DNA of 53,612 nt from Amoeboaphelidium occidentale (lineage: Eukaryota > Aphelidiomycota > Aphelidea), in contig JALGPX010000065.1 in NCBI GenBank assembly GCA_023515795.1, forward strand, positions 1 to 53,612, written 5' to 3'. Made by a program: the position numbers and the translations under genes. The notes below the pieces were generated by a model, which ran no database searches, was not told where the DNA came from, and saw nothing but the letters and a program-made list of their open reading frames with translations. Shown here piece by piece: positions 1-53,612 of this stretch. Within the stretch, counting starts at the first letter, position 1, and every line of letters begins with the position of its first letter.

Positions 1-287
1 ACAAAATCTCTTGAAGATCAGAATCCTTTCTACTATCAAACTTGCGCTCCTAGTTTCAATCGCCAGTCCCAATACAAAAGAACAAGACAGCCTAAACAAG
101 AACACGTTCCTGAACCAAAGAAGACATCGTATCAACCAAGCGTTGGTGTTTCAGAAACAGAAGTTGGTTACGTAGTGGAAGTTGATCTGCCAGGTGTTGC
201 AAAGGAAGACATTGTGCTTGATTTGAACAGCAATGACAGAGTCTTGACTTTACGCACTGAACGTAAACAAAAGAACTACGCTCCTGA
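1..287 (+). CDS. Small heat-shock protein (Hsp20), fragment at window edge
   Basis: Frame 1 is open from the first base and matches residues of the intact Hsp20 gene at 1142-1672 almost exactly, from the TKSLEDQN region into the alpha-crystallin domain. The start codon lies before the window and the reading frame is cut at the N at 288, inside the domain. It shares the QEHVPEP variant with the fragment at 857-1002, whereas the intact copy has QERRPEP. It is therefore either another copy of a tandem family or an unmerged haplotype end. The sequence beyond the N is unrelated to Hsp20, which favours a misjoined contig end. Confidence 0.8.
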
Positions 288-288
288 N
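288..288. other. Assembly gap (single N)
   Basis: One ambiguous base separates an Hsp20 coding fragment from unrelated sequence. Continuity across it should not be trusted. Confidence 0.9.
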
Positions 289-290
289 TG

Positions 291-341
291 AAACAAGGAG
301 GTTTACGTGAAGCAATATTGAAAGTCTTGGGAAAAGATTAA
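291..341 (+). CDS. Possible 3' end of an unidentified gene
   Basis: Directly after the gap a 16-codon open stretch (ending LREAILKVLGKD) runs into TAA at 339-341. It could be the C-terminus of a gene whose body was lost at the contig end. Nothing identifies the protein. The stretch is short enough to be chance. Confidence 0.25.
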   Translation, partial: KQGGLREAILKVLGKD

Positions 342-718
342 ATTCTAATTCAGTCTAGACTCTTGAAATTCAACAGCCGCCTAACTGTTTCTTGCTTCCT
401 CTCCTACCGAGCCGTACTTCTTCTCTTTCTCCTATCCACTTGTCTGCTATGAACTAATCTAATTGTTTCAATTGTAATGAATTAAGATAGTAATAAAACA
501 AGGCTTTTCTACTAGCTAGGTGAATGGAAGTAATTCAAACAAAGCCCTAATTAGCTGAGGACAAGTCTCAATATGTTTTCTTGCGCGATCAGAGGTTCGC
601 AGTATTTACTCGACGTAGAAACTAAACTAAACCTTCTCTAATCAAATTTTTACTTTAATTTCATCCTGAACCTCTTACGAGATGCTTAAGTAATTTTTCA
701 ATGCTTTTTGCTTCGGTG
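342..718. other. Intergenic, no gene seen
   Basis: AT-rich sequence with a pyrimidine-rich tract around 385-452 and many stops in all frames. It probably holds the 3' flank of whatever ended at 341 and the distal promoter of the following Hsp20 copy. Confidence 0.5.
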
Positions 719-856
719 AGCTTCTAATACAATCAAAGGATCATGATCGGCTGTTACCGAACATTCTAGGGCCTTCACTTGAAACAGCATAAAAAGGCAC
801 GTTCCAGAAACAACAATTCAAGCAATTATCTAAAAAAAACTATCACAAAAGGAAAT

Positions 857-1002
857 ATGGCATCACTTTACTTCTTGACAAAATCTCTTGAAGATCAGAA
901 TCCTTTCTACTATCAAACTTGCGCTCCTAGTTTCAATCGCCAGTCCCAATACAAAAGAACAAGACAGCCTAAACAAGAACACGTTCCTGAACCAAAGAAG
1001 AC
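857..1002 (+). CDS. Small heat-shock protein (Hsp20), 5' fragment
   Basis: ATG at 857 opens MASLYFLTK, identical to the start of the intact copy at 1142. It continues for 48 codons and is cut by the N at 1003 before the alpha-crystallin domain. It carries the same variant residues as the fragment at 1-287, so those two pieces may belong to one allele or gene copy. Its leader contains an extra TTCnnGAA motif (802-809) absent from the downstream copy. Confidence 0.75.
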
Positions 1003-1043
1003 NAGCTTCTAATACAATCAAAGGATCATGATCGGCTGTTACC

Positions 1044-1051
1044 GAACATTC
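1044..1051. promoter_or_regulatory. Putative heat-shock element upstream of hsp20
   Basis: GAACATTC gives the inverted nGAAnnTTCn pentamers bound by HSF, followed by CTAGGG as a weak third unit. It lies about 90 bp before the Hsp20 ATG and about 20 bp before a TATA-like CATAAAAA (1073-1080). The same element occurs at 759-766 in the duplicated promoter. Two HSF-type genes lie in this window, but binding is inferred from the motif only. Confidence 0.5.
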
Positions 1052-1141
1052 TAGGGCCTTCACTTGAAACAGCATAAAAAGGCACGTCCCATCAACACGA
1101 ATTCAAGCAATTATCTAAAAAAAACTATCACAAAAGGAAAT

Positions 1142-1672
1142 ATGGCATCACTTTACTTCTTGACAAAATCTCTTGAAGATCAGAATCCTTTCTACTATCA
1201 AACTTGCGCTCCTAGTTTCAATCGCCAGTCCCAATACAGAAGAACAAGACAGCCTGAACAAGAACGCAGACCTGAACCAAAGAAGACATCGTATCAACCA
1301 AGCGTTGGTGTTTCAGAAACAGAAGTTGGTTACGTAGTGGAAGTTGATCTGCCAGGTGTTGCAAAGGAAGACATTGTGCTTGATTTGAACAGCAATGACA
1401 GAGTCTTGACTTTACGCACTGAACGTAAACAAAAGAACTACGCTCCTGAAGGATGGACAGATGTTGAAACAGATGAAACGGAACAAAAGGAAGAGAAGCC
1501 TCAACGTAATCTTTACTCATACGAAGAAAGAAGTTTTGGATCATTCGAAAGGGTCTTGCAGCTGGCTAACGATGTTGACACGGAATCCATCGAAGCTCAA
1601 CATAAGAATGGGGTGCTTATTCTAACGATAAGAAAGAAGCAGCCTACAAAGAAAACTATTTCTATTCAATAA
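1142..1672 (+). CDS. Small heat-shock protein, Hsp20/alpha-crystallin family
   Basis: 176-residue ATP-independent holdase chaperone of the cytosol that binds unfolding proteins. The alpha-crystallin domain spans about residues 55-170. It includes the DLPGV strand near its start, a polar insert rich in D, E and K in the middle (EQKEEKPQRN), and the family signature NGVLILTIRKK near the end. The C-terminal ISI is the usual oligomerisation I-x-I motif. ATG at 1142 was chosen because upstream in-frame codons lack ATG and the same ATG is used in the duplicate copy. A heat-shock element and a TATA-like box precede it. Its stop is only 50 bp from the next gene on the same strand. Confidence 0.93.
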   Translation: MASLYFLTKSLEDQNPFYYQTCAPSFNRQSQYRRTRQPEQERRPEPKKTSYQPSVGVSETEVGYVVEVDLPGVAKEDIVLDLNSNDRVLTLRTERKQKNYAPEGWTDVETDETEQKEEKPQRNLYSYEERSFGSFERVLQLANDVDTESIEAQHKNGVLILTIRKKQPTKKTISIQ

Positions 1673-1722
1673 ATAATTCTTATGGAAATTGTTCCAACTG
1701 TAGAAACTTTCGTTTGTTAGCG

Positions 1723-3108
1723 ATGATGTCTGCGGCCGATGATGTTCCTATGGAAAGCCATGTCGTGCTCACGAAAATATCAGAATTAAAAGAACAGGGT
1801 AATAAAGCATTTGGCCAAAAGAAATGGAAAGACTCAGTAGACGCCTACAGTGGAGCCATTCAATTGTTCTGTGAAAGCGTTGGCAAGAGTGTTGATCAAA
1901 GAACACAATCGCAGCTGGACAAAGTCACAGTCAAAAGTGTAATACGATCAATTGGTTCAATGATGTCTTCACTTGGTAGCTCGAATGATGCGGATGTTAG
2001 TCGATGTTTAGCTAAAATGCCCCTCGAGCAACAGTTGGCTTTGTTGCAGCCGCACGTTTTGTACGCAAACAGATCTGCTGCCTTTTGCCACCTGAAAATG
2101 TATGAGTATGCTTTGCTTGATGCCCAGGAAGCTGTTCAACTGAACCCAGCTTGGCCCAAGTCACAGTACAGGACAGCAGAGGCTTTGTTTCACTTGCGAA
2201 GATTCGACGAGGCTCTTGTTTACTTCTACAGAGCTTTGACAAAATATTCAGAGTCTAATGGATTTACACAGAGCTCAAGAACACTAATACAACAACGTAT
2301 TGATACTGCTGTGTATGCTTTACAAGATCAGACGCGTGGGTTCCGCATCGATCAACTATTGTGTGGGAGAGATATTGCTGCGAAATCCGCGCTGAATCCT
2401 ATTAAATCAATGATATTTCAGTATGCAGAGTCTCTTCAGAACTTTGTTTATTTAATATCATGCAACAAGACCAGGAAAACGATAGTGGTTGATTTCTGTT
2501 GGGATTTGGATGGTTTGATTTCTTACATGGAGAAAGAATTGCCAGGATACGAACTATGTGGGGCTATTGTTACGCATTATCATTTTGATCACGTTGGTGG
2601 AATACCTCCAGCTCCTTTTGACCAATACAGAATACAAGTTGATGGTATCGCTTCATTAATGAAGAAGTTTCCAAAAATTACTGCATACATTCACACTGAA
2701 GATGTTGCAGGACTTGTAAGAGAGTCAAACCCAGGCTTAGATCTAGAACGAGTATTTAAAACATATGATGGTTTCGAGTTGAGAGTTGGAGATAACATCA
2801 ACATCAAGTTCATGCACACACCAGGACATACTCCAGGATCTCAGTGTTTCCTGTTAAACGAAGATCGACTGTTCACTGGAGATACTGTTTTTATTAACAG
2901 CGTTGGTCGTCTTGACTTTCCTGACTCGGATTCTCGGAGCATGTTTTCTAGTTTACAAACGATCAAAGCTTTACAAGGAGAAATTCAAATGTATGCTGGT
3001 CACGACTACGGAGGTCCATTTTCTACTTTAGAAACCGAAAAGAATAAGAATCCATTAATGAATACTGCTACGTATGAAGAATTTATTCGGGTTTTCAATA
3101 GATCTTGA
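1723..3108 (+). CDS. TPR-metallo-beta-lactamase fusion protein
   Basis: 461 residues, no intron seen. The N-terminal half (about residues 15-180) holds TPR units resembling those of Hsp70/Hsp90 co-chaperones, beginning KEQGNKAFGQKKW. The second half is a metallo-beta-lactamase fold hydrolase of the glyoxalase II-like group. It has metal ligands H285-x-H287-x-D289-H290, H369 in HTPGHTPGS, D387 in FTGDT and H427 in AGHDY. All seven ligands are present, so an active di-metal thioesterase/hydrolase is expected; the substrate is unknown. The TPR may dock the enzyme on chaperones, which is inference. ATG at 1723 is followed at once by a second ATG at 1726. The stop lies 4 bp from the convergent SFT2 stop. 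Confidence 0.88.
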   Translation: MMSAADDVPMESHVVLTKISELKEQGNKAFGQKKWKDSVDAYSGAIQLFCESVGKSVDQRTQSQLDKVTVKSVIRSIGSMMSSLGSSNDADVSRCLAKMPLEQQLALLQPHVLYANRSAAFCHLKMYEYALLDAQEAVQLNPAWPKSQYRTAEALFHLRRFDEALVYFYRALTKYSESNGFTQSSRTLIQQRIDTAVYALQDQTRGFRIDQLLCGRDIAAKSALNPIKSMIFQYAESLQNFVYLISCNKTRKTIVVDFCWDLDGLISYMEKELPGYELCGAIVTHYHFDHVGGIPPAPFDQYRIQVDGIASLMKKFPKITAYIHTEDVAGLVRESNPGLDLERVFKTYDGFELRVGDNINIKFMHTPGHTPGSQCFLLNEDRLFTGDTVFINSVGRLDFPDSDSRSMFSSLQTIKALQGEIQMYAGHDYGGPFSTLETEKNKNPLMNTATYEEFIRVFNRS

Positions 3109-3112
3109 GCTG

Positions 3113-3775
3113 TTATATTGGCAACATTGAAGATGAAGCAGCGCGTGTGAACCAACTATTTGCCCTGAAAGGCAAGTAATTAGAATAATACCATACAAGT
3201 GCACCCAACTGTATAATGACAAAAAATAAAGTTAAAATGTATGATTTAGCCCCAAACACCGCATACAAGGTTCCTGCTGTCGTGAAAACGTAAACCAGAG
3301 TAAAATACAATCTATCTTGTGATACCATATGCTTCACGAATGTGAAGAATCCCTTGTTCACTGCGATACCTGTGAATGATAGAAGACCTGCCATAGTGTA
3401 CGTCAGGGCAAACTTCTGTGGAGCGAATATCAAAGTCGGCAGCGAGAACAAAGCGATTATGTAACAGATAACCGACATAACAGAGCACATTATTAAAAGG
3501 ACAAATCTCTGTATCTTAGACAGTCCAAAACAGCCTTCTGGCGAAGTGTTAGTTGTTGGTTGATCTGTGCTTTGAGTGCTAACTGGAATCCAGCCGCCTG
3601 ATGTTCGATTGATATTCTCTGCTGCACTCTTTGTCCATGAACTGATACTAGATCCAACACTTTCTAAGTTTATATTCTTTGGAAACATTCCAGATAAGGA
3701 TGCACTGCTGCTTCCTTGCTCTTTCTTGAAGGAGAGCAAAGATTCTCGAAAACTTGACTCGTCGCTGTTTGGCAT
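3113..3775 (-). CDS. SFT2: SFT2/GOT1-like vesicle transport membrane protein
   Basis: 220-residue tetra-spanning Golgi/endosome membrane protein that supports retrograde vesicle fusion with the Golgi SNARE machinery. The N-terminal 95 residues are polar and Ser-rich. Four hydrophobic segments follow (about 100-120, 130-150, 165-185 and 190-210), separated by short loops as in the Got1/Sft2 family, including the MAGLLSFTG helix. A TAG precedes the ATG closely, so a 5'UTR intron acceptor is possible. It converges on the TPR-MBL gene with almost no 3' spacer. Confidence 0.85.
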   Translation of the reverse strand: MPNSDESSFRESLLSFKKEQGSSSASLSGMFPKNINLESVGSSISSWTKSAAENINRTSGGWIPVSTQSTDQPTTNTSPEGCFGLSKIQRFVLLIMCSVMSVICYIIALFSLPTLIFAPQKFALTYTMAGLLSFTGIAVNKGFFTFVKHMVSQDRLYFTLVYVFTTAGTLYAVFGAKSYILTLFFVIIQLGALVWYYSNYLPFRANSWFTRAASSSMLPI

Positions 3776-4024
3776 TCTACGGAGAAAACATTTTTGCAAC
3801 AGTTTAGCGATTTGAAACTAAAAAATATGAAACACTGCGGAAAGGGGTGGTGTACAAACCTGATGTGGCGCAGAAGCGTGGATGAAACGAACAGTCTGAA
3901 ACAGATTTTGGTTTGATTGGTGTCGCAGAACATCATATCGTCCATTATATAAAGAGAAACGTCCAGGTCCCTTGTTTTTCTTTCAAGCTAGTCTTCAAGA
4001 CTCCTTCTCTTTATCCTTTTTATT

Positions 4025-4855
4025 ATGCGATCCTTATTTGAAGCTGCTGTAGACGCCCATGATATTGGTGCTAAACATAGTGTTTTATCATTGGGTTCTA
4101 CAAAACATATAGAAAGCATAGATCTTCCGGTCAAAACTTCTGCTCAGAACGATGATGCTGAACTGATCTTGAACAGGGTCTTACAAAGAAGCGAAAACTT
4201 GGCGCGTTTTACTTTGGTGGCATTGGGCAACCTCTTGAACACTGTTCATCCTGATCCTGCCTATTTCGTATCATACTTGCAAAGAGTGTTTCACATTACT
4301 GAAGCTTCATTTCCAACCGTTGCATATGCATTGAAGTATCTCTGTCGGTTATACGAAAAGTATCCACACTTGTCTGGAAAGACTTTGCATGAAGTTGGAA
4401 CACAAACTGCAACAAGAAAGGTGATCAAGAGTGAGACAGTCATGTCAATGTTCACTACAGCACTGATTTTGGCCAACCATTTCTTGGAAGACCACGCATA
4501 CACAAACAAAACATGGGGAGAAGTTTGTCACATAGAACTAGAGATGATCAATATTACACAGGCACAGTTTTTAGCATTGATAGATCATAGACTTCATATT
4601 ACTGAAGAGCAATGGAAACAATGGTGTTCACAAATGCTTGGTATCTATGGAACTTTGCCAGGCAACTTTTGGGTTTGGGAGCTGCGCAAAGAAACATCAG
4701 AACATTCACTAGACCATAATGAAACATCATTGAAGAGGAAATGCGATTCGGATGAGAAGGAAAGCACATTCTATCCGAGCCCTATGTCCCCAGAGGAACA
4801 GGAGCTCAGAACGGAAGCCATTAGAAAACAGCATAACAAAAAAGTTAGAAAATAA
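4025..4855 (+). CDS. PHO80/PCL-type cyclin
   Basis: 276 residues, single exon. The cyclin box spans about 45-205. It has the fungal Pho80 pattern: an NLARFTLVALGNLL-like first helix, FHITEASFPTVAYALKYL, and the characteristic LILANHFLEDHAYTNKTW segment. C-terminal basic clusters (KRKCD and KKVRK) suggest nuclear import. Pho80/Pcl cyclins activate Pho85-like CDKs in phosphate sensing and in cell-cycle or glycogen control; which branch this serves cannot be told. ATG at 4025 is the first in frame after a TATA-poor, pyrimidine-rich leader. Confidence 0.88.
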   Translation: MRSLFEAAVDAHDIGAKHSVLSLGSTKHIESIDLPVKTSAQNDDAELILNRVLQRSENLARFTLVALGNLLNTVHPDPAYFVSYLQRVFHITEASFPTVAYALKYLCRLYEKYPHLSGKTLHEVGTQTATRKVIKSETVMSMFTTALILANHFLEDHAYTNKTWGEVCHIELEMINITQAQFLALIDHRLHITEEQWKQWCSQMLGIYGTLPGNFWVWELRKETSEHSLDHNETSLKRKCDSDEKESTFYPSPMSPEEQELRTEAIRKQHNKKVRK

Positions 4856-4914
4856 AAAAAACATTTGCATAGAATACTTTAGTGGCTTTTTAAGATAATT
4901 AATTATAAACTAGA

Positions 4915-5856
4915 TTAGTCTTTCTTCTTTCTTGTTGATTTTTGACTTCCGTTGAGATTTGTTTGCTCTTCGTGGATCTTGTCTGCAACAGAGGGCTTTT
5001 CCTTCCGCTTGTAAACAATACTGACGAGCTTTTCTGTGATAAGATAGAACCAGTAAACATTCATCAGGTAAATACAAAGAAGCCCTGTAAGAACGGAATA
5101 GAAAACAGCCGTGCCAAGCTCGTTTCGACTGCCTGCTAACTCCCACATCACAATAGGAACGTCAATAATACGGAATATCAAGAACGATGTCCAAAGGCAC
5201 GCTCCATTAATAACATATATAAAAGAACTTTCGTAACCACATTTGTATAAAAACCAGCGATAATTAAGAAATGGTGTGGACATTTCCGTCATCAGCATCA
5301 TAAGCGCAGTGCTTTGCTTAAAATACGTGCTAGACTCAAAAGCCAACAAAGAGATCATCGCAATATGATGGAATATCATCTCAGTTGATAACACATGCGG
5401 TTCGAACCTAAAGCCGTAAATCCAGTTAGACAAACTCTAACAACGATTAGAAACTTACCATGAAACATGAAAGTCATAAAGCACATAGGCTATTCCATTA
5501 CGCCAAAGTTCTTTCCGTGAATAATCGGTGCTGGCCCATACAGCTATGAGTAGTGGGAAGACAACAGCGTTGATTCTGTTATTCCAGTCAAATCNATAAA
5601 GGACATAGGCTATTCCATTGCGCCAAAGCTCTTTCCGTGAATAATCGGTGCTGGCCCATACAGCTATGAGTAGTGGGAAGACAACAGCGTTGATTCTGTT
5701 ATTCCAGTCAAATCGTTCCTTAATGTCCATCAATTGATAAGTCCTTATAAGCCTCGAGCAGATAATATCAGACGCATAATGTATACCCCAATAGAAGCAC
5801 ATGTGAAGAACGATGGAAAGGAAGAAATCTAAAGACGGATACTCAACTTCGTGCAT
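4915..5856 (-). CDS. TLC-domain (TRAM/LAG1/CLN8) membrane protein, interrupted by gap duplication
   Basis: Multi-pass ER membrane protein of the TLCD4/TMEM56-like group. Exon 1 (5459-5856) encodes hydrophobic segments with DFHVSW. A 51-nt intron (5408-5458, GTAAGT donor, CTAAC branch, CTTTAG acceptor) is followed by exon 2 (4915-5407). Exon 2 has the conserved IFHHIAM helix, several more membrane helices and a Lys-rich tail (KSTRKKKD), which may act as ER retention. An N at 5595 is flanked by a 119-bp duplication inside exon 1. Removing one 120-bp unit leaves 771 nt, giving 256 residues. TLC proteins bind or synthesise lipids, ceramide synthases being the known enzymes. No ceramide-synthase HHxxxDD motif is present, so this is not a LAG1 enzyme. 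Confidence 0.8.
5476..5714. repeat. 119-bp direct duplication flanking a single-N gap
   Basis: Bases 5476-5594 recur at 5596-5714 around the N at 5595, with three substitutions. The copy sits inside exon 1 of the TLC gene and keeps frame by chance. It looks like two allelic contig ends left unmerged. Confidence 0.88.
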
Positions 5857-5988
5857 AGAGATGTCGTAATGGAACAATTTTCAATTTGAAAAACGAAAAA
5901 TGGTAATTCTGATACGCTCAGCTTTGGGGCTTTTGTTAATACCGCGTGCTTTTTGTAGGGCTCTAGACTTATCGCGCAGCTAATCGTT

Positions 5989-6390
5989 ATGGGAGCTCAA
6001 ATTGTTGGAAAGGCTTTTGTGGAGGCGTACAAACAGGCAGCTGCAAACGCAGGAAAGGCAAACATATCAGGATCATCTTCGTCGTCACAGAAGGGCGCTT
6101 CAGCAGCTGTGAATGCACTCACACGAAGAACAGGAATGTCGTACGAAGAAGCAACAAAGATATTAAATCTCGAATCTAAGCCAGAGCTCAGCGTGCTGCA
6201 AAAGAATTACGAGCATCTATTCAATTGTAATGATCCCAAGAAGGGAGGCTCTCTATATTTACAGAGCAAAGTATATCGAGCAAAGGAGCGTATTGATTTA
6301 CAGCTGAAGGAAGATCAAGCAGCATCGGCGGCAGCGAAGAAGACTCCACCAGCAAATGGTGATGGTAAGACGCCGTCGCAGCAAGAATAA
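5989..6390 (+). CDS. PAM16: Mitochondrial import motor subunit Pam16/Tim16 (Magmas)
   Basis: 133 residues, single exon. Pam16 is the degenerate J-like partner that holds the J-protein Pam18 on the matrix side of TIM23 and regulates mtHsp70 during preprotein import. The start MGAQIVGKAFVEAYKQAA is typical of the family. The J-like domain (about 55-110, TRRTGMSYEEATKILNL to YRAKERIDLQL) lacks HPD, as expected. A Ser-rich linker and an Ala/Lys-rich tail are variable. The reading frame converges on the acidic protein gene 44 bp downstream. Confidence 0.92.
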   Translation: MGAQIVGKAFVEAYKQAAANAGKANISGSSSSSQKGASAAVNALTRRTGMSYEEATKILNLESKPELSVLQKNYEHLFNCNDPKKGGSLYLQSKVYRAKERIDLQLKEDQAASAAAKKTPPANGDGKTPSQQE

Positions 6391-6434
6391 AATTAGAGTT
6401 TTTAATACTTGTACAAAACAATCTAATGCATAAA

Positions 6435-8070
6435 TCATTCCCATTGTGCGTCGTTGCCAATTAGCTCATTGATCGCATTAGGGTTCTTTAAAAGCTCTGA
6501 TGCTTCTTGATCAATGTTCATTGACACAGTGTTTCCGTTATTGTTCAATAAGGCTTCTGGCTTTTTAAGTTTCTTTGGCGGAGGCTTAACAGCTCTTATC
6601 TTGTTGGATTTTGTGATGCCTTTTATGAAGCCCTTCTTCTGGTTCAAAACATCTTGGTCTTCAAACATTTGTTTGTTTGGTAAACTTTGCGACATGTCCT
6701 TCTTTTGCTTAGCAGAGTCCATAAGCAGATGCTCCATCTTTGATTTAGAGTCTCCTTCTTCTTCGCTGCTGCTGCCTTCAGTTCCAGATGACGAACTAGA
6801 ATCAGAGTCAACATCAGATTCTCGCTTGACAACTGGTGAGCCTTCATCCTTCACCGCAGGAGGGACATTTCCTTCTAATAATGTTTGTTCTTCATCAGAC
6901 TCAGACTCCGATCCAGATTCTGTATCAGACTCGCTGCCTTCAGAGGAGCTTTCAGTAAAGTCACTAGCAGATTCAGAATGATTTAAAGAGTTCTTGCAAG
7001 ATTCAACGTCCTGTTGTGGAGTATCAACAGCCGTTGCAGTAATATCTGCATTATCAGGCTTCTCTTGTTCCTTAGGAGTTTCGGCAGTGTTAGAAATAGG
7101 CTCAGCAGCAGTAGTTTCAACTTTTGGACTCTCTTCTTCCTCTTCCTCTTCATCACTGCTTGCCTCAGTATCACTTTCTGTTCCGGAATCATCACTTTCA
7201 GATGTTTCTTCCTTTGCTTCTGTCATTGGTAATTCAACTTCCATGTCTTGTGGAGCAGCATAATCCATTGTGGATTCTTTTGCTTCGTTTGCGTAATCCT
7301 GAATTAATTGCTCAGCTGGAATGATCATATTCGGGTTAATACCATCTTCGCCCTCATCTGAAGACTCAGATTGTTGCACCCTTGTTACTGGTTGTAAAAT
7401 GTGAATAGGCTGAGGTGCAGGGATTTGATCATCTTGTTCCGAAGTTGGAGCACTCGGTGGTAAAGAATTTTCAGCAACGAAACTTCCGGTTCTCCTACGC
7501 TTATTCCTATTGCGGTTCTTCAAAGATCTTCGTTCAATTTTCTTTGCGACTTTTGGTGTGTTTTGTTGTTGTTGTTGTTGCTTGACCTGAACTTCTGTTG
7601 GCGCTTCGATTGGAGCTTGAGCAGCCTCTAACGCAGGACTCAATGGAAGCTCATAATCAACTGATACTTGTAAATTATTCTTCTGAATGAATATCGCGCG
7701 TACTTCCGGTAATCCAGTGAATCCATTGCAACTTTCCTCAATGAACTCTGCACCATTTTGTGTCTGAATAGAAACGATCCTTTTACCGTTAGAGATTATC
7801 AACGCTTTAAGGAAATTACTCTAAATTGTTCAAGTTCAAATGCTTCTTAATCGTCCTTTCCACGGTTGTTTTTATACTTCCAAGCTTTGGTGCAGCATTC
7901 TTGCTATTTTTACCGTTGAATTGATTAAACAGATTCTTCACAAGGAATTGATAATACGAAACATCACTTGAAATCTTCTGGCGATGCGCATCAAAAAGAT
8001 CATTCAAAGGCAGGCAACGATAATGTCCCAGAACTTCCGGATCTGTGAATACAAAGACGTGTAAGATCAT
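6435..8070 (-). CDS. Acidic serine-rich protein, unrecognised; gene model uncertain
   Basis: The long 3' exon (6435-7804) encodes a low-complexity protein. It has a Q6 tract, basic patches (NRNRNKRRR), long Ser/Glu/Asp stretches resembling CK2 substrates, and a Lys-rich C-terminal part (KPPPKKLKKPE) ending NDAQWE. It has no usable N-terminal ATG. An upstream 84-codon frame does start with ATG at 8070 (MILHVFVFTDPEVLGHY). Splicing donor GTATAA at 7877 to acceptor TTAAAG at 7805 (73 nt) joins the two in frame to about 520 residues. A GTAAAA donor 34 nt earlier also fits. Alternatively these are two genes. Composition suggests a nuclear or nucleolar protein; no family was recognised. Confidence 0.45.
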
Positions 8071-8429
8071 CGAGCTAAGGAAAAGTTGAAAAATATCGCA
8101 AGGGGTTGAAAGTTGTTAGAACTTTACGCCCAATTAATAGTGACTACTTAAGAACGCAAGATAAGTCAGCGGATGTCGTATGAGGTCACCAAGATTATGT
8201 GCGAACAATATAAAGACGTGAAACGGAGTCTGTTACGCGGTATCGCATTGATCACTGAAGTACGCAGGAAGATACCAGGCCAAGAGTATGATCTCTAACA
8301 ATATCTGCTCTTCAAAGACCCCAGTAACTTCTGTTGTTACACCAGACAATTTGCTTATCGCTTTACCTTCGACTTCAACCTAAAAATATCACAAAAAAAC
8401 TGTTTCAAAGTAACAACCTAAAGAGTGTC
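8071..8429. other. Divergent intergenic region
   Basis: Separates the minus-strand start at 8070 from the golgin start at 8430. It includes one small open frame (8173-8298). Otherwise AT-rich leader sequence; no known element recognised. Confidence 0.4.
8173..8298 (+). CDS. Possible 41-residue small protein
   Basis: ATG to TAA frame starting MSYEVTKIMCEQYKDVKR, with balanced, helix-like composition unlike random AT-rich sequence. No family recognised. It could be an upstream ORF in the golgin leader, a small subunit gene, or chance. Confidence 0.25.
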   Translation: MSYEVTKIMCEQYKDVKRSLLRGIALITEVRRKIPGQEYDL

Positions 8430-11400
8430 ATGTTTCAGTTCACTAATACGCTCAAGAATAAAATACAAGACGCTACGAAGGATTTGCCTCCATTAGGTGC
8501 GCTTGGTAGGAAACAGAGCCAATTGGACACGCCACTGCAGCGACAAGAAGATGAGCGAAGCACTGTATCAAATCAAGAGCATAGCGCATTTGCTCTAGAT
8601 GACGAAAGTAGTGATATCGGAGCGGTAAATTGTTAAGGCTTCTACTCAACTGAAACTTTTAGGCGTCCACGATCGACTTGTCTGATGTTTCTTTACAGCG
8701 CAGTCAACCGTCCACAACGGAATCATCGCCCGTAAAACGAATGAACATTTCAAACAAATCTGCACCAGCGGAGTATCAGCAGCAGATTAAGTTGCTGCAG
8801 GAGCAGGTCAATGAGCTGAAGAAGGCGAACAAAGCCGCTATGGAGACTAAAAAGCAGTTGGAGCGGATCGTAAAGGAAACAACACCTCTGGACTCTCTAC
8901 TGGACCTGGAAGCATTCGAAACGATGCTAAAGAACTTCAGCCTTCAGAAGAATGCATCTGTAGACGAGATTAAGCGACTTAGTGCGATTGTGAATGAACA
9001 GAAGAAGGAGATGGCGTCTGTTAATGAGCTGCGCGAGATGCTCAACAAGCAACAGACCGTGATGGAACAGAAAGAGGAAGAGATTTATCAGTTAAAGAAG
9101 CAGATTAAGTCCGGTGTTAAACCTGCGGAAGCTGAGAAGGGCAACTTGGATGGTACAGTGGTAGAATTGCAGGCCACAGTTAAAAAGTATGGCGACAGAC
9201 TTGCTAAAATGATGGAAAAGGCCAAAATGTTACACGAGGAGAATATAAAGTTGAAACAGGCAGCAGGAACCTCTACTCCGGATATGTCAGAGTCTTTCCG
9301 AAGAGAATCAGCAGTCGTTACTCCAAACAACGACCTTTTGGAAGGACCTTCAAACGAGCTAGCTAAAGTAAAAGAAGAAAATGCTTCCCTGAAGAAGGCA
9401 AATGATGATCTGAATAATTCAGTTCAGAATTTGCAAAAAGAAATGAGGGAATTATCTCAGAAGTACGATGAACAACTCGAAGTAAAACAGAAAGAGCTTG
9501 ACCAAATCGCACAGAGGGAATTGGAGCTGAAGACTAAGTTTGAAAGCATTCAGCACGCTGATTCCGGCAACTCGGCTGAGCTTACAAAGCTACGCGATGA
9601 GCTTCAACTGTCAAAAAGCGATCTAGAAAAGGCAAAAGTATTACTAAAGAAATTAAATGATCAATATAAGCAGAAGCAAGAAGAATTAGCCAACGCGAAT
9701 GCTGAACTGACAAAGTTGAAGGACAATTACAATGCCGCCTCTGCAATTGCTGGCGATAAGGAACATCTGGAGAAACAGCTTGAAGAAGTGAAAGCTCAAT
9801 TCAATGAAGAGAAAGAGAAATTAACTGCCGAATTGCAGCAAGTTGGAGCAGATAGAAATGTTTATGCAGAGAAACTAGAGGCAGTCAAAGCAGAATTAGG
9901 AAAAACTGTAGCTGAAAAGGAGCAAACTATTCAAGATTTTAAGGACAAGGCTTCAACACAAGAGACTAGACTATCTGAGTTGGAAGAATCGATCACTGAA
10001 AAAATTGCTGAAATCCAGTCGTTGTCTGTAAAAGCTTCTCAGTCTGAAAAGCTTTACACTGAACTGCAAGCATTGAATGCAACGAAAGAAACGCAAATCC
10101 ATGATTTGGAATCAAAGAACACTCAATTACAGAAACAAGTTGAAGAACTGCGAGAGAATTCCAAAGCAAGCATTGATGAAGTCCAACAGAAATTACAAGT
10201 AGCATTACAGGAAAAGAACGAGCTATGTGATTCGAAGAGTAAGGTTGAATCGGAATTAAGCCATTCTCGTAGTGAATTAGAACGCATGGAAAAAGAAAAT
10301 CAGGAACTTTTTCAGCAGTTGGATTCTTTGAATGCTGAAGTTTCATCGATGAAGTCTAATTTTGAATCTGTGACTGAACAGAAATCTACGTCAGAAGCTG
10401 AGCTTTCCGCATTGAAAACCCAATTGCAGTCGCTTGAGGAAAGTATTAAGTCTAAGGAGGAGGAGTTGGTCGCTACTCGCAAAGAGACTGAAAACATTTC
10501 TCAAAATTACGAAGAAAAAGTTCGCCAGTTGGACCAGCAACTTCAGGAGGCCTTGAATGCGAAGGTAAAGCTGCAAGAAGAATCAAATTCAAAGCAAGGC
10601 GAGATAGAGAAAGAAATCTATGAATTGAATTCACGCGTTCAAGAAGCGAATGAGAAGAATGCGCTCTTATCTTCTAAAGCCTCACAGTTAGAAACGGAAA
10701 ACGCATCATTCAAGAAAGAAGTTGAGCTGCTAACGCAAGACAAGCAAAGCCTTCTTGGACAAACTGAAGAGTTGAAGAATATGAGCTCTAAATCAAACTC
10801 TGAAATCCAGAATCAGTTGGAAAAGTTAATTGAAGAACAATCCCATGCACAACAACAGCTGGAGAGGACAAAAGCTGATCATGAAGAAGTTGTAAAGAAG
10901 CTTGAGGTATCCATCAGCATCTTGCAGAACGAAAAGTCATCTCTGGTTTCAAGCATGGAATCCAAAGAGACTGAAAAAGAGAGTTTGAATGAAAAGTTAC
11001 AAGGTCTAGAAGTCAAGCTTGCAGAATCTGCAGGCAAAATATCACAAATAACAGAGTCTCTACAACGAGTGAAAATGGAGAAGGATGCTTTATCAGAGCA
11101 AATATTATCATTTGAAGAAACTAAACAAGAACTTTTCAAACGTAGCGACGAAGTACAACAGCTGAATGCAAAACTGGATGAAGCTCTACAGAACAATTCT
11201 GCTTTAGGACAAAAGGTTTCCGAGTTGCAAGATCAGTTGTCGGAGGCCAGCACTCAGGTTGCTGATCTTCAACCACTTCATGATCAAATATCTGCTCTTC
11301 AGAATGAGAAAGATCAGTTAATTAAAGAGCTAGAAGAAGTGAAAGTTAAGTTGGAAGAAAGCATTAAGTTGCAGAATAATCGCGCTCAAGAAACAGAGAC

Positions 11401-12834
11401 TTTGAAGGAAGAACTGAAAAACGAGAAGCATAATTTGGATCAAATTCTCAAAGAAAAGGAGCTATTAGAAAAAGAACGTGATGACATGAAAGTTAGCTTA
11501 TCCAAGCAATTGGAGAATAGTGGCAGCGAAAGTACAGAACTAAAGCAGGCTCTTGAAAACAAAGAGAAAGAAGTGAAAGATCTCTCAGCGAAATACGATG
11601 AGACACTCGGGAAACTAGAGACTTTGGAAAAATCCGCAGCAAGTGATAGAGAAAAATTGGAAAAGACAGTCAACTTTTTGAGGCAGTACAAATCTCAAGT
11701 AATGAAACTCCAGCAAGATGTTCTCGATGAGCAAAACAAGCGTAATGAAGTCGAGAACCAATTGAAAGCTGATATATCCAAGATTATTGCTGAGCGTGAC
11801 GAATTAATTAAATTCCGAGATGAAAAAGAATCCAGTGGTGCCGCTATGCAAGCAAGTCTCAAAGATTTAGAGTTAGCTCTTCAGAAGACGAAGGAAGATC
11901 TTGATATGAAAACTGCTCAGCTGCTTTCTATTGAGAATGACAGAAGCTCTATCGCTGACAGCTACTCATCAAAAATTTCAACATTAGAGCAGAAGATACA
12001 AATACTCGATGATGAGTTGGAAACTTCCAAGCGTCTTTTTGAACAGAGAACTCTGGAGAATAACGAACTCCGCAGTCAGTACAACGAAATTCAGACAAAG
12101 TTTGACATGTCTGTTAATGAGTCAAGAGCCGAGATTTCCAAGCTTACAGAAAGCATTAAAGGCATTGAGTTAAGTCTGAAAGAAGCACAAGATTCACTCA
12201 GTTCAAAGGCCGAAACGATAGAAAAACTTTCGCATGAGAAGGAGGACTTGCTAAAAGGAAAACAAACTGTTGAGGAACAACTCTTAGAAATAAGATCAAA
12301 GCTAGAAGACCTTGAAAGGACAAGCACATCAAAATCGGAGGAAGTAGAGAAACTGAAGAATGCTAACGCTGAACTCGAGTTAAAATTAGAATCTCTCGAT
12401 TCTTATCGCGAAAACATCAACAGCCTTCAACTCAAACTTGCTCAAGCTCAAAAAGATTATGATGAAAATGTGGAGAATTACAAGATCCGAGAAAAGAACT
12501 TGAAGACTTTGAATCAGGTAAGTCGTCTATATCACATTCACATTTAACTATTTAGACTTTACAAGATGAAATACGAAAAGTTCAGAGTAAGACTGTTGTA
12601 TCTGAAGAATCTCCTCGATCGAAGACTTCTCTAGGAATTCCAGAAGAAGAAATCAACCAACAATATCTCAAGAATGTTGTTTACAAGTTCATTACAGCGG
12701 AAAATACGCGAGGTTCACTGGTTCCTGTTTTGTCGATGATGCTGCATTTTACACCCGATGAGACGGAGAAAGCATTTACTGCTTTGAAGATATCACCTTC
12801 TCAGCGTCAACGAAAACCAAGTCGTGGAGTTTAA
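8430..12834 (+). CDS. GRIP-domain golgin, long coiled-coil Golgi tether
   Basis: Three exons (8430-8624, 8663-12517, 12556-12834; both introns 38 nt, phase 0) give 1442 residues. Exon 1 has an MFQFTNTLKNKIQDATKD amphipathic start. About 1250 residues of heptad coiled coil follow, rich in K, E, Q and L. The last exon carries a GRIP domain (about 1380-1425, YLKNVVYKFITAENTRGSLVPVLSMML) with the conserved Tyr (about 1387) that contacts Arl1-GTP. This architecture is that of golgin-245/golgin-97/Imh1, which capture endosome-derived vesicles at the trans-Golgi. A very Ser/Thr-rich segment lies near the start of the rod. Its stop is followed by the convergent CNOT9 gene 80 bp away. Confidence 0.92.
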
Positions 12835-12914
12835 GTTAAATAGACGGGGGAAGTTTTATAAGCATTTGATTTTACACAAACGAGTTGTCTATTTAACAAT
12901 AGCTATGCTTTTAC

Positions 12915-13908
12915 CTATGAATTTGCTGGCATGGTATCACTCAAGTTTAACAATAACTGCGCCAAACATCTCTTCGTAATCGTATCATCTTTCAGCATCT
13001 GAGCAAAAGATCCATCTTTTAGTTGATCTGGCAAGCATTGTCTTAATGCCTCTCTTGCTCTAGGATTATCACTCAATCTCAAATAACACCTTGAAAGATG
13101 AAACTTGGCGCCTTTAAAAACTTACCGAACAATGTGCTTTAAAATTCTCAAATACTGACTGTCTGCGGCAGCCATACCAGACTGAGCAACAAGCTGTTGT
13201 ACCATCTGGTTTAAAACGGAACACACAGCGTAGAACCTTTCGTAAGTGTGACAGATATATGCCAAACCTAAATCATCCAACAAAATCTTTTGTACGATAA
13301 AAATGGCCACCGTCTTGGATATCTCTGTACCACCCTCCATAATACGTAAACAAAGAGGAATTATTTCTGTCTGCAGTAGAAAGCTGATCACATCTGAGTT
13401 ATCATTCTTTACCAGAGCTCCAATGACACCGAGCGAAGTCAAACGAAGATACTCAAAAGGTTTAGTACGATGAGAAGTATTCAGGAACGGATAAAGGAAC
13501 AGTGGAATGTGCGCATTAAGAAACTGTTCGCGAGTTTCAGCGTGGGAGGCTACGCACTGCAGCAAAGCCAAAGAATTGCAAACTCTGTTCGACTGAGGAG
13601 TCGTCAAAGTCGGTGGGTGAAGCAGAGGGTAAATCGAAATGACTTCCTGTAAAAGTGCAGCCATAACGCCTTTCCAGAATTAATGAGTGTTGTAAGTAAA
13701 TTATAGGAATTACCTAAAATCCAGAGAGATTAGATTTTAGCTAGAAATTTGAAGTACCGTGTGAATACCAAAGAATGGGTGCCAAATCTTCAAAAGATTC
13801 CCTTCTTTTGCTGAGTTCGAATAGGGCAGATTCCCTCCTTTGCGGCAGGAGAACGTCGTGTATCAATTGAACCACTTGGGCGTCGTCTTGTTGCACTGAA
13901 TCTGCCAT
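12915..13908 (-). CDS. CNOT9: CCR4-NOT subunit CNOT9/Caf40 (Rcd1)
   Basis: Exons 13758-13908, 13126-13669 and 12915-13089, with introns of 88 and 36 nt, encode 289 residues. It is the armadillo-repeat subunit of the CCR4-NOT deadenylase that docks GW182/Roquin-type proteins and CNOT1. It is nearly colinear with the family from [20 protein letters not shown] through [32 protein letters not shown] and [14 protein letters not shown] to the C-terminal [19 protein letters not shown]. The N-terminal acidic variable region is short. The first junction ([10 protein letters not shown]) uses a GTACTT donor. Family conservation makes all splice phases secure. Confidence 0.94.
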
Positions 13909-14093
13909 GATTGTTTGATATAAAAAAACAAAGGGAGGCAATTTTATGCAGCACATGGAGCGTTTTACCTTTAGAGAGAGGTCAGCAGGAGGGAGTAGGC
14001 ATGATACTATGAAGAAATGATAACATGAAAATACAATCTTTTCTATTGACTTGTAGGAACTAAATCTTTTGCATAAACTATTCCCTTATGGAA

Positions 14094-15611
14094 CTAAGTT
14101 GAATACAAATATTGCTCAACACGATCAAGAAGTTTCAAGTTTTCTTCATTCATTTCCACGTATTTAGCAACTTTGTGTTTGTAATACGACAAGCCTTTCT
14201 CTCCAGCATCAACCGCTTTCTTCAGATCACCAACGGTGTGAATGTTTCTCGCTGCTAATTCTGCGATCCTTTCTTCATTGACAATAGATAATGCAGAAAA
14301 TTTGCTGCCATCTCTCAGAAAATCGGTTTTTAATATTCTCTGTTGCTTAAAGCCCTTCACCGTGACCGAGCTTACAAACACAAAGTAGATCCTTAACTCG
14401 GGATCTTTGGTCAGCTTCAACTCTTGGAGCAGTTTAACTATATCGTGACCATCGATCGGAAATTCAAGCTTTAAAGTTGTTTTGAACATCATAAATTTCT
14501 TTCGCTCAACATCATGAAGATAACCATCAATACTAGCATTGTATTCAAGGGCAGTGTGGCAGAATAGGCCTTTGGGAATGATAGATTTCACATTGATTGC
14601 AGATACTTGCGAGAGAGGCCGTACGAAAATCTCTCTGCCTTCACTTAAGTACTCGATTGCGAAGCATTTTAGTTTCCATTTGAGGAAGTAGCCGAGCTCT
14701 GCGTTAGACTGAACAAATTTGCAGAAAACAGCCACTACGTCCATATTTCTGTCCTGAATATTCTCATAGATCATTCGCTCCACTTGTAAAGAACAAAATA
14801 CAACTCCATGGCTTCGAGGCTGTTTAAATTCTTTTTCGTGAATGGGAACGATATAGAATGCTCTTTGGGCAACATTCTCAGTACCTGGGACCATGGACAA
14901 GTAATAAATCAGCTTTTCGTGTGAATTAATCATCGAAATCGCCATCATCAAATCTCGTTCATGTGCATCGACTACGTCTTTCCGTGTCTCCATGCAGACG
15001 CGCACTGAACCACCATGAAGAAGATATCTTTTTTCTACCTCTATTTCCGTTAAGCCCAAATTGAGAACATCATTGGCTTCGAGTAATTCGCATAATATCC
15101 AACCGCGCATGTATAGCACTACGGCTCTAAGCTTACTGCAAGCATCAAGCCAGCCATAATTTGGGCTGGTAAAGCAAACCATTTGAGTCCTTTCGGGATC
15201 CTTGTCAGGCGGGCCATCGTACAAATGAAGAAACTCTTTGTTTCTAGGGATAACAGTGACCTCTTCTCCGTCTGCTGAACCAGGTTTGAACACAACACAT
15301 CTCTTCATTAATCTTGTGTCAGTAAAGGATGCAGCAACAATAGTTCTATCGGGAAATTCCACTCGGTAACGCTGAAAGAAGTACAAGTAGAAGATGGACT
15401 TACCGATTCCCGGCGAACCTGTAAGAGTGACAATATCGTTTCCTTCTTTCAAAGCGCTGGTTATGTAATTGTAATAAGCCTCAAAACAGTCTCTTCTATA
15501 TATCGAAGACCCTTTGAATCGATATGTTTGCGGAAGATCCCTCTGTGCGGAGTTCAGGGTAATTAATCGACAAACAGCTTTCTTGTTACTTGCTTCGGCC
15601 TGAGAGCTCAT
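14094..15611 (-). CDS. CRN/RHS-type NTPase (Crinkler-like), uncharacterised
   Basis: 505 residues, single exon. A P-loop NTPase core shows Walker A GSPGIGKS (65-72), a Walker B-like LHLYDGPP (128-135), a TSPN motif (about residue 150) and RYLLHGGSVRVC. This motif order is that of the RHS/Crinkler superfamily known from trypanosome RHS genes, oomycete CRN effectors, chytrids and arbuscular mycorrhizal fungi. The C-terminal part (about 350-430) holds ASIDGYLH and MFKTTLKLEFPI. These resemble the PD-(D/E)XK nuclease segment of that family, though the usual Gln of the FQxT motif is Lys here. No signal peptide or ubiquitin-like CRN header is visible, so it may act inside the cell. It is intronless, unlike most neighbours, and a decayed paralogue lies 300 bp away. 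Confidence 0.72.
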   Translation of the reverse strand: MSSQAEASNKKAVCRLITLNSAQRDLPQTYRFKGSSIYRRDCFEAYYNYITSALKEGNDIVTLTGSPGIGKSIFYLYFFQRYRVEFPDRTIVAASFTDTRLMKRCVVFKPGSADGEEVTVIPRNKEFLHLYDGPPDKDPERTQMVCFTSPNYGWLDACSKLRAVVLYMRGWILCELLEANDVLNLGLTEIEVEKRYLLHGGSVRVCMETRKDVVDAHERDLMMAISMINSHEKLIYYLSMVPGTENVAQRAFYIVPIHEKEFKQPRSHGVVFCSLQVERMIYENIQDRNMDVVAVFCKFVQSNAELGYFLKWKLKCFAIEYLSEGREIFVRPLSQVSAINVKSIIPKGLFCHTALEYNASIDGYLHDVERKKFMMFKTTLKLEFPIDGHDIVKLLQELKLTKDPELRIYFVFVSSVTVKGFKQQRILKTDFLRDGSKFSALSIVNEERIAELAARNIHTVGDLKKAVDAGEKGLSYYKHKVAKYVEMNEENLKLLDRVEQYLYST

Positions 15612-15910
15612 TTTCGAGATGACGAGATCAGTCTGAGGAAATGAGAGCTATTAATATCATCCTTCGACCTGAATGCTGCGTCTGAAATTGCGATCGACAT
15701 AGAATTCCTTTAAATAATCCCGTAATTCAATAAAGCTATGCAAGTATTCATGTATCTTATTTCTCGACAATTAATGACGGTGTCTGGTCAGAAATCCGAA
15801 ATCGCGATGCAAATGAATTGCGTTGTACTTTCGATGCCCAATACTGAACTTGAACCAAGCCAACGGTAAACGTATCGAAACTAGATCTTGACATGCAAAC
15901 TTTCCATGGT
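15612..15910. other. Intergenic, upstream of the CRN/RHS gene
   Basis: No convincing gene. Sequence between the CRN/RHS start and its relic; probably the promoter of the former plus decayed sequence. Confidence 0.4.
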
Positions 15911-15982
15911 CCAGCAGTCTCAAGTGTTCCTCATTCATTTCCGCCATTTCAGCGACTTTAATCTTATCTGCATTATATTTGT
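15911..15982 (-). pseudogene. Relic of a second CRN/RHS gene, C-terminal fragment
   Basis: On the minus strand these 24 codons read with KVAEMAEMNEEHLRLLD. They match the last residues of the neighbouring NTPase (KVAKYVEMNEENLKLLD) at most positions and in the same orientation. Nothing upstream of the piece resembles the rest of the gene; the eIF4E promoter lies there instead. It is best read as the remnant of a tandem or dispersed paralogue truncated by rearrangement. The functional protein's tail (VEQYLYST) is not preserved after LLD. Confidence 0.65.
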
Positions 15983-16045
15983 GTTTGCGGCGACGTCAAG
16001 CTTCTCAAATCTAAAAATAAAACCGATTTCAATTGTCTCTTCTCA

Positions 16046-17490
16046 ATGCAAAAGGCTTCAGGAGATCAAGACAAGAGTCTTGAAAGCAAAGATGCCACGA
16101 AAAAGCAGATGAATGGAGCGCCTGGTTCATCGCATGGTACGCAATCAAAGCCACAACCTCCGCAACCAATGAAACAACTTAGTCAAGACGTACTCGTTCG
16201 TGCACAGCAACTGGATAACATTCTCAACCGTCGCCCGGTATCTGCAGTGCCTCAACCCGTCAATAGCCCGCTTGCTCGTATCAAGATAATCGACCATAGC
16301 GTTGAGAAGATCAAGAAGTCCGGTGATCAAAGAAAGTTGTCTGAGATTAAGTCTCTTGACGACAAACTGAACATGTTCATGGCAAAAGCACGTGAGACCG
16401 CTGAGAAGGTTCATCAGAAGCAGATTTCTCCATCCACAGCACAGACTGAGAATGGAGCTTCAATTGGCAAAAGAAGAAACATGCCTGATATCGAACGCCT
16501 GAAACTGGAGATACAGCTGCCGGCAAAAGTTCGCAGTAAGTTGGAGGCTGCACCAATGACTGCTCAACCTCGTGGAATGGTATCACACTTTAGCAGTCCG
16601 TCAGCTGTTTCATCAAGTCCTACCTCTGCATCTGCTTCAGGTAAAAAATCCAACTCGGCTGTCCCAACTAGTTCCTACACATCTCCGGCAAAGCAAGAAC
16701 CTTCACCAAAACCAAAGAATGCGAATAACTCAGGTTTGCCGGATTTCCCTTTGAATTGTGCATGGTATGTTTCACGAGAATAGCATTTATATTGTAGGAG
16801 ATTCTTTTACGATCGTCGTGGCTTAACCTCGCGTGGTGAAGTTCATGGAAAGAACTTTGAGAACAATCTTATTCCTCTTCCCGGTTTCGATAGCGTAATT
16901 TATGCATAGGAGGGTGTACTAAACTTTTAGATTAAATCCTTTTGGAGAATCTTCAATAACTTGAAACTTCCATCATCTGTTGAGATCAACGGAAACCTGC
17001 ACTTGTTCAAGGAAGGTATTAAACCAATGTGGGAAGATCCAGCCAACGAGAATGTAATTTTTAATGAGTTTCAATAACTTTTAAGGGTGGCAAATGGACA
17101 ATTACTTTTCCTGCAGACATTCTACCAGATGATGCGTGGTTTGAGCTGGTTTTAGCATGTGTCGGTGAATGCATGGATGATGACGACGGTATCTGTGGTG
17201 TCGTTTATTCTCGACGTGTCAGGGGCGATCGTATTTCTATTTGGATGCGCGATTATAGCAATCCAGAATTATTGTTTCAGGTGGGTAAAGCGATATTAGT
17301 TAAGCTTAATCTGTACGATGCCGATATCCAATTGGACTTTACACGTCATTCTGATTCTCTGAAACAAGGCACATCTTACAACACGGCTTCTCTGAATGAT
17401 AAGATCCATTTATCTCTAAAGAATTTGAGACAAGCAGTGAAAGAGGGTTACGAAACAAGGCGCCAGTCTATTCAGGCATCCGGGAAGTGA
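16046..17490 (+). CDS. EIF4E2: Class II eIF4E (4EHP/eIF4E2-like) with long N-terminal extension
   Basis: Four exons (16046-16764, 16798-16894, 16931-17053, 17086-17490; introns 33, 36 and 32 nt) encode 447 residues. The cap-binding domain starts only at about 235. It has FYDRRG, where the first cap-stacking Trp of canonical eIF4E is Tyr as in 4EHP. SFWRIFNNL is the eIF4G/4E-BP-binding face, LFKEGIKPMWED carries the second stacking Trp (W306), and NGGKWTI and ICGVVYSRR follow. The preceding 235 residues are disordered, with Pro/Ser/Lys-rich sequence. Class II proteins bind caps weakly and repress translation, often with CCR4-NOT. The CNOT9 gene lies nearby, but proximity alone proves no link. 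The promoter overlaps a CRN relic and a GACGTC element. Confidence 0.9.
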
Positions 17491-17545
17491 TAACAGCTGA
17501 GCATGAAACGGCAAATTTTCAATAGAGAATCTTTAGTGTATCGCC

Positions 17546-19025
17546 ATGACAAACTCGACTAAGCCACAATCAAGCGATATTGTCGCTAAGTTCCACGATA
17601 CTCTGGCCGCAGCTCTTGATGAAGCTCCAAAGAGCCAAAAGAAAGATTATGATGCACTTCGGAATGAATTTGAAGCATGGGCCACGAAGAATGGGATAGT
17701 GATGGATGGATTGAAATGCTTCCGTAGAGACAACATGAATTGCTTAACTGCTACGCGCGAGATACAACCCGATGAAGTCGTTTTGGAAGTACCAAGGGCT
17801 GCTATGATCACAGAGGAGGATGCTTTTGAGTCAACTTTGGGTAAATATCAATGGCGCAATAGTTCAAGCTAATCTTGAAAGGAAAACTATTATCACAAGA
17901 CCAATTGGTATCAAGTAGCCCTCAACTAGTTTTGAGTCTCTTTGTTTTGTATGCAAAGATTGCCGGTGATTCTAAATGGGAACCTTATCTTGCTTTGTTG
18001 CCGGAAACATTTTCTACTCCGTTCTACTTCTCGCAGGAAGCTTTGGATATTCTAAAAGGCACGCTTATTTACGATGAGGTTCAGAGCAGAATGAAGACAA
18101 TACTAGCCCAGTATGATTATGTTTGTAATCTTTTGAAGCCTTGGATGAGCACGTTTTTTGTAAACTATCCTAAAGGCAATGATGGTTTGAGCTTCTTAGA
18201 CTTCCTATGGGCCCTTTCGATTACAATGACTAGACAAAATCCCATCCCTAAATCCTCGGGTGATGGAACTATGTTGGCGCTGGTTCCTGTCTGGTACATT
18301 CAAATTTAATGGTTCTAATGATCTTAGGGATTTCTGTAACCATATGAATGGTCCTATTAAGACATACTATGAGGCAGCTTCAGACTCTCTACAACATTAT
18401 GCTGGAAAATCTTTTGAGAGTGGCAAAGAATTTACAATGTTAGTTTTCTGAACCTCAATTCTGATTTTAATATTGTAGGTCATACGGTCAAAGATCTAAT
18501 TCCGAATTATTAATTTATTCTGGATTTATTGATAAAGAAAACACGAACAATTACTTGAATATGATCTTGTCTCTACCTCCAAAAGATCCCTTGTTTGAAA
18601 TCAAGAGAAACTTTTTGAGTAATCTGAATATCCCCTCAACAGATCAGGGAATCAAATTAAGGCTGTATCAACCTCTAGAACACTCACAGAACGAAATTTT
18701 GTTCATGGTAATTAAAATCATGGTCATGGAAGAGTCAGATCTGAAGCAAGCGATTGTAAGCAATGAGATTGAAACTTTGAAATTATCTCACACAACGAAA
18801 TCTCAAGCAGAGAAGATTTCGCAATGGTTAAAAATCAAATTACAAGTTATTCTCAAGTTATATCCGTCATCTGGCGAGGCTGATCAGAAAATGCTGAAGG
18901 AAGATTCAAATTCTGCAGACAAACTATTGGCAGTTCAGTACAGACTTCTAGAGCGCGATCTAATTTCAAAGCTTATGCATGAACTTCAAGATCGAGGAAT
19001 ATCAGACGCCATAAAAGCCTTTTAA
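17546..19025 (+). CDS. SETD3-like SET-domain methyltransferase (actin histidine type)
   Basis: Exons 17546-17840, 17882-18293, 18328-18438 and 18479-19025 (introns 41, 34 and 40 nt) give 454 residues. The split SET domain shows LALLPETFSTPFYFS, WALSITMTRQNPIP, LVPVWDFCNH (the catalytic NH motif) and MSYGQRSNSELLIYSGF. A Rubisco-LSMT substrate-binding helical domain follows. The pattern matches SETD3, which methylates a histidine of actin, more closely than Rubisco LSMT or ribosomal Rkm enzymes. Those lysine methyltransferases remain the alternative. Each splice phase restores the conserved motif, for example VW-DFCNH. Stops of this gene and the next, convergent gene are 15 bp apart. Confidence 0.85.
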
Positions 19026-19040
19026 GAATATATTTTCGTT

Positions 19041-19829
19041 CTAAACAAATTTCCGATAAGTTTCAACTCGCCTGTTGTAGTAGCTGTAGAATGCATAAAG
19101 AATGAATAATAAAACAGAGCAAAGAGTGAGCCAGAATACAGAAGACTTTCCATGTAAAGCTTCAAGATCGATACTTTCGTTATTAATGAGAGAATGGTTC
19201 TGAAAATACTCTGACAATTCAGCAAACTTCCCTTTAGGTACTGTGTCTTCGTTTCGTATCAGATCATATAGGTCGGTACCATCAACCCAGTACACAGTAA
19301 GAACGATATTAAAGTCAGAATGTGCCGTAAAGTATGCCTTATCGGAATTCAGAGCATAAAGCGAAACACCATCGACGATGCCATTGGAGTCGTGAATGAT
19401 CATGTTAAACTTGTATGGAATGTAGAGAGCGTGTTCTTCTAATGTTCCATCCAATAGAAGTGTGAAGTTTACATATGAAACAGCTTTGCTTCTAGCGACA
19501 GGTAACCTGCACCTCACAGGATTATTAGAGTGCACTTCCTGCCTCAACGCATCATACATTTCTGACCTTATGGAGCACTTCAATATGTCTGGACGCAAGT
19601 ATTTGAAGACTAAATTACTCCTGCAAATGTCTTTTAGAGGTCGCCACAGATGTTCTTGCGAAAAGCTACATTCAACACTCAGGGCATCCCCAGCAGAGTA
19701 CACTAAAAGTTAAGAAGCACTAATAGTAAGCAAATACTCACATTCCGATAATTTTATGACGTGGGCTTCATAGGAGAATAAGAACAGCGCAAGAGAAATG
19801 AAACACAGACGGACTTTGATAATTTTCAT
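19041..19829 (-). CDS. Signal-peptide, single-pass membrane protein, function unknown
   Basis: Two exons (19742-19829 and 19041-19702, intron 39 nt) encode 249 residues. The N-terminus (MKIIKVRLCFISLALFLFSYEAHV) is a clear signal peptide. The lumenal domain has several Cys and sequons (NFT, NHS, NES). One transmembrane helix near the C-terminus (FWLTLCSVLLFILYAFYSYY) is followed by a short basic tail, so topology is type I. The opening YSAGDALSVEC resembles a conserved but uncharacterised family of fungal ER-type membrane proteins, by impression only. No catalytic motif is seen. Confidence 0.7.
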
Positions 19830-20071
19830 TCAGAGGACACGGCAAAGCAAAGGCTGAAGGATCATATACGCCAAATGTCATACATACGCATAGAAAATAG
19901 AAAGAATGATGATAGCGGCAGAGGTTTGTTAATTGCGCGAGTTGCTTTTGGCTGACTGTGTAGTGGGATTTTACGAGCAAAGCGAGAATACTACAAGAAA
20001 GGTGCGGATCTTTTAGTGTTACTTACTGGTTTTAGGAAAATCTTATGAACACTGTCAAAATTACGCCGAGA

Positions 20072-21069
20072 ATGTCAAGTTTTTGTATGTGCTAGGCTTG
20101 TGGATGTTCTAATTTCTAGTGGATTCTGAAAAGGAGTGTGACGAGCAAATCATGCTTTCTGGGAATTATGGCGAAGCAGGCGCGGTAAATGACTACGCAC
20201 GAAAACAGATTGTGGTGGAGCAAGATGGTTCAGAAGGTCGTCGAGTAGGGGGAAACTCTGTCGGTTTTACTTTTCGTTCCGGTTTGTCCATGTTTGCGAA
20301 CTCAGGACAACAAATGTCTGCATCCTCCATTACTCCGGTTTCTTTGTCTTCCACTGGGGAATCCGAGAAGTTACAAGCTGCTGAGCTACAGCAAATGAAG
20401 AGAAAAATATCCGATGTGTCCAAAGCTGGTTCGCTACCTAAGCAGAGAAAGCATGGTAAAGTTACGTCATCAACACAGCAGAATGAAGTGCATCGCAAGA
20501 GAGGCAGGCCGCCAAAGAAAGTAAATGTCAAGAAAATATTTGCTGATGATTTATTTGGTGGCGAAGGAGATGATGATTTGTCTTCGTTGGGTAGTTTACA
20601 TGAGGAAGTATCTCCAAGAATGAAGAAGTCAAAGACTTTTCCAAGTAGTATGGCTTCTTACGCTCCAATGAAGATTAAGTTCAGTTATGCTGCGCCTGAT
20701 GTGGTTGCGTTGAAGAATGCAATGATTTCACTAATCGAAGGTCTTCTGCCTGACGCCAAGCAAAGCTCCGAAATTAATCATGAAAAATGGCTCGAGTCAT
20801 GGGATACTGCAAAGACCATTGAAGATTGCTACAGGCGTTTTTACCAGATGGATACTAGATTGCTTTCATGGAGCGCATTCACTGAAATTGGCAAAATGTT
20901 TCGAGACGACTGCCTCGCTAAATCCAAGAGAAGACCACGCTCAGCTCATTGGCTTCGGTTAGCGGTTTTAGAGTATGAAGAGTCAATAAGCGATCAAATG
21001 AAAAGCTCAGAATTCAAAAGGAATCTGTCACTATGGAAATCGCAATTAGGCTGCACCTCATCAGTATGA
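20072..21069 (+). CDS. AT-hook nuclear protein, unrecognised
   Basis: A 13-nt first exon (20072-20084) spliced over a 35-nt intron (GTATGT donor, TTCTAAT branch) to 20120-21069 gives 320 residues starting MSSFLDSEKE. The N-terminal two-thirds are low complexity. A core AT-hook, HRKRGRPPKKV at about residue 134, is typical of minor-groove binding in chromatin proteins. The last 120 residues look globular and helical (KWLESWDTAKTIEDCYRRF, KRRPRSAHWLRLAVLEYEE) but match no family I know. Role in chromatin or transcription is inferred from the AT-hook alone. The minus-strand gene upstream is divergent, 242 bp between starts. Confidence 0.65.
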
Positions 21070-21118
21070 TTTATTTGTTTAAACTAAATGTTATTATTCC
21101 CTTATATTTAAATCTCGC

Positions 21119-22079
21119 TTATCTATCTGAAGAGAGTTGTCTCATTGCAAGTTCATATGCAACAAAAGTCGCAGCTAGAAATTAGACACGAAACAATTAA
21201 ACTTACCATTTACAGGTGCTGCTCTTAGCATACATGCAGTAAACCCTTTGTATAGTCCGCCAGCGCCTTCTGCTGCAAGAGTTTTTCTTAGACAGTCAAC
21301 CCATCCTGCATACTTTTGTCCTTCTGCTTTCAAAGAATCAGTTTGAATTCGGGATTTAATTGAATCGACTGGATATACAGGGATCCACATACCATATCCT
21401 GCAAGCGCGCCGTAAGTCATAACTTCATAAGTAGGCAATTCACTGACCTTTTTACCAGAGATTTGTTTAGCCCTTTGAACGAGATACTCATATACCAAAA
21501 AGTAACCTCCGAAACCCTGCCATTCTCTCAACATTGTAATAGCTTGTCCTTTGTAAATGCCAGGTATTCCATGCTGTGCATAAATCTTCTTGAAACAGTC
21601 CAATGTTGATGAGTACTCCTTAACACCTGCGCCTTGAACTTGCATTCGTGTTCTGATATGCTCTACAGGCCCAGACACGAAACTATTTGCTAAACCAGCC
21701 AGACCACCAGCAATGTACATTTGCCCCATCGTAAAGTTTTCAGATTTCCCTGCTTTCAGGTTGGATTCCTTGAATATCCGCTTCACATGTTCTAAAGTTG
21801 CAAACTGGATCGATACACAGAAAGCAATGCCAGCCAGTGGACTTAACGTTCCTTTGTATAAAGCAGATAATCCCTCATTACGAACAGTTTTTGTGACGCA
21901 GTCCAAAGTGCTGCTGTAAATAGGAGGAACTGGTTGTGACTGTAATCGAACCTTTACTACACAACATTAAGCATTTAACACTCTTACGACGCACTTGTAT
22001 CAAAAGGTTGACCAACAAGAACCTGAACAACACCACCGAATGAGCCTGCCGCGATTTCAGTTATAGTTTTATTAGTCAT
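21119..22079 (-). CDS. Mitochondrial carrier, YMC1/carnitine-acylcarnitine-like (SLC25)
   Basis: Exons 21995-22079, 21207-21956 and 21119-21174 (introns 38 and 32 nt) encode 296 residues in three tandem carrier repeats. Signatures are GQPFDTIKVRLQ, SGPVEHIRTRMQ and VYPVDSIKSRIQ; the first two have the P-x-[DE]-x-x-[RK] salt-bridge motif. The third, like Ymc1, is followed by QTDSL. The ending RAAPVNAATFVAYELAMRQL and the REWQGFGGYFLVYEYLV segment agree with yeast Ymc1 and related inner-membrane carriers. Substrate assignments in the family (glycine, glutamate, acylcarnitine, ornithine) differ, so substrate is not called. All splice junctions restore family motifs. Confidence 0.9.
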
Positions 22080-22134
22080 AAGTATCGCTGGTTGTTTCTA
22101 CGAAATCTATTTGAAGAGTTTGACAAACCAAAGT

Positions 22135-23459
22135 TTAATCGTCTTCACTTTCGTCTCCCAATTCCTCTTCGCCTTCTGAAGTTCCGTAAACTTCGTCTTC
22201 GCTTTCTTTGTCTTCGTCTCCTTCTTCACTTTCAACTTCAGAATAGTCAGATTCCTCTCCAAAATCAGAACCATCAAAGTCTTCTGCATCTTCCGCGATA
22301 TCATTCCCGTCTTCTTCTCCCTCATTCTCTTCTTCAAAACCCGTATCCGGAGCGCATCGCTTCTTATGCTCTTCTGCAGCAAGTTTCTTCTTTTCAACAT
22401 TCTTTTCTTGCTCTTGTTTTCGCTGCTCCTTTTCCTTTTGTTTCCTTTCGTGTTCAGCCTTCTGTTTCTTTAAATCTTCTTCAGACTTACTAACAAAAGC
22501 GTGGTAAAGAACTTCGCCACCACACAAATTGTCTTGGATTTTAGTCAAATTCAAAGTCATACGTGGTCCCAACTCAATTAATTTGATTCTCTTTTGTACA
22601 GAGGCCTTTGCACTTTGTCCCAATGCGGAGGCAGGGATAAGACTTTCATCATTATCTTCAGCTTCAGATTCTGATAATCCAGACTCTTTCAGAACATATT
22701 CACTTATGTCTTTATAGTTTGACAAATTAGGCAACTTCGTCTGGACAACTCTTTTAACACTCTTGGAGACACCAGCAGTCTTCATACTAATAAAATAATG
22801 CCTAAAATGGATTCTATCTGTTTCTGCGTCATAATGAAACAAGACAACACGTCGACAATCGTTTACGTTCATTTTCTGTACATTCAAAGTCGGAAACATA
22901 TTCTGGAACATCGAAGTCATCAGCTTGAACCTATTCTCATCCTTATTAAAGTTATTAAGAACCAACTACAATATGATTAATTAGCATCAAAGGGCATTCG
23001 ATACTTACCAAAGGCGGTTGTGTGTATTCTAATCCAGGGCTACGGGCATTTGACTGTGAAGCAACAACATCTCTCATAAGACAAAACTCTTCCACGCGAA
23101 AGCAAAGCGTTGGGCCTTTAGGTGATCGCGCAATACGCAAATTAGTGCGATCATCAGATTTCGACACGACAACGAAATGCGACACTCCGAACTGCCCTGC
23201 GACGCTAACGAAATCCTTCATTTTGTTTCTTCTGGTCTCCTTGAGACGTGCCGCAGTGTTTGGTTCCAAAGTCTTTCGAATGTTCTTTACCAGTTGCGAT
23301 AAGGACGCAGTGATCTTTCCACTTCTAATCACGAAACTCTTTGGCGTTTTACCAATACCAGCGTCCTCAGGGGTGTGCTTTGGTTGAGTCTTCTTCTTTC
23401 TCTAAGGAATTATTAGTACAGATTACGAAATATCAGAAATTTACTCTTCGTTTTGCCAT
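22135..23459 (-). CDS. SSF1: Ssf1/Peter Pan Brix-domain ribosome biogenesis factor
   Basis: Exon 1 is 15 nt (23445-23459, MAKRR). Introns are 43 and 43 nt and later exons are 23009-23401 and 22135-22965, giving 412 residues. The Brix domain opens PKSFVIRSGKITASLSQLV, includes EPNTAARLKE and continues over the second junction (PPL-LVLNNF). The second half is charged with a long Lys/Glu helix and an acidic tail ending DESEDD. Ssf1 binds 27S pre-rRNA with Rrp14/Rrp15 and is needed for early 60S assembly in the nucleolus. Its start is 57 bp from the divergent GRASP start. Confidence 0.93.
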
Positions 23460-23516
23460 GGCTTGAAAATTCTCAAAAAAAAGGAAGATTCTCCTCAGCG
23501 AGATCGAAACAGTTTG

Positions 23517-24588
23517 ATGGGCTTAACAGGTTCAACAATTGAAGAGGATGAGGCGAAGACGGGGTTTCATGTTTTAAGAGTATTTCTGGCATTTTCGATT
23601 TTCATCTAAATTTCTTTCTAAAGGTCAAACCAGGAAGCCCTGCAGATGATGCTGGTCTGGAGGCATATTTCGATTATATTGTGGCAATCGATGGAGTACG
23701 ACTATCTGAACCAGACACAACACTCATAAACATTCTGAAACAGTCGATTAACAGAAAAGTTGAATTAATTCTCTACTCCTCAAAGCTTCAGCAGTACCGA
23801 AATGTCGGTCTTGTACCGTCGCAAGTAAATTTTGTTGATATTCCTTGTGCTCTTTGACTAACTACTTTATGGATGTACAGAATTGGGGTGGTGATGGTGT
23901 ACTGGGCTGTAGCATCAGGTTTTGTTCTTATGCGCATGCTGCTGAGAATGTTTGGCATGTTTTAGATGTAATTTCTATTGATGCTTCGTGAAGAAGTTAC
24001 TAACACGTTTTCTATTGTGTGTAGGTTTACGAAGATTCTCCTGCTTCCAGAGCTCGGCTCAGGCCATTCAGCGATTACATTATTGGGACACCAAGCGCTG
24101 TTATAAAAGACAAGAATGATCTTTTCGCACTTATTGAAGAGCACATGGGAAAAGAATTGCAATTATACGTTTACAATTGGGAATCGGATTTAGTTAGAGA
24201 AGTTGTTATCGTTCCTGATGCACAATGGGGCGGTGATGGTAGTCTAGGTTGTGATATTGGATTTGGTTACCTTCACAGGATCCCAAACAGATCAAACAAG
24301 CCAAATCCATCAGCACAGAATGGAACAGCGTTACAATATGCACAGGAGCAAAACTTTAATGGCGTATCTCCCAGTTTCGATGCATCAAATGCCATTGCAC
24401 TGGATGATAGTTCAAAAGAGCAAAATCATGCAAGCCCGAACAAGATTTCCTTGTCAGAATCAAATCTAATGGAGGCATCTTCTTCAATGGCTTCTCTACC
24501 TGAACTTACATCTTCCAAGAAAGCCTCTTCCCCTATTCCTGTCTCCGATGATTTTGCCCCTGTTGGACTTAAAGCACAAGCAGAATAG
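23517..24588 (+). CDS. GRASP Golgi stacking/unconventional secretion protein (Grh1/GRASP65-like)
   Basis: Exons 23517-23579, 23624-23824, 23881-23967 and 24025-24588 (introns 44, 56 and 57 nt) encode 304 residues. Two PDZ-like GRASP modules occur: [24 protein letters not shown] and [21 protein letters not shown]. Each is followed by the family WGGDGxLGCxIxxG motif ([30 protein letters not shown]). The start MGLTGS has Gly2, a myristoylation site as in animal GRASPs. Yeast Grh1 is N-acetylated instead, so the lipid anchor is an inference. The C-terminal 110 residues are disordered and Ser/Pro/Asn-rich. Confidence 0.92.
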
Positions 24589-24610
24589 ATGAAACAAAAC
24601 AGCTCTGTGA

Positions 24611-25234
24611 TCAAATGTTTATTACAGACATTTTGTTGTTATCATTACGCGATATCACACCGCAATTCAATAATCTCTGTTCCAAAACTTCGGTACGGAA
24701 TTTATCAGTGTTGCCAAGTTCTTCGAAACCAACCAGTCGATCAACGCCAGCAGATTCAACAAAGCTTAAGATACACGGCAGAACTTTCACTTGAAGCCTC
24801 GCAACAATGAAGGGACAGTCGTCTACGGACGCTTTAATGAATTTCGTGAATGGATACTTCGGAGCCAATTTCTGTAGGAAAAGTTTAGCGTATAATCATT
24901 ACTGGAACAAGCAAACCTCTAAATGCGCATCCACAATTGCGCATCGCTTAAAATCTTTCATGAAGAAGTGCACAACGACTTTCTTCTCTTTCGTAGTGAT
25001 TTCCAGTAAATCCTTATCAGATTTTACTTGAGTATATTCTCCGTAACGCTTCTGCTTCATCTCCGCTAATCTGTCCATGCTACAATTGGGAAACGTTTAA
25101 TGATTTTGAGTACGAACGATTTACTGCATCTTCAGCTCAGCCATTCTTCGCTCTCTAAATGCGGCTGAAACGCCGTCATCGTCTGCTTCCAGAGCCTCAA
25201 GTAAATCGTCTTCGTTGTCTGAGATCGACGGCAT
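24611..25234 (-). CDS. TXNDC9/phosducin-like protein 3 (Plp1)
   Basis: Exons 25125-25234, 24917-25079 and 24611-24871 (two 45-nt introns) encode 177 residues. The thioredoxin-like domain contains EVVVHFFMKDFKRCAIVDAHL in place of a CxxC redox site, then KLAPKYPFTKFIKASVDDCPF and LPCILSFVESAGVDRLVGFEEL, matching TXNDC9/PhLP3. The family assists CCT-mediated folding of tubulin and actin. The second intron uses the unusual donor GTTTGC; it is accepted because the spliced product aligns to the family without insertion. The start codon lies 16 bp from that of the divergent ketoacyl synthase gene. Confidence 0.88.
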
Positions 25235-25250
25235 TCGTATTCAACTGATT

Positions 25251-26574
25251 ATGATTAAACGAACAAGAAGAGTCGTGGTAACGGGAATCGGTCTGGTTTC
25301 TCCATTGGGAGTCGGCGTAGATGTCGCGATGCAGAACATGATGTCTGGGAAGAGTGGTGTGATATCACTAGAGCAATTTATGTCGAATCGCCGGATAATA
25401 TTTCCAGATGAATTTATGCGCAGTATTCCATCGAAAGTCGTCGCGTCTGTACCATTTGGGGATAAGGAAGGAGAGTTTAACATGGCAAAAGTAACTTTAA
25501 TGATAATGGTCTGACGGAATTTAGTTTGATACCAAACGGAATTCATTGTTCATAAATTACGCATTAGAAGCCGCAGATGAAGCTTTAAAAGACGCATCTA
25601 TCGCGCCGTCCACTCCAAAGGAACTCGATCATATAGGTGTCTCTATCGGTAGTGGAATAGGATCGATTGAAGACTCATATGATACTTCGGTACTATTGGA
25701 TAAGCACGGCTATCGTAAAGTGAGTCCATTCTTTGTTCCAAGGATTCTGGTAAATATGGCTGCTGGAGCTGTTTGTATAAAGTATGGTTTTAGAGGTCCA
25801 AATCACTGTGTTTCAACTGCATGCGCTGCTGGTTTGAACTCTATTGGTGATGCAAGTAGATTTATTCAATACGGAGATGCGGACGTGATGTTAGCCGGAG
25901 GCACTGAAGCCTGTATTACTCCTATAGGGCTTGCGGGTTTTGCTAGGCTACGTGGCTTGTCTACCAAATTTAATAATGAACCTTCGAAAGCATCACGACC
26001 ATTTGATTCTGACAGAGATGGTTTCGTAATTGGAGAAGGAGCAGGTATTTTAGTGCTAGAAGAATATGAACACGCTAAAAACAGGGGTGCAAAAATCTAT
26101 GCAGAATTGGTTGGGTATGGCACCTCTGCTGATGCCCATCATATTACAACACCTCCACCCGATGGAAAAGGAGCCGTTTTGGCGATAAAAAAAGCTATTA
26201 TACAAGCCGGAATTTCCCCTGATGATGTCGGTTATATTAATGCACATGCCACATCTACGCCGCAAGGAGATCTTGCTGAATTGTTGGCAATCGGAACCGT
26301 TTTTAAAAGTGAGGTTTCTGTCTCATCATTCAAAGGTCATCTTGGACATTCATTAGGGGCTGCAGGAGCCATTGAGACGGTCTTGATGTTAAAGGCGTTA
26401 AAAAACAATCTCCTTCCACCTACTTTAAATTTAGATAATCCAGAAAAGACTGCAATGAACTTGAAACTAATACAAAAAGTTCCATTGAAACAGAGAATTC
26501 AATACGCAGTGAAGAATTCTTTTGGATTTGGAGGAACAAATTGCTCTCTTGTATTCAAAACCAATTTAGACTAA
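25251..26574 (+). CDS. CEM1: Mitochondrial beta-ketoacyl-ACP synthase (KAS II type, Cem1/OXSM)
   Basis: Two exons (25251-25490 and 25525-26574, 34-nt intron) encode 429 residues, the length of FabF enzymes. The junction restores DTKRNSLFINYALEAA. The catalytic triad is present: C180 in STACAAG, H321 in NAHATSTPQGD and H355 in KGHLGHSLGAAG. The glycine-rich end (NSFGFGGTNCSLVF) is intact. Stand-alone KAS of this type condenses malonyl-ACP in mitochondrial type II fatty acid synthesis, which feeds lipoate. The N-terminus begins almost directly with RRVVVTGIGLVSPLG, so any presequence is minimal (MIKRTR) or an upstream start is used. Confidence 0.93.
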
Positions 26575-26588
26575 AGATCTATTTTAGT

Positions 26589-28497
26589 TTACAATCGACA
26601 TTGAATTGTTATTTTATCTCGGAAAACTCGTTTTACCTGAGTAATGCATTCATTGGTAACCCTTGAGCACTGATTTAGAATAAGGCTTTTTAAGTTGGGA
26701 TGCTTTCTCTGGGCCTTGGTGTCTCCACAAAAAATCAATGAATATACACCACTTGAAGTAATCTTTGAGCATGCTGTTCCAATAAAGTATTCCAACTGAG
26801 GACAATGCAATCCGATGGCTCTCAAAGAATCGTCGGTAATACTGTAGTTAAAAGACAAATCGATACTTTTCAAGGGCAATTTTTTGGAAACCAAAGCTAC
26901 GACACCAACATCCGTCACTCGTAAGCAGTCATGGAAAAACACATACTCCAAGTTTTCGCACATACTACCCAGTAGCATCAATAGATCATCATCTACAGAA
27001 GCATNNNNNNACGACACCAACATCCGTCACCCGTAAGCAGTCATGGAAAAACACATACTCCAAGTTTTCGCACATACTACCCAGTAGCATCAATAGATCA
27101 TCATCTACAGAAGCATCTCTCAAAGATAAGGTTGTCAGATTTTTCCAATATGAGCACATGTCATGCACATTTTGACTAGAAAAGTAAGGCCCACCTGCCT
27201 TGAAACTCTTCATGCCCGTGTTTGATTGTGCGAAATTTAAAATGGATGGATGTAATATGCCGACTTCTTTCAAAGGTGTAGGGAACTCTGCTTCCTCCAC
27301 CTGCGTGGTTGATTGAAGTCGCTCAAAAATACTAAGAAGCAAGAGCTGGTCGGAAGGAGCATCTAAGCTAATCTTCTTAAGTTTCGCCTCAGAAGAGTTC
27401 TCATTATCCCCTTTTAGTGCTTCCCAGATGACATTAAAAGTAGAAGGATCGTTATGGAACACAGAGATTCCAAGATTTTCTATGTTTAGTTTTGACTGGC
27501 GCTGGGACAGTCCAAATTTCAAAGTCTTGGAGAAGTTCTTTGCTTCTGATAGTTTAGAGCAACCTTGAAAGTAGAATGACTTCAGTTTGTCAGAAGTCTT
27601 AAACAACAATAACCCAACATTCTGATAATTGATTTTGGAATATGAAACATCAATTGTGTGCATATGTGGAAATTTAACAATAGAATTCACTCTAAGATCA
27701 TCCTTCAGGCAATCCAAACAGCTCAAATTCAATTCTCGCATAGTTTCTCCTCCTAGATTTATGCAATTGTATATAGCTTTTAAAGATATCTTTTTACAGA
27801 GTGACAGGTTTAACACGCGAACTTGATTATTGGCATATCCCATCAAACGGCTTAAAACTGAATCATTAACCTTCTTGCAGAAAGGAGATAGATCCAAATG
27901 GTACCAAAATATCGGCGATGCTGTAAGATAATTTCGCCAGCGCTTTGAAACTGCCGTCATTCTCACTAAATCCTTCAGATCCAAGTGCTCAAATATCATC
28001 AAAATAACATCAAGATTTAGGCATGAGAATAAATCTGGCTTATTTGCAGAGTGTGCCGTCTTCTGCTTCTTGAACTTGGGTATCATCGTTTTGACTTCAT
28101 TAAGCCGCCGAGTCAGTTCCTTGTGATACTCATCCGTAGGTTTCAACTTCTTCAAACCAGACTCGTATATTATCCTTGCTTGCTCCGGTTTGCCCTCTTT
28201 TACGAAACACCTTCCGAGAACAAAGTACGATTTACCATAAGTGGGATTCAATTGAATCGCTTTTGTGCTGTCTCTCCGGGACAGGTTGATTTCCCCCATA
28301 GCCAAATGGCACATTGCTTTCAATGTATATAACCGCTCTTCATTATCTTTCAATTTAATTGCCTCCGAAGATAAGTCAATATGATCAATAGTTACCTTTT
28401 CACATAACACAATTGCCTCAGCGTAATTCTTATCTTGATATCTCACCTGAGCTTTCTTAAGCAGAGCTAACCATGGCATTTCCTTTACAGATATCAT
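26589..28497 (-). CDS. TPR/F-box/LRR protein (Dia2/Pof3-like SCF receptor), interrupted by gap duplication
   Basis: N-terminal TPRs (about 5-125, with LFVLGRCF-like YFVLGRCFVKEG), then an F-box at about 155-200 (FSCLNLDVILMIFEHLDLKDLVRMTAVSKRW), then leucine-rich repeats to the end. This TPR, F-box, LRR order is that of yeast Dia2 and fission yeast Pof3. These are SCF ubiquitin-ligase receptors tied to replication forks and CMG helicase disassembly. A run of N at 27005-27010 sits inside the LRRs between copies of the same 106 bp. Collapsing one 112-nt unit gives 1797 nt, 598 residues plus stop, with an unbroken LRR pattern. No intron is needed. Confidence 0.85.
26899..27116. repeat. 106-bp direct duplication flanking a 6-N gap
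   Basis: Bases 26899-27004 recur at 27011-27116 with a single substitution (CACTCG versus CACCCG). The unit lies within the F-box/LRR coding sequence and breaks its frame unless one copy and the Ns are removed. Confidence 0.9.
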
Positions 28498-28805
28498 CTT
28501 CTAAGTTTCAGGCTGCTGTTAGGTTTACTTGAAACGCAAGAAAGAGTTTTTGATGACGTCTGTCAAGCCGTAAACAATAGCAGCGAGGCGAAAATTCGTT
28601 ACAAGATCAAACCTATCCTAAAAATAAAAGGAGAATCGCATCGAAGGAGATTAATGGTGTATATATTAACACTTGTCTAATGTATCACGAATGCATGTCG
28701 ATTCAGATATCGTTTTCGATGCACACGCTCCAAAACCACTTATCATAATGCTGAAACACTGTCTCGCAGTTGAATAGATTTTCTCGTTGTCTCAATTGAT
28801 ACGTT
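28498..28805. other. Intergenic between two minus-strand genes
   Basis: Holds the F-box gene promoter and the 3' flank of the Bin3 gene. A CRE-like TGACGTCT lies at about 28553-28560. No gene seen. Confidence 0.4.
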
Positions 28806-29887
28806 TTAGTTGGATGGCTTTGTGAACTTCCATAGAGGCCTCTTGGCGAAAGCATCGTCGTCGGCATCTTCTGAAACGGGTTTGATGACTTCGCCCTTCA
28901 ATCCTAACTCAGTTAAAACATCCCAGAAGGTTTTATCTATGTCTGTGCTATTATGTTTGAAGGGCCTAATATCCAGAGTCAAACCAGAATCCTTTGACTT
29001 TGCATGTTCAAAAATCCACAAGGACTTTGCATAAGTATCGTAACCTTGTGGTTCAATCCACAGAGTACCTCCAGGCTTTAAAAGATTAGTAGCTCTTCGG
29101 AGAAATTCATTCAGTCCTGCATCACCGTGATTTAAATGAATCCACTTTGTTATAGACAATAATAACACAGAATCAAACTGCCCCAATAGCACGACATTAT
29201 CAGTCATAAAGTTCATACATCTATAATCGAGGTTATAAGGATATGCACTCAAATCAAGATCTTTGTTAACATTTCCAGATGTAACAATCGGTACCACGCC
29301 AAATAGTTGAGGCATTGATATCGGAAAGTACTCTAAATTATGTTCTACGGAAGTGTTCTTGTTTGTAAAGTACGGAAGAACTGAACCTTCTTTGAGTATA
29401 GACTCTTCGGGGTTCACGGTTGATGCAGCATATCGGTGATTCTTAAAAGCCTTTTGCACAAGCCCTGAGTCTAAATCGATGCCAATAATTTCTGATGGTT
29501 CATAGAACTTTGCTAAAACAGTTTAGCAAGAGGTCTTTAGTGCGAAGTACCAATTTCTAGCGTTAAGAATCCACTGTTACAGCCAACATCTAAAACTCTT
29601 TTGTTCTTAAAATACTCCTTAGACAAATAATTCAGGCGTGGGTCTTGTGGTGCTGTTTTATCCGCTGCTTCCGTGGTATTTCTGAAAGAGTAGTAATGGT
29701 CAAAGTTCCCATGGATAAATCTGCCTTGCTTCACAACTTTAGAATCTTCTTCCTTTTCCTCTTGAAATTCTTCAACTGGCGGTTCAAGCCGGAGCTTTTT
29801 GTTCAAATGCGGCTGTACTTCGTTGCTCTCTGAAGTTGAATTGCTTTCATCGTTCTCACTTTCTGCCTCTAAATCGCGTTTGTTCAT
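28806..29887 (-). CDS. Bin3-type RNA 5'-methylphosphate capping enzyme (MePCE/Bmc1-like)
   Basis: Exons 29551-29887 and 28806-29512 (38-nt intron) encode 347 residues. The first 55 are acidic and disordered. The Bin3 signature FIHGNFDHYYSFRN precedes the SAM-binding VLDVGCNSGFLTLEI and IIGIDLDSGLV. SITKWIHLNHGDAGLNEFLRRA and LLKPGGTLWIEPQGYDTYAKS are hallmark Bin3 segments. Relatives methylate the gamma-phosphate of 7SK RNA in animals, and the fission yeast homologue works with telomerase and U6 RNA. The RNA target here is unknown. Confidence 0.9.
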
Positions 29888-29974
29888 CTCGCATGGAAAT
29901 CAAAGAGTTTGAACACTCGACAAAGACAAGCACTGAAGACTAAAACACATTAACACCGCGACTCCAGTTTCTAT

Positions 29975-31511
29975 TTATAAAAAGCTCATTCCTATGCCAA
30001 ATTGTAATTTTGAAGTATTTAAAATATCAGTGTTGTACATCGTTACAGGATGAACCCAATTTAATTCTGCACGGCACATATCAGTTCTCAAGGTAAAACC
30101 AAAACCTATTGATGAAGACGGAGTAACAGAAGCAATTTTGTTCAGCAACTGTCCATTGGAGGTACCTGGCTCTACAGGAAGAAGGAATCCTCCATTCCAA
30201 AAGAAATGGGTCTTCAAAGCATCATAATTCCGTAAGAACGGAAAAGGCGTAAACAAATTGAATCCAGCAGCAAAATATAGATCGCCACCAAGAGAGTCGT
30301 TCTTGTAAGTTCCAGCTGAAGAAGTAGAACGAGGTCCTATACCTCTGGATTGAAATCCTCTGATATTCAAAGGACCACCAAGAAAGAATCTGTCAGCAAT
30401 TTTGGTTCGCTCCTGTCTCAACGGAAGCAGAATTCCACCTTTATAATCGGAACTAAATATCTAAAAATAAGCATAAAAGTAAAGAATATTACCATTCCAT
30501 ATGGAAGTCTGTAAGAAACACTGCTCTCCACCTCAGTCTTAAAGAAGCCCGTATTACCTTTGAAACAAGCGAATTCCTAAAAGTTACCAAAAGAAAAGAA
30601 TAATTTACAGTGAACCATTTAAAATAATGACCCTCTGAAGCGAGATAAGGATGATTCCGTGTATCTTTGATCAATGTATGAGATATTGAATTCTTGACGG
30701 TATTTCCAGCTTCTTCTCGTATTTCTAGCGATGCTTTATCACTCAAATGTCCAACTTCTCGCCAAACTGACTGTAAAGAGAATTCATGCTGACCCATAAA
30801 AGAAATCATATTCCATGCCAACTGTAGTCCAGTGCTTGATATCGTATATGAACTTGGTGTAGTCCAGTCTTCTTCATCTTGAAACAAACGAAATTTAAAC
30901 ACAGAATCTGGGTTGGCTCTGTAAGGTTTCTTAAAAAGTATCTGATAAGACGTCTTTGTACGTGTGCCCCGAGATAAATGTAATTCCAAAGTCTCGGCAC
31001 CACCACAAACATTCCTAATCAATCCAGAAGACGAAATACTCGCTTCATTCGCTCCAATTTCAGTCCCTGTCTTCAGGAATATTCTTGGCTTCTCTTTAAT
31101 ATCAAAGATGACATTAATTTCGCGCATATCCGCACTTTGTCTTTGCTGCTGCTGCTGTTGCTGCTTTCGCTTCGATCCGAATAATGCACTCAATGGATTC
31201 TCGCCCAAGCTTTTACGTTCGCCCTCAGTTTCCAATTCCACGCTAATTTCTTTGTAAATGCCAAACTTCCCCAAAGCTGTCGAAGTAGCGTGTGCACTGT
31301 CAATTATCTCACCAAATGTCGAAGCTTTAAGTATAGGCTGAATAATTTGTTCAATGAACCAAGATCTTGTCATCACGAGCCCATTAACTTCCACTTTACC
31401 AACACGAATTTTCTTATTCTTTGCTTCAGCCAACTACAAGAAGTTAGAAGACGGCTTTTAAAAGAGCGCAGGTACTTTTTTTATTGGATCTTCTTTGGCG
31501 GTGTTTTGCAT
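29975..31511 (-). CDS. SAM50: SAM50/Tob55, mitochondrial outer-membrane beta-barrel assembly (Omp85)
   Basis: Exons 31476-31511, 30609-31433, 30493-30576 and 29975-30460 (introns 42, 32 and 32 nt) encode 476 residues. A single N-terminal POTRA-like domain (VGKVEVNGLVMTRSWFIEQ) contains a Q7 tract. A 16-strand Omp85 barrel follows, with RFFLGGPLNIRGFQSRGIGP carrying the essential [IV]RG[FY] lid-loop motif. The C-terminus has the beta-signal-like LQFGIGMSFL. It inserts beta-barrel proteins such as porin and Tom40. Its start codon is 15 bp from the start of the divergent NAE1 gene. Confidence 0.93.
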
Positions 31512-31526
31512 GTTTGAGTTCCAAAA

Positions 31527-33271
31527 ATGAATGGAGACACTTCAGTAGCACCAATGATGATTTCGCCACCAGCAGCGGAATACAAACCGAATAAGAAACA
31601 GCAGAAATACGACCGCCAATTGAGGCAAGTTTTCTTCTATTGGAATAGCGTAACATTTAAGGCTTTGGAAAGAGCACGGTCAAGATGCGATGGAATCTGC
31701 AAATGTCTGTCTAATTCGCGCTACAGCAACAGGAGTAGAGACTTTAAAGAATTTAGTTCTGCCAAGTATCGGCTCATTCACTGTTCTTGATGATGCTTTG
31801 GTTAGTGATGAAGATTTAGGAAGGAACTTCTTTGTTTCATTGGAGTATCACGGCAAGTCACGAGCAGAATGTGTCACAGCGCTTCTTAAGGAATTGAACG
31901 AAGACGTGAAGGGACATTTTGTGAATGATAAAAGCTATGAATGGTACATTGAGAATAATTTGGCCTTCTTTGCACAGTTCTCTTTGGTCATTGTGGGAGA
32001 GCTTGTCGCTGAGCATTTAATTGTTAAATTAGAGGCATTCTGTAGGCAACACGGCATCGTTGTGGTTTTCTGTTACACTGTCGGATTTATTGGTTATTTA
32101 CGCATCAGTTCAGAAGAATTTCCAATTGTTGAAACTCATCCGGAGAACGTTGTCGATTTACGCTTGGATTGCCCATGGCCTGAATTAGTTCAATACTGTA
32201 AACAGTTTCATTTAAAACAAATGGAGAAAATTGATCTTTCACATACGCCTTATGTTGCGTTGTTAGTGAATGTTTTAGATGAATGGAAAGCCGCTCACGG
32301 TGGCAGTGCGCCGACTTACAAAGACAGACAAGAATTCAAACAACTATTGGCTTCATACTCTCCAACTCCAGACGAAGAAAACTTTCAAGAAGCGATGAGT
32401 CAGGCTTACAGAGTCTTTTCTGCTACAACGATTCCGTCTCATGTAAAACAATTGTTTGAAGATGAGTCATGTGTAAATTTGAATTCAAAGACATCTTCAA
32501 ACTTCTGGTTTCTCATTCGGGCTTTAAAGGAATTTGTGCTGCATGAAGGCGAAGGAAAACTTCCATTAATTGGTACTGTTCCAGATATGAAGGCAGACAC
32601 TTCGAGATATGTTGATTTACAGCATGTTTACAGGCGGAAGTCTTTAGTGGACAAGGAACATTTCGTAAAGCATTTGAACAAGATTTTATTGGAGCATAGA
32701 CGACCTGCTATTCCAGAAACAGAAATTGATATATTCTGCAAAAATACGCCATACTTGAGATTGTTACGCTACAGAACAATTAAAGATGAAGTAGAACAGC
32801 CAAAGACATCATTTATTTCTAGCGAACTAGACTCTGATGATAATAGGGAAATGTTATGGTATATTGTACTAAGAGCAGCACAAAATTACAAGGAGGAACA
32901 TGGTTCGTATCCTGGTAAGTTTTAAGTTGTTTCAATCGTTTAACTCCTTAGGACAACATTCTTTGGATTTCAGCAGTGATAACATTATCGCAACTTTGAA
33001 GAAGTATGTTGGAAATGTTCTTAATTTATTGTCTATTTTTCAGACTAATTTTAATGTTGATGCAGCAGTCAATGAAATGTAAGACATATCTAAGCTCAAT
33101 CTTATTTCTAGATGTCGCGCTGGTGGTTCTGAATTAGCAAATATTGCAGCTCTAATGGGTGGCATAGCTGGACAAGAATGTATAAAGTTGATTACGCACC
33201 AGTACATTCCTGTGAACAACACCATGATATTCGATGGCATGACAAGCAGGTCGAAAACGTTTCAGCTATAA
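31527..33271 (+). CDS. NAE1: NEDD8-activating enzyme E1 regulatory subunit (NAE1/ULA1/AppBp1)
   Basis: Exons 31527-31624, 31662-32914, 32952-33078 and 33112-33271 encode 545 residues, as long as human NAE1. The start [20 protein letters not shown] is the E1 adenylation-domain opening, and the non-catalytic pseudo-Rossmann half follows. FQAFRVFSA-type helices and the C-terminal [31 protein letters not shown] are diagnostic. Partnered with UBA3, it activates NEDD8 for cullin neddylation. Intron 1 starts with GCAAGT, a GC-AG intron. Introns 2 and 3 (37 and 33 nt) are GT-AG. A cullin-based partner, the F-box/LRR gene, lies nearby by chance or otherwise. Confidence 0.93.
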
Positions 33272-33597
33272 TTCGCAAGATAAATAAAGACGTAGTAGCA
33301 TTTACGATCAAAATTTGCAGCATCATAAATCTATTGGAGGGTTTTGCCACGCCGGCTGACCTCTGAGCAACACTATTGGCCAATCAATGCACTCTAAGTT
33401 AAGTTCTGTTTTTTCTCACAGTAACATTCCAGGTACAACTCTCTTCAGAAACAAGAAGTTACCTGAATTAACAGCGGATATCTGATAACACGATCGATTA
33501 CTTGAAACCCAAAGAACATTTCTCGAACAATCGATAAACGACACAGCCAAGTTTTTCTATTCAAAAAAGCAACCAATTGAGAAAATACAATTCAACA
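33272..33597. promoter_or_regulatory. bHLH gene upstream region with CCAAT box
   Basis: No gene seen. ATTGGCCAATCA at 33374-33385 contains overlapping inverted CCAAT pentamers, candidate binding site of the Hap/NF-Y complex. A pyrimidine tract ending CACAG (about 33407-33421) could be a 5'UTR intron acceptor. Confidence 0.4.
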
Positions 33598-34794
33598 ATG
33601 AAGAAACGCCCTGCATTGCAAATCGACAAGACGGCGATTTCAGCTTCAGCTTCAAACAGACAGTCATCCCAACAGGCTGTCCCAATGGCAATCTCTAATT
33701 CAGCAGCTGTCCCGTTGCCACAATTTGTACCTCGTGGAATGAACCAATTTGGATTATCTACTTCTGCTCCAGTCTCTGTTCACCAGTACCCTCGCATCGC
33801 TCCGAACCCAACCTCTGCTGGCGTGGTTCCAACGATGAACAATGGAAATGGCTACATGTTTACGCCATCAAATGCATCTAAGCAACAATTTCAGGCGTAT
33901 CCTGTTGGCCCTTTTGGAATGGATTTGAATTCATCGCATGGAATGGACACACAGACTATTAACCCATCTGTTCTTAGTGCTGATGCTTTCCTGGCTGACA
34001 CCCTCTTTCCTCTGCAGATGGACACAGAAATGCGTGACGCAATGCAAATGTCTGCGCCAGTGAACACATCCATGCTCAACAATGGCGTCTCTCCTTATGA
34101 GAATGATAGCCACTTTGCTGATGACTATTTGGCAGATGATATTGATAATTCTGTTCTTAGTGCTTCTCTACCAGAAGATGGCGCCATGTTTGCGACAAAC
34201 GCACTGAATGCAACAGGAAACTCATCTCCGGTAACGTATCAAATGGTAGGATCTGCTCCTGTGAGTACTACGCTACAGAAACCTTTATCTGTAAATACTA
34301 ATACTGTTTCTGCTACAGCTGCATCTCTGAGAAAGAACAGAAGTCAGAGTTCTACAAGTGTGATTTCTGTGTCTCCGTCTCATGATCTTATAAATGCAAG
34401 TAGTGCATCTCTGAATAATGGTAAATCAGGCTCATATCAGTCGCGTTTATTTGGCAACACTGGCAAGAGTGTGACTATAACATCCACGAATGCATCAGAC
34501 GCTGGAGATGACGATGATCTACAAAAGCACGTAACAACGCTGGAGAAACAACGAAAGCGCAGAGAAAGCCACAATGCAGTTGAACGGAGGAGAAGAGATA
34601 ATATTAATGAACGAATAGCAGAATTGGGTCAAATTGTTCCTGATGCTCAGGCAGACAGCGGGAAACCTCAAAAGGGAATAATCTTAAAGAAGGCAACTGA
34701 CTACATTCGGCATTTACAGAGAATGAACAGCGACTTAGTGTCAAGAGTGAAGGAACTTGAAAAGGAATTGGATGATTTGAAATTTAATCGGTAG
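33598..34794 (+). CDS. bHLH-leucine zipper transcription factor (USF/MITF-like)
   Basis: 398 residues, single exon. Most of the protein is low-complexity Ser/Asn/Thr/Ala-rich sequence. The bHLH domain is at about 315-380. Its basic region RRESHNAVERRRRDNINERI has the H-E-R triad predicting CACGTG E-box recognition. The loop and helix 2 (KGIILKKATDYIRHLQ) continue without break into a leucine zipper (LVSRVKELEKELDDL). Fungal relatives of this group regulate phosphate, lipid or methionine genes; no specific assignment is possible. ATG at 33598 is the first in frame. Confidence 0.88.
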   Translation: MKKRPALQIDKTAISASASNRQSSQQAVPMAISNSAAVPLPQFVPRGMNQFGLSTSAPVSVHQYPRIAPNPTSAGVVPTMNNGNGYMFTPSNASKQQFQAYPVGPFGMDLNSSHGMDTQTINPSVLSADAFLADTLFPLQMDTEMRDAMQMSAPVNTSMLNNGVSPYENDSHFADDYLADDIDNSVLSASLPEDGAMFATNALNATGNSSPVTYQMVGSAPVSTTLQKPLSVNTNTVSATAASLRKNRSQSSTSVISVSPSHDLINASSASLNNGKSGSYQSRLFGNTGKSVTITSTNASDAGDDDDLQKHVTTLEKQRKRRESHNAVERRRRDNINERIAELGQIVPDAQADSGKPQKGIILKKATDYIRHLQRMNSDLVSRVKELEKELDDLKFNR

Positions 34795-34921
34795 CCCTTC
34801 AGAACGTTTTACCGCGCTTTCCACTTTTTGAGCGGATGAGTTTTGGAGGATCTTTTTTTGTTTGTTTTAAACCCGAATAAACTGTAGCAACTTTCCCTTT
34901 TAGCTTTTTATTACAAAGGAA

Positions 34922-35692
34922 ATGGAAGAACTTAAGAGCAGATATGAATCCGAACTACGCAGAATGGTTCAATTCCTTCAGAGCCAAGAGAATAAATACA
35001 CAGAATATTTCGATCAGATTGAGAACACTGCTTTGGATTTGGCCATGCTGAAACCAGAAGACACTGAAACCCTTTCGGAACTGAAGAATTCGGCGTTGTC
35101 TTGCATTGAGCAGATGGAAGGAGTCAAGAAGAGACGAAAGGTTCTATTTAACCTGGAGAAAGTTTACGGATGCGAGAATATGAGCTTTGCACCGAATGGT
35201 TTGGCTGGAGACATTCAACAAATTAAGTTACTGGCAACTTACAAGAAAGCTATGGAAAGAGCATCAATGCCTAATCCTTCAAAAACTTCGATGTTTCGGG
35301 AGTATGAAAGATTGGTATGGGAAGAATTACATCCAGGAAAGCGGTACGTCCCAGCTGGCGAAGAGGATGAAGACATTGAAGTTGAAGATTATAAGGAATC
35401 CTTTAAGTGTCCGATTTCAATGAAAGAATTTGAAGTTCCTGTATACAATGATGTTTGTAAACACACTTATGAAGAAGATGCAATTAACAAATCTATTGAT
35501 AATCAGCCACAGATAAGATGCCCTGTCGCAGGATGTACCAGTATGGTCTCAAGGAATATGCTGAAACCTGATCGTGGTGTAATGAGAAGAATGTACAGAA
35601 CAAAGTTGATGCAAAAGTTGAAACCAGAACAGAAACAGTTCACAGTGGTTGGGCAAGAGGATGATGATGATGATGCAATGGAAGAAGATTAA
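34922..35692 (+). CDS. NSE2: Nse2/Mms21 SUMO E3 ligase of the SMC5/6 complex
   Basis: 256 residues, single exon. The N-terminal half is helical and would pack along the SMC5 coiled coil. The SP-RING at about 160-210 reads FKCPISMKEFEVPVYNDVCKHTYEE with the Cys/His Zn-ligand set CxH...CPVAGC typical of Mms21. The tail is acidic (DDDDDAMEED). Nse2 sumoylates repair proteins and SMC5/6 subunits during replication stress. A promoter runs close behind the bHLH stop; the NDK gene converges 26 bp downstream. Confidence 0.86.
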   Translation: MEELKSRYESELRRMVQFLQSQENKYTEYFDQIENTALDLAMLKPEDTETLSELKNSALSCIEQMEGVKKRRKVLFNLEKVYGCENMSFAPNGLAGDIQQIKLLATYKKAMERASMPNPSKTSMFREYERLVWEELHPGKRYVPAGEEDEDIEVEDYKESFKCPISMKEFEVPVYNDVCKHTYEEDAINKSIDNQPQIRCPVAGCTSMVSRNMLKPDRGVMRRMYRTKLMQKLKPEQKQFTVVGQEDDDDDAMEED

Positions 35693-35718
35693 ATAAGGAA
35701 AGATAATTTTAAAATTAT

Positions 35719-36266
35719 TTATTCGTAAATCTGCTTTTCCAAGGCGCGGCTGTATTCAACAACTCCTTCAGGGAACCACAACTTGATTTCACGCTCAGCA
35801 GATTCAACGCTGTCACTTCCGTGAACAACGTTTCTTCCGACATCGATAGCGTAATCACCTCTGATGGTTCCTGGTGCAGAGTCCAAAGGATTAGTTGTGC
35901 CCAAAATGACACGGCCAGTCTTGACGACAGATTTACCACCCCAGACCATACCAACGACAGGGCCTTTAAGTTAAAGGTTAATTAAATCAAAGCATTAAAA
36001 GTGAAACGTACCAGACTTCATGTAAGAGATCAAACCAGCAAAGAATCCTTTGCCCTTCAAGTCCTTGTAATGCTCCTCCAAGTGTTCCTGAGAAGGCTGT
36101 ACCAACTTAACAGCCAACAATTGGAAACCACGCTACACCGGAAGAAAAGTTAAAAATATTCTTAAATGTCGTATTAAATTACCTGTTCAAAGCGCTTGAT
36201 GATTTCTCCGACTAAGCCACGCTGGACACCGTCTGGTTTTACCATGATATAAGTTCTTTCGACCAT
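35719..36266 (-). CDS. NDK1: Nucleoside diphosphate kinase
   Basis: Exons 36183-36266, 36012-36132 and 35719-35963 (introns 50 and 48 nt) encode 149 residues, full length for the family. It transfers gamma-phosphate between nucleoside triphosphates and diphosphates through a phosphohistidine. [20 protein letters not shown] opens the fold. The active-site His lies in [27 protein letters not shown] spans the second splice junction. The ending [19 protein letters not shown] is typical. No presequence, so cytosolic. Confidence 0.96.
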
Positions 36267-36886
36267 CTAAACAACAACCAGGGAATTTAGAAGGCGCGGT
36301 GATGAATTAAGCCAAACCTTTGAGTTTCTACTTCTGTTGAGTTCTGAAGAAAAGAAATTTGTTGGCGCAGTTTCGGTTGTGATAAACGTGCTCCGTTGCA
36401 GTGAGTTTGTGTAGATTTGATGCTGTAAATTTCCCCAATGTAAAATTATGAGTGAAGTTAATAGCAGCACATTGTAAAACATTCTAAGAGGTCTGTTATG
36501 CTGTAAAGAATGTCTAAGCTATGCAACCTTCACTTCAAACAAACAACTAAAGATCGGTCGATTCCGGAGACCTCTAAGATTTATAAAGATGCGCTTGTGA
36601 CAAGAAAGCGAGCCTTTTAATTTGAAATGCAGCTTATGAGCTTACATGGATAGGTATCATCACATGCACCGATCGAAATGCGCCGAGATAGATCATGCTC
36701 CATTTGATGAACACCAATTAACTCTTAGTAAAGAAAAGCTCATGCCATTTTACTGTTTCAAATACCTCAAGCTCGTAACCTAAAGCTTCAACCTCTGAGG
36801 TCACGCTGCATTGCTCCGTCTGATGGTGAAACCAAAAATTTTTCGTGTCCAAAGAATCTAAGCAGCGATCGAACAAGCAAATCGAC
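36267..36886. other. Long divergent intergenic region, NDK to NAA15
   Basis: 620 bp without a supported gene. One minus-strand frame (36718-36951) overlaps the NAA15 first exon and looks like an antisense shadow. Presumably two promoters; no motif stands out. Confidence 0.4.
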
Positions 36887-39702
36887 ATGAGCAAAGTATC
36901 TAATAAGAAGGAACTTCCAGCAAAGGAGGCGTCGCTTTTAAAGCAAGTCATGGTATCATTGTAATCGTTCGTTTAATCTTAACTTCTCTTGAAAGAGTCA
37001 ATACGAGTTTAAGCAGTATAAGAAGGGTCTAAAGTCTGTTGAAGCTATACTGCGCAAGTTTCCTGAACACGGAGGTATTCTTCCTGATATTCCGCAAAAA
37101 GTTCAGGCTTATTTACGCTTTGCAATTCGTTTAGAGACTTTGGCGATGAAGGGACTGTTTCTATATCACTTGGATCAGAAGGCTGAAGCTTACGATTATG
37201 TGAAGAAGGGATTAAAAAACGACTTGGCTAGTTCAGTCTGTAGGATTTAAGTTGCGTTTGTATTTATACTTTTAAGGCTGGCATGTTTACGGGTTGCTGT
37301 ACCGATCTGATAAGAATTATGAAGAAGCATTAAAGTGTTATCGCTTTGCGTTGAAGTATCAGAAGGAAAGCATTCAAATTCTGAGAGACTTTTCGTTCTT
37401 GCAAGTTCAGATGCGCGATTATGAAGGGTTTCATGTAAGTGTTTTCGAAGGTGTATGCTAATGATTAGGAAACAAAGCATACATTGTTGCGCTTAAGACC
37501 AGCCCAGCGTGTCTACTGGATAGGATTAGCAATTTCTTATCATTTACTTGGAAGGCATCAAGAGGCTATTAAAGTTATTAGTGTTTATGAACAGACTGCG
37601 AAAGATCGCTCAGAAGGATCAGTTGACTACGAACATTCAGAACTTTTAATGTACAAAAATGATTTAATGACTGAAGCAGGAGACTATGAGAATGCTTACA
37701 AGCAATTGATCGAAGTTGATACGGAAGTTTGTGATCGAAAGGCGTATAACTTTAGGAAAGCCGAATTGCTGGTTAAACTAAAACGCTACGAAGAGGCTGA
37801 GAAAGAATATGAGTATTTGTTGTCGGATAATACTGAAAACTCTGAAATATTGAACGGATACCTTCAAGCATTGTGTCTTGTTGAAGAAGGCACAAACAAA
37901 CCGAAAGATTCGGAAAAGATTGTCGAAGCCATTGACAAGCTCCGAAAAGTTTACCCCAAATCTAGAATGCTCCAAAGGATGGGTCTGCATTACTCGGAGG
38001 GAAAGAAATTCAGAGATGCTGCAGCTGAGTTTCTGATGTCATCGTTTAGAAAAGGTGTTCCATCGCTGTTTGTCAGTATTAAGGCCATGCTTCAAAATCC
38101 AGAAAAGATGGAGATTATATCCGACTTGGCGTTTTCGTTCCAGGATAGCTTGAAAAAATACTCGAAATTTACTAAAGAATCTGAAAATGATGAATCTCCT
38201 TCTACATTCCTCTGGGTTACATTCTTCTTGGCACAATTGAAGGATCTTCAAGGAGAACATCAAGTTGCACTAGATTTAATCAACGAGTCGATCGATCATA
38301 CCCCTACTCTCCTTGAACTGCATATGTTTAAAGGAAGAATATTCAAACATGCAGGAAACTCCGAGTATGCTGCGTTTGTCATGGATGAAGCACGAAAGCT
38401 AGACTTACAGGATAGATTTATTAACTGTAAGAGCTCAAAGTATTATCTTCGTAATGATGACATAAACACTGCTGAAAAGCTCATGGGATTATTTACTAAG
38501 CAAGGCGACTGGGAAGAAAAAATGTATGATTTAGTTGAGATGCAATGTTTGTGGTTTGCAATTGAGGTTGGACAGTCTTATGCGCGAACATCCCAGTATG
38601 GAATGGCCTTGAAGAAATTTGAACAGGTATTCAAAACTTTTGATGATATCGAAGACGATCAATTCGATTTCCACACTTACTCATTAAGAAAAATGACTAT
38701 AAGATCTTACATTAGCTTGTTGAAAATGGAAGATAATCTGAGAAGCCAGAAATTCTTTGTTAAGGCTGCCGAAGGAGCGATTCGAATTTACTTAAAGCTT
38801 CACGACGATCCTTCTTTAAAAGAAGCCAAGAGCGTTGATCCAGAATTGGAAGGAATGTCTGAAAACGAGAAGAAGAAACATCTTTCAAAACAAAAGAAAC
38901 AGCAGGCGAAAGAACTTGCTGCAAAAGAAAGTAACCCAAAAGGAGAAAAGGAAGATAAGAAGAAAAAGGATGATGATCCCGCTGGCCTGAAGCACTTGAA
39001 GACTTCTCAGCCATTAGAAGAAGCCAAGAGATTTTTGGTTCACTTGCAAAGACAGTGTCCTTCGCTTTTAATAACTCATCAATTTACATTTGAAATTGCT
39101 TTGAGAGAAAAGGCTTACTTTGTTGCATACAAGGCACTTTGTCTTGCCAGAAAATATCATGCCAACTCCAGCTTGGTGCATTCCATGACTGTACGGTTGT
39201 GGAATGTGTTTCTTAACGAAAAACCAATCTTGAATGAGCGTTTGCTTGAGATTGTGAAGGAAGCAGAACCAACCAAATTTGGTTCTACAAAAGAAATTGT
39301 GGAGTATAATTTGAAACATCTAGAAAAATCAATTTCAGAAAAGAAAGTTGATCACATAATTCAGGGTATGTTTTATTATTTCTATGATGCTAACATTAAA
39401 TAGCTTCCGAGTTTGCTGTTTTCTTGGACGATACCAAGAGATCAGAAATGCTGAAAAATTTATGCTCTTGTTTGGAATATGAAGGTGTAAGTGTTGAGAC
39501 GGCTGCGCGCCTGTATGATGCTGTGAAAAGGCTTGGCAACTCAGACGGTCTTAAATCGTTTGTAAGTAGCTTCAGTGAGAAGGCCTCCAAAAAGTTCCCA
39601 TTGTCCACAATCTTCTTTTCTCCTGAGCAAAGAAAAGCGTATAGAGATAAAGTGGCAGCCGAAAAGTTGGCTTTGGAAGAGGCTGTTTCAAAAGAAGAAT
39701 AA
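36887..39702 (+). CDS. NAA15: NatA auxiliary subunit Naa15/Nat1
   Basis: Six exons (36887-36952, 36996-37074, 37135-37239, 37277-37434, 37469-39365, 39404-39702) with introns of 43, 60, 37, 34 and 38 nt encode 867 residues. The TPR scaffold wraps the Naa10 catalytic subunit and anchors it at the ribosome for N-terminal acetylation. Conserved segments are [20 protein letters not shown] formed across a junction, [39 protein letters not shown] and [14 protein letters not shown] Lys-rich linker ([16 protein letters not shown]) separates N- and C-terminal TPR blocks. Its stop is a single base from the convergent PIG-P stop. Confidence 0.94.
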
Positions 39703-39703
39703 T

Positions 39704-40704
39704 TCAACCTGAGTCGCCGAAACATCCATTATCATCATCACTGCAGTCATCTAAATAAAGACAATCGTTTACCAAACTTATTGGTACATCCAGTAATTCA
39801 TCGATATCGTGGTCACCTTGGTCGTTATCTGCATACTCATTCTCTTTCTGAGTCGAAAGCAAAGAAGCTTGTTCATCAGTAATGCTCCGAATGGAACTAA
39901 AAGCAGTTGTGTGCAAAAGATCGTAACCGCATACAAGAATAAGGATATAAATACCAAGAATAATTGTATAAATTGGAACAGCGAGCGCCCAGTGTCTAAA
40001 TCATCAATGGTTCAAATAATCAACTAACCTGCTCGCATAGTAAGTGATACCAACCGAATGCAAAACATTATCGGGGAGATAGGCCCACACAAAGTAAACT
40101 CCTATTCACATCAATAAGTTCAATTTACAATGAATGTTGAATTACCCAGCGAAACAAAGGAAAGCAGATAAAGAACAAAGCCATAATACTCATAAGTCGG
40201 AGTCTTTGATAGTGTGGCAGGATCTTCATCAAGTTGAAACAATCCAGCATCTGTAGCAGGTGACAGCATCACATCCGGAGATATATTTCCAGGCGCAGTG
40301 ACTTCTGCTACACCATTTAGAAGGCTTCTAAAAGAATTCCCCAGTCTCAGTATCCCTTTTTGCCGTAAAGACTGTGTCAGCGCTTCGGTATTATGTGCTT
40401 TGTCATGGATCCCAGCATCGTAGCCTGCGCTTCTACTGTTAAACCTCAAACTTTTGGTATCCTCCACAGAGCTTCTACACCATTAAATCGAGGAAGCAAA
40501 TAATTACAATTTATCCGTAAGGCCTTTAGATTGTGTGTGCCGAAGTTCGCTGACGATCTCATTGTTGTAATGTGCCTTGCCCTGCTGCCGCTCATCGTCC
40601 ATGGTCAGCGCAACAGAATCGATTTTGAACCGATCAAATAAATTTTCTTTTTTCTTGAGCTCGATAATAGGAAGTCTTTTCTCTCTCAGTGAAAAGTTCT
40701 TCAT
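39704..40704 (-). CDS. PIGP: GPI-GlcNAc transferase subunit PIG-P (Gpi19) with long N-terminal extension
   Basis: Exons 40508-40704, 40146-40474, 40029-40101 and 39704-39995 (introns 33, 44 and 33 nt) encode 296 residues. The PIG-P core begins at about 160 with TYEYYGFVLYLLSFVSLGVYF. It includes YLPDNVLHSVGITYYASRHWAL and a second helix (PIYTIILGIYILILVCGYDLL), the two-helix hairpin of the family. It is a subunit of the ER complex that adds GlcNAc to phosphatidylinositol, step one of GPI synthesis. The 155-residue N-terminal extension is hydrophilic and absent from the usual 130-160-residue family members. The C-terminal tail is acidic. Confidence 0.88.
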
Positions 40705-41186
40705 TCCTCCTTGCTCAGAGCGATACGGTGAATAAAAGCGATGTTGGTTGTTGCTGTCACCGTCGTTCCAGAATCCGTGATATTTCGATAATCGCGTTCG
40801 TTTTGCTTACGCTTGCAAAGCGATCGTAATTGGGTTATTGAACCGTCTTTACAGAAGGGCGCTTGTTTTCTAATGCGATTGTCCCTGATTCCCTTGACGG
40901 AGATGAATGTTGTTGCGAATTAGAGCGAATGTGGTTTTTTCATGTGCCATCTTCGTGTCAAATCGTAACTACAAATCTTCTTGGTTTACCATCACGTAGT
41001 TCTTATGCATGTACACACAATCTTTGGTGTACATTCATAAAGACTTCAATTGAAGTATCGTCTGATTGTGAGTGTCTATCGCTATGGCCGATGGAAACAA
41101 ATCTTTCGGACGCAGAGCAACAAAGTCTGGGTAAAGAGCATGTAACTCTTCATATGAGATATGTGTGTTCGAGCCCTGACACATTT
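40705..41186. other. Region between PIG-P start and NDUFAF5 stop
   Basis: Contains the PIG-P promoter and one plus-strand open frame described separately. Nothing else recognised. Confidence 0.4.
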
Positions 41187-41222
41187 TTATTTCTTCATGT
41201 CACTCGTCAGCGCGGAATCTAA
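40929..41222 (+). CDS. Possible small Cys-rich protein overlapping NDUFAF5 3' end
   Basis: An ATG-initiated 97-codon frame (MWFFHVPSSCQIVTTN) lies in an open stretch that starts at 40863. It overlaps the 3' end of the opposite-strand NDUFAF5 gene by 36 bp. The segment VTLHMRYV faintly resembles the LHLRY motif of PIG-X/Pbn1, a GPI mannosyltransferase subunit, but length and other features do not confirm it. It may be part of a spliced gene or chance. Confidence 0.25.
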   Translation: MWFFHVPSSCQIVTTNLLGLPSRSSYACTHNLWCTFIKTSIEVSSDCECLSLWPMETNLSDAEQQSLGKEHVTLHMRYVCSSPDTFLFLHVTRQRGI

Positions 41223-42268
41223 ATCTTTGAAGCTGTGTTTCGCGGAGCCTCGCTTCAATGGCACAGGCTGTGAAGGGTCTGGTTTCCATCCGATAAAATA
41301 AATGACCTGAAACGTTGCGGGTATATGATCATCTTCTCCATACATTTCCTTGTAAATAGCCGCCATTGCCATGAGAGTTTCCTTTGATAACAGCGACTTC
41401 CTACTGACGATGGCGTTGCTTTCACCCATTCTTTGTAAATCAAGCATCAGCTCAAACGGCGACGGGTACCGTATTACAAATTCGTCTATATCCACAGTGA
41501 TCATATTGAAGTTGGCATTATTAAGCAGTGTGGCAACATCAGTCGGTTCTAAAAAAGAAATTAGAACAACCCTCGCATAAAAGCAATTTACGTGTCATTG
41601 GTGAAACATGCGGCGATATTCCTCCTTCTCTTTCCATTTCAGCAAGTTGAAACGAACTTCGTAATTCATACAGAGTATCACCTCCTAAAAGTGCTCCAAT
41701 AAATGCACCATCTGGCTTCAATGCTTTCTGGACTCTGTTAAACATTCCTGGTAAATCATTCACCCAGTGAGCGCTCATGCTTGTGATACACGCATCAAAT
41801 TGCCCCTCATCGAATTCAACGGTCTCCTCATCTCCAGGTACTTTAATTATCTTAACACCATTTTCATTCTGGTATTCTAGTTCCTTGGAATCTCTGCTGA
41901 ACATGTCTAAAAAGCATGAATACGTCATAACTCTCACAATTACTTGATGCTTCTACAACGACAAGCTCTTTACATAATTCATCATCAATAATTTTGCTAA
42001 TGTGGCCAGTTCCTGCACCCATTTCCAGTATCCTATTGAATCTCCTCTTAATGTCCTTTAAAGTAAATTGATCATACGTCATAGGAGCATTTACCAGCAA
42101 GCGATCAACCATTCTGCTCGCTACTTCATCTTTTAAATAGTCAACCTGCTTACTACTCTCTATATCAGAGCAAGCCCAGTCTCTCTGATTAATTTTGACA
42201 TTTCTATCGAATATTTTCACAGAGTATCGTCTTATAAACGATGGCGTGTATTTCGTAAGTCTGATCAT
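41187..42268 (-). CDS. NDUFAF5: NDUFAF5-like complex I assembly methyltransferase-fold hydroxylase
   Basis: Exons 41944-42268, 41592-41906 and 41187-41548 (introns 37 and 43 nt) encode 333 residues. The N-terminus MIRLTKYTPSFIRRYSVK is a good mitochondrial presequence. The fold is a class I SAM-type methyltransferase with LEMGAGTGHISK (motif I), FDACITSMSAHWVNDLPG and ALKPDGAFIGALLGGDTLYELR. PMTQPTDVATLLNNANF and the IYKEMYG tail are NDUFAF5 features. The human protein hydroxylates an Arg of NDUFS7. Presence of the gene implies complex I in this organism. Confidence 0.93.
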
Positions 42269-42647
42269 GACGCACAAATTTTATGATCGCGATACTTGAA
42301 GGTATCCAACGCACATACTTTATGACTGTGAGAAATTTTTTATTCTTTTAAGCTTATATCAATTAAATTTCCGCAATTAATTCTAAAGAATTTCACTAAA
42401 ACTTTGCGCTGAAACTTTGCGCCACTTTCCAGCCCCGATCACAGTCAACAGCAACCGAACCGTAAAGCAAAAAAATCCTTTGAAAATTTTTTCCTATTCC
42501 GAAAGCTTTGCTATTTCGACATCTGAAACGCAGCCTTTTGGTATCATCTGAAGAAGTGACGACTACTACTGAACCGATCGAACGGATATTTGAAGGATTA
42601 ACACGCGATTTTATCTCTATTAAGAAGACTATACTGAATTTATCAAA
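42269..42647. promoter_or_regulatory. Divergent upstream region of NDUFAF5 and La-motif gene
   Basis: No gene seen. Contains a short direct repeat AAACTTTGCG at 42399-42408 and 42412-42421. The rest is presumably two promoters and 5'UTRs. Confidence 0.35.
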
Positions 42648-44039
42648 ATGACTGCAGACGAACAAGTAATTGATGCCTCTCCAAAGGTCACCACAACAGA
42701 AACTGAAATTAAGAGCTCATCGCCTTCTACAAAGAATCTCTCATTTGCAGAACTACTCAAACTGAATATGCCAAAAGAGTCTCCTAAATTAAACGCGGGT
42801 GTTCCTATAATTTCTATTCCAGCCTCCGAATTACAGTCGCCAAAGAGCACCTCCGGCGATAAAAAGAAGATCAATAACAATATTGGTTCTGGCAAACTCC
42901 CTGGAAAAAGGCAGCATTCTCACGTGAATAGCCCTGGAAGACACGGAAAACCGCACGGGGGCAGTATAACAGAGAGATCTACACGGATGCACGACGCTAC
43001 TCTGACTCCACCGAGAGATAACACATCAGATCACGGCCTGTTCGTGATGAGCCAGCAAAGAGGATCCCAGGAATCGCACGGCGAAGAGCAAAATGATGTG
43101 AACATTGTTCCTACTCCTCCATCAGAATTAGCATCTCACGAAGATAATGACTGCGAGGGACAGAAGTCATTTTCGCCTGCTGTTAATGTCTGGCAGATGC
43201 GTATGAGTAGCTCCAGTGGTAGCGTCAAGAATGGCAGTGGTACGTATTTCTTTCATACTTACTCTAATTTTTAGCATCGGCACCAGCTAGCTGTGTTAAT
43301 TCTCCAGAAAGCAGGACAAAGGAAATGAGCAATGTTGAAGAAATCACGGAAGCAGTTGGCACAAGATTTTCTGTTTCCGAGAGTACTTCTGTTCAAAGTG
43401 GTACAAACTATGAAGAACAAGGAAATTACTATGGTTCGCGTTCGTCTAGATCTTACTATTCTCCTTCACCAAGAGGTCGTGGTCGTGGCTTTGGAGGAGG
43501 CCGAGGAAGACGCGGCTATTACTCCGGAAGACAATCTGGGTCACCGTCAATGTATTATCCAATGGTTGCAGTCGACACGGAGACGCTTCGTTTTTATTTG
43601 CTTGGACAAATTGAGTACTATTTTAGCGTGGAAAATTTATGCAAGGACATTTACTTTCGCTCAAAGGTAAATCTGTATGTAAAACTTGACGTAATATTTG
43701 AAGATGGATGCAAACGGTTGGGTTGATCTGAGTGTTATTGCTGGGTTTAACCGTGTTAAAGCTCTGACGGCTGATATGAATTTGATTGTTGAGGTAAGGA
43801 GCATTAATTGTCTGATAAAGGTTTAATGATGCCAAATAATTGGGAATCTCGCTGAGAATAATGAAGAGATCTTTAATAATTATCTGAAAACCTGTTCAAA
43901 TAAGAGCAAATACTAATTGTTTTAGACTGTTAAACAATCATTAATTTTGGATGTTGAAGGTAACAGGGTTAGAAAGAAGGAAGATTGGGAAACTTGGATT
44001 TTGCCTGCTCCTGCTGCACAACCTACAGCAGAGGCTTGA
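42648..44039 (+). CDS. La-motif RNA-binding protein (LARP1/Slf1-Sro9-like)
   Basis: Exons 42648-43239, 43275-43666, 43704-43793 and 43926-44039 (introns 35, 37 and 132 nt) encode 395 residues. About 275 residues are disordered with Ser-rich stretches and an RG box (RGRGRGFGGGRGRRG). The La motif (about 290-380) runs from LRFYLLGQIEYYFSVENLCKDIYFRSK over the junction into MDANGWVDLSVIAGFNRVKAL. No RRM or DM15 repeats follow, as in yeast Slf1/Sro9. It likely binds mRNA and affects translation. The third intron is the longest in the window. Confidence 0.9.
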
Positions 44040-44195
44040 AAATTCCAATTTAAAAAAACACTATAAACTAGAGAGGAAAACGGATACTATTCATAAGACT
44101 ATACAAAAATCAATAAAGCACGTAAGAACAAGTTATTTAATTCACAGAATTTTTGACATGTCTCGCAGCTTCGATTAAAAGATTACCATATGAGC

Positions 44196-44905
44196 TCACC
44201 TCTTCCTGCGTAAAGCAAAGGCGAGCATGGTTGGAAGATCATTTAAATCAGGTAGGAGATGCTCCTCCAAAGATTCTTTGCCAGCTACCATAAGGTCGAT
44301 GCATCTGTCAATTGAATTTTCTGAATTCACTCTCTTTGAAGGTTGCATTGCGCTTTGATCAGCCATACTAAATGAATTGAATGCACCTGCCTGGGCAGTG
44401 GGCGTGTCTTGCTTACGCTTTCTTTTCTTTCTCTTTGCTTGAATGAGCCTCATCTCTTCAAGACGCATGTCCTTTCGGAACGTTTCATGTGTGACTTTGT
44501 ATATTCTCTCAGGTAGAACCATATTATCATTAAGATTCTCATCCTGACATGCGGTCCCGTGGTCATCGATATGCCCTCCTTGTATTTCAGATACAGTAGA
44601 AGTTCTTGTGCACAGCTTTCTGCTGAAACCATACGTGCTCAGACATCTCAGGAAGCCAGTCAATTTATGTCCAAACGTATTCTGTAAGAAAGCTTCGGTT
44701 ATTGGGTCTTCTCTGAACTCAAATACAAAGCCAGGCTCGGTAGACCAGTACATGCTGCCATGATTCTTTGGATCATTCAATGCTCTGAGACGTCAGGGTG
44801 CTTCTAAAAAATTTACATGTATAGCTTTTTTATGAATGAGCCTTCATCTGTAGAAGCTGTTGGCGTAGCAGCAGAGCTCAGGCCATCGGTTGTAAATGCG
44901 TCCAT
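44196..44905 (-). CDS. Divergent HSF-type DNA-binding protein
   Basis: Exons 44817-44905 and 44196-44784 (32-nt intron) encode 225 residues. The winged-helix HSF fold is recognisable: SFIKKLYIALND, MYWSTEPGFVFEF, then the recognition region TGFLRCLSTYGFSRK, where canonical HSFs have SFVRQLNMYGFHK. The DNA-contacting Arg is kept but the Gln and Asn neighbours are Cys and Ser. No trimerisation coiled coil like that of true HSF is obvious. Instead a long basic helix (KRKKRKRKQD, about residue 145) acts as nuclear signal or extra DNA contact. It is divergent from the WD40 receptor kinase, with 99 bp between starts. Role unknown. Confidence 0.75.
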
Positions 44906-45004
44906 TTCGATTATGATGAAACGGAACAGTTGATGGCGTTGTTACAAACTCAAGATTGTTCTCAATTTTCATCTCCAAACGATCTAAACAGTTACAAGGA
45001 CATA

Positions 45005-48000
45005 ATGGCCGCTCTTTCACTCTCAGGATTACTGATCGCATTCCTCTTGCTTCCTATGGTTTCAATTGCTCTTGATCATGAAAAGAGCATCTTGACTTTG
45101 CGTAAGTATTCCTTTGATCATCGGATCTAACCTTTTCAGCATATATGAGCAATATATACTGTATTAAATCATACCAAGGCTCTCTTCTGTACACTTCAGG
45201 CAACGATATTGTTCAGAGAGATGATTTTACCGGTCTGGTACAACGAGTCTTCAGGGCACACACTGATGAAGTCTACTCCTTCTTGATCAAAGACGAACAA
45301 ACACTCATTTCAAGCGGCTGGGATGATATGTTGATCTTGTGGGATATGTTGTCTGGTTCCATCATCAGAAGAATTAAAGCTGATACTGTTATGTCGATTC
45401 GTTCGATAGATGTGTCGGCTGATCTGGTTTTCGTAGCTGGTGGAAATGGTCAAGTCAGAGGAATCAGTCTTTCAACCGGCAAACCTCTTTATGTGCAATG
45501 TAAACCACGCTCAGACCAAAACTCATTTCTTAGCCTTTACAGAGGTAGCCAATTGCGTAAAGTATTTTAAAGGGCAATTGTATGTTGGGGGTTCATTCGA
45601 CTCAGGAGTCGTGAAATTGGATGCGGCTACTGGCAGATTTGTTTTGACTTTTGAAGGTTGCTCTTTTTAATAATGTTTAAACTTTTAGGTCAAAATGATG
45701 TAGTGTACTCACTCGATGTGCTCCAAGTCTTGGTAACGGCCAGTGGTGACAGAACCTTGAGAATCTGGAATCAAACAACAGGCAATCCTCTTGGAACAAT
45801 TGGCGGCCTTCAAAGTCCACCGTACGCGGTTGCTATCGATTCAGAGAATATCTTCGCCGGACTATCTGATGGAGATTTAATCTCGTGGGCTCTTTCTACT
45901 CTTTCCCAAAGATGGGCCAAAGAACCCGCTCATAATGGAGGTATCATCTCAATGGAACTCAAAGATGGCAAATTGTTTACCGGATCGCTTGATAGCGAAA
46001 TGGCAATATGGGACTTAGGCTCTGGGGACCTTTTGGCCAACCAAAATGGTATTGATTTAATTTTTCGAAGCTTATTTTAGGAACGAATAAGAAATTGCGC
46101 TCGGTTGCTGTTTGGAAGCAACTGGTTTTGCAAGCAGGAGAACAAAATTCGATTGTAGTTTGGTCAATACTTGAAGATGAGGAGCCTGTAACTACTCTTA
46201 TACAACATACCGCTTTTGTGTATGCTTTATTAATTCATGTTGACACTCTTTTCTCCGGAAGCGGTGATAAGAGTATAAAGCACTGGAATTTGACGTCTTT
46301 TGAGTTTTTGAAGACATTCCTAGGTCACCAGTCGCTGATTTACACATTAGATGCAGCTTCCATGAATCTGTATTCTGGTGATAGCCTTGGTGTTATAAAA
46401 ACGTGGGACATTGAGACTGGTATCGAATCGAATTCTTTAATTGGGCATGATAAAATTGTTTCAGTTCTGAAAGTTTGGAACGGTGACATCTTTTCAGGAA
46501 GCTACGATGCGACTGTAAAGCGTTGGAATGCGAAAACATATGCGATGATTTATCTTAACCCATGTAAATTTCCGAACGGTTCTCACTTAATTTTATAGTT
46601 GAATATGAAGTTCTCAGCATTGTTATAAATATGGATAAAGTTTACGTTGCTTCGTTTGGTATCTTTGTATTTCCAATTCAAGAACCATCGCAAATATCCG
46701 AAAGCATAGACAAAACTCCAGTTTATTCAATTGTTTTGGCAGGAAGGGGGATCTTCTGTGGGAGAGAAGACGGCGTGATAAGCTTAATCTTTAAAGATAC
46801 ACTGAGCCCACTTTCGAGTTTCATTGGGCACACATCAGCTGTGATGTCTTTGGTCTTAGACGATTCAGGTTTACTGTATTCAGCTAGTTTTGATGGAACA
46901 GTAAAGAAGTGGGATATGGCTAGCAGAAGAGTCGCATTTTCTTTTGAAGATCGAAGTCTTGCAGTTTTATGTTTGGGTGTTTGGCGCGGTGAACTACTTG
47001 TCGGGCTTAGAGGTGGTGACATCGTGACATACAGTGTACAAACCGCAACATTCCTTTGGAAAGAAAAGCTGCATGACGGTTCAGTGACTGCCATTGCATT
47101 GAAAGATGATCTTTTACTCACATCCGGATCAGATGGTATTCTTTCACAAAAAGATTTATTAAGTAACGATCGCACTATACTTCATGACTACAGCTCGTTA
47201 CCAATAAGATCATTCTCTCTCGGTAATCATAGCATAGTATTATTGCAGGGAGATACTTATATTGTACAAATTTCAACAGAAAGGTCTTTCTCAAGTACAA
47301 TTATAGAAATTGCTGTTCCTGCTAAATCTCTATTTGCAAGTAATGATACGATTTTTGTTGGCTCGATTAGTGGTATTGTAATGGCTCTAAGTATCGATTC
47401 TGGTGATATGTTGTTTGAGCTTCGAGAACATACAGCACCAGTAAATTCCTTCGTCCTTTTCAACGGCATCTTGTTTACCGCTTCGGAAGATAAAACTATA
47501 GTGATGTGGTCATTGGAATCAAAAAGAGCTGTTAACACACTGGAAAGAACCTCCATGTTGTCACTTGGCCATGCTGGTCCCGTGAAAGATATAGCAATTT
47601 GTAATGGCGTTTTATTTTCTGTGAGCTCCGATATAACAACGAGGAGGTGGAATGCAGTCAGAGGCACGCATGAGGCTGTTTATTATGGCCATTCTAAAAC
47701 AATTACAACTGTTAAATGTTTCAACGGATCTGTATTTACTGGAAGCGAAGATTTTTCGGTATTAATGTACCGTCCTTCCCTTCCTGATTTATCACAACCA
47801 ACTAAGATATCTACAACTACATCTTTGCGATCAAGAGGTCTAGGTGTAAAGATCATTATGCGATCATCTTTAGGAGAAGAACAATCGTCTTTACAAGCTT
47901 ACATCGTCGCAATAGGTTTGGCGATTTCTTTCATCCTGGTGGCTATAGCTGCAATCTTTACTTTAAATTTCTCAAAACTCATGCGGAGTGCAGGAAATGA

Positions 48001-48769
48001 CGAGGGAACCAATATGACCGTGGGACCTTCCTTTATGTTAACTGGACTGGAAACTCTGATAAACACATCTAAAGGTTTATCAATGCATGCAGCATTAGAA
48101 TTAAAACCAGATGCATTTATTACATTGCGCATGTTTGCTGCAGGAGGAGGAGGTTCTTTGTATTTCGTTGAAGCGCAAGATCCAACGTTGGTAGAGCAGC
48201 ATGGGAAAATTCTGGTGCAAAAGATAATTTTTAACAAAGGCCGTACAACTGTTGAAATGTTTCATCAAGAAGTTGCTATTATGGTGATGCTTGGAGATTA
48301 CCCGCATTTCTGCAAGATTGTTGGATACACTGCTGAACCATTGTCCATCATTATGAAATATTATTCTAAAGGCTCTCTGAACATATGGATGCTTTCAAAC
48401 AAATTGTCTAAAGTCAAGATGGTTAAAATTTTAAAGGAAGTTTCCAAAGCTTTACAAGTTATGCATGAACATCACTTGGCGCATTGCGATATTAAGACAC
48501 AGAACGTTTTAGTCGAAATGGAAAACAATTTACCCTCTTGCTTCTTGAGTGATTTTGGAATAACTCAAGTCATGTCAGAAGAGGCACTAGCAACGAAGGC
48601 TTTCAATGTTATCAATGCGCGTGGATTATCATCGCCTTATGCATCCCCTGAATCTTTCATCAATGCGCGAAAAAGATCATATATTAATGTAGACTTCAAG
48701 ATGTATGATTTGTATTCTTTGGCATGTCTTATGTTCGAGGTGATCACTCGAGAAATAATCTGGAAATAA
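45005..48769 (+). CDS. WD40-ectodomain transmembrane receptor-like protein kinase
   Basis: Six exons (45005-45101, 45140-45499, 45534-45656, 45689-46048, 46081-46563, 46599-48769; introns 38, 34, 32, 32 and 35 nt), all joined in phase 1, encode 1197 residues. MAALSLSGLLIAFLLLPMVS is a signal peptide. About 870 residues of WD40-like repeats follow, roughly 18 units such as SGSGDKSIKHWNL and SASFDGTVKKWDM, enough for two or three propellers. A transmembrane helix lies at about 907-932 (IVAIGLAISFILVAIAAIF). The kinase domain has a Gly-rich loop (AAGGGGSLYFVEA), K1016 in VQKII, HCDIKTQNV (D1105) and DFG (D1126), plus SPE. The protein stops after helix F (EVITREIIWK), lacking the last C-lobe helices. 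Activity is therefore uncertain. Function unknown; topology implies an extracellular sensor. Confidence 0.85.
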
Positions 48770-48827
48770 GTTAAAGAACTCTTTATCGGATGATTTCTTT
48801 AAAGTGATTTGTATCAAAGCTGTCGCA

Positions 48828-49781
48828 ATGACAAATTACAGCGCTGAAGATGAGAAGGTAATATAACTCTTAAACCATTCGAACAAATCTAAACATAATA
48901 AATCTTAGATTGTTCTAGAACCGTTCACTTACTTGTGCCAAATAAAGGGAAAGGAAGTTCGAACTCTGTTAATCAAGGCGTTTGATCAGTGGCTGAAAGT
49001 CCCTGCACGCGAGCTAAACGTTATAACGGAAGTTGTTGGTATGCTACACAACGCTTCTCTACTAGTGGATGATGTTGAAGACAATTCCCTATTGCGCAGA
49101 GGCATTCCGGTTGCGCACAAGATTTTTGGTGTTCCGCAGACAATTAACTGTGCCAACTACGTATACTTTCTGGCGCTAGAAAAGATAACTAAACTAAATA
49201 ATATTTGTCTACTGAAAGCATTTACAGAAGAACTCTTGAATCTTCACATTGGACAAGGAATGGATATCTCATGGCGTGACTCGAGCACATGTCCATCTGA
49301 AACAGAATACTTAAAAATGATTGAAAATAAGACTGGAGGCTTACTAAGACTCGCAGTGAAGTTAATGCAATGCTGTTCAACATCCACGGAAATGAGGGAC
49401 AAGGATCTGATGAAGCTCGTGAATTGTTTGGGCAGATTCTATCAGATTAGAGATGATTATCTTAATGTACAATCCACCGATTACATGAAGAACAAGAGTT
49501 ACTGCGAGGATTTAACAGAAGGAAAGTTCTCTTTTCCGATTATTCACTGTATTAATAATAGCCCGGAGTACGGAAAGCAGTTACTAAACATTTTAAGACG
49601 CCGTCCAACTGACGATGAAGTCAAACGATTTGCTGTGAGTCTGATGGAGAAGTCAGGCTCATTTGTATACACTTTAAGCGCCCTGGAACAAGCCAAAAAG
49701 GAGCTCGTTTCAGAGTTTGAAGAAATAGGTCCCAATGAAGAATTAAACGCCATCCTTAAATCTTTGTTCTTGCTGAAATAG
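48828..49781 (+). CDS. BTS1: Geranylgeranyl diphosphate synthase (Bts1-type)
   Basis: Exon 1 (48828-48857, MTNYSAEDEK) and exon 2 (48909-49781), separated by a 51-nt intron, encode 300 residues. The first Asp-rich motif is DDVEDNSLLRRG and the second is DDYLN, the pattern of short-form eukaryotic GGPP synthases. GRFYQIRDDYLNVQ, YCEDLTEGKFSFPIIH and the absence of a presequence agree with cytosolic GGPPS. It makes C20 prenyl donor for Rab and Rho proteins. The start is only 58 bp after the kinase stop on the same strand. Confidence 0.93.
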
Positions 49782-49832
49782 ACTCTTTCACTTTAAGCAT
49801 TAAAGCGTAGGTTACGTTGTTTTTCCTAAATC

Positions 49833-50115
49833 ATGACGCATGAGGCTGATCTCGTTAGAATCCAAGAAGCTTACACGACAGCTTTTGCTAAAGGCAAATA
49901 AATCCACTACGTCTAACTGACCTCTTGTAGAATTCGCCATTCTTTCGTCTTATCCGTCGGAGCCACTGAAGCCATTATCACTGGAAGAAGCACATCTCTT
50001 AAAGACTTCGCTTCATGCTCGAACTCAAAGCGTTGTTGGCGCTGTCGAGAGGTTACTTATGCTTACAAAGGATTTGAAAACTGCAGTTCTACTCAATTCA
50101 CAGCGTCGAGGATAA
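49833..50115 (+). CDS. Small helical protein, possible Mediator subunit MED22
   Basis: Two exons (49833-49893 and 49931-50115) joined by a 37-nt intron with a GC donor (GCAAAT) and CTAAC branch encode 81 residues. Without splicing the frame stops at once. The C-terminal helix RTQSVVGAVERLLMLTKDLKTAVLLN resembles the MED22/Srb6 segment that ends in SLMKLVSDLKQFLIL-like sequence. MED22 is usually 110-140 residues, so this would be short. Treat the name as tentative. Its stop is 15 bp from the convergent HSF stop. Confidence 0.45.
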
Positions 50116-50130
50116 GAATAAATTTATTTT

Positions 50131-51517
50131 TTACTTTGTCTTCTTCTTCTTGACCTTGTGTTCTTCGGGGCTGGTTATCGTTGGTTCAATCGCGATGGGA
50201 TTAATAGAAGGTTCCACGTTATCTGCAAATATATCATCCCATAGTTGATCTTCTTCTTCTGGATTGTGATACTCGTTGTAAATAGCGTTCCCGTGAACTA
50301 AATCACTTAATTGATCAATATTCATATTAAGCAGTTGCATCTCTTTATCAAGTTCCGAAGGGGTCTTAATATTCTTGGTAGGCGCAACAGTAGTTAAAGG
50401 AAGGTTATTCCTGGTGAGAGCTGTCGATGCTGAAAGTACAGAAGGGTCAGCTGGAATTATTCCTTCGACGGGACTTTTCGATTCTGTTAATAAAGCATCT
50501 GTAATCTCTTCGATATTTCCTGTACCAACTGTTGGCGTATAATCAATCATTCTTCGTTTGAAAGGAGTTATTTTGTTTCCTGCGCTATTAACAAAGTATG
50601 GTGCAATCATCTTGAACAAGTACTGAATCTGTTGTTCCTGTTCTTGGAATCTACAAAAGTAAATCAAGTTTAAAACTCAAAAGAGAAACTTACTTTTGAC
50701 GCTGATGATCTAATTCCATATACAAAACTTCGTTTCTGTGCTTCATTTGTTCCACATCGAACTGAATCTGTGTCTGTCTGTTCTTAATTTGGTTCAGCTC
50801 AAACAGAATTCTATCGACTACGGTTCTTTCCAACGTCACAGTGTTTGGATTTGGTACTGCTGTGATGCCTGACGGAAGTAAACTCGTTGTTGCCAGGGAA
50901 TTTCCAAATGAGCCAGAAAGAACATCAGCACTGTCGTTCCCAGCCACGCCCTCAAAAAAGTCATCATAAGCCGGAGTAGCAGCTGGTAATTCAGTCGTAG
51001 CGTTCTCCGTCGTACTAATCTTTTCTGCGGTAGCCGCGTTATTCCTCTTTCTCCTCTTCACCAAAGGAAGTAAATCCACTCGATCTTTAATGAAATTAGG
51101 GTTGGTGAACTCCCATTCTTCCACATTGTCGCTTCCCTTTCCTCCAGTCTTATTTATCACCACTAATGGCACCTTATGGAATCCGTACATGTTTAGCTGG
51201 CGCACAAACGAAGAGAAGTTGTTATGCTTGAAGAATAACGGCAGCAGCTCAGCAGAGAACTTTTCCGTATTGCTGATTTTGAATGATCTTCCATCCTCGG
51301 ACCAATATATCAAAGGCGATGACGAATTGACCATGCTACAGGTAAAAGTTGTTATTAGTCTGATGCACGCAAACAGTGCTACAACTTACTTGTATAGTTT
51401 CGTTAAGAAAGACGATAAATTCGGCTGTGGCTTGAGCGTTATTTCTATTTGAGGTCCTTCGCTGGAATCTCCCATTTGGGTGCCCTGTGCTGAATTTGTA
51501 TTCAACGAGGTCATCAT
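50131..51517 (-). CDS. HSF1: Heat shock transcription factor (HSF1-like)
   Basis: Exons 51390-51517, 50694-51335 and 50131-50650 (introns 54 and 43 nt) encode 429 residues. The DNA-binding domain (about 32-140) has SSFLTKLYNMVNSSSPLIYWSEDG and SSFVRQLNMYGFHK, the canonical recognition helix. NPNFIKDRVDLLPLVKRRKR ends the domain. The HR-A/B trimerisation coiled coil is at about 210-275. A variable C-terminal half is likely the transactivation region. ATG at 51517 is chosen because no earlier in-frame ATG exists in the open stretch, which starts TTG; an upstream exon is possible. The Hsp20 heat-shock element in this window is a plausible target. Confidence 0.9.
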
Positions 51518-51643
51518 TGAATAGTCAAAAGATGAAAACGCTGTTCTGATCGCTGTTTCCGAATCACTGGCCAATTGTCTCGACCTGCGATGCGCGCCGT
51601 GTGTTTTATCACAAAATTTCCGATAGATTTAGTCTTTATTGTT

Positions 51644-52234
51644 CTAATGTAAAGGATCATGAGGATCGTGTATCAGTTTGTCTAGTTCAATGTAACAAGT
51701 CAAGTCCCCAGTTCCCGTGGTAAAATGCTCATAAACCTGACCATTCAACACTTCTCCTTGAGACTCTAACCTCAGAGCAGACAGAAAGAAGCTCTTATCA
51801 TTAGGAAATACTGTGCCTTGGTATTCATCTTCTGAAGCATATCCACTACTTGTACTATTATGACTGATATCGCTTGCTGGACTCAGTATAGGACTTGATG
51901 ATCGCGCAAAGTAATCAATATTTCTCTTTGAAGTTTTAGCTTGTATCCGTCCAAGTGTTTCACCTGATTCTGGTTCCATAAGATTGATGTATAAATTGTA
52001 TGCTTTTGGTTCTAATAATTTCTTGACCTTTATGAAAGGCATGAATGAGTCGACTGTCATTGACATTGTTACTGATTTTGTAGCTGCTCCATACGTTGTA
52101 GTTCGATGTGATGTATTCTGTGTATCAAATGCGATCGTTACATTTAATGTAGTCTGGAGGTGTGTTTCCAATGGAACTTTAGTAAGATCTTTAACTCCGA
52201 ATGAACGCTTAAGTTTGAAAGTGCTTTCCGTCAT
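51644..52234 (-). CDS. Hypothetical protein
   Basis: 196 residues, single exon from ATG. The first 100 residues have regular beta-type sequence (LETHLQTTLNVTIAFD, KSVTMSMTVDSF) and may be globular. A Ser-rich linker (SSSPILSPASDISHNSTSSG) follows, then LTCYIELDKLIHDPHDPLH. No motif or family recognised. No signal peptide or membrane segment. Confidence 0.6.
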   Translation of the reverse strand: MTESTFKLKRSFGVKDLTKVPLETHLQTTLNVTIAFDTQNTSHRTTTYGAATKSVTMSMTVDSFMPFIKVKKLLEPKAYNLYINLMEPESGETLGRIQAKTSKRNIDYFARSSSPILSPASDISHNSTSSGYASEDEYQGTVFPNDKSFFLSALRLESQGEVLNGQVYEHFTTGTGDLTCYIELDKLIHDPHDPLH

Positions 52235-52419
52235 ACTTTTGGTTTAAGAAAATAAAAAGAATTGTCCCTTGACGTCTAGCTTTTCTGTATCAAACGATAA
52301 ATAGCAACAGGATTACGAATCACCTTTGAGCTGTTGATTGATCGCCAAGTCGAAGCGACAAAGTTCACACGCGGTCGCAAAGCAGAGTCCTATTGAAACT
52401 TGTAGAAACTGAATGCTAT

Positions 52420-53611
52420 TTATTCATTTACTCTTTTCTTGCGTTTGTATGCATTCGTCTTTCTTTTTGGACGCTCAGATTTTGTTCTCTTTCCAGTAGC
52501 ACGACTCTTGCTTGCTCGATGCTTTCTGTTTTTCTCTGAACCTGTTTCAACAGAATTCTTATCGCTATGAACATTCTTGACTTCATTTAAAACACTTCTT
52601 GTAATAGTAGACTCATTTTTGGTGGTATCATCTTGTTCTTGTAAGAAAGTTTCCTCTGTTTCAGTACCATTCTGCTTCTTGTTCTGGTTCTCTTCTTTGA
52701 AAGAATATATCGTTTTCAATACAGCACTGATACCTGAATCATCCAAGCCTGGTTCATCTTCAATTGTAGCAGGCGGAATCCTTGTCGCGTAGGAATTCTC
52801 TTCATCTTCAGTCCTTCCTAGAACGCGATCCAACTCTGGTTCAACTTGTTCCCATGTCATTAAAGGCTCATCGAATAGTTCATAATAGTCAGCGTGTATT
52901 GACCATTGTCTCAACAGATTTTCATTCAGCAACTGCGTCTTTTCCAGTTTCAGTGGAGGCTGGGTATTGTTTAAACTTGTAGTTTCTGTATCAAGTGTAT
53001 TGGAAATATTTGTAATTTTATCGGGATACATTGAAAAAGTTATATTTCTTTCCAGAACAGATCTGATAACTTGATCATGACGTAAAGCGTCCTGCATTTT
53101 AGAATTGTAGTTTTTTGTCTTTGCTTTCACGATACAACGAAGAAGAAGAAGAAGAAACCAAAGTTTGAAATTCTTGGCGTGATTGAATGCAAACGCGCGA
53201 TTTTGGAGAATTTTTCTAAGTGATTCTTGATCTTTATCTAGCAATCTATTCTGTATTTCTTCGTTCTCTTTTTAGGTCCACTGAAGAACCTTCTAGTAAA
53301 GATATTTGATTAAGTAGTCTTGCTCTTTGTTCCTTCAATCCAGCAACTTCTGAAACCAACTGTGAATGTTCTACAGATGATTGAGTCTTTAGTGTTTGTA
53401 GAATATTGCGTTCTCTTTCAATATCTGACTCTAAATTAGTTTTAACTGCCATAAGTTGCTGAACACTTGTATCAAGTCTTTCATATTGTACAGTGATTTC
53501 ATGTAATTCGCTGCGTTTCGAATCTACATCACAAAGCAACTTTGACAAACATCTCTTTTGTTCAGACAATAGATCGCATAGAGATAAATTTTCTGAGTTA
53601 TCAACGACATC
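52420..53611 (-). CDS. Coiled-coil protein with basic tail, 5' end beyond window
   Basis: The minus-strand frame is open from the window edge. The first part (53290-53611) is coiled coil (LSEQKRCLSKLLCDVD, ESDIERERNILQTLK). The second part (52420-53237) runs RKILQNRAFAFNHAKN through acidic disordered sequence to a C-terminal nuclear-localisation-like tail (KRKTNAYKRKKR). The frames do not join directly. A 52-nt intron (53238-53289) with a weak GTTCTT donor joins them in phase 1, or one A is extra in an A5 run at about 53269-53273. No family recognised; nuclear role is inferred from the tail. Confidence 0.6.
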
Positions 53612-53612
53612 G

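Follow-up and report, generated by a model that had tools for sequence, protein, structure and literature searches.

The predicted tandem WD40 propellers of the gene described here have counterparts in the intracellular proteins AIP1, Utp21, Gemin5 and Trm734, none of which, to our knowledge, has an arrangement of signal peptide, transmembrane helix and kinase. In the available parts of a report on planctomycetotal bacteria (PMC11032199), kinase and WD40 domains are said to be observed together only rarely in eukaryotes, and Ca. Uabimicrobium is described as carrying WD40 or TPR domains at the C-terminal ends. Among plant receptors, EFR is a non-RD kinase, and non-RD kinases are tied to innate immune signalling (PMC8463890, available text). 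A search of titles and abstract openings, whose scope did not extend to Mikhailov et al. 2022, yielded no eukaryotic receptor kinase with extracellular WD40 propellers and nothing recognisable on aphelid WD40 kinases.

The gene and its genomic family

The window, a stretch of 53,612 nucleotides, comes from Amoeboaphelidium occidentale, an amoeba-like aphelid parasitoid of the green alga Scenedesmus that is related to fungi. The accessible portion of PMC10608142 calls aphelids a lineage sister to Fungi. At 45005-48769 (+) the window holds a six-exon gene for a protein of 1197 aa, which begins with the ATG at 45005 and has the following features.

45005..48769, +, whole gene, six exons, 1197 aa, stop TAA 48767-48769
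45005..45101, +, exon 1: predicted signal peptide (about aa 1-22), then the LDHEKS strand
45102..45139, +, intron 1, phase 1, 38 bp, ahead of blade 1
45140..45499, +, exon 2, blades 1-3
45500..45533, +, intron 2, phase 1, 34 bp, blade 3/4 boundary
45534..45656, +, exon 3, blade 4
45657..45688, +, intron 3, phase 1, 32 bp, blade 4/5 boundary
45689..46048, +, exon 4, blades 5-7
46049..46080, +, intron 4, phase 1, 32 bp, blade 7/8 boundary
46081..46563, +, exon 5, blades 8-11
46564..46598, +, intron 5, phase 1, 35 bp, blade 11/12 boundary
46599..48769, +, exon 6: blades 12-21, transmembrane helix, juxtamembrane motif, kinase
47903..47959, +, predicted transmembrane helix, aa 910-928 (hydropathy 2.97)
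48047..48094, +, juxtamembrane motif, aa 958-973 (T960, N963, G967 and A972 in 40/40 copies; S969 and H971 in 39/40)
48113..48766, +, kinase domain, aa about 980-1197, ending with helix aF (from Pfam, conservation and model)

The five-intron model is one of 45 frame-keeping splice combinations among those enumerated, and so is not unique. Its choice is supported by the lengths of exons 2-5 (120, 41, 120 and 161 aa), which agree within one residue with the matching stretches of the intronless paralogue L045, and by annotated relatives whose introns lie near two of the five places. Specifically, the approximate positions given by the ends of BLAST pieces are after residues 152 and 488 in P0076 and after residue 479 in P0074, and window introns 2 and 5 fall at residues 152 and 474. 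All five introns are in phase 1 in this model, as had been claimed from the sequence, and are 32-38 bp long. When mapped onto L045, introns 2-5 lie within one residue of the end of a blade strand d, and each follows the preceding intron by 120, 41, 120 or 161 aa, corresponding to 3, 1, 3 and 4 blades. This pattern suits repeat growth, which the original prediction had proposed, in that the introns mark repeat units. Such growth is probably old, however, because relatives seem to share two of the intron positions and others are intronless. Intronless members coexist in the family with members that have up to five introns, and single frames of about 1170-1250 aa are found on contigs C114, C133 and C143 as well as in L045 and L058.

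On the downstream side, a polyprenyl diphosphate synthase gene occupies 48828-49781 (+), with a 51 bp intron at 48858-48908 (start and intron placed by eye); we take the enzyme to be of the geranylgeranyl type. Upstream of the receptor gene, 44196-44780 (-) holds an open frame whose 194 aa include a basic KRKKRKRK stretch.

The gene, which the original prediction described by itself, proves to be one of a large aphelid family. The assembly searched comprises 11.3 Mb in 204 contigs and is part of the genome, for which a table in the available text of PMC10608142 gives 13.56 Mb, an N50 of 73,507, a GC content of 39.93% and 7,495 proteins. Identity to fetched loci is 97.7-100% for the annotated proteins P0004, P0074, P0076 and P0085; nothing in the searched genome is nearly identical to the annotated member P0003 (best 51%). 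With the last 712 aa as query, 62 other places match at 33-45% identity (63 of 433 candidates scored, the window's own included). All but four of these 62 run to query position 711-712, the four ending at 658-698, and a few have internal stops. Because so many other places keep the arrangement of the last exon, the layout is not a product of chance. A query restricted to the transmembrane helix and kinase gives 127 matches, 99 of them at 100 bits or more with the window's own included; these comprise 65 core rows of at least 220 bits, seven between, and 27 divergent rows below 170. Some rows are fragments, and rows ending at 308-311 reflect the end of the query rather than truncation. Many family rows are clustered, with up to seven on one contig. 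Forty non-redundant copies, including that of the window (40 of the 63 places), were read closely together with the divergent members L056 and L057, which also bear WD40 repeats. Several public gene models in the clusters seem to be fusions or misjoined. P0001 opens with one copy's kinase part and continues into the following copy, the start of P0061 is unrelated, and P0087 is 2054 aa long.

Propeller ectodomain and predicted membrane layout

The window protein matches Pfam WD40 (PF00400) with 115.9 bits (cut-off 27), and its propeller and WD40 Pfam matches together span about residues 33 to 859, which places it among the WD40 repeat proteins. A multi-propeller WD40 ectodomain had been claimed with about 18 repeats and a structure prediction proposed for counting propellers. 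The ectodomain stands and the count does not, since the model of L045, which is 33% identical to the window protein over the full length, has 84 ectodomain strands, or 21 blades. By this model of its paralogue, the window protein probably has about 21 blades in three seven-bladed propellers, which we infer to be grouped as blades 1-7, 8-14 and 15-21. One set of matches spans residues 312-582 and another uses both ends of the region, 16-869; the strand after the signal peptide would close the propeller that also holds the C-terminal blades. Mean pairwise identity is 0.401 in the ectodomain versus 0.590 in the kinase. Variability along the propeller faces has no sharp peak, with strand b lowest (1.52 bits) and the a-b loops highest (2.39 bits).

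Outside the repeats, the N-terminus of the protein is hydrophobic, and a single internal transmembrane peak falls at about residues 910-928. A single strong hydrophobic stretch precedes the kinase in 40/40 copies, and mean positive charge over these copies is higher on its kinase side. The N-terminal hydrophobic core reaches at least 1.8 in 18 of 23 N-termini, a tally that leaves out the copy following L028; two more fall just under, and three annotated starts have no such core. Thus, a signal peptide, one transmembrane helix and an outward N-terminus, which define a single-pass type I protein, are all predicted. The ectodomain parts of the 40 copies show no excess of N-glycosylation sequons (153 seen versus 182 expected from shuffling).

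The original prediction would have failed if the WD40 and kinase exons belonged to different transcripts. This case is countered by L045 (1200 aa from the first Met) and L058, which pair in the kinase tree (99/95) and carry signal peptide, repeats, transmembrane helix and kinase in one open frame. Because two copies encode the whole protein in this uninterrupted form, the domains have not been artificially joined, and separate WD40 and kinase genes were rejected. The placing of a signal peptide, WD40 ectodomain, single transmembrane helix and cytoplasmic kinase on one polypeptide is likewise upheld at the level of prediction.

The shortened kinase and its other repeat heads

Two features had escaped the original prediction, namely that the kinase is shortened and non-RD throughout the family and that other repeat types are joined to the same kinase. 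The Pfam Pkinase match (PF00069; 71.1 bits, cut-off 31.7) covers profile positions 22-198 of 263 and ends at the last residue of the protein. In all 40 copies the loop glycines, K1016, E1032, HCD1103-1105, N1110, DFG1126-1128, D1178 and W1196 (window numbering) are invariant, so that the VAIK Lys, aC Glu, HxD, Asn and DFG residues of eukaryotic protein kinases are present in every one. Subdomains VIII-IX are also present, with the Pro of the APE motif in 40/40 copies, its Glu in 39/40 and the aF Asp in 40/40; the window reads SPE. Subdomains X-XI (helices aG-aI, as defined in the available text of PMC5217372) are absent, the stop codon lying 1-8 residues past the invariant Trp at the end of aF in 40/40 copies. 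All three stop codons are used among them. Short as it is, the modelled kinase reaches a pLDDT of at least 90 at 172 of 272 residues, and the residue at its end aligns with c-KIT 871, BRAF 657 and c-Src 464. From the domain ends as we take them to be, about 60 residues (helices aG-aI) are left out.

The same end recurs elsewhere in the family. In a Pfam search that reads through stop codons, the genome's 20 best rows extend to position 248 of 263 or further, and the 17 rows that overlap the family end at 198-231, 16 of them at or before 214. Of 32 further protein ends, mostly metagenomic, 31 lie no more than eight residues past the last Trp. The divergent relative P0130 has a tail of 24 residues after the Trp, still without the C-lobe; the near-identical copy L056 was fetched only to the last bases of its frame, and the tail is seen in P0130.

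The catalytic loop is of the non-RD type, reading HCD in 40/40 genome copies and in 51 of 57 other family proteins (HSD in one, motif not found in five). The same triplet occurs in 31 of 37 matches outside the family, probably because the search favours shared words, and enrichment over other kinases cannot be claimed. The juxtamembrane motif reads GIS.HAA in most of the 40 copies, and its counterpart in L056, L057, P0132 and P0133 is PA.LE or PA.KE.

Two of these relatives carry different repeats on the same short kinase. In A. occidentale, P0132 has Kelch repeats, a Ser/Thr-rich stalk and a transmembrane helix, and the metagenome protein P0133 has SBBP (and NHL) repeats, whose matches are weak and above the cut-offs. 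Their Pkinase matches end at profile positions 198 and 193 of 263, respectively. Both proteins fall beside the divergent WD40 member L057 in the tree, with moderate support and long branches. Further Kelch-type relatives are found in the window's genome, for example on C162 and C73; that at C73:54907-57492 is a receptor kinase gene lying among clustered WD40 receptor kinase genes and running in the opposite direction to them.

Proposed function and its place among known systems

Our preferred reading, to which we assign a probability of about 0.6, is that the product of the gene is a type I membrane receptor kinase of an aphelid family, found so far in A. occidentale and in environmental sequences, with ligand-sensing propellers outside and a partner-aided kinase inside. 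The predicted signal peptide would send the protein into the secretory pathway, such that, judging from sequence and models, about 21 WD40 blades would face outside, one helix would cross the membrane and the kinase would lie within. This non-RD (HCD) kinase ends after aF and keeps the residues expected to serve ATP, magnesium and phosphotransfer. The diverse propellers may bind ligands, whose likeliest carriers are algal hosts, prey or kin, and clustering would then bring the kinase into play: it might phosphorylate within a dimer or with the help of a partner that offers substrate docking, or it might turn on a partner kinase allosterically. On this reading the genes would form a repertoire of type I receptor kinases at the cell surface that is specific to the lineage and perhaps serves to recognise algal hosts. 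Counted against this reading are the lack of sequon enrichment, which might have marked an extracellular site, of a sharply hypervariable propeller face, such as an arms race in recognition might produce, and of any sign of positive selection, together with the tail of P0130 and the HT1 allele and inner-membrane location discussed below.

A partner is likely because every copy read lacks the ordinary end of the C-lobe. By analogy, we think that a partner or dimer mate is needed, since the receptor EFR allosterically activates BAK1 (PMC11259431, available text) and since Q287stop of the plant Raf-like kinase HT1, which would lack subdomains X and XI, is listed among recessive alleles in the accessible part of PMC4892718; for the latter reason, activity of the short kinase cannot be assumed. 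Because the catalytic residues are invariant, we nevertheless give catalysis by the short kinase somewhat better than even odds. The fuller proposal, that the superfamily has dropped aG-aI and still signals catalytically with the docking part drawn from a dimer mate or a common partner, is tentative and falls a little short of an even chance. Somewhat more doubtful is an inactive, ATP-binding scaffold that works by docking or allostery only, with the output coming from a separate partner kinase. The loss of aG-aI and the non-RD loop, both in 40/40 copies, would suit it, as would the precedents of EFR, itself non-RD (PMC8463890), which activates BAK1 (PMC11259431), and of the HT1 allele (PMC4892718), as far as the consulted portions of these papers go. 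On the other hand, all catalytic residues, including the Asp of DFG and that of HCD, are invariant in 40/40 copies. Pure scaffolds often lose such residues, which counts against an inactive kinase.

The receptors could also reside in an inner membrane (ER, phagosome or vacuole), where luminal propellers would sense folding state or digested food. The type I layout suits this location equally, sequons are not enriched, and IRE1 and PERK likewise join a luminal sensor to a kinase; however, we regard it as unlikely, inferring that the family size and the divergence of the ectodomain (0.401 versus 0.590) better fit many ligands. Far less probable still is that the stop codons mark decaying copies or that an intron hides the rest of the kinase. 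Although some rows of the transmembrane-plus-kinase search are fragments and a few places have internal stops, the same end in 40/40 copies, with all three stop codons in use, and a kinase dN/dS of 0.07-0.18 led us to reject a recent pseudogene end. These ratios are rough because most dS values exceed 1; they are below the ectodomain value in 4/4 pairs where both could be estimated, so that purifying selection acts more strongly on the kinase than on the ectodomain, and the 8 closest of 780 pairs give no sign of positive selection by dN/dS. Readthrough and a hidden last exon were rejected as well, in that the family's Pfam rows end early even with stop codons read through, the next gene begins 58 nt after the window's stop codon (start codon chosen by eye) and 87 nt after that of L014, and a C-lobe profile finds nothing above 3.1 bits downstream of the 40 copies in three frames. 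The profile is a weak test, since four of the five complete control kinases scored at most 2.7 bits and the fifth 8.7, and one copy had only 47 nt downstream. Similar downstream peptides (141 BLAST hits between paralogues, frames counted apart) were rejected as a continuing exon; in the nine copies examined they are the start of the next tandem copy. With the same end family-wide, adjoining genes close by and kinase dN/dS low, the short form of the kinase appears to be kept by selection.

If the kinase still signals catalytically without aG-aI, the family would represent a distinct minimal receptor kinase design in which WD40, Kelch and SBBP heads are plugged onto one shortened kinase. The family also poses the testable question of whether a kinase without aG-aI, so kept in many genes, can transfer phosphate. 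With about 7,500 proteins annotated in the genome, so large a family would amount to a major sensing system for the parasitoid. Protein database searches, which need shared exact words and in which the presence of other aphelid proteomes is unconfirmed, found the kinase and layout only in A. occidentale and metagenome proteins. The same domain order, for which a search had been suggested, was thus recovered there and in no others among the 7,994 candidates first scored. The combination of WD40 propeller ectodomain, transmembrane helix and a kinase shortened at its end is unusual among eukaryotes.

Typical eukaryotic protein kinases (c-KIT, BRAF, CTR1) have subdomains X-XI, whereas the window family lacks them. 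The family resembles plant non-RD LRR receptor kinases (FLS2, EFR, Xa21) in having an ectodomain, one transmembrane helix and a cytoplasmic HCD-type kinase; unlike it, those receptors have a leucine-rich ectodomain and a complete kinase. Proteins named as such are among the best matches outside the family, and plant matches are 26-34% identical over 41-91% of the queried part. A kinase tree of 52 rows, drawn to place the domain relative to the RLK/Pelle clade, separates 47 family rows from five outgroup rows (three of them plant) by a branch with 100/98 support, to which a long-branch warning applies.

The planctomycetotal kinases (Ca. Uabimicrobium amorphum, Gemmataceae, Saltatorellus), as far as the available text of PMC11032199 describes them, are similar in being membrane proteins with a predicted cytoplasmic kinase and WD40 arrays mostly outside, and the WD40 Ser/Thr kinases among them have also undergone a large lineage-specific expansion. 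The phagocytotic lifestyle of Ca. Uabimicrobium (PMC11032199) is a further likeness to the aphelid, and we conjecture from this parallel that propellers may have been recruited convergently for prey recognition. These kinases are bacterial and carry their repeats C-terminally, whereas the window gene is eukaryotic with N-terminal repeats; Ca. Uabimicrobium thus bears out the earlier remark that bacterial WD40 kinases have the opposite order. Bacterial WD40 kinases match the window family only weakly, and the short kinase end is not mentioned for the planctomycetotal proteins in the available text (PMC11032199).
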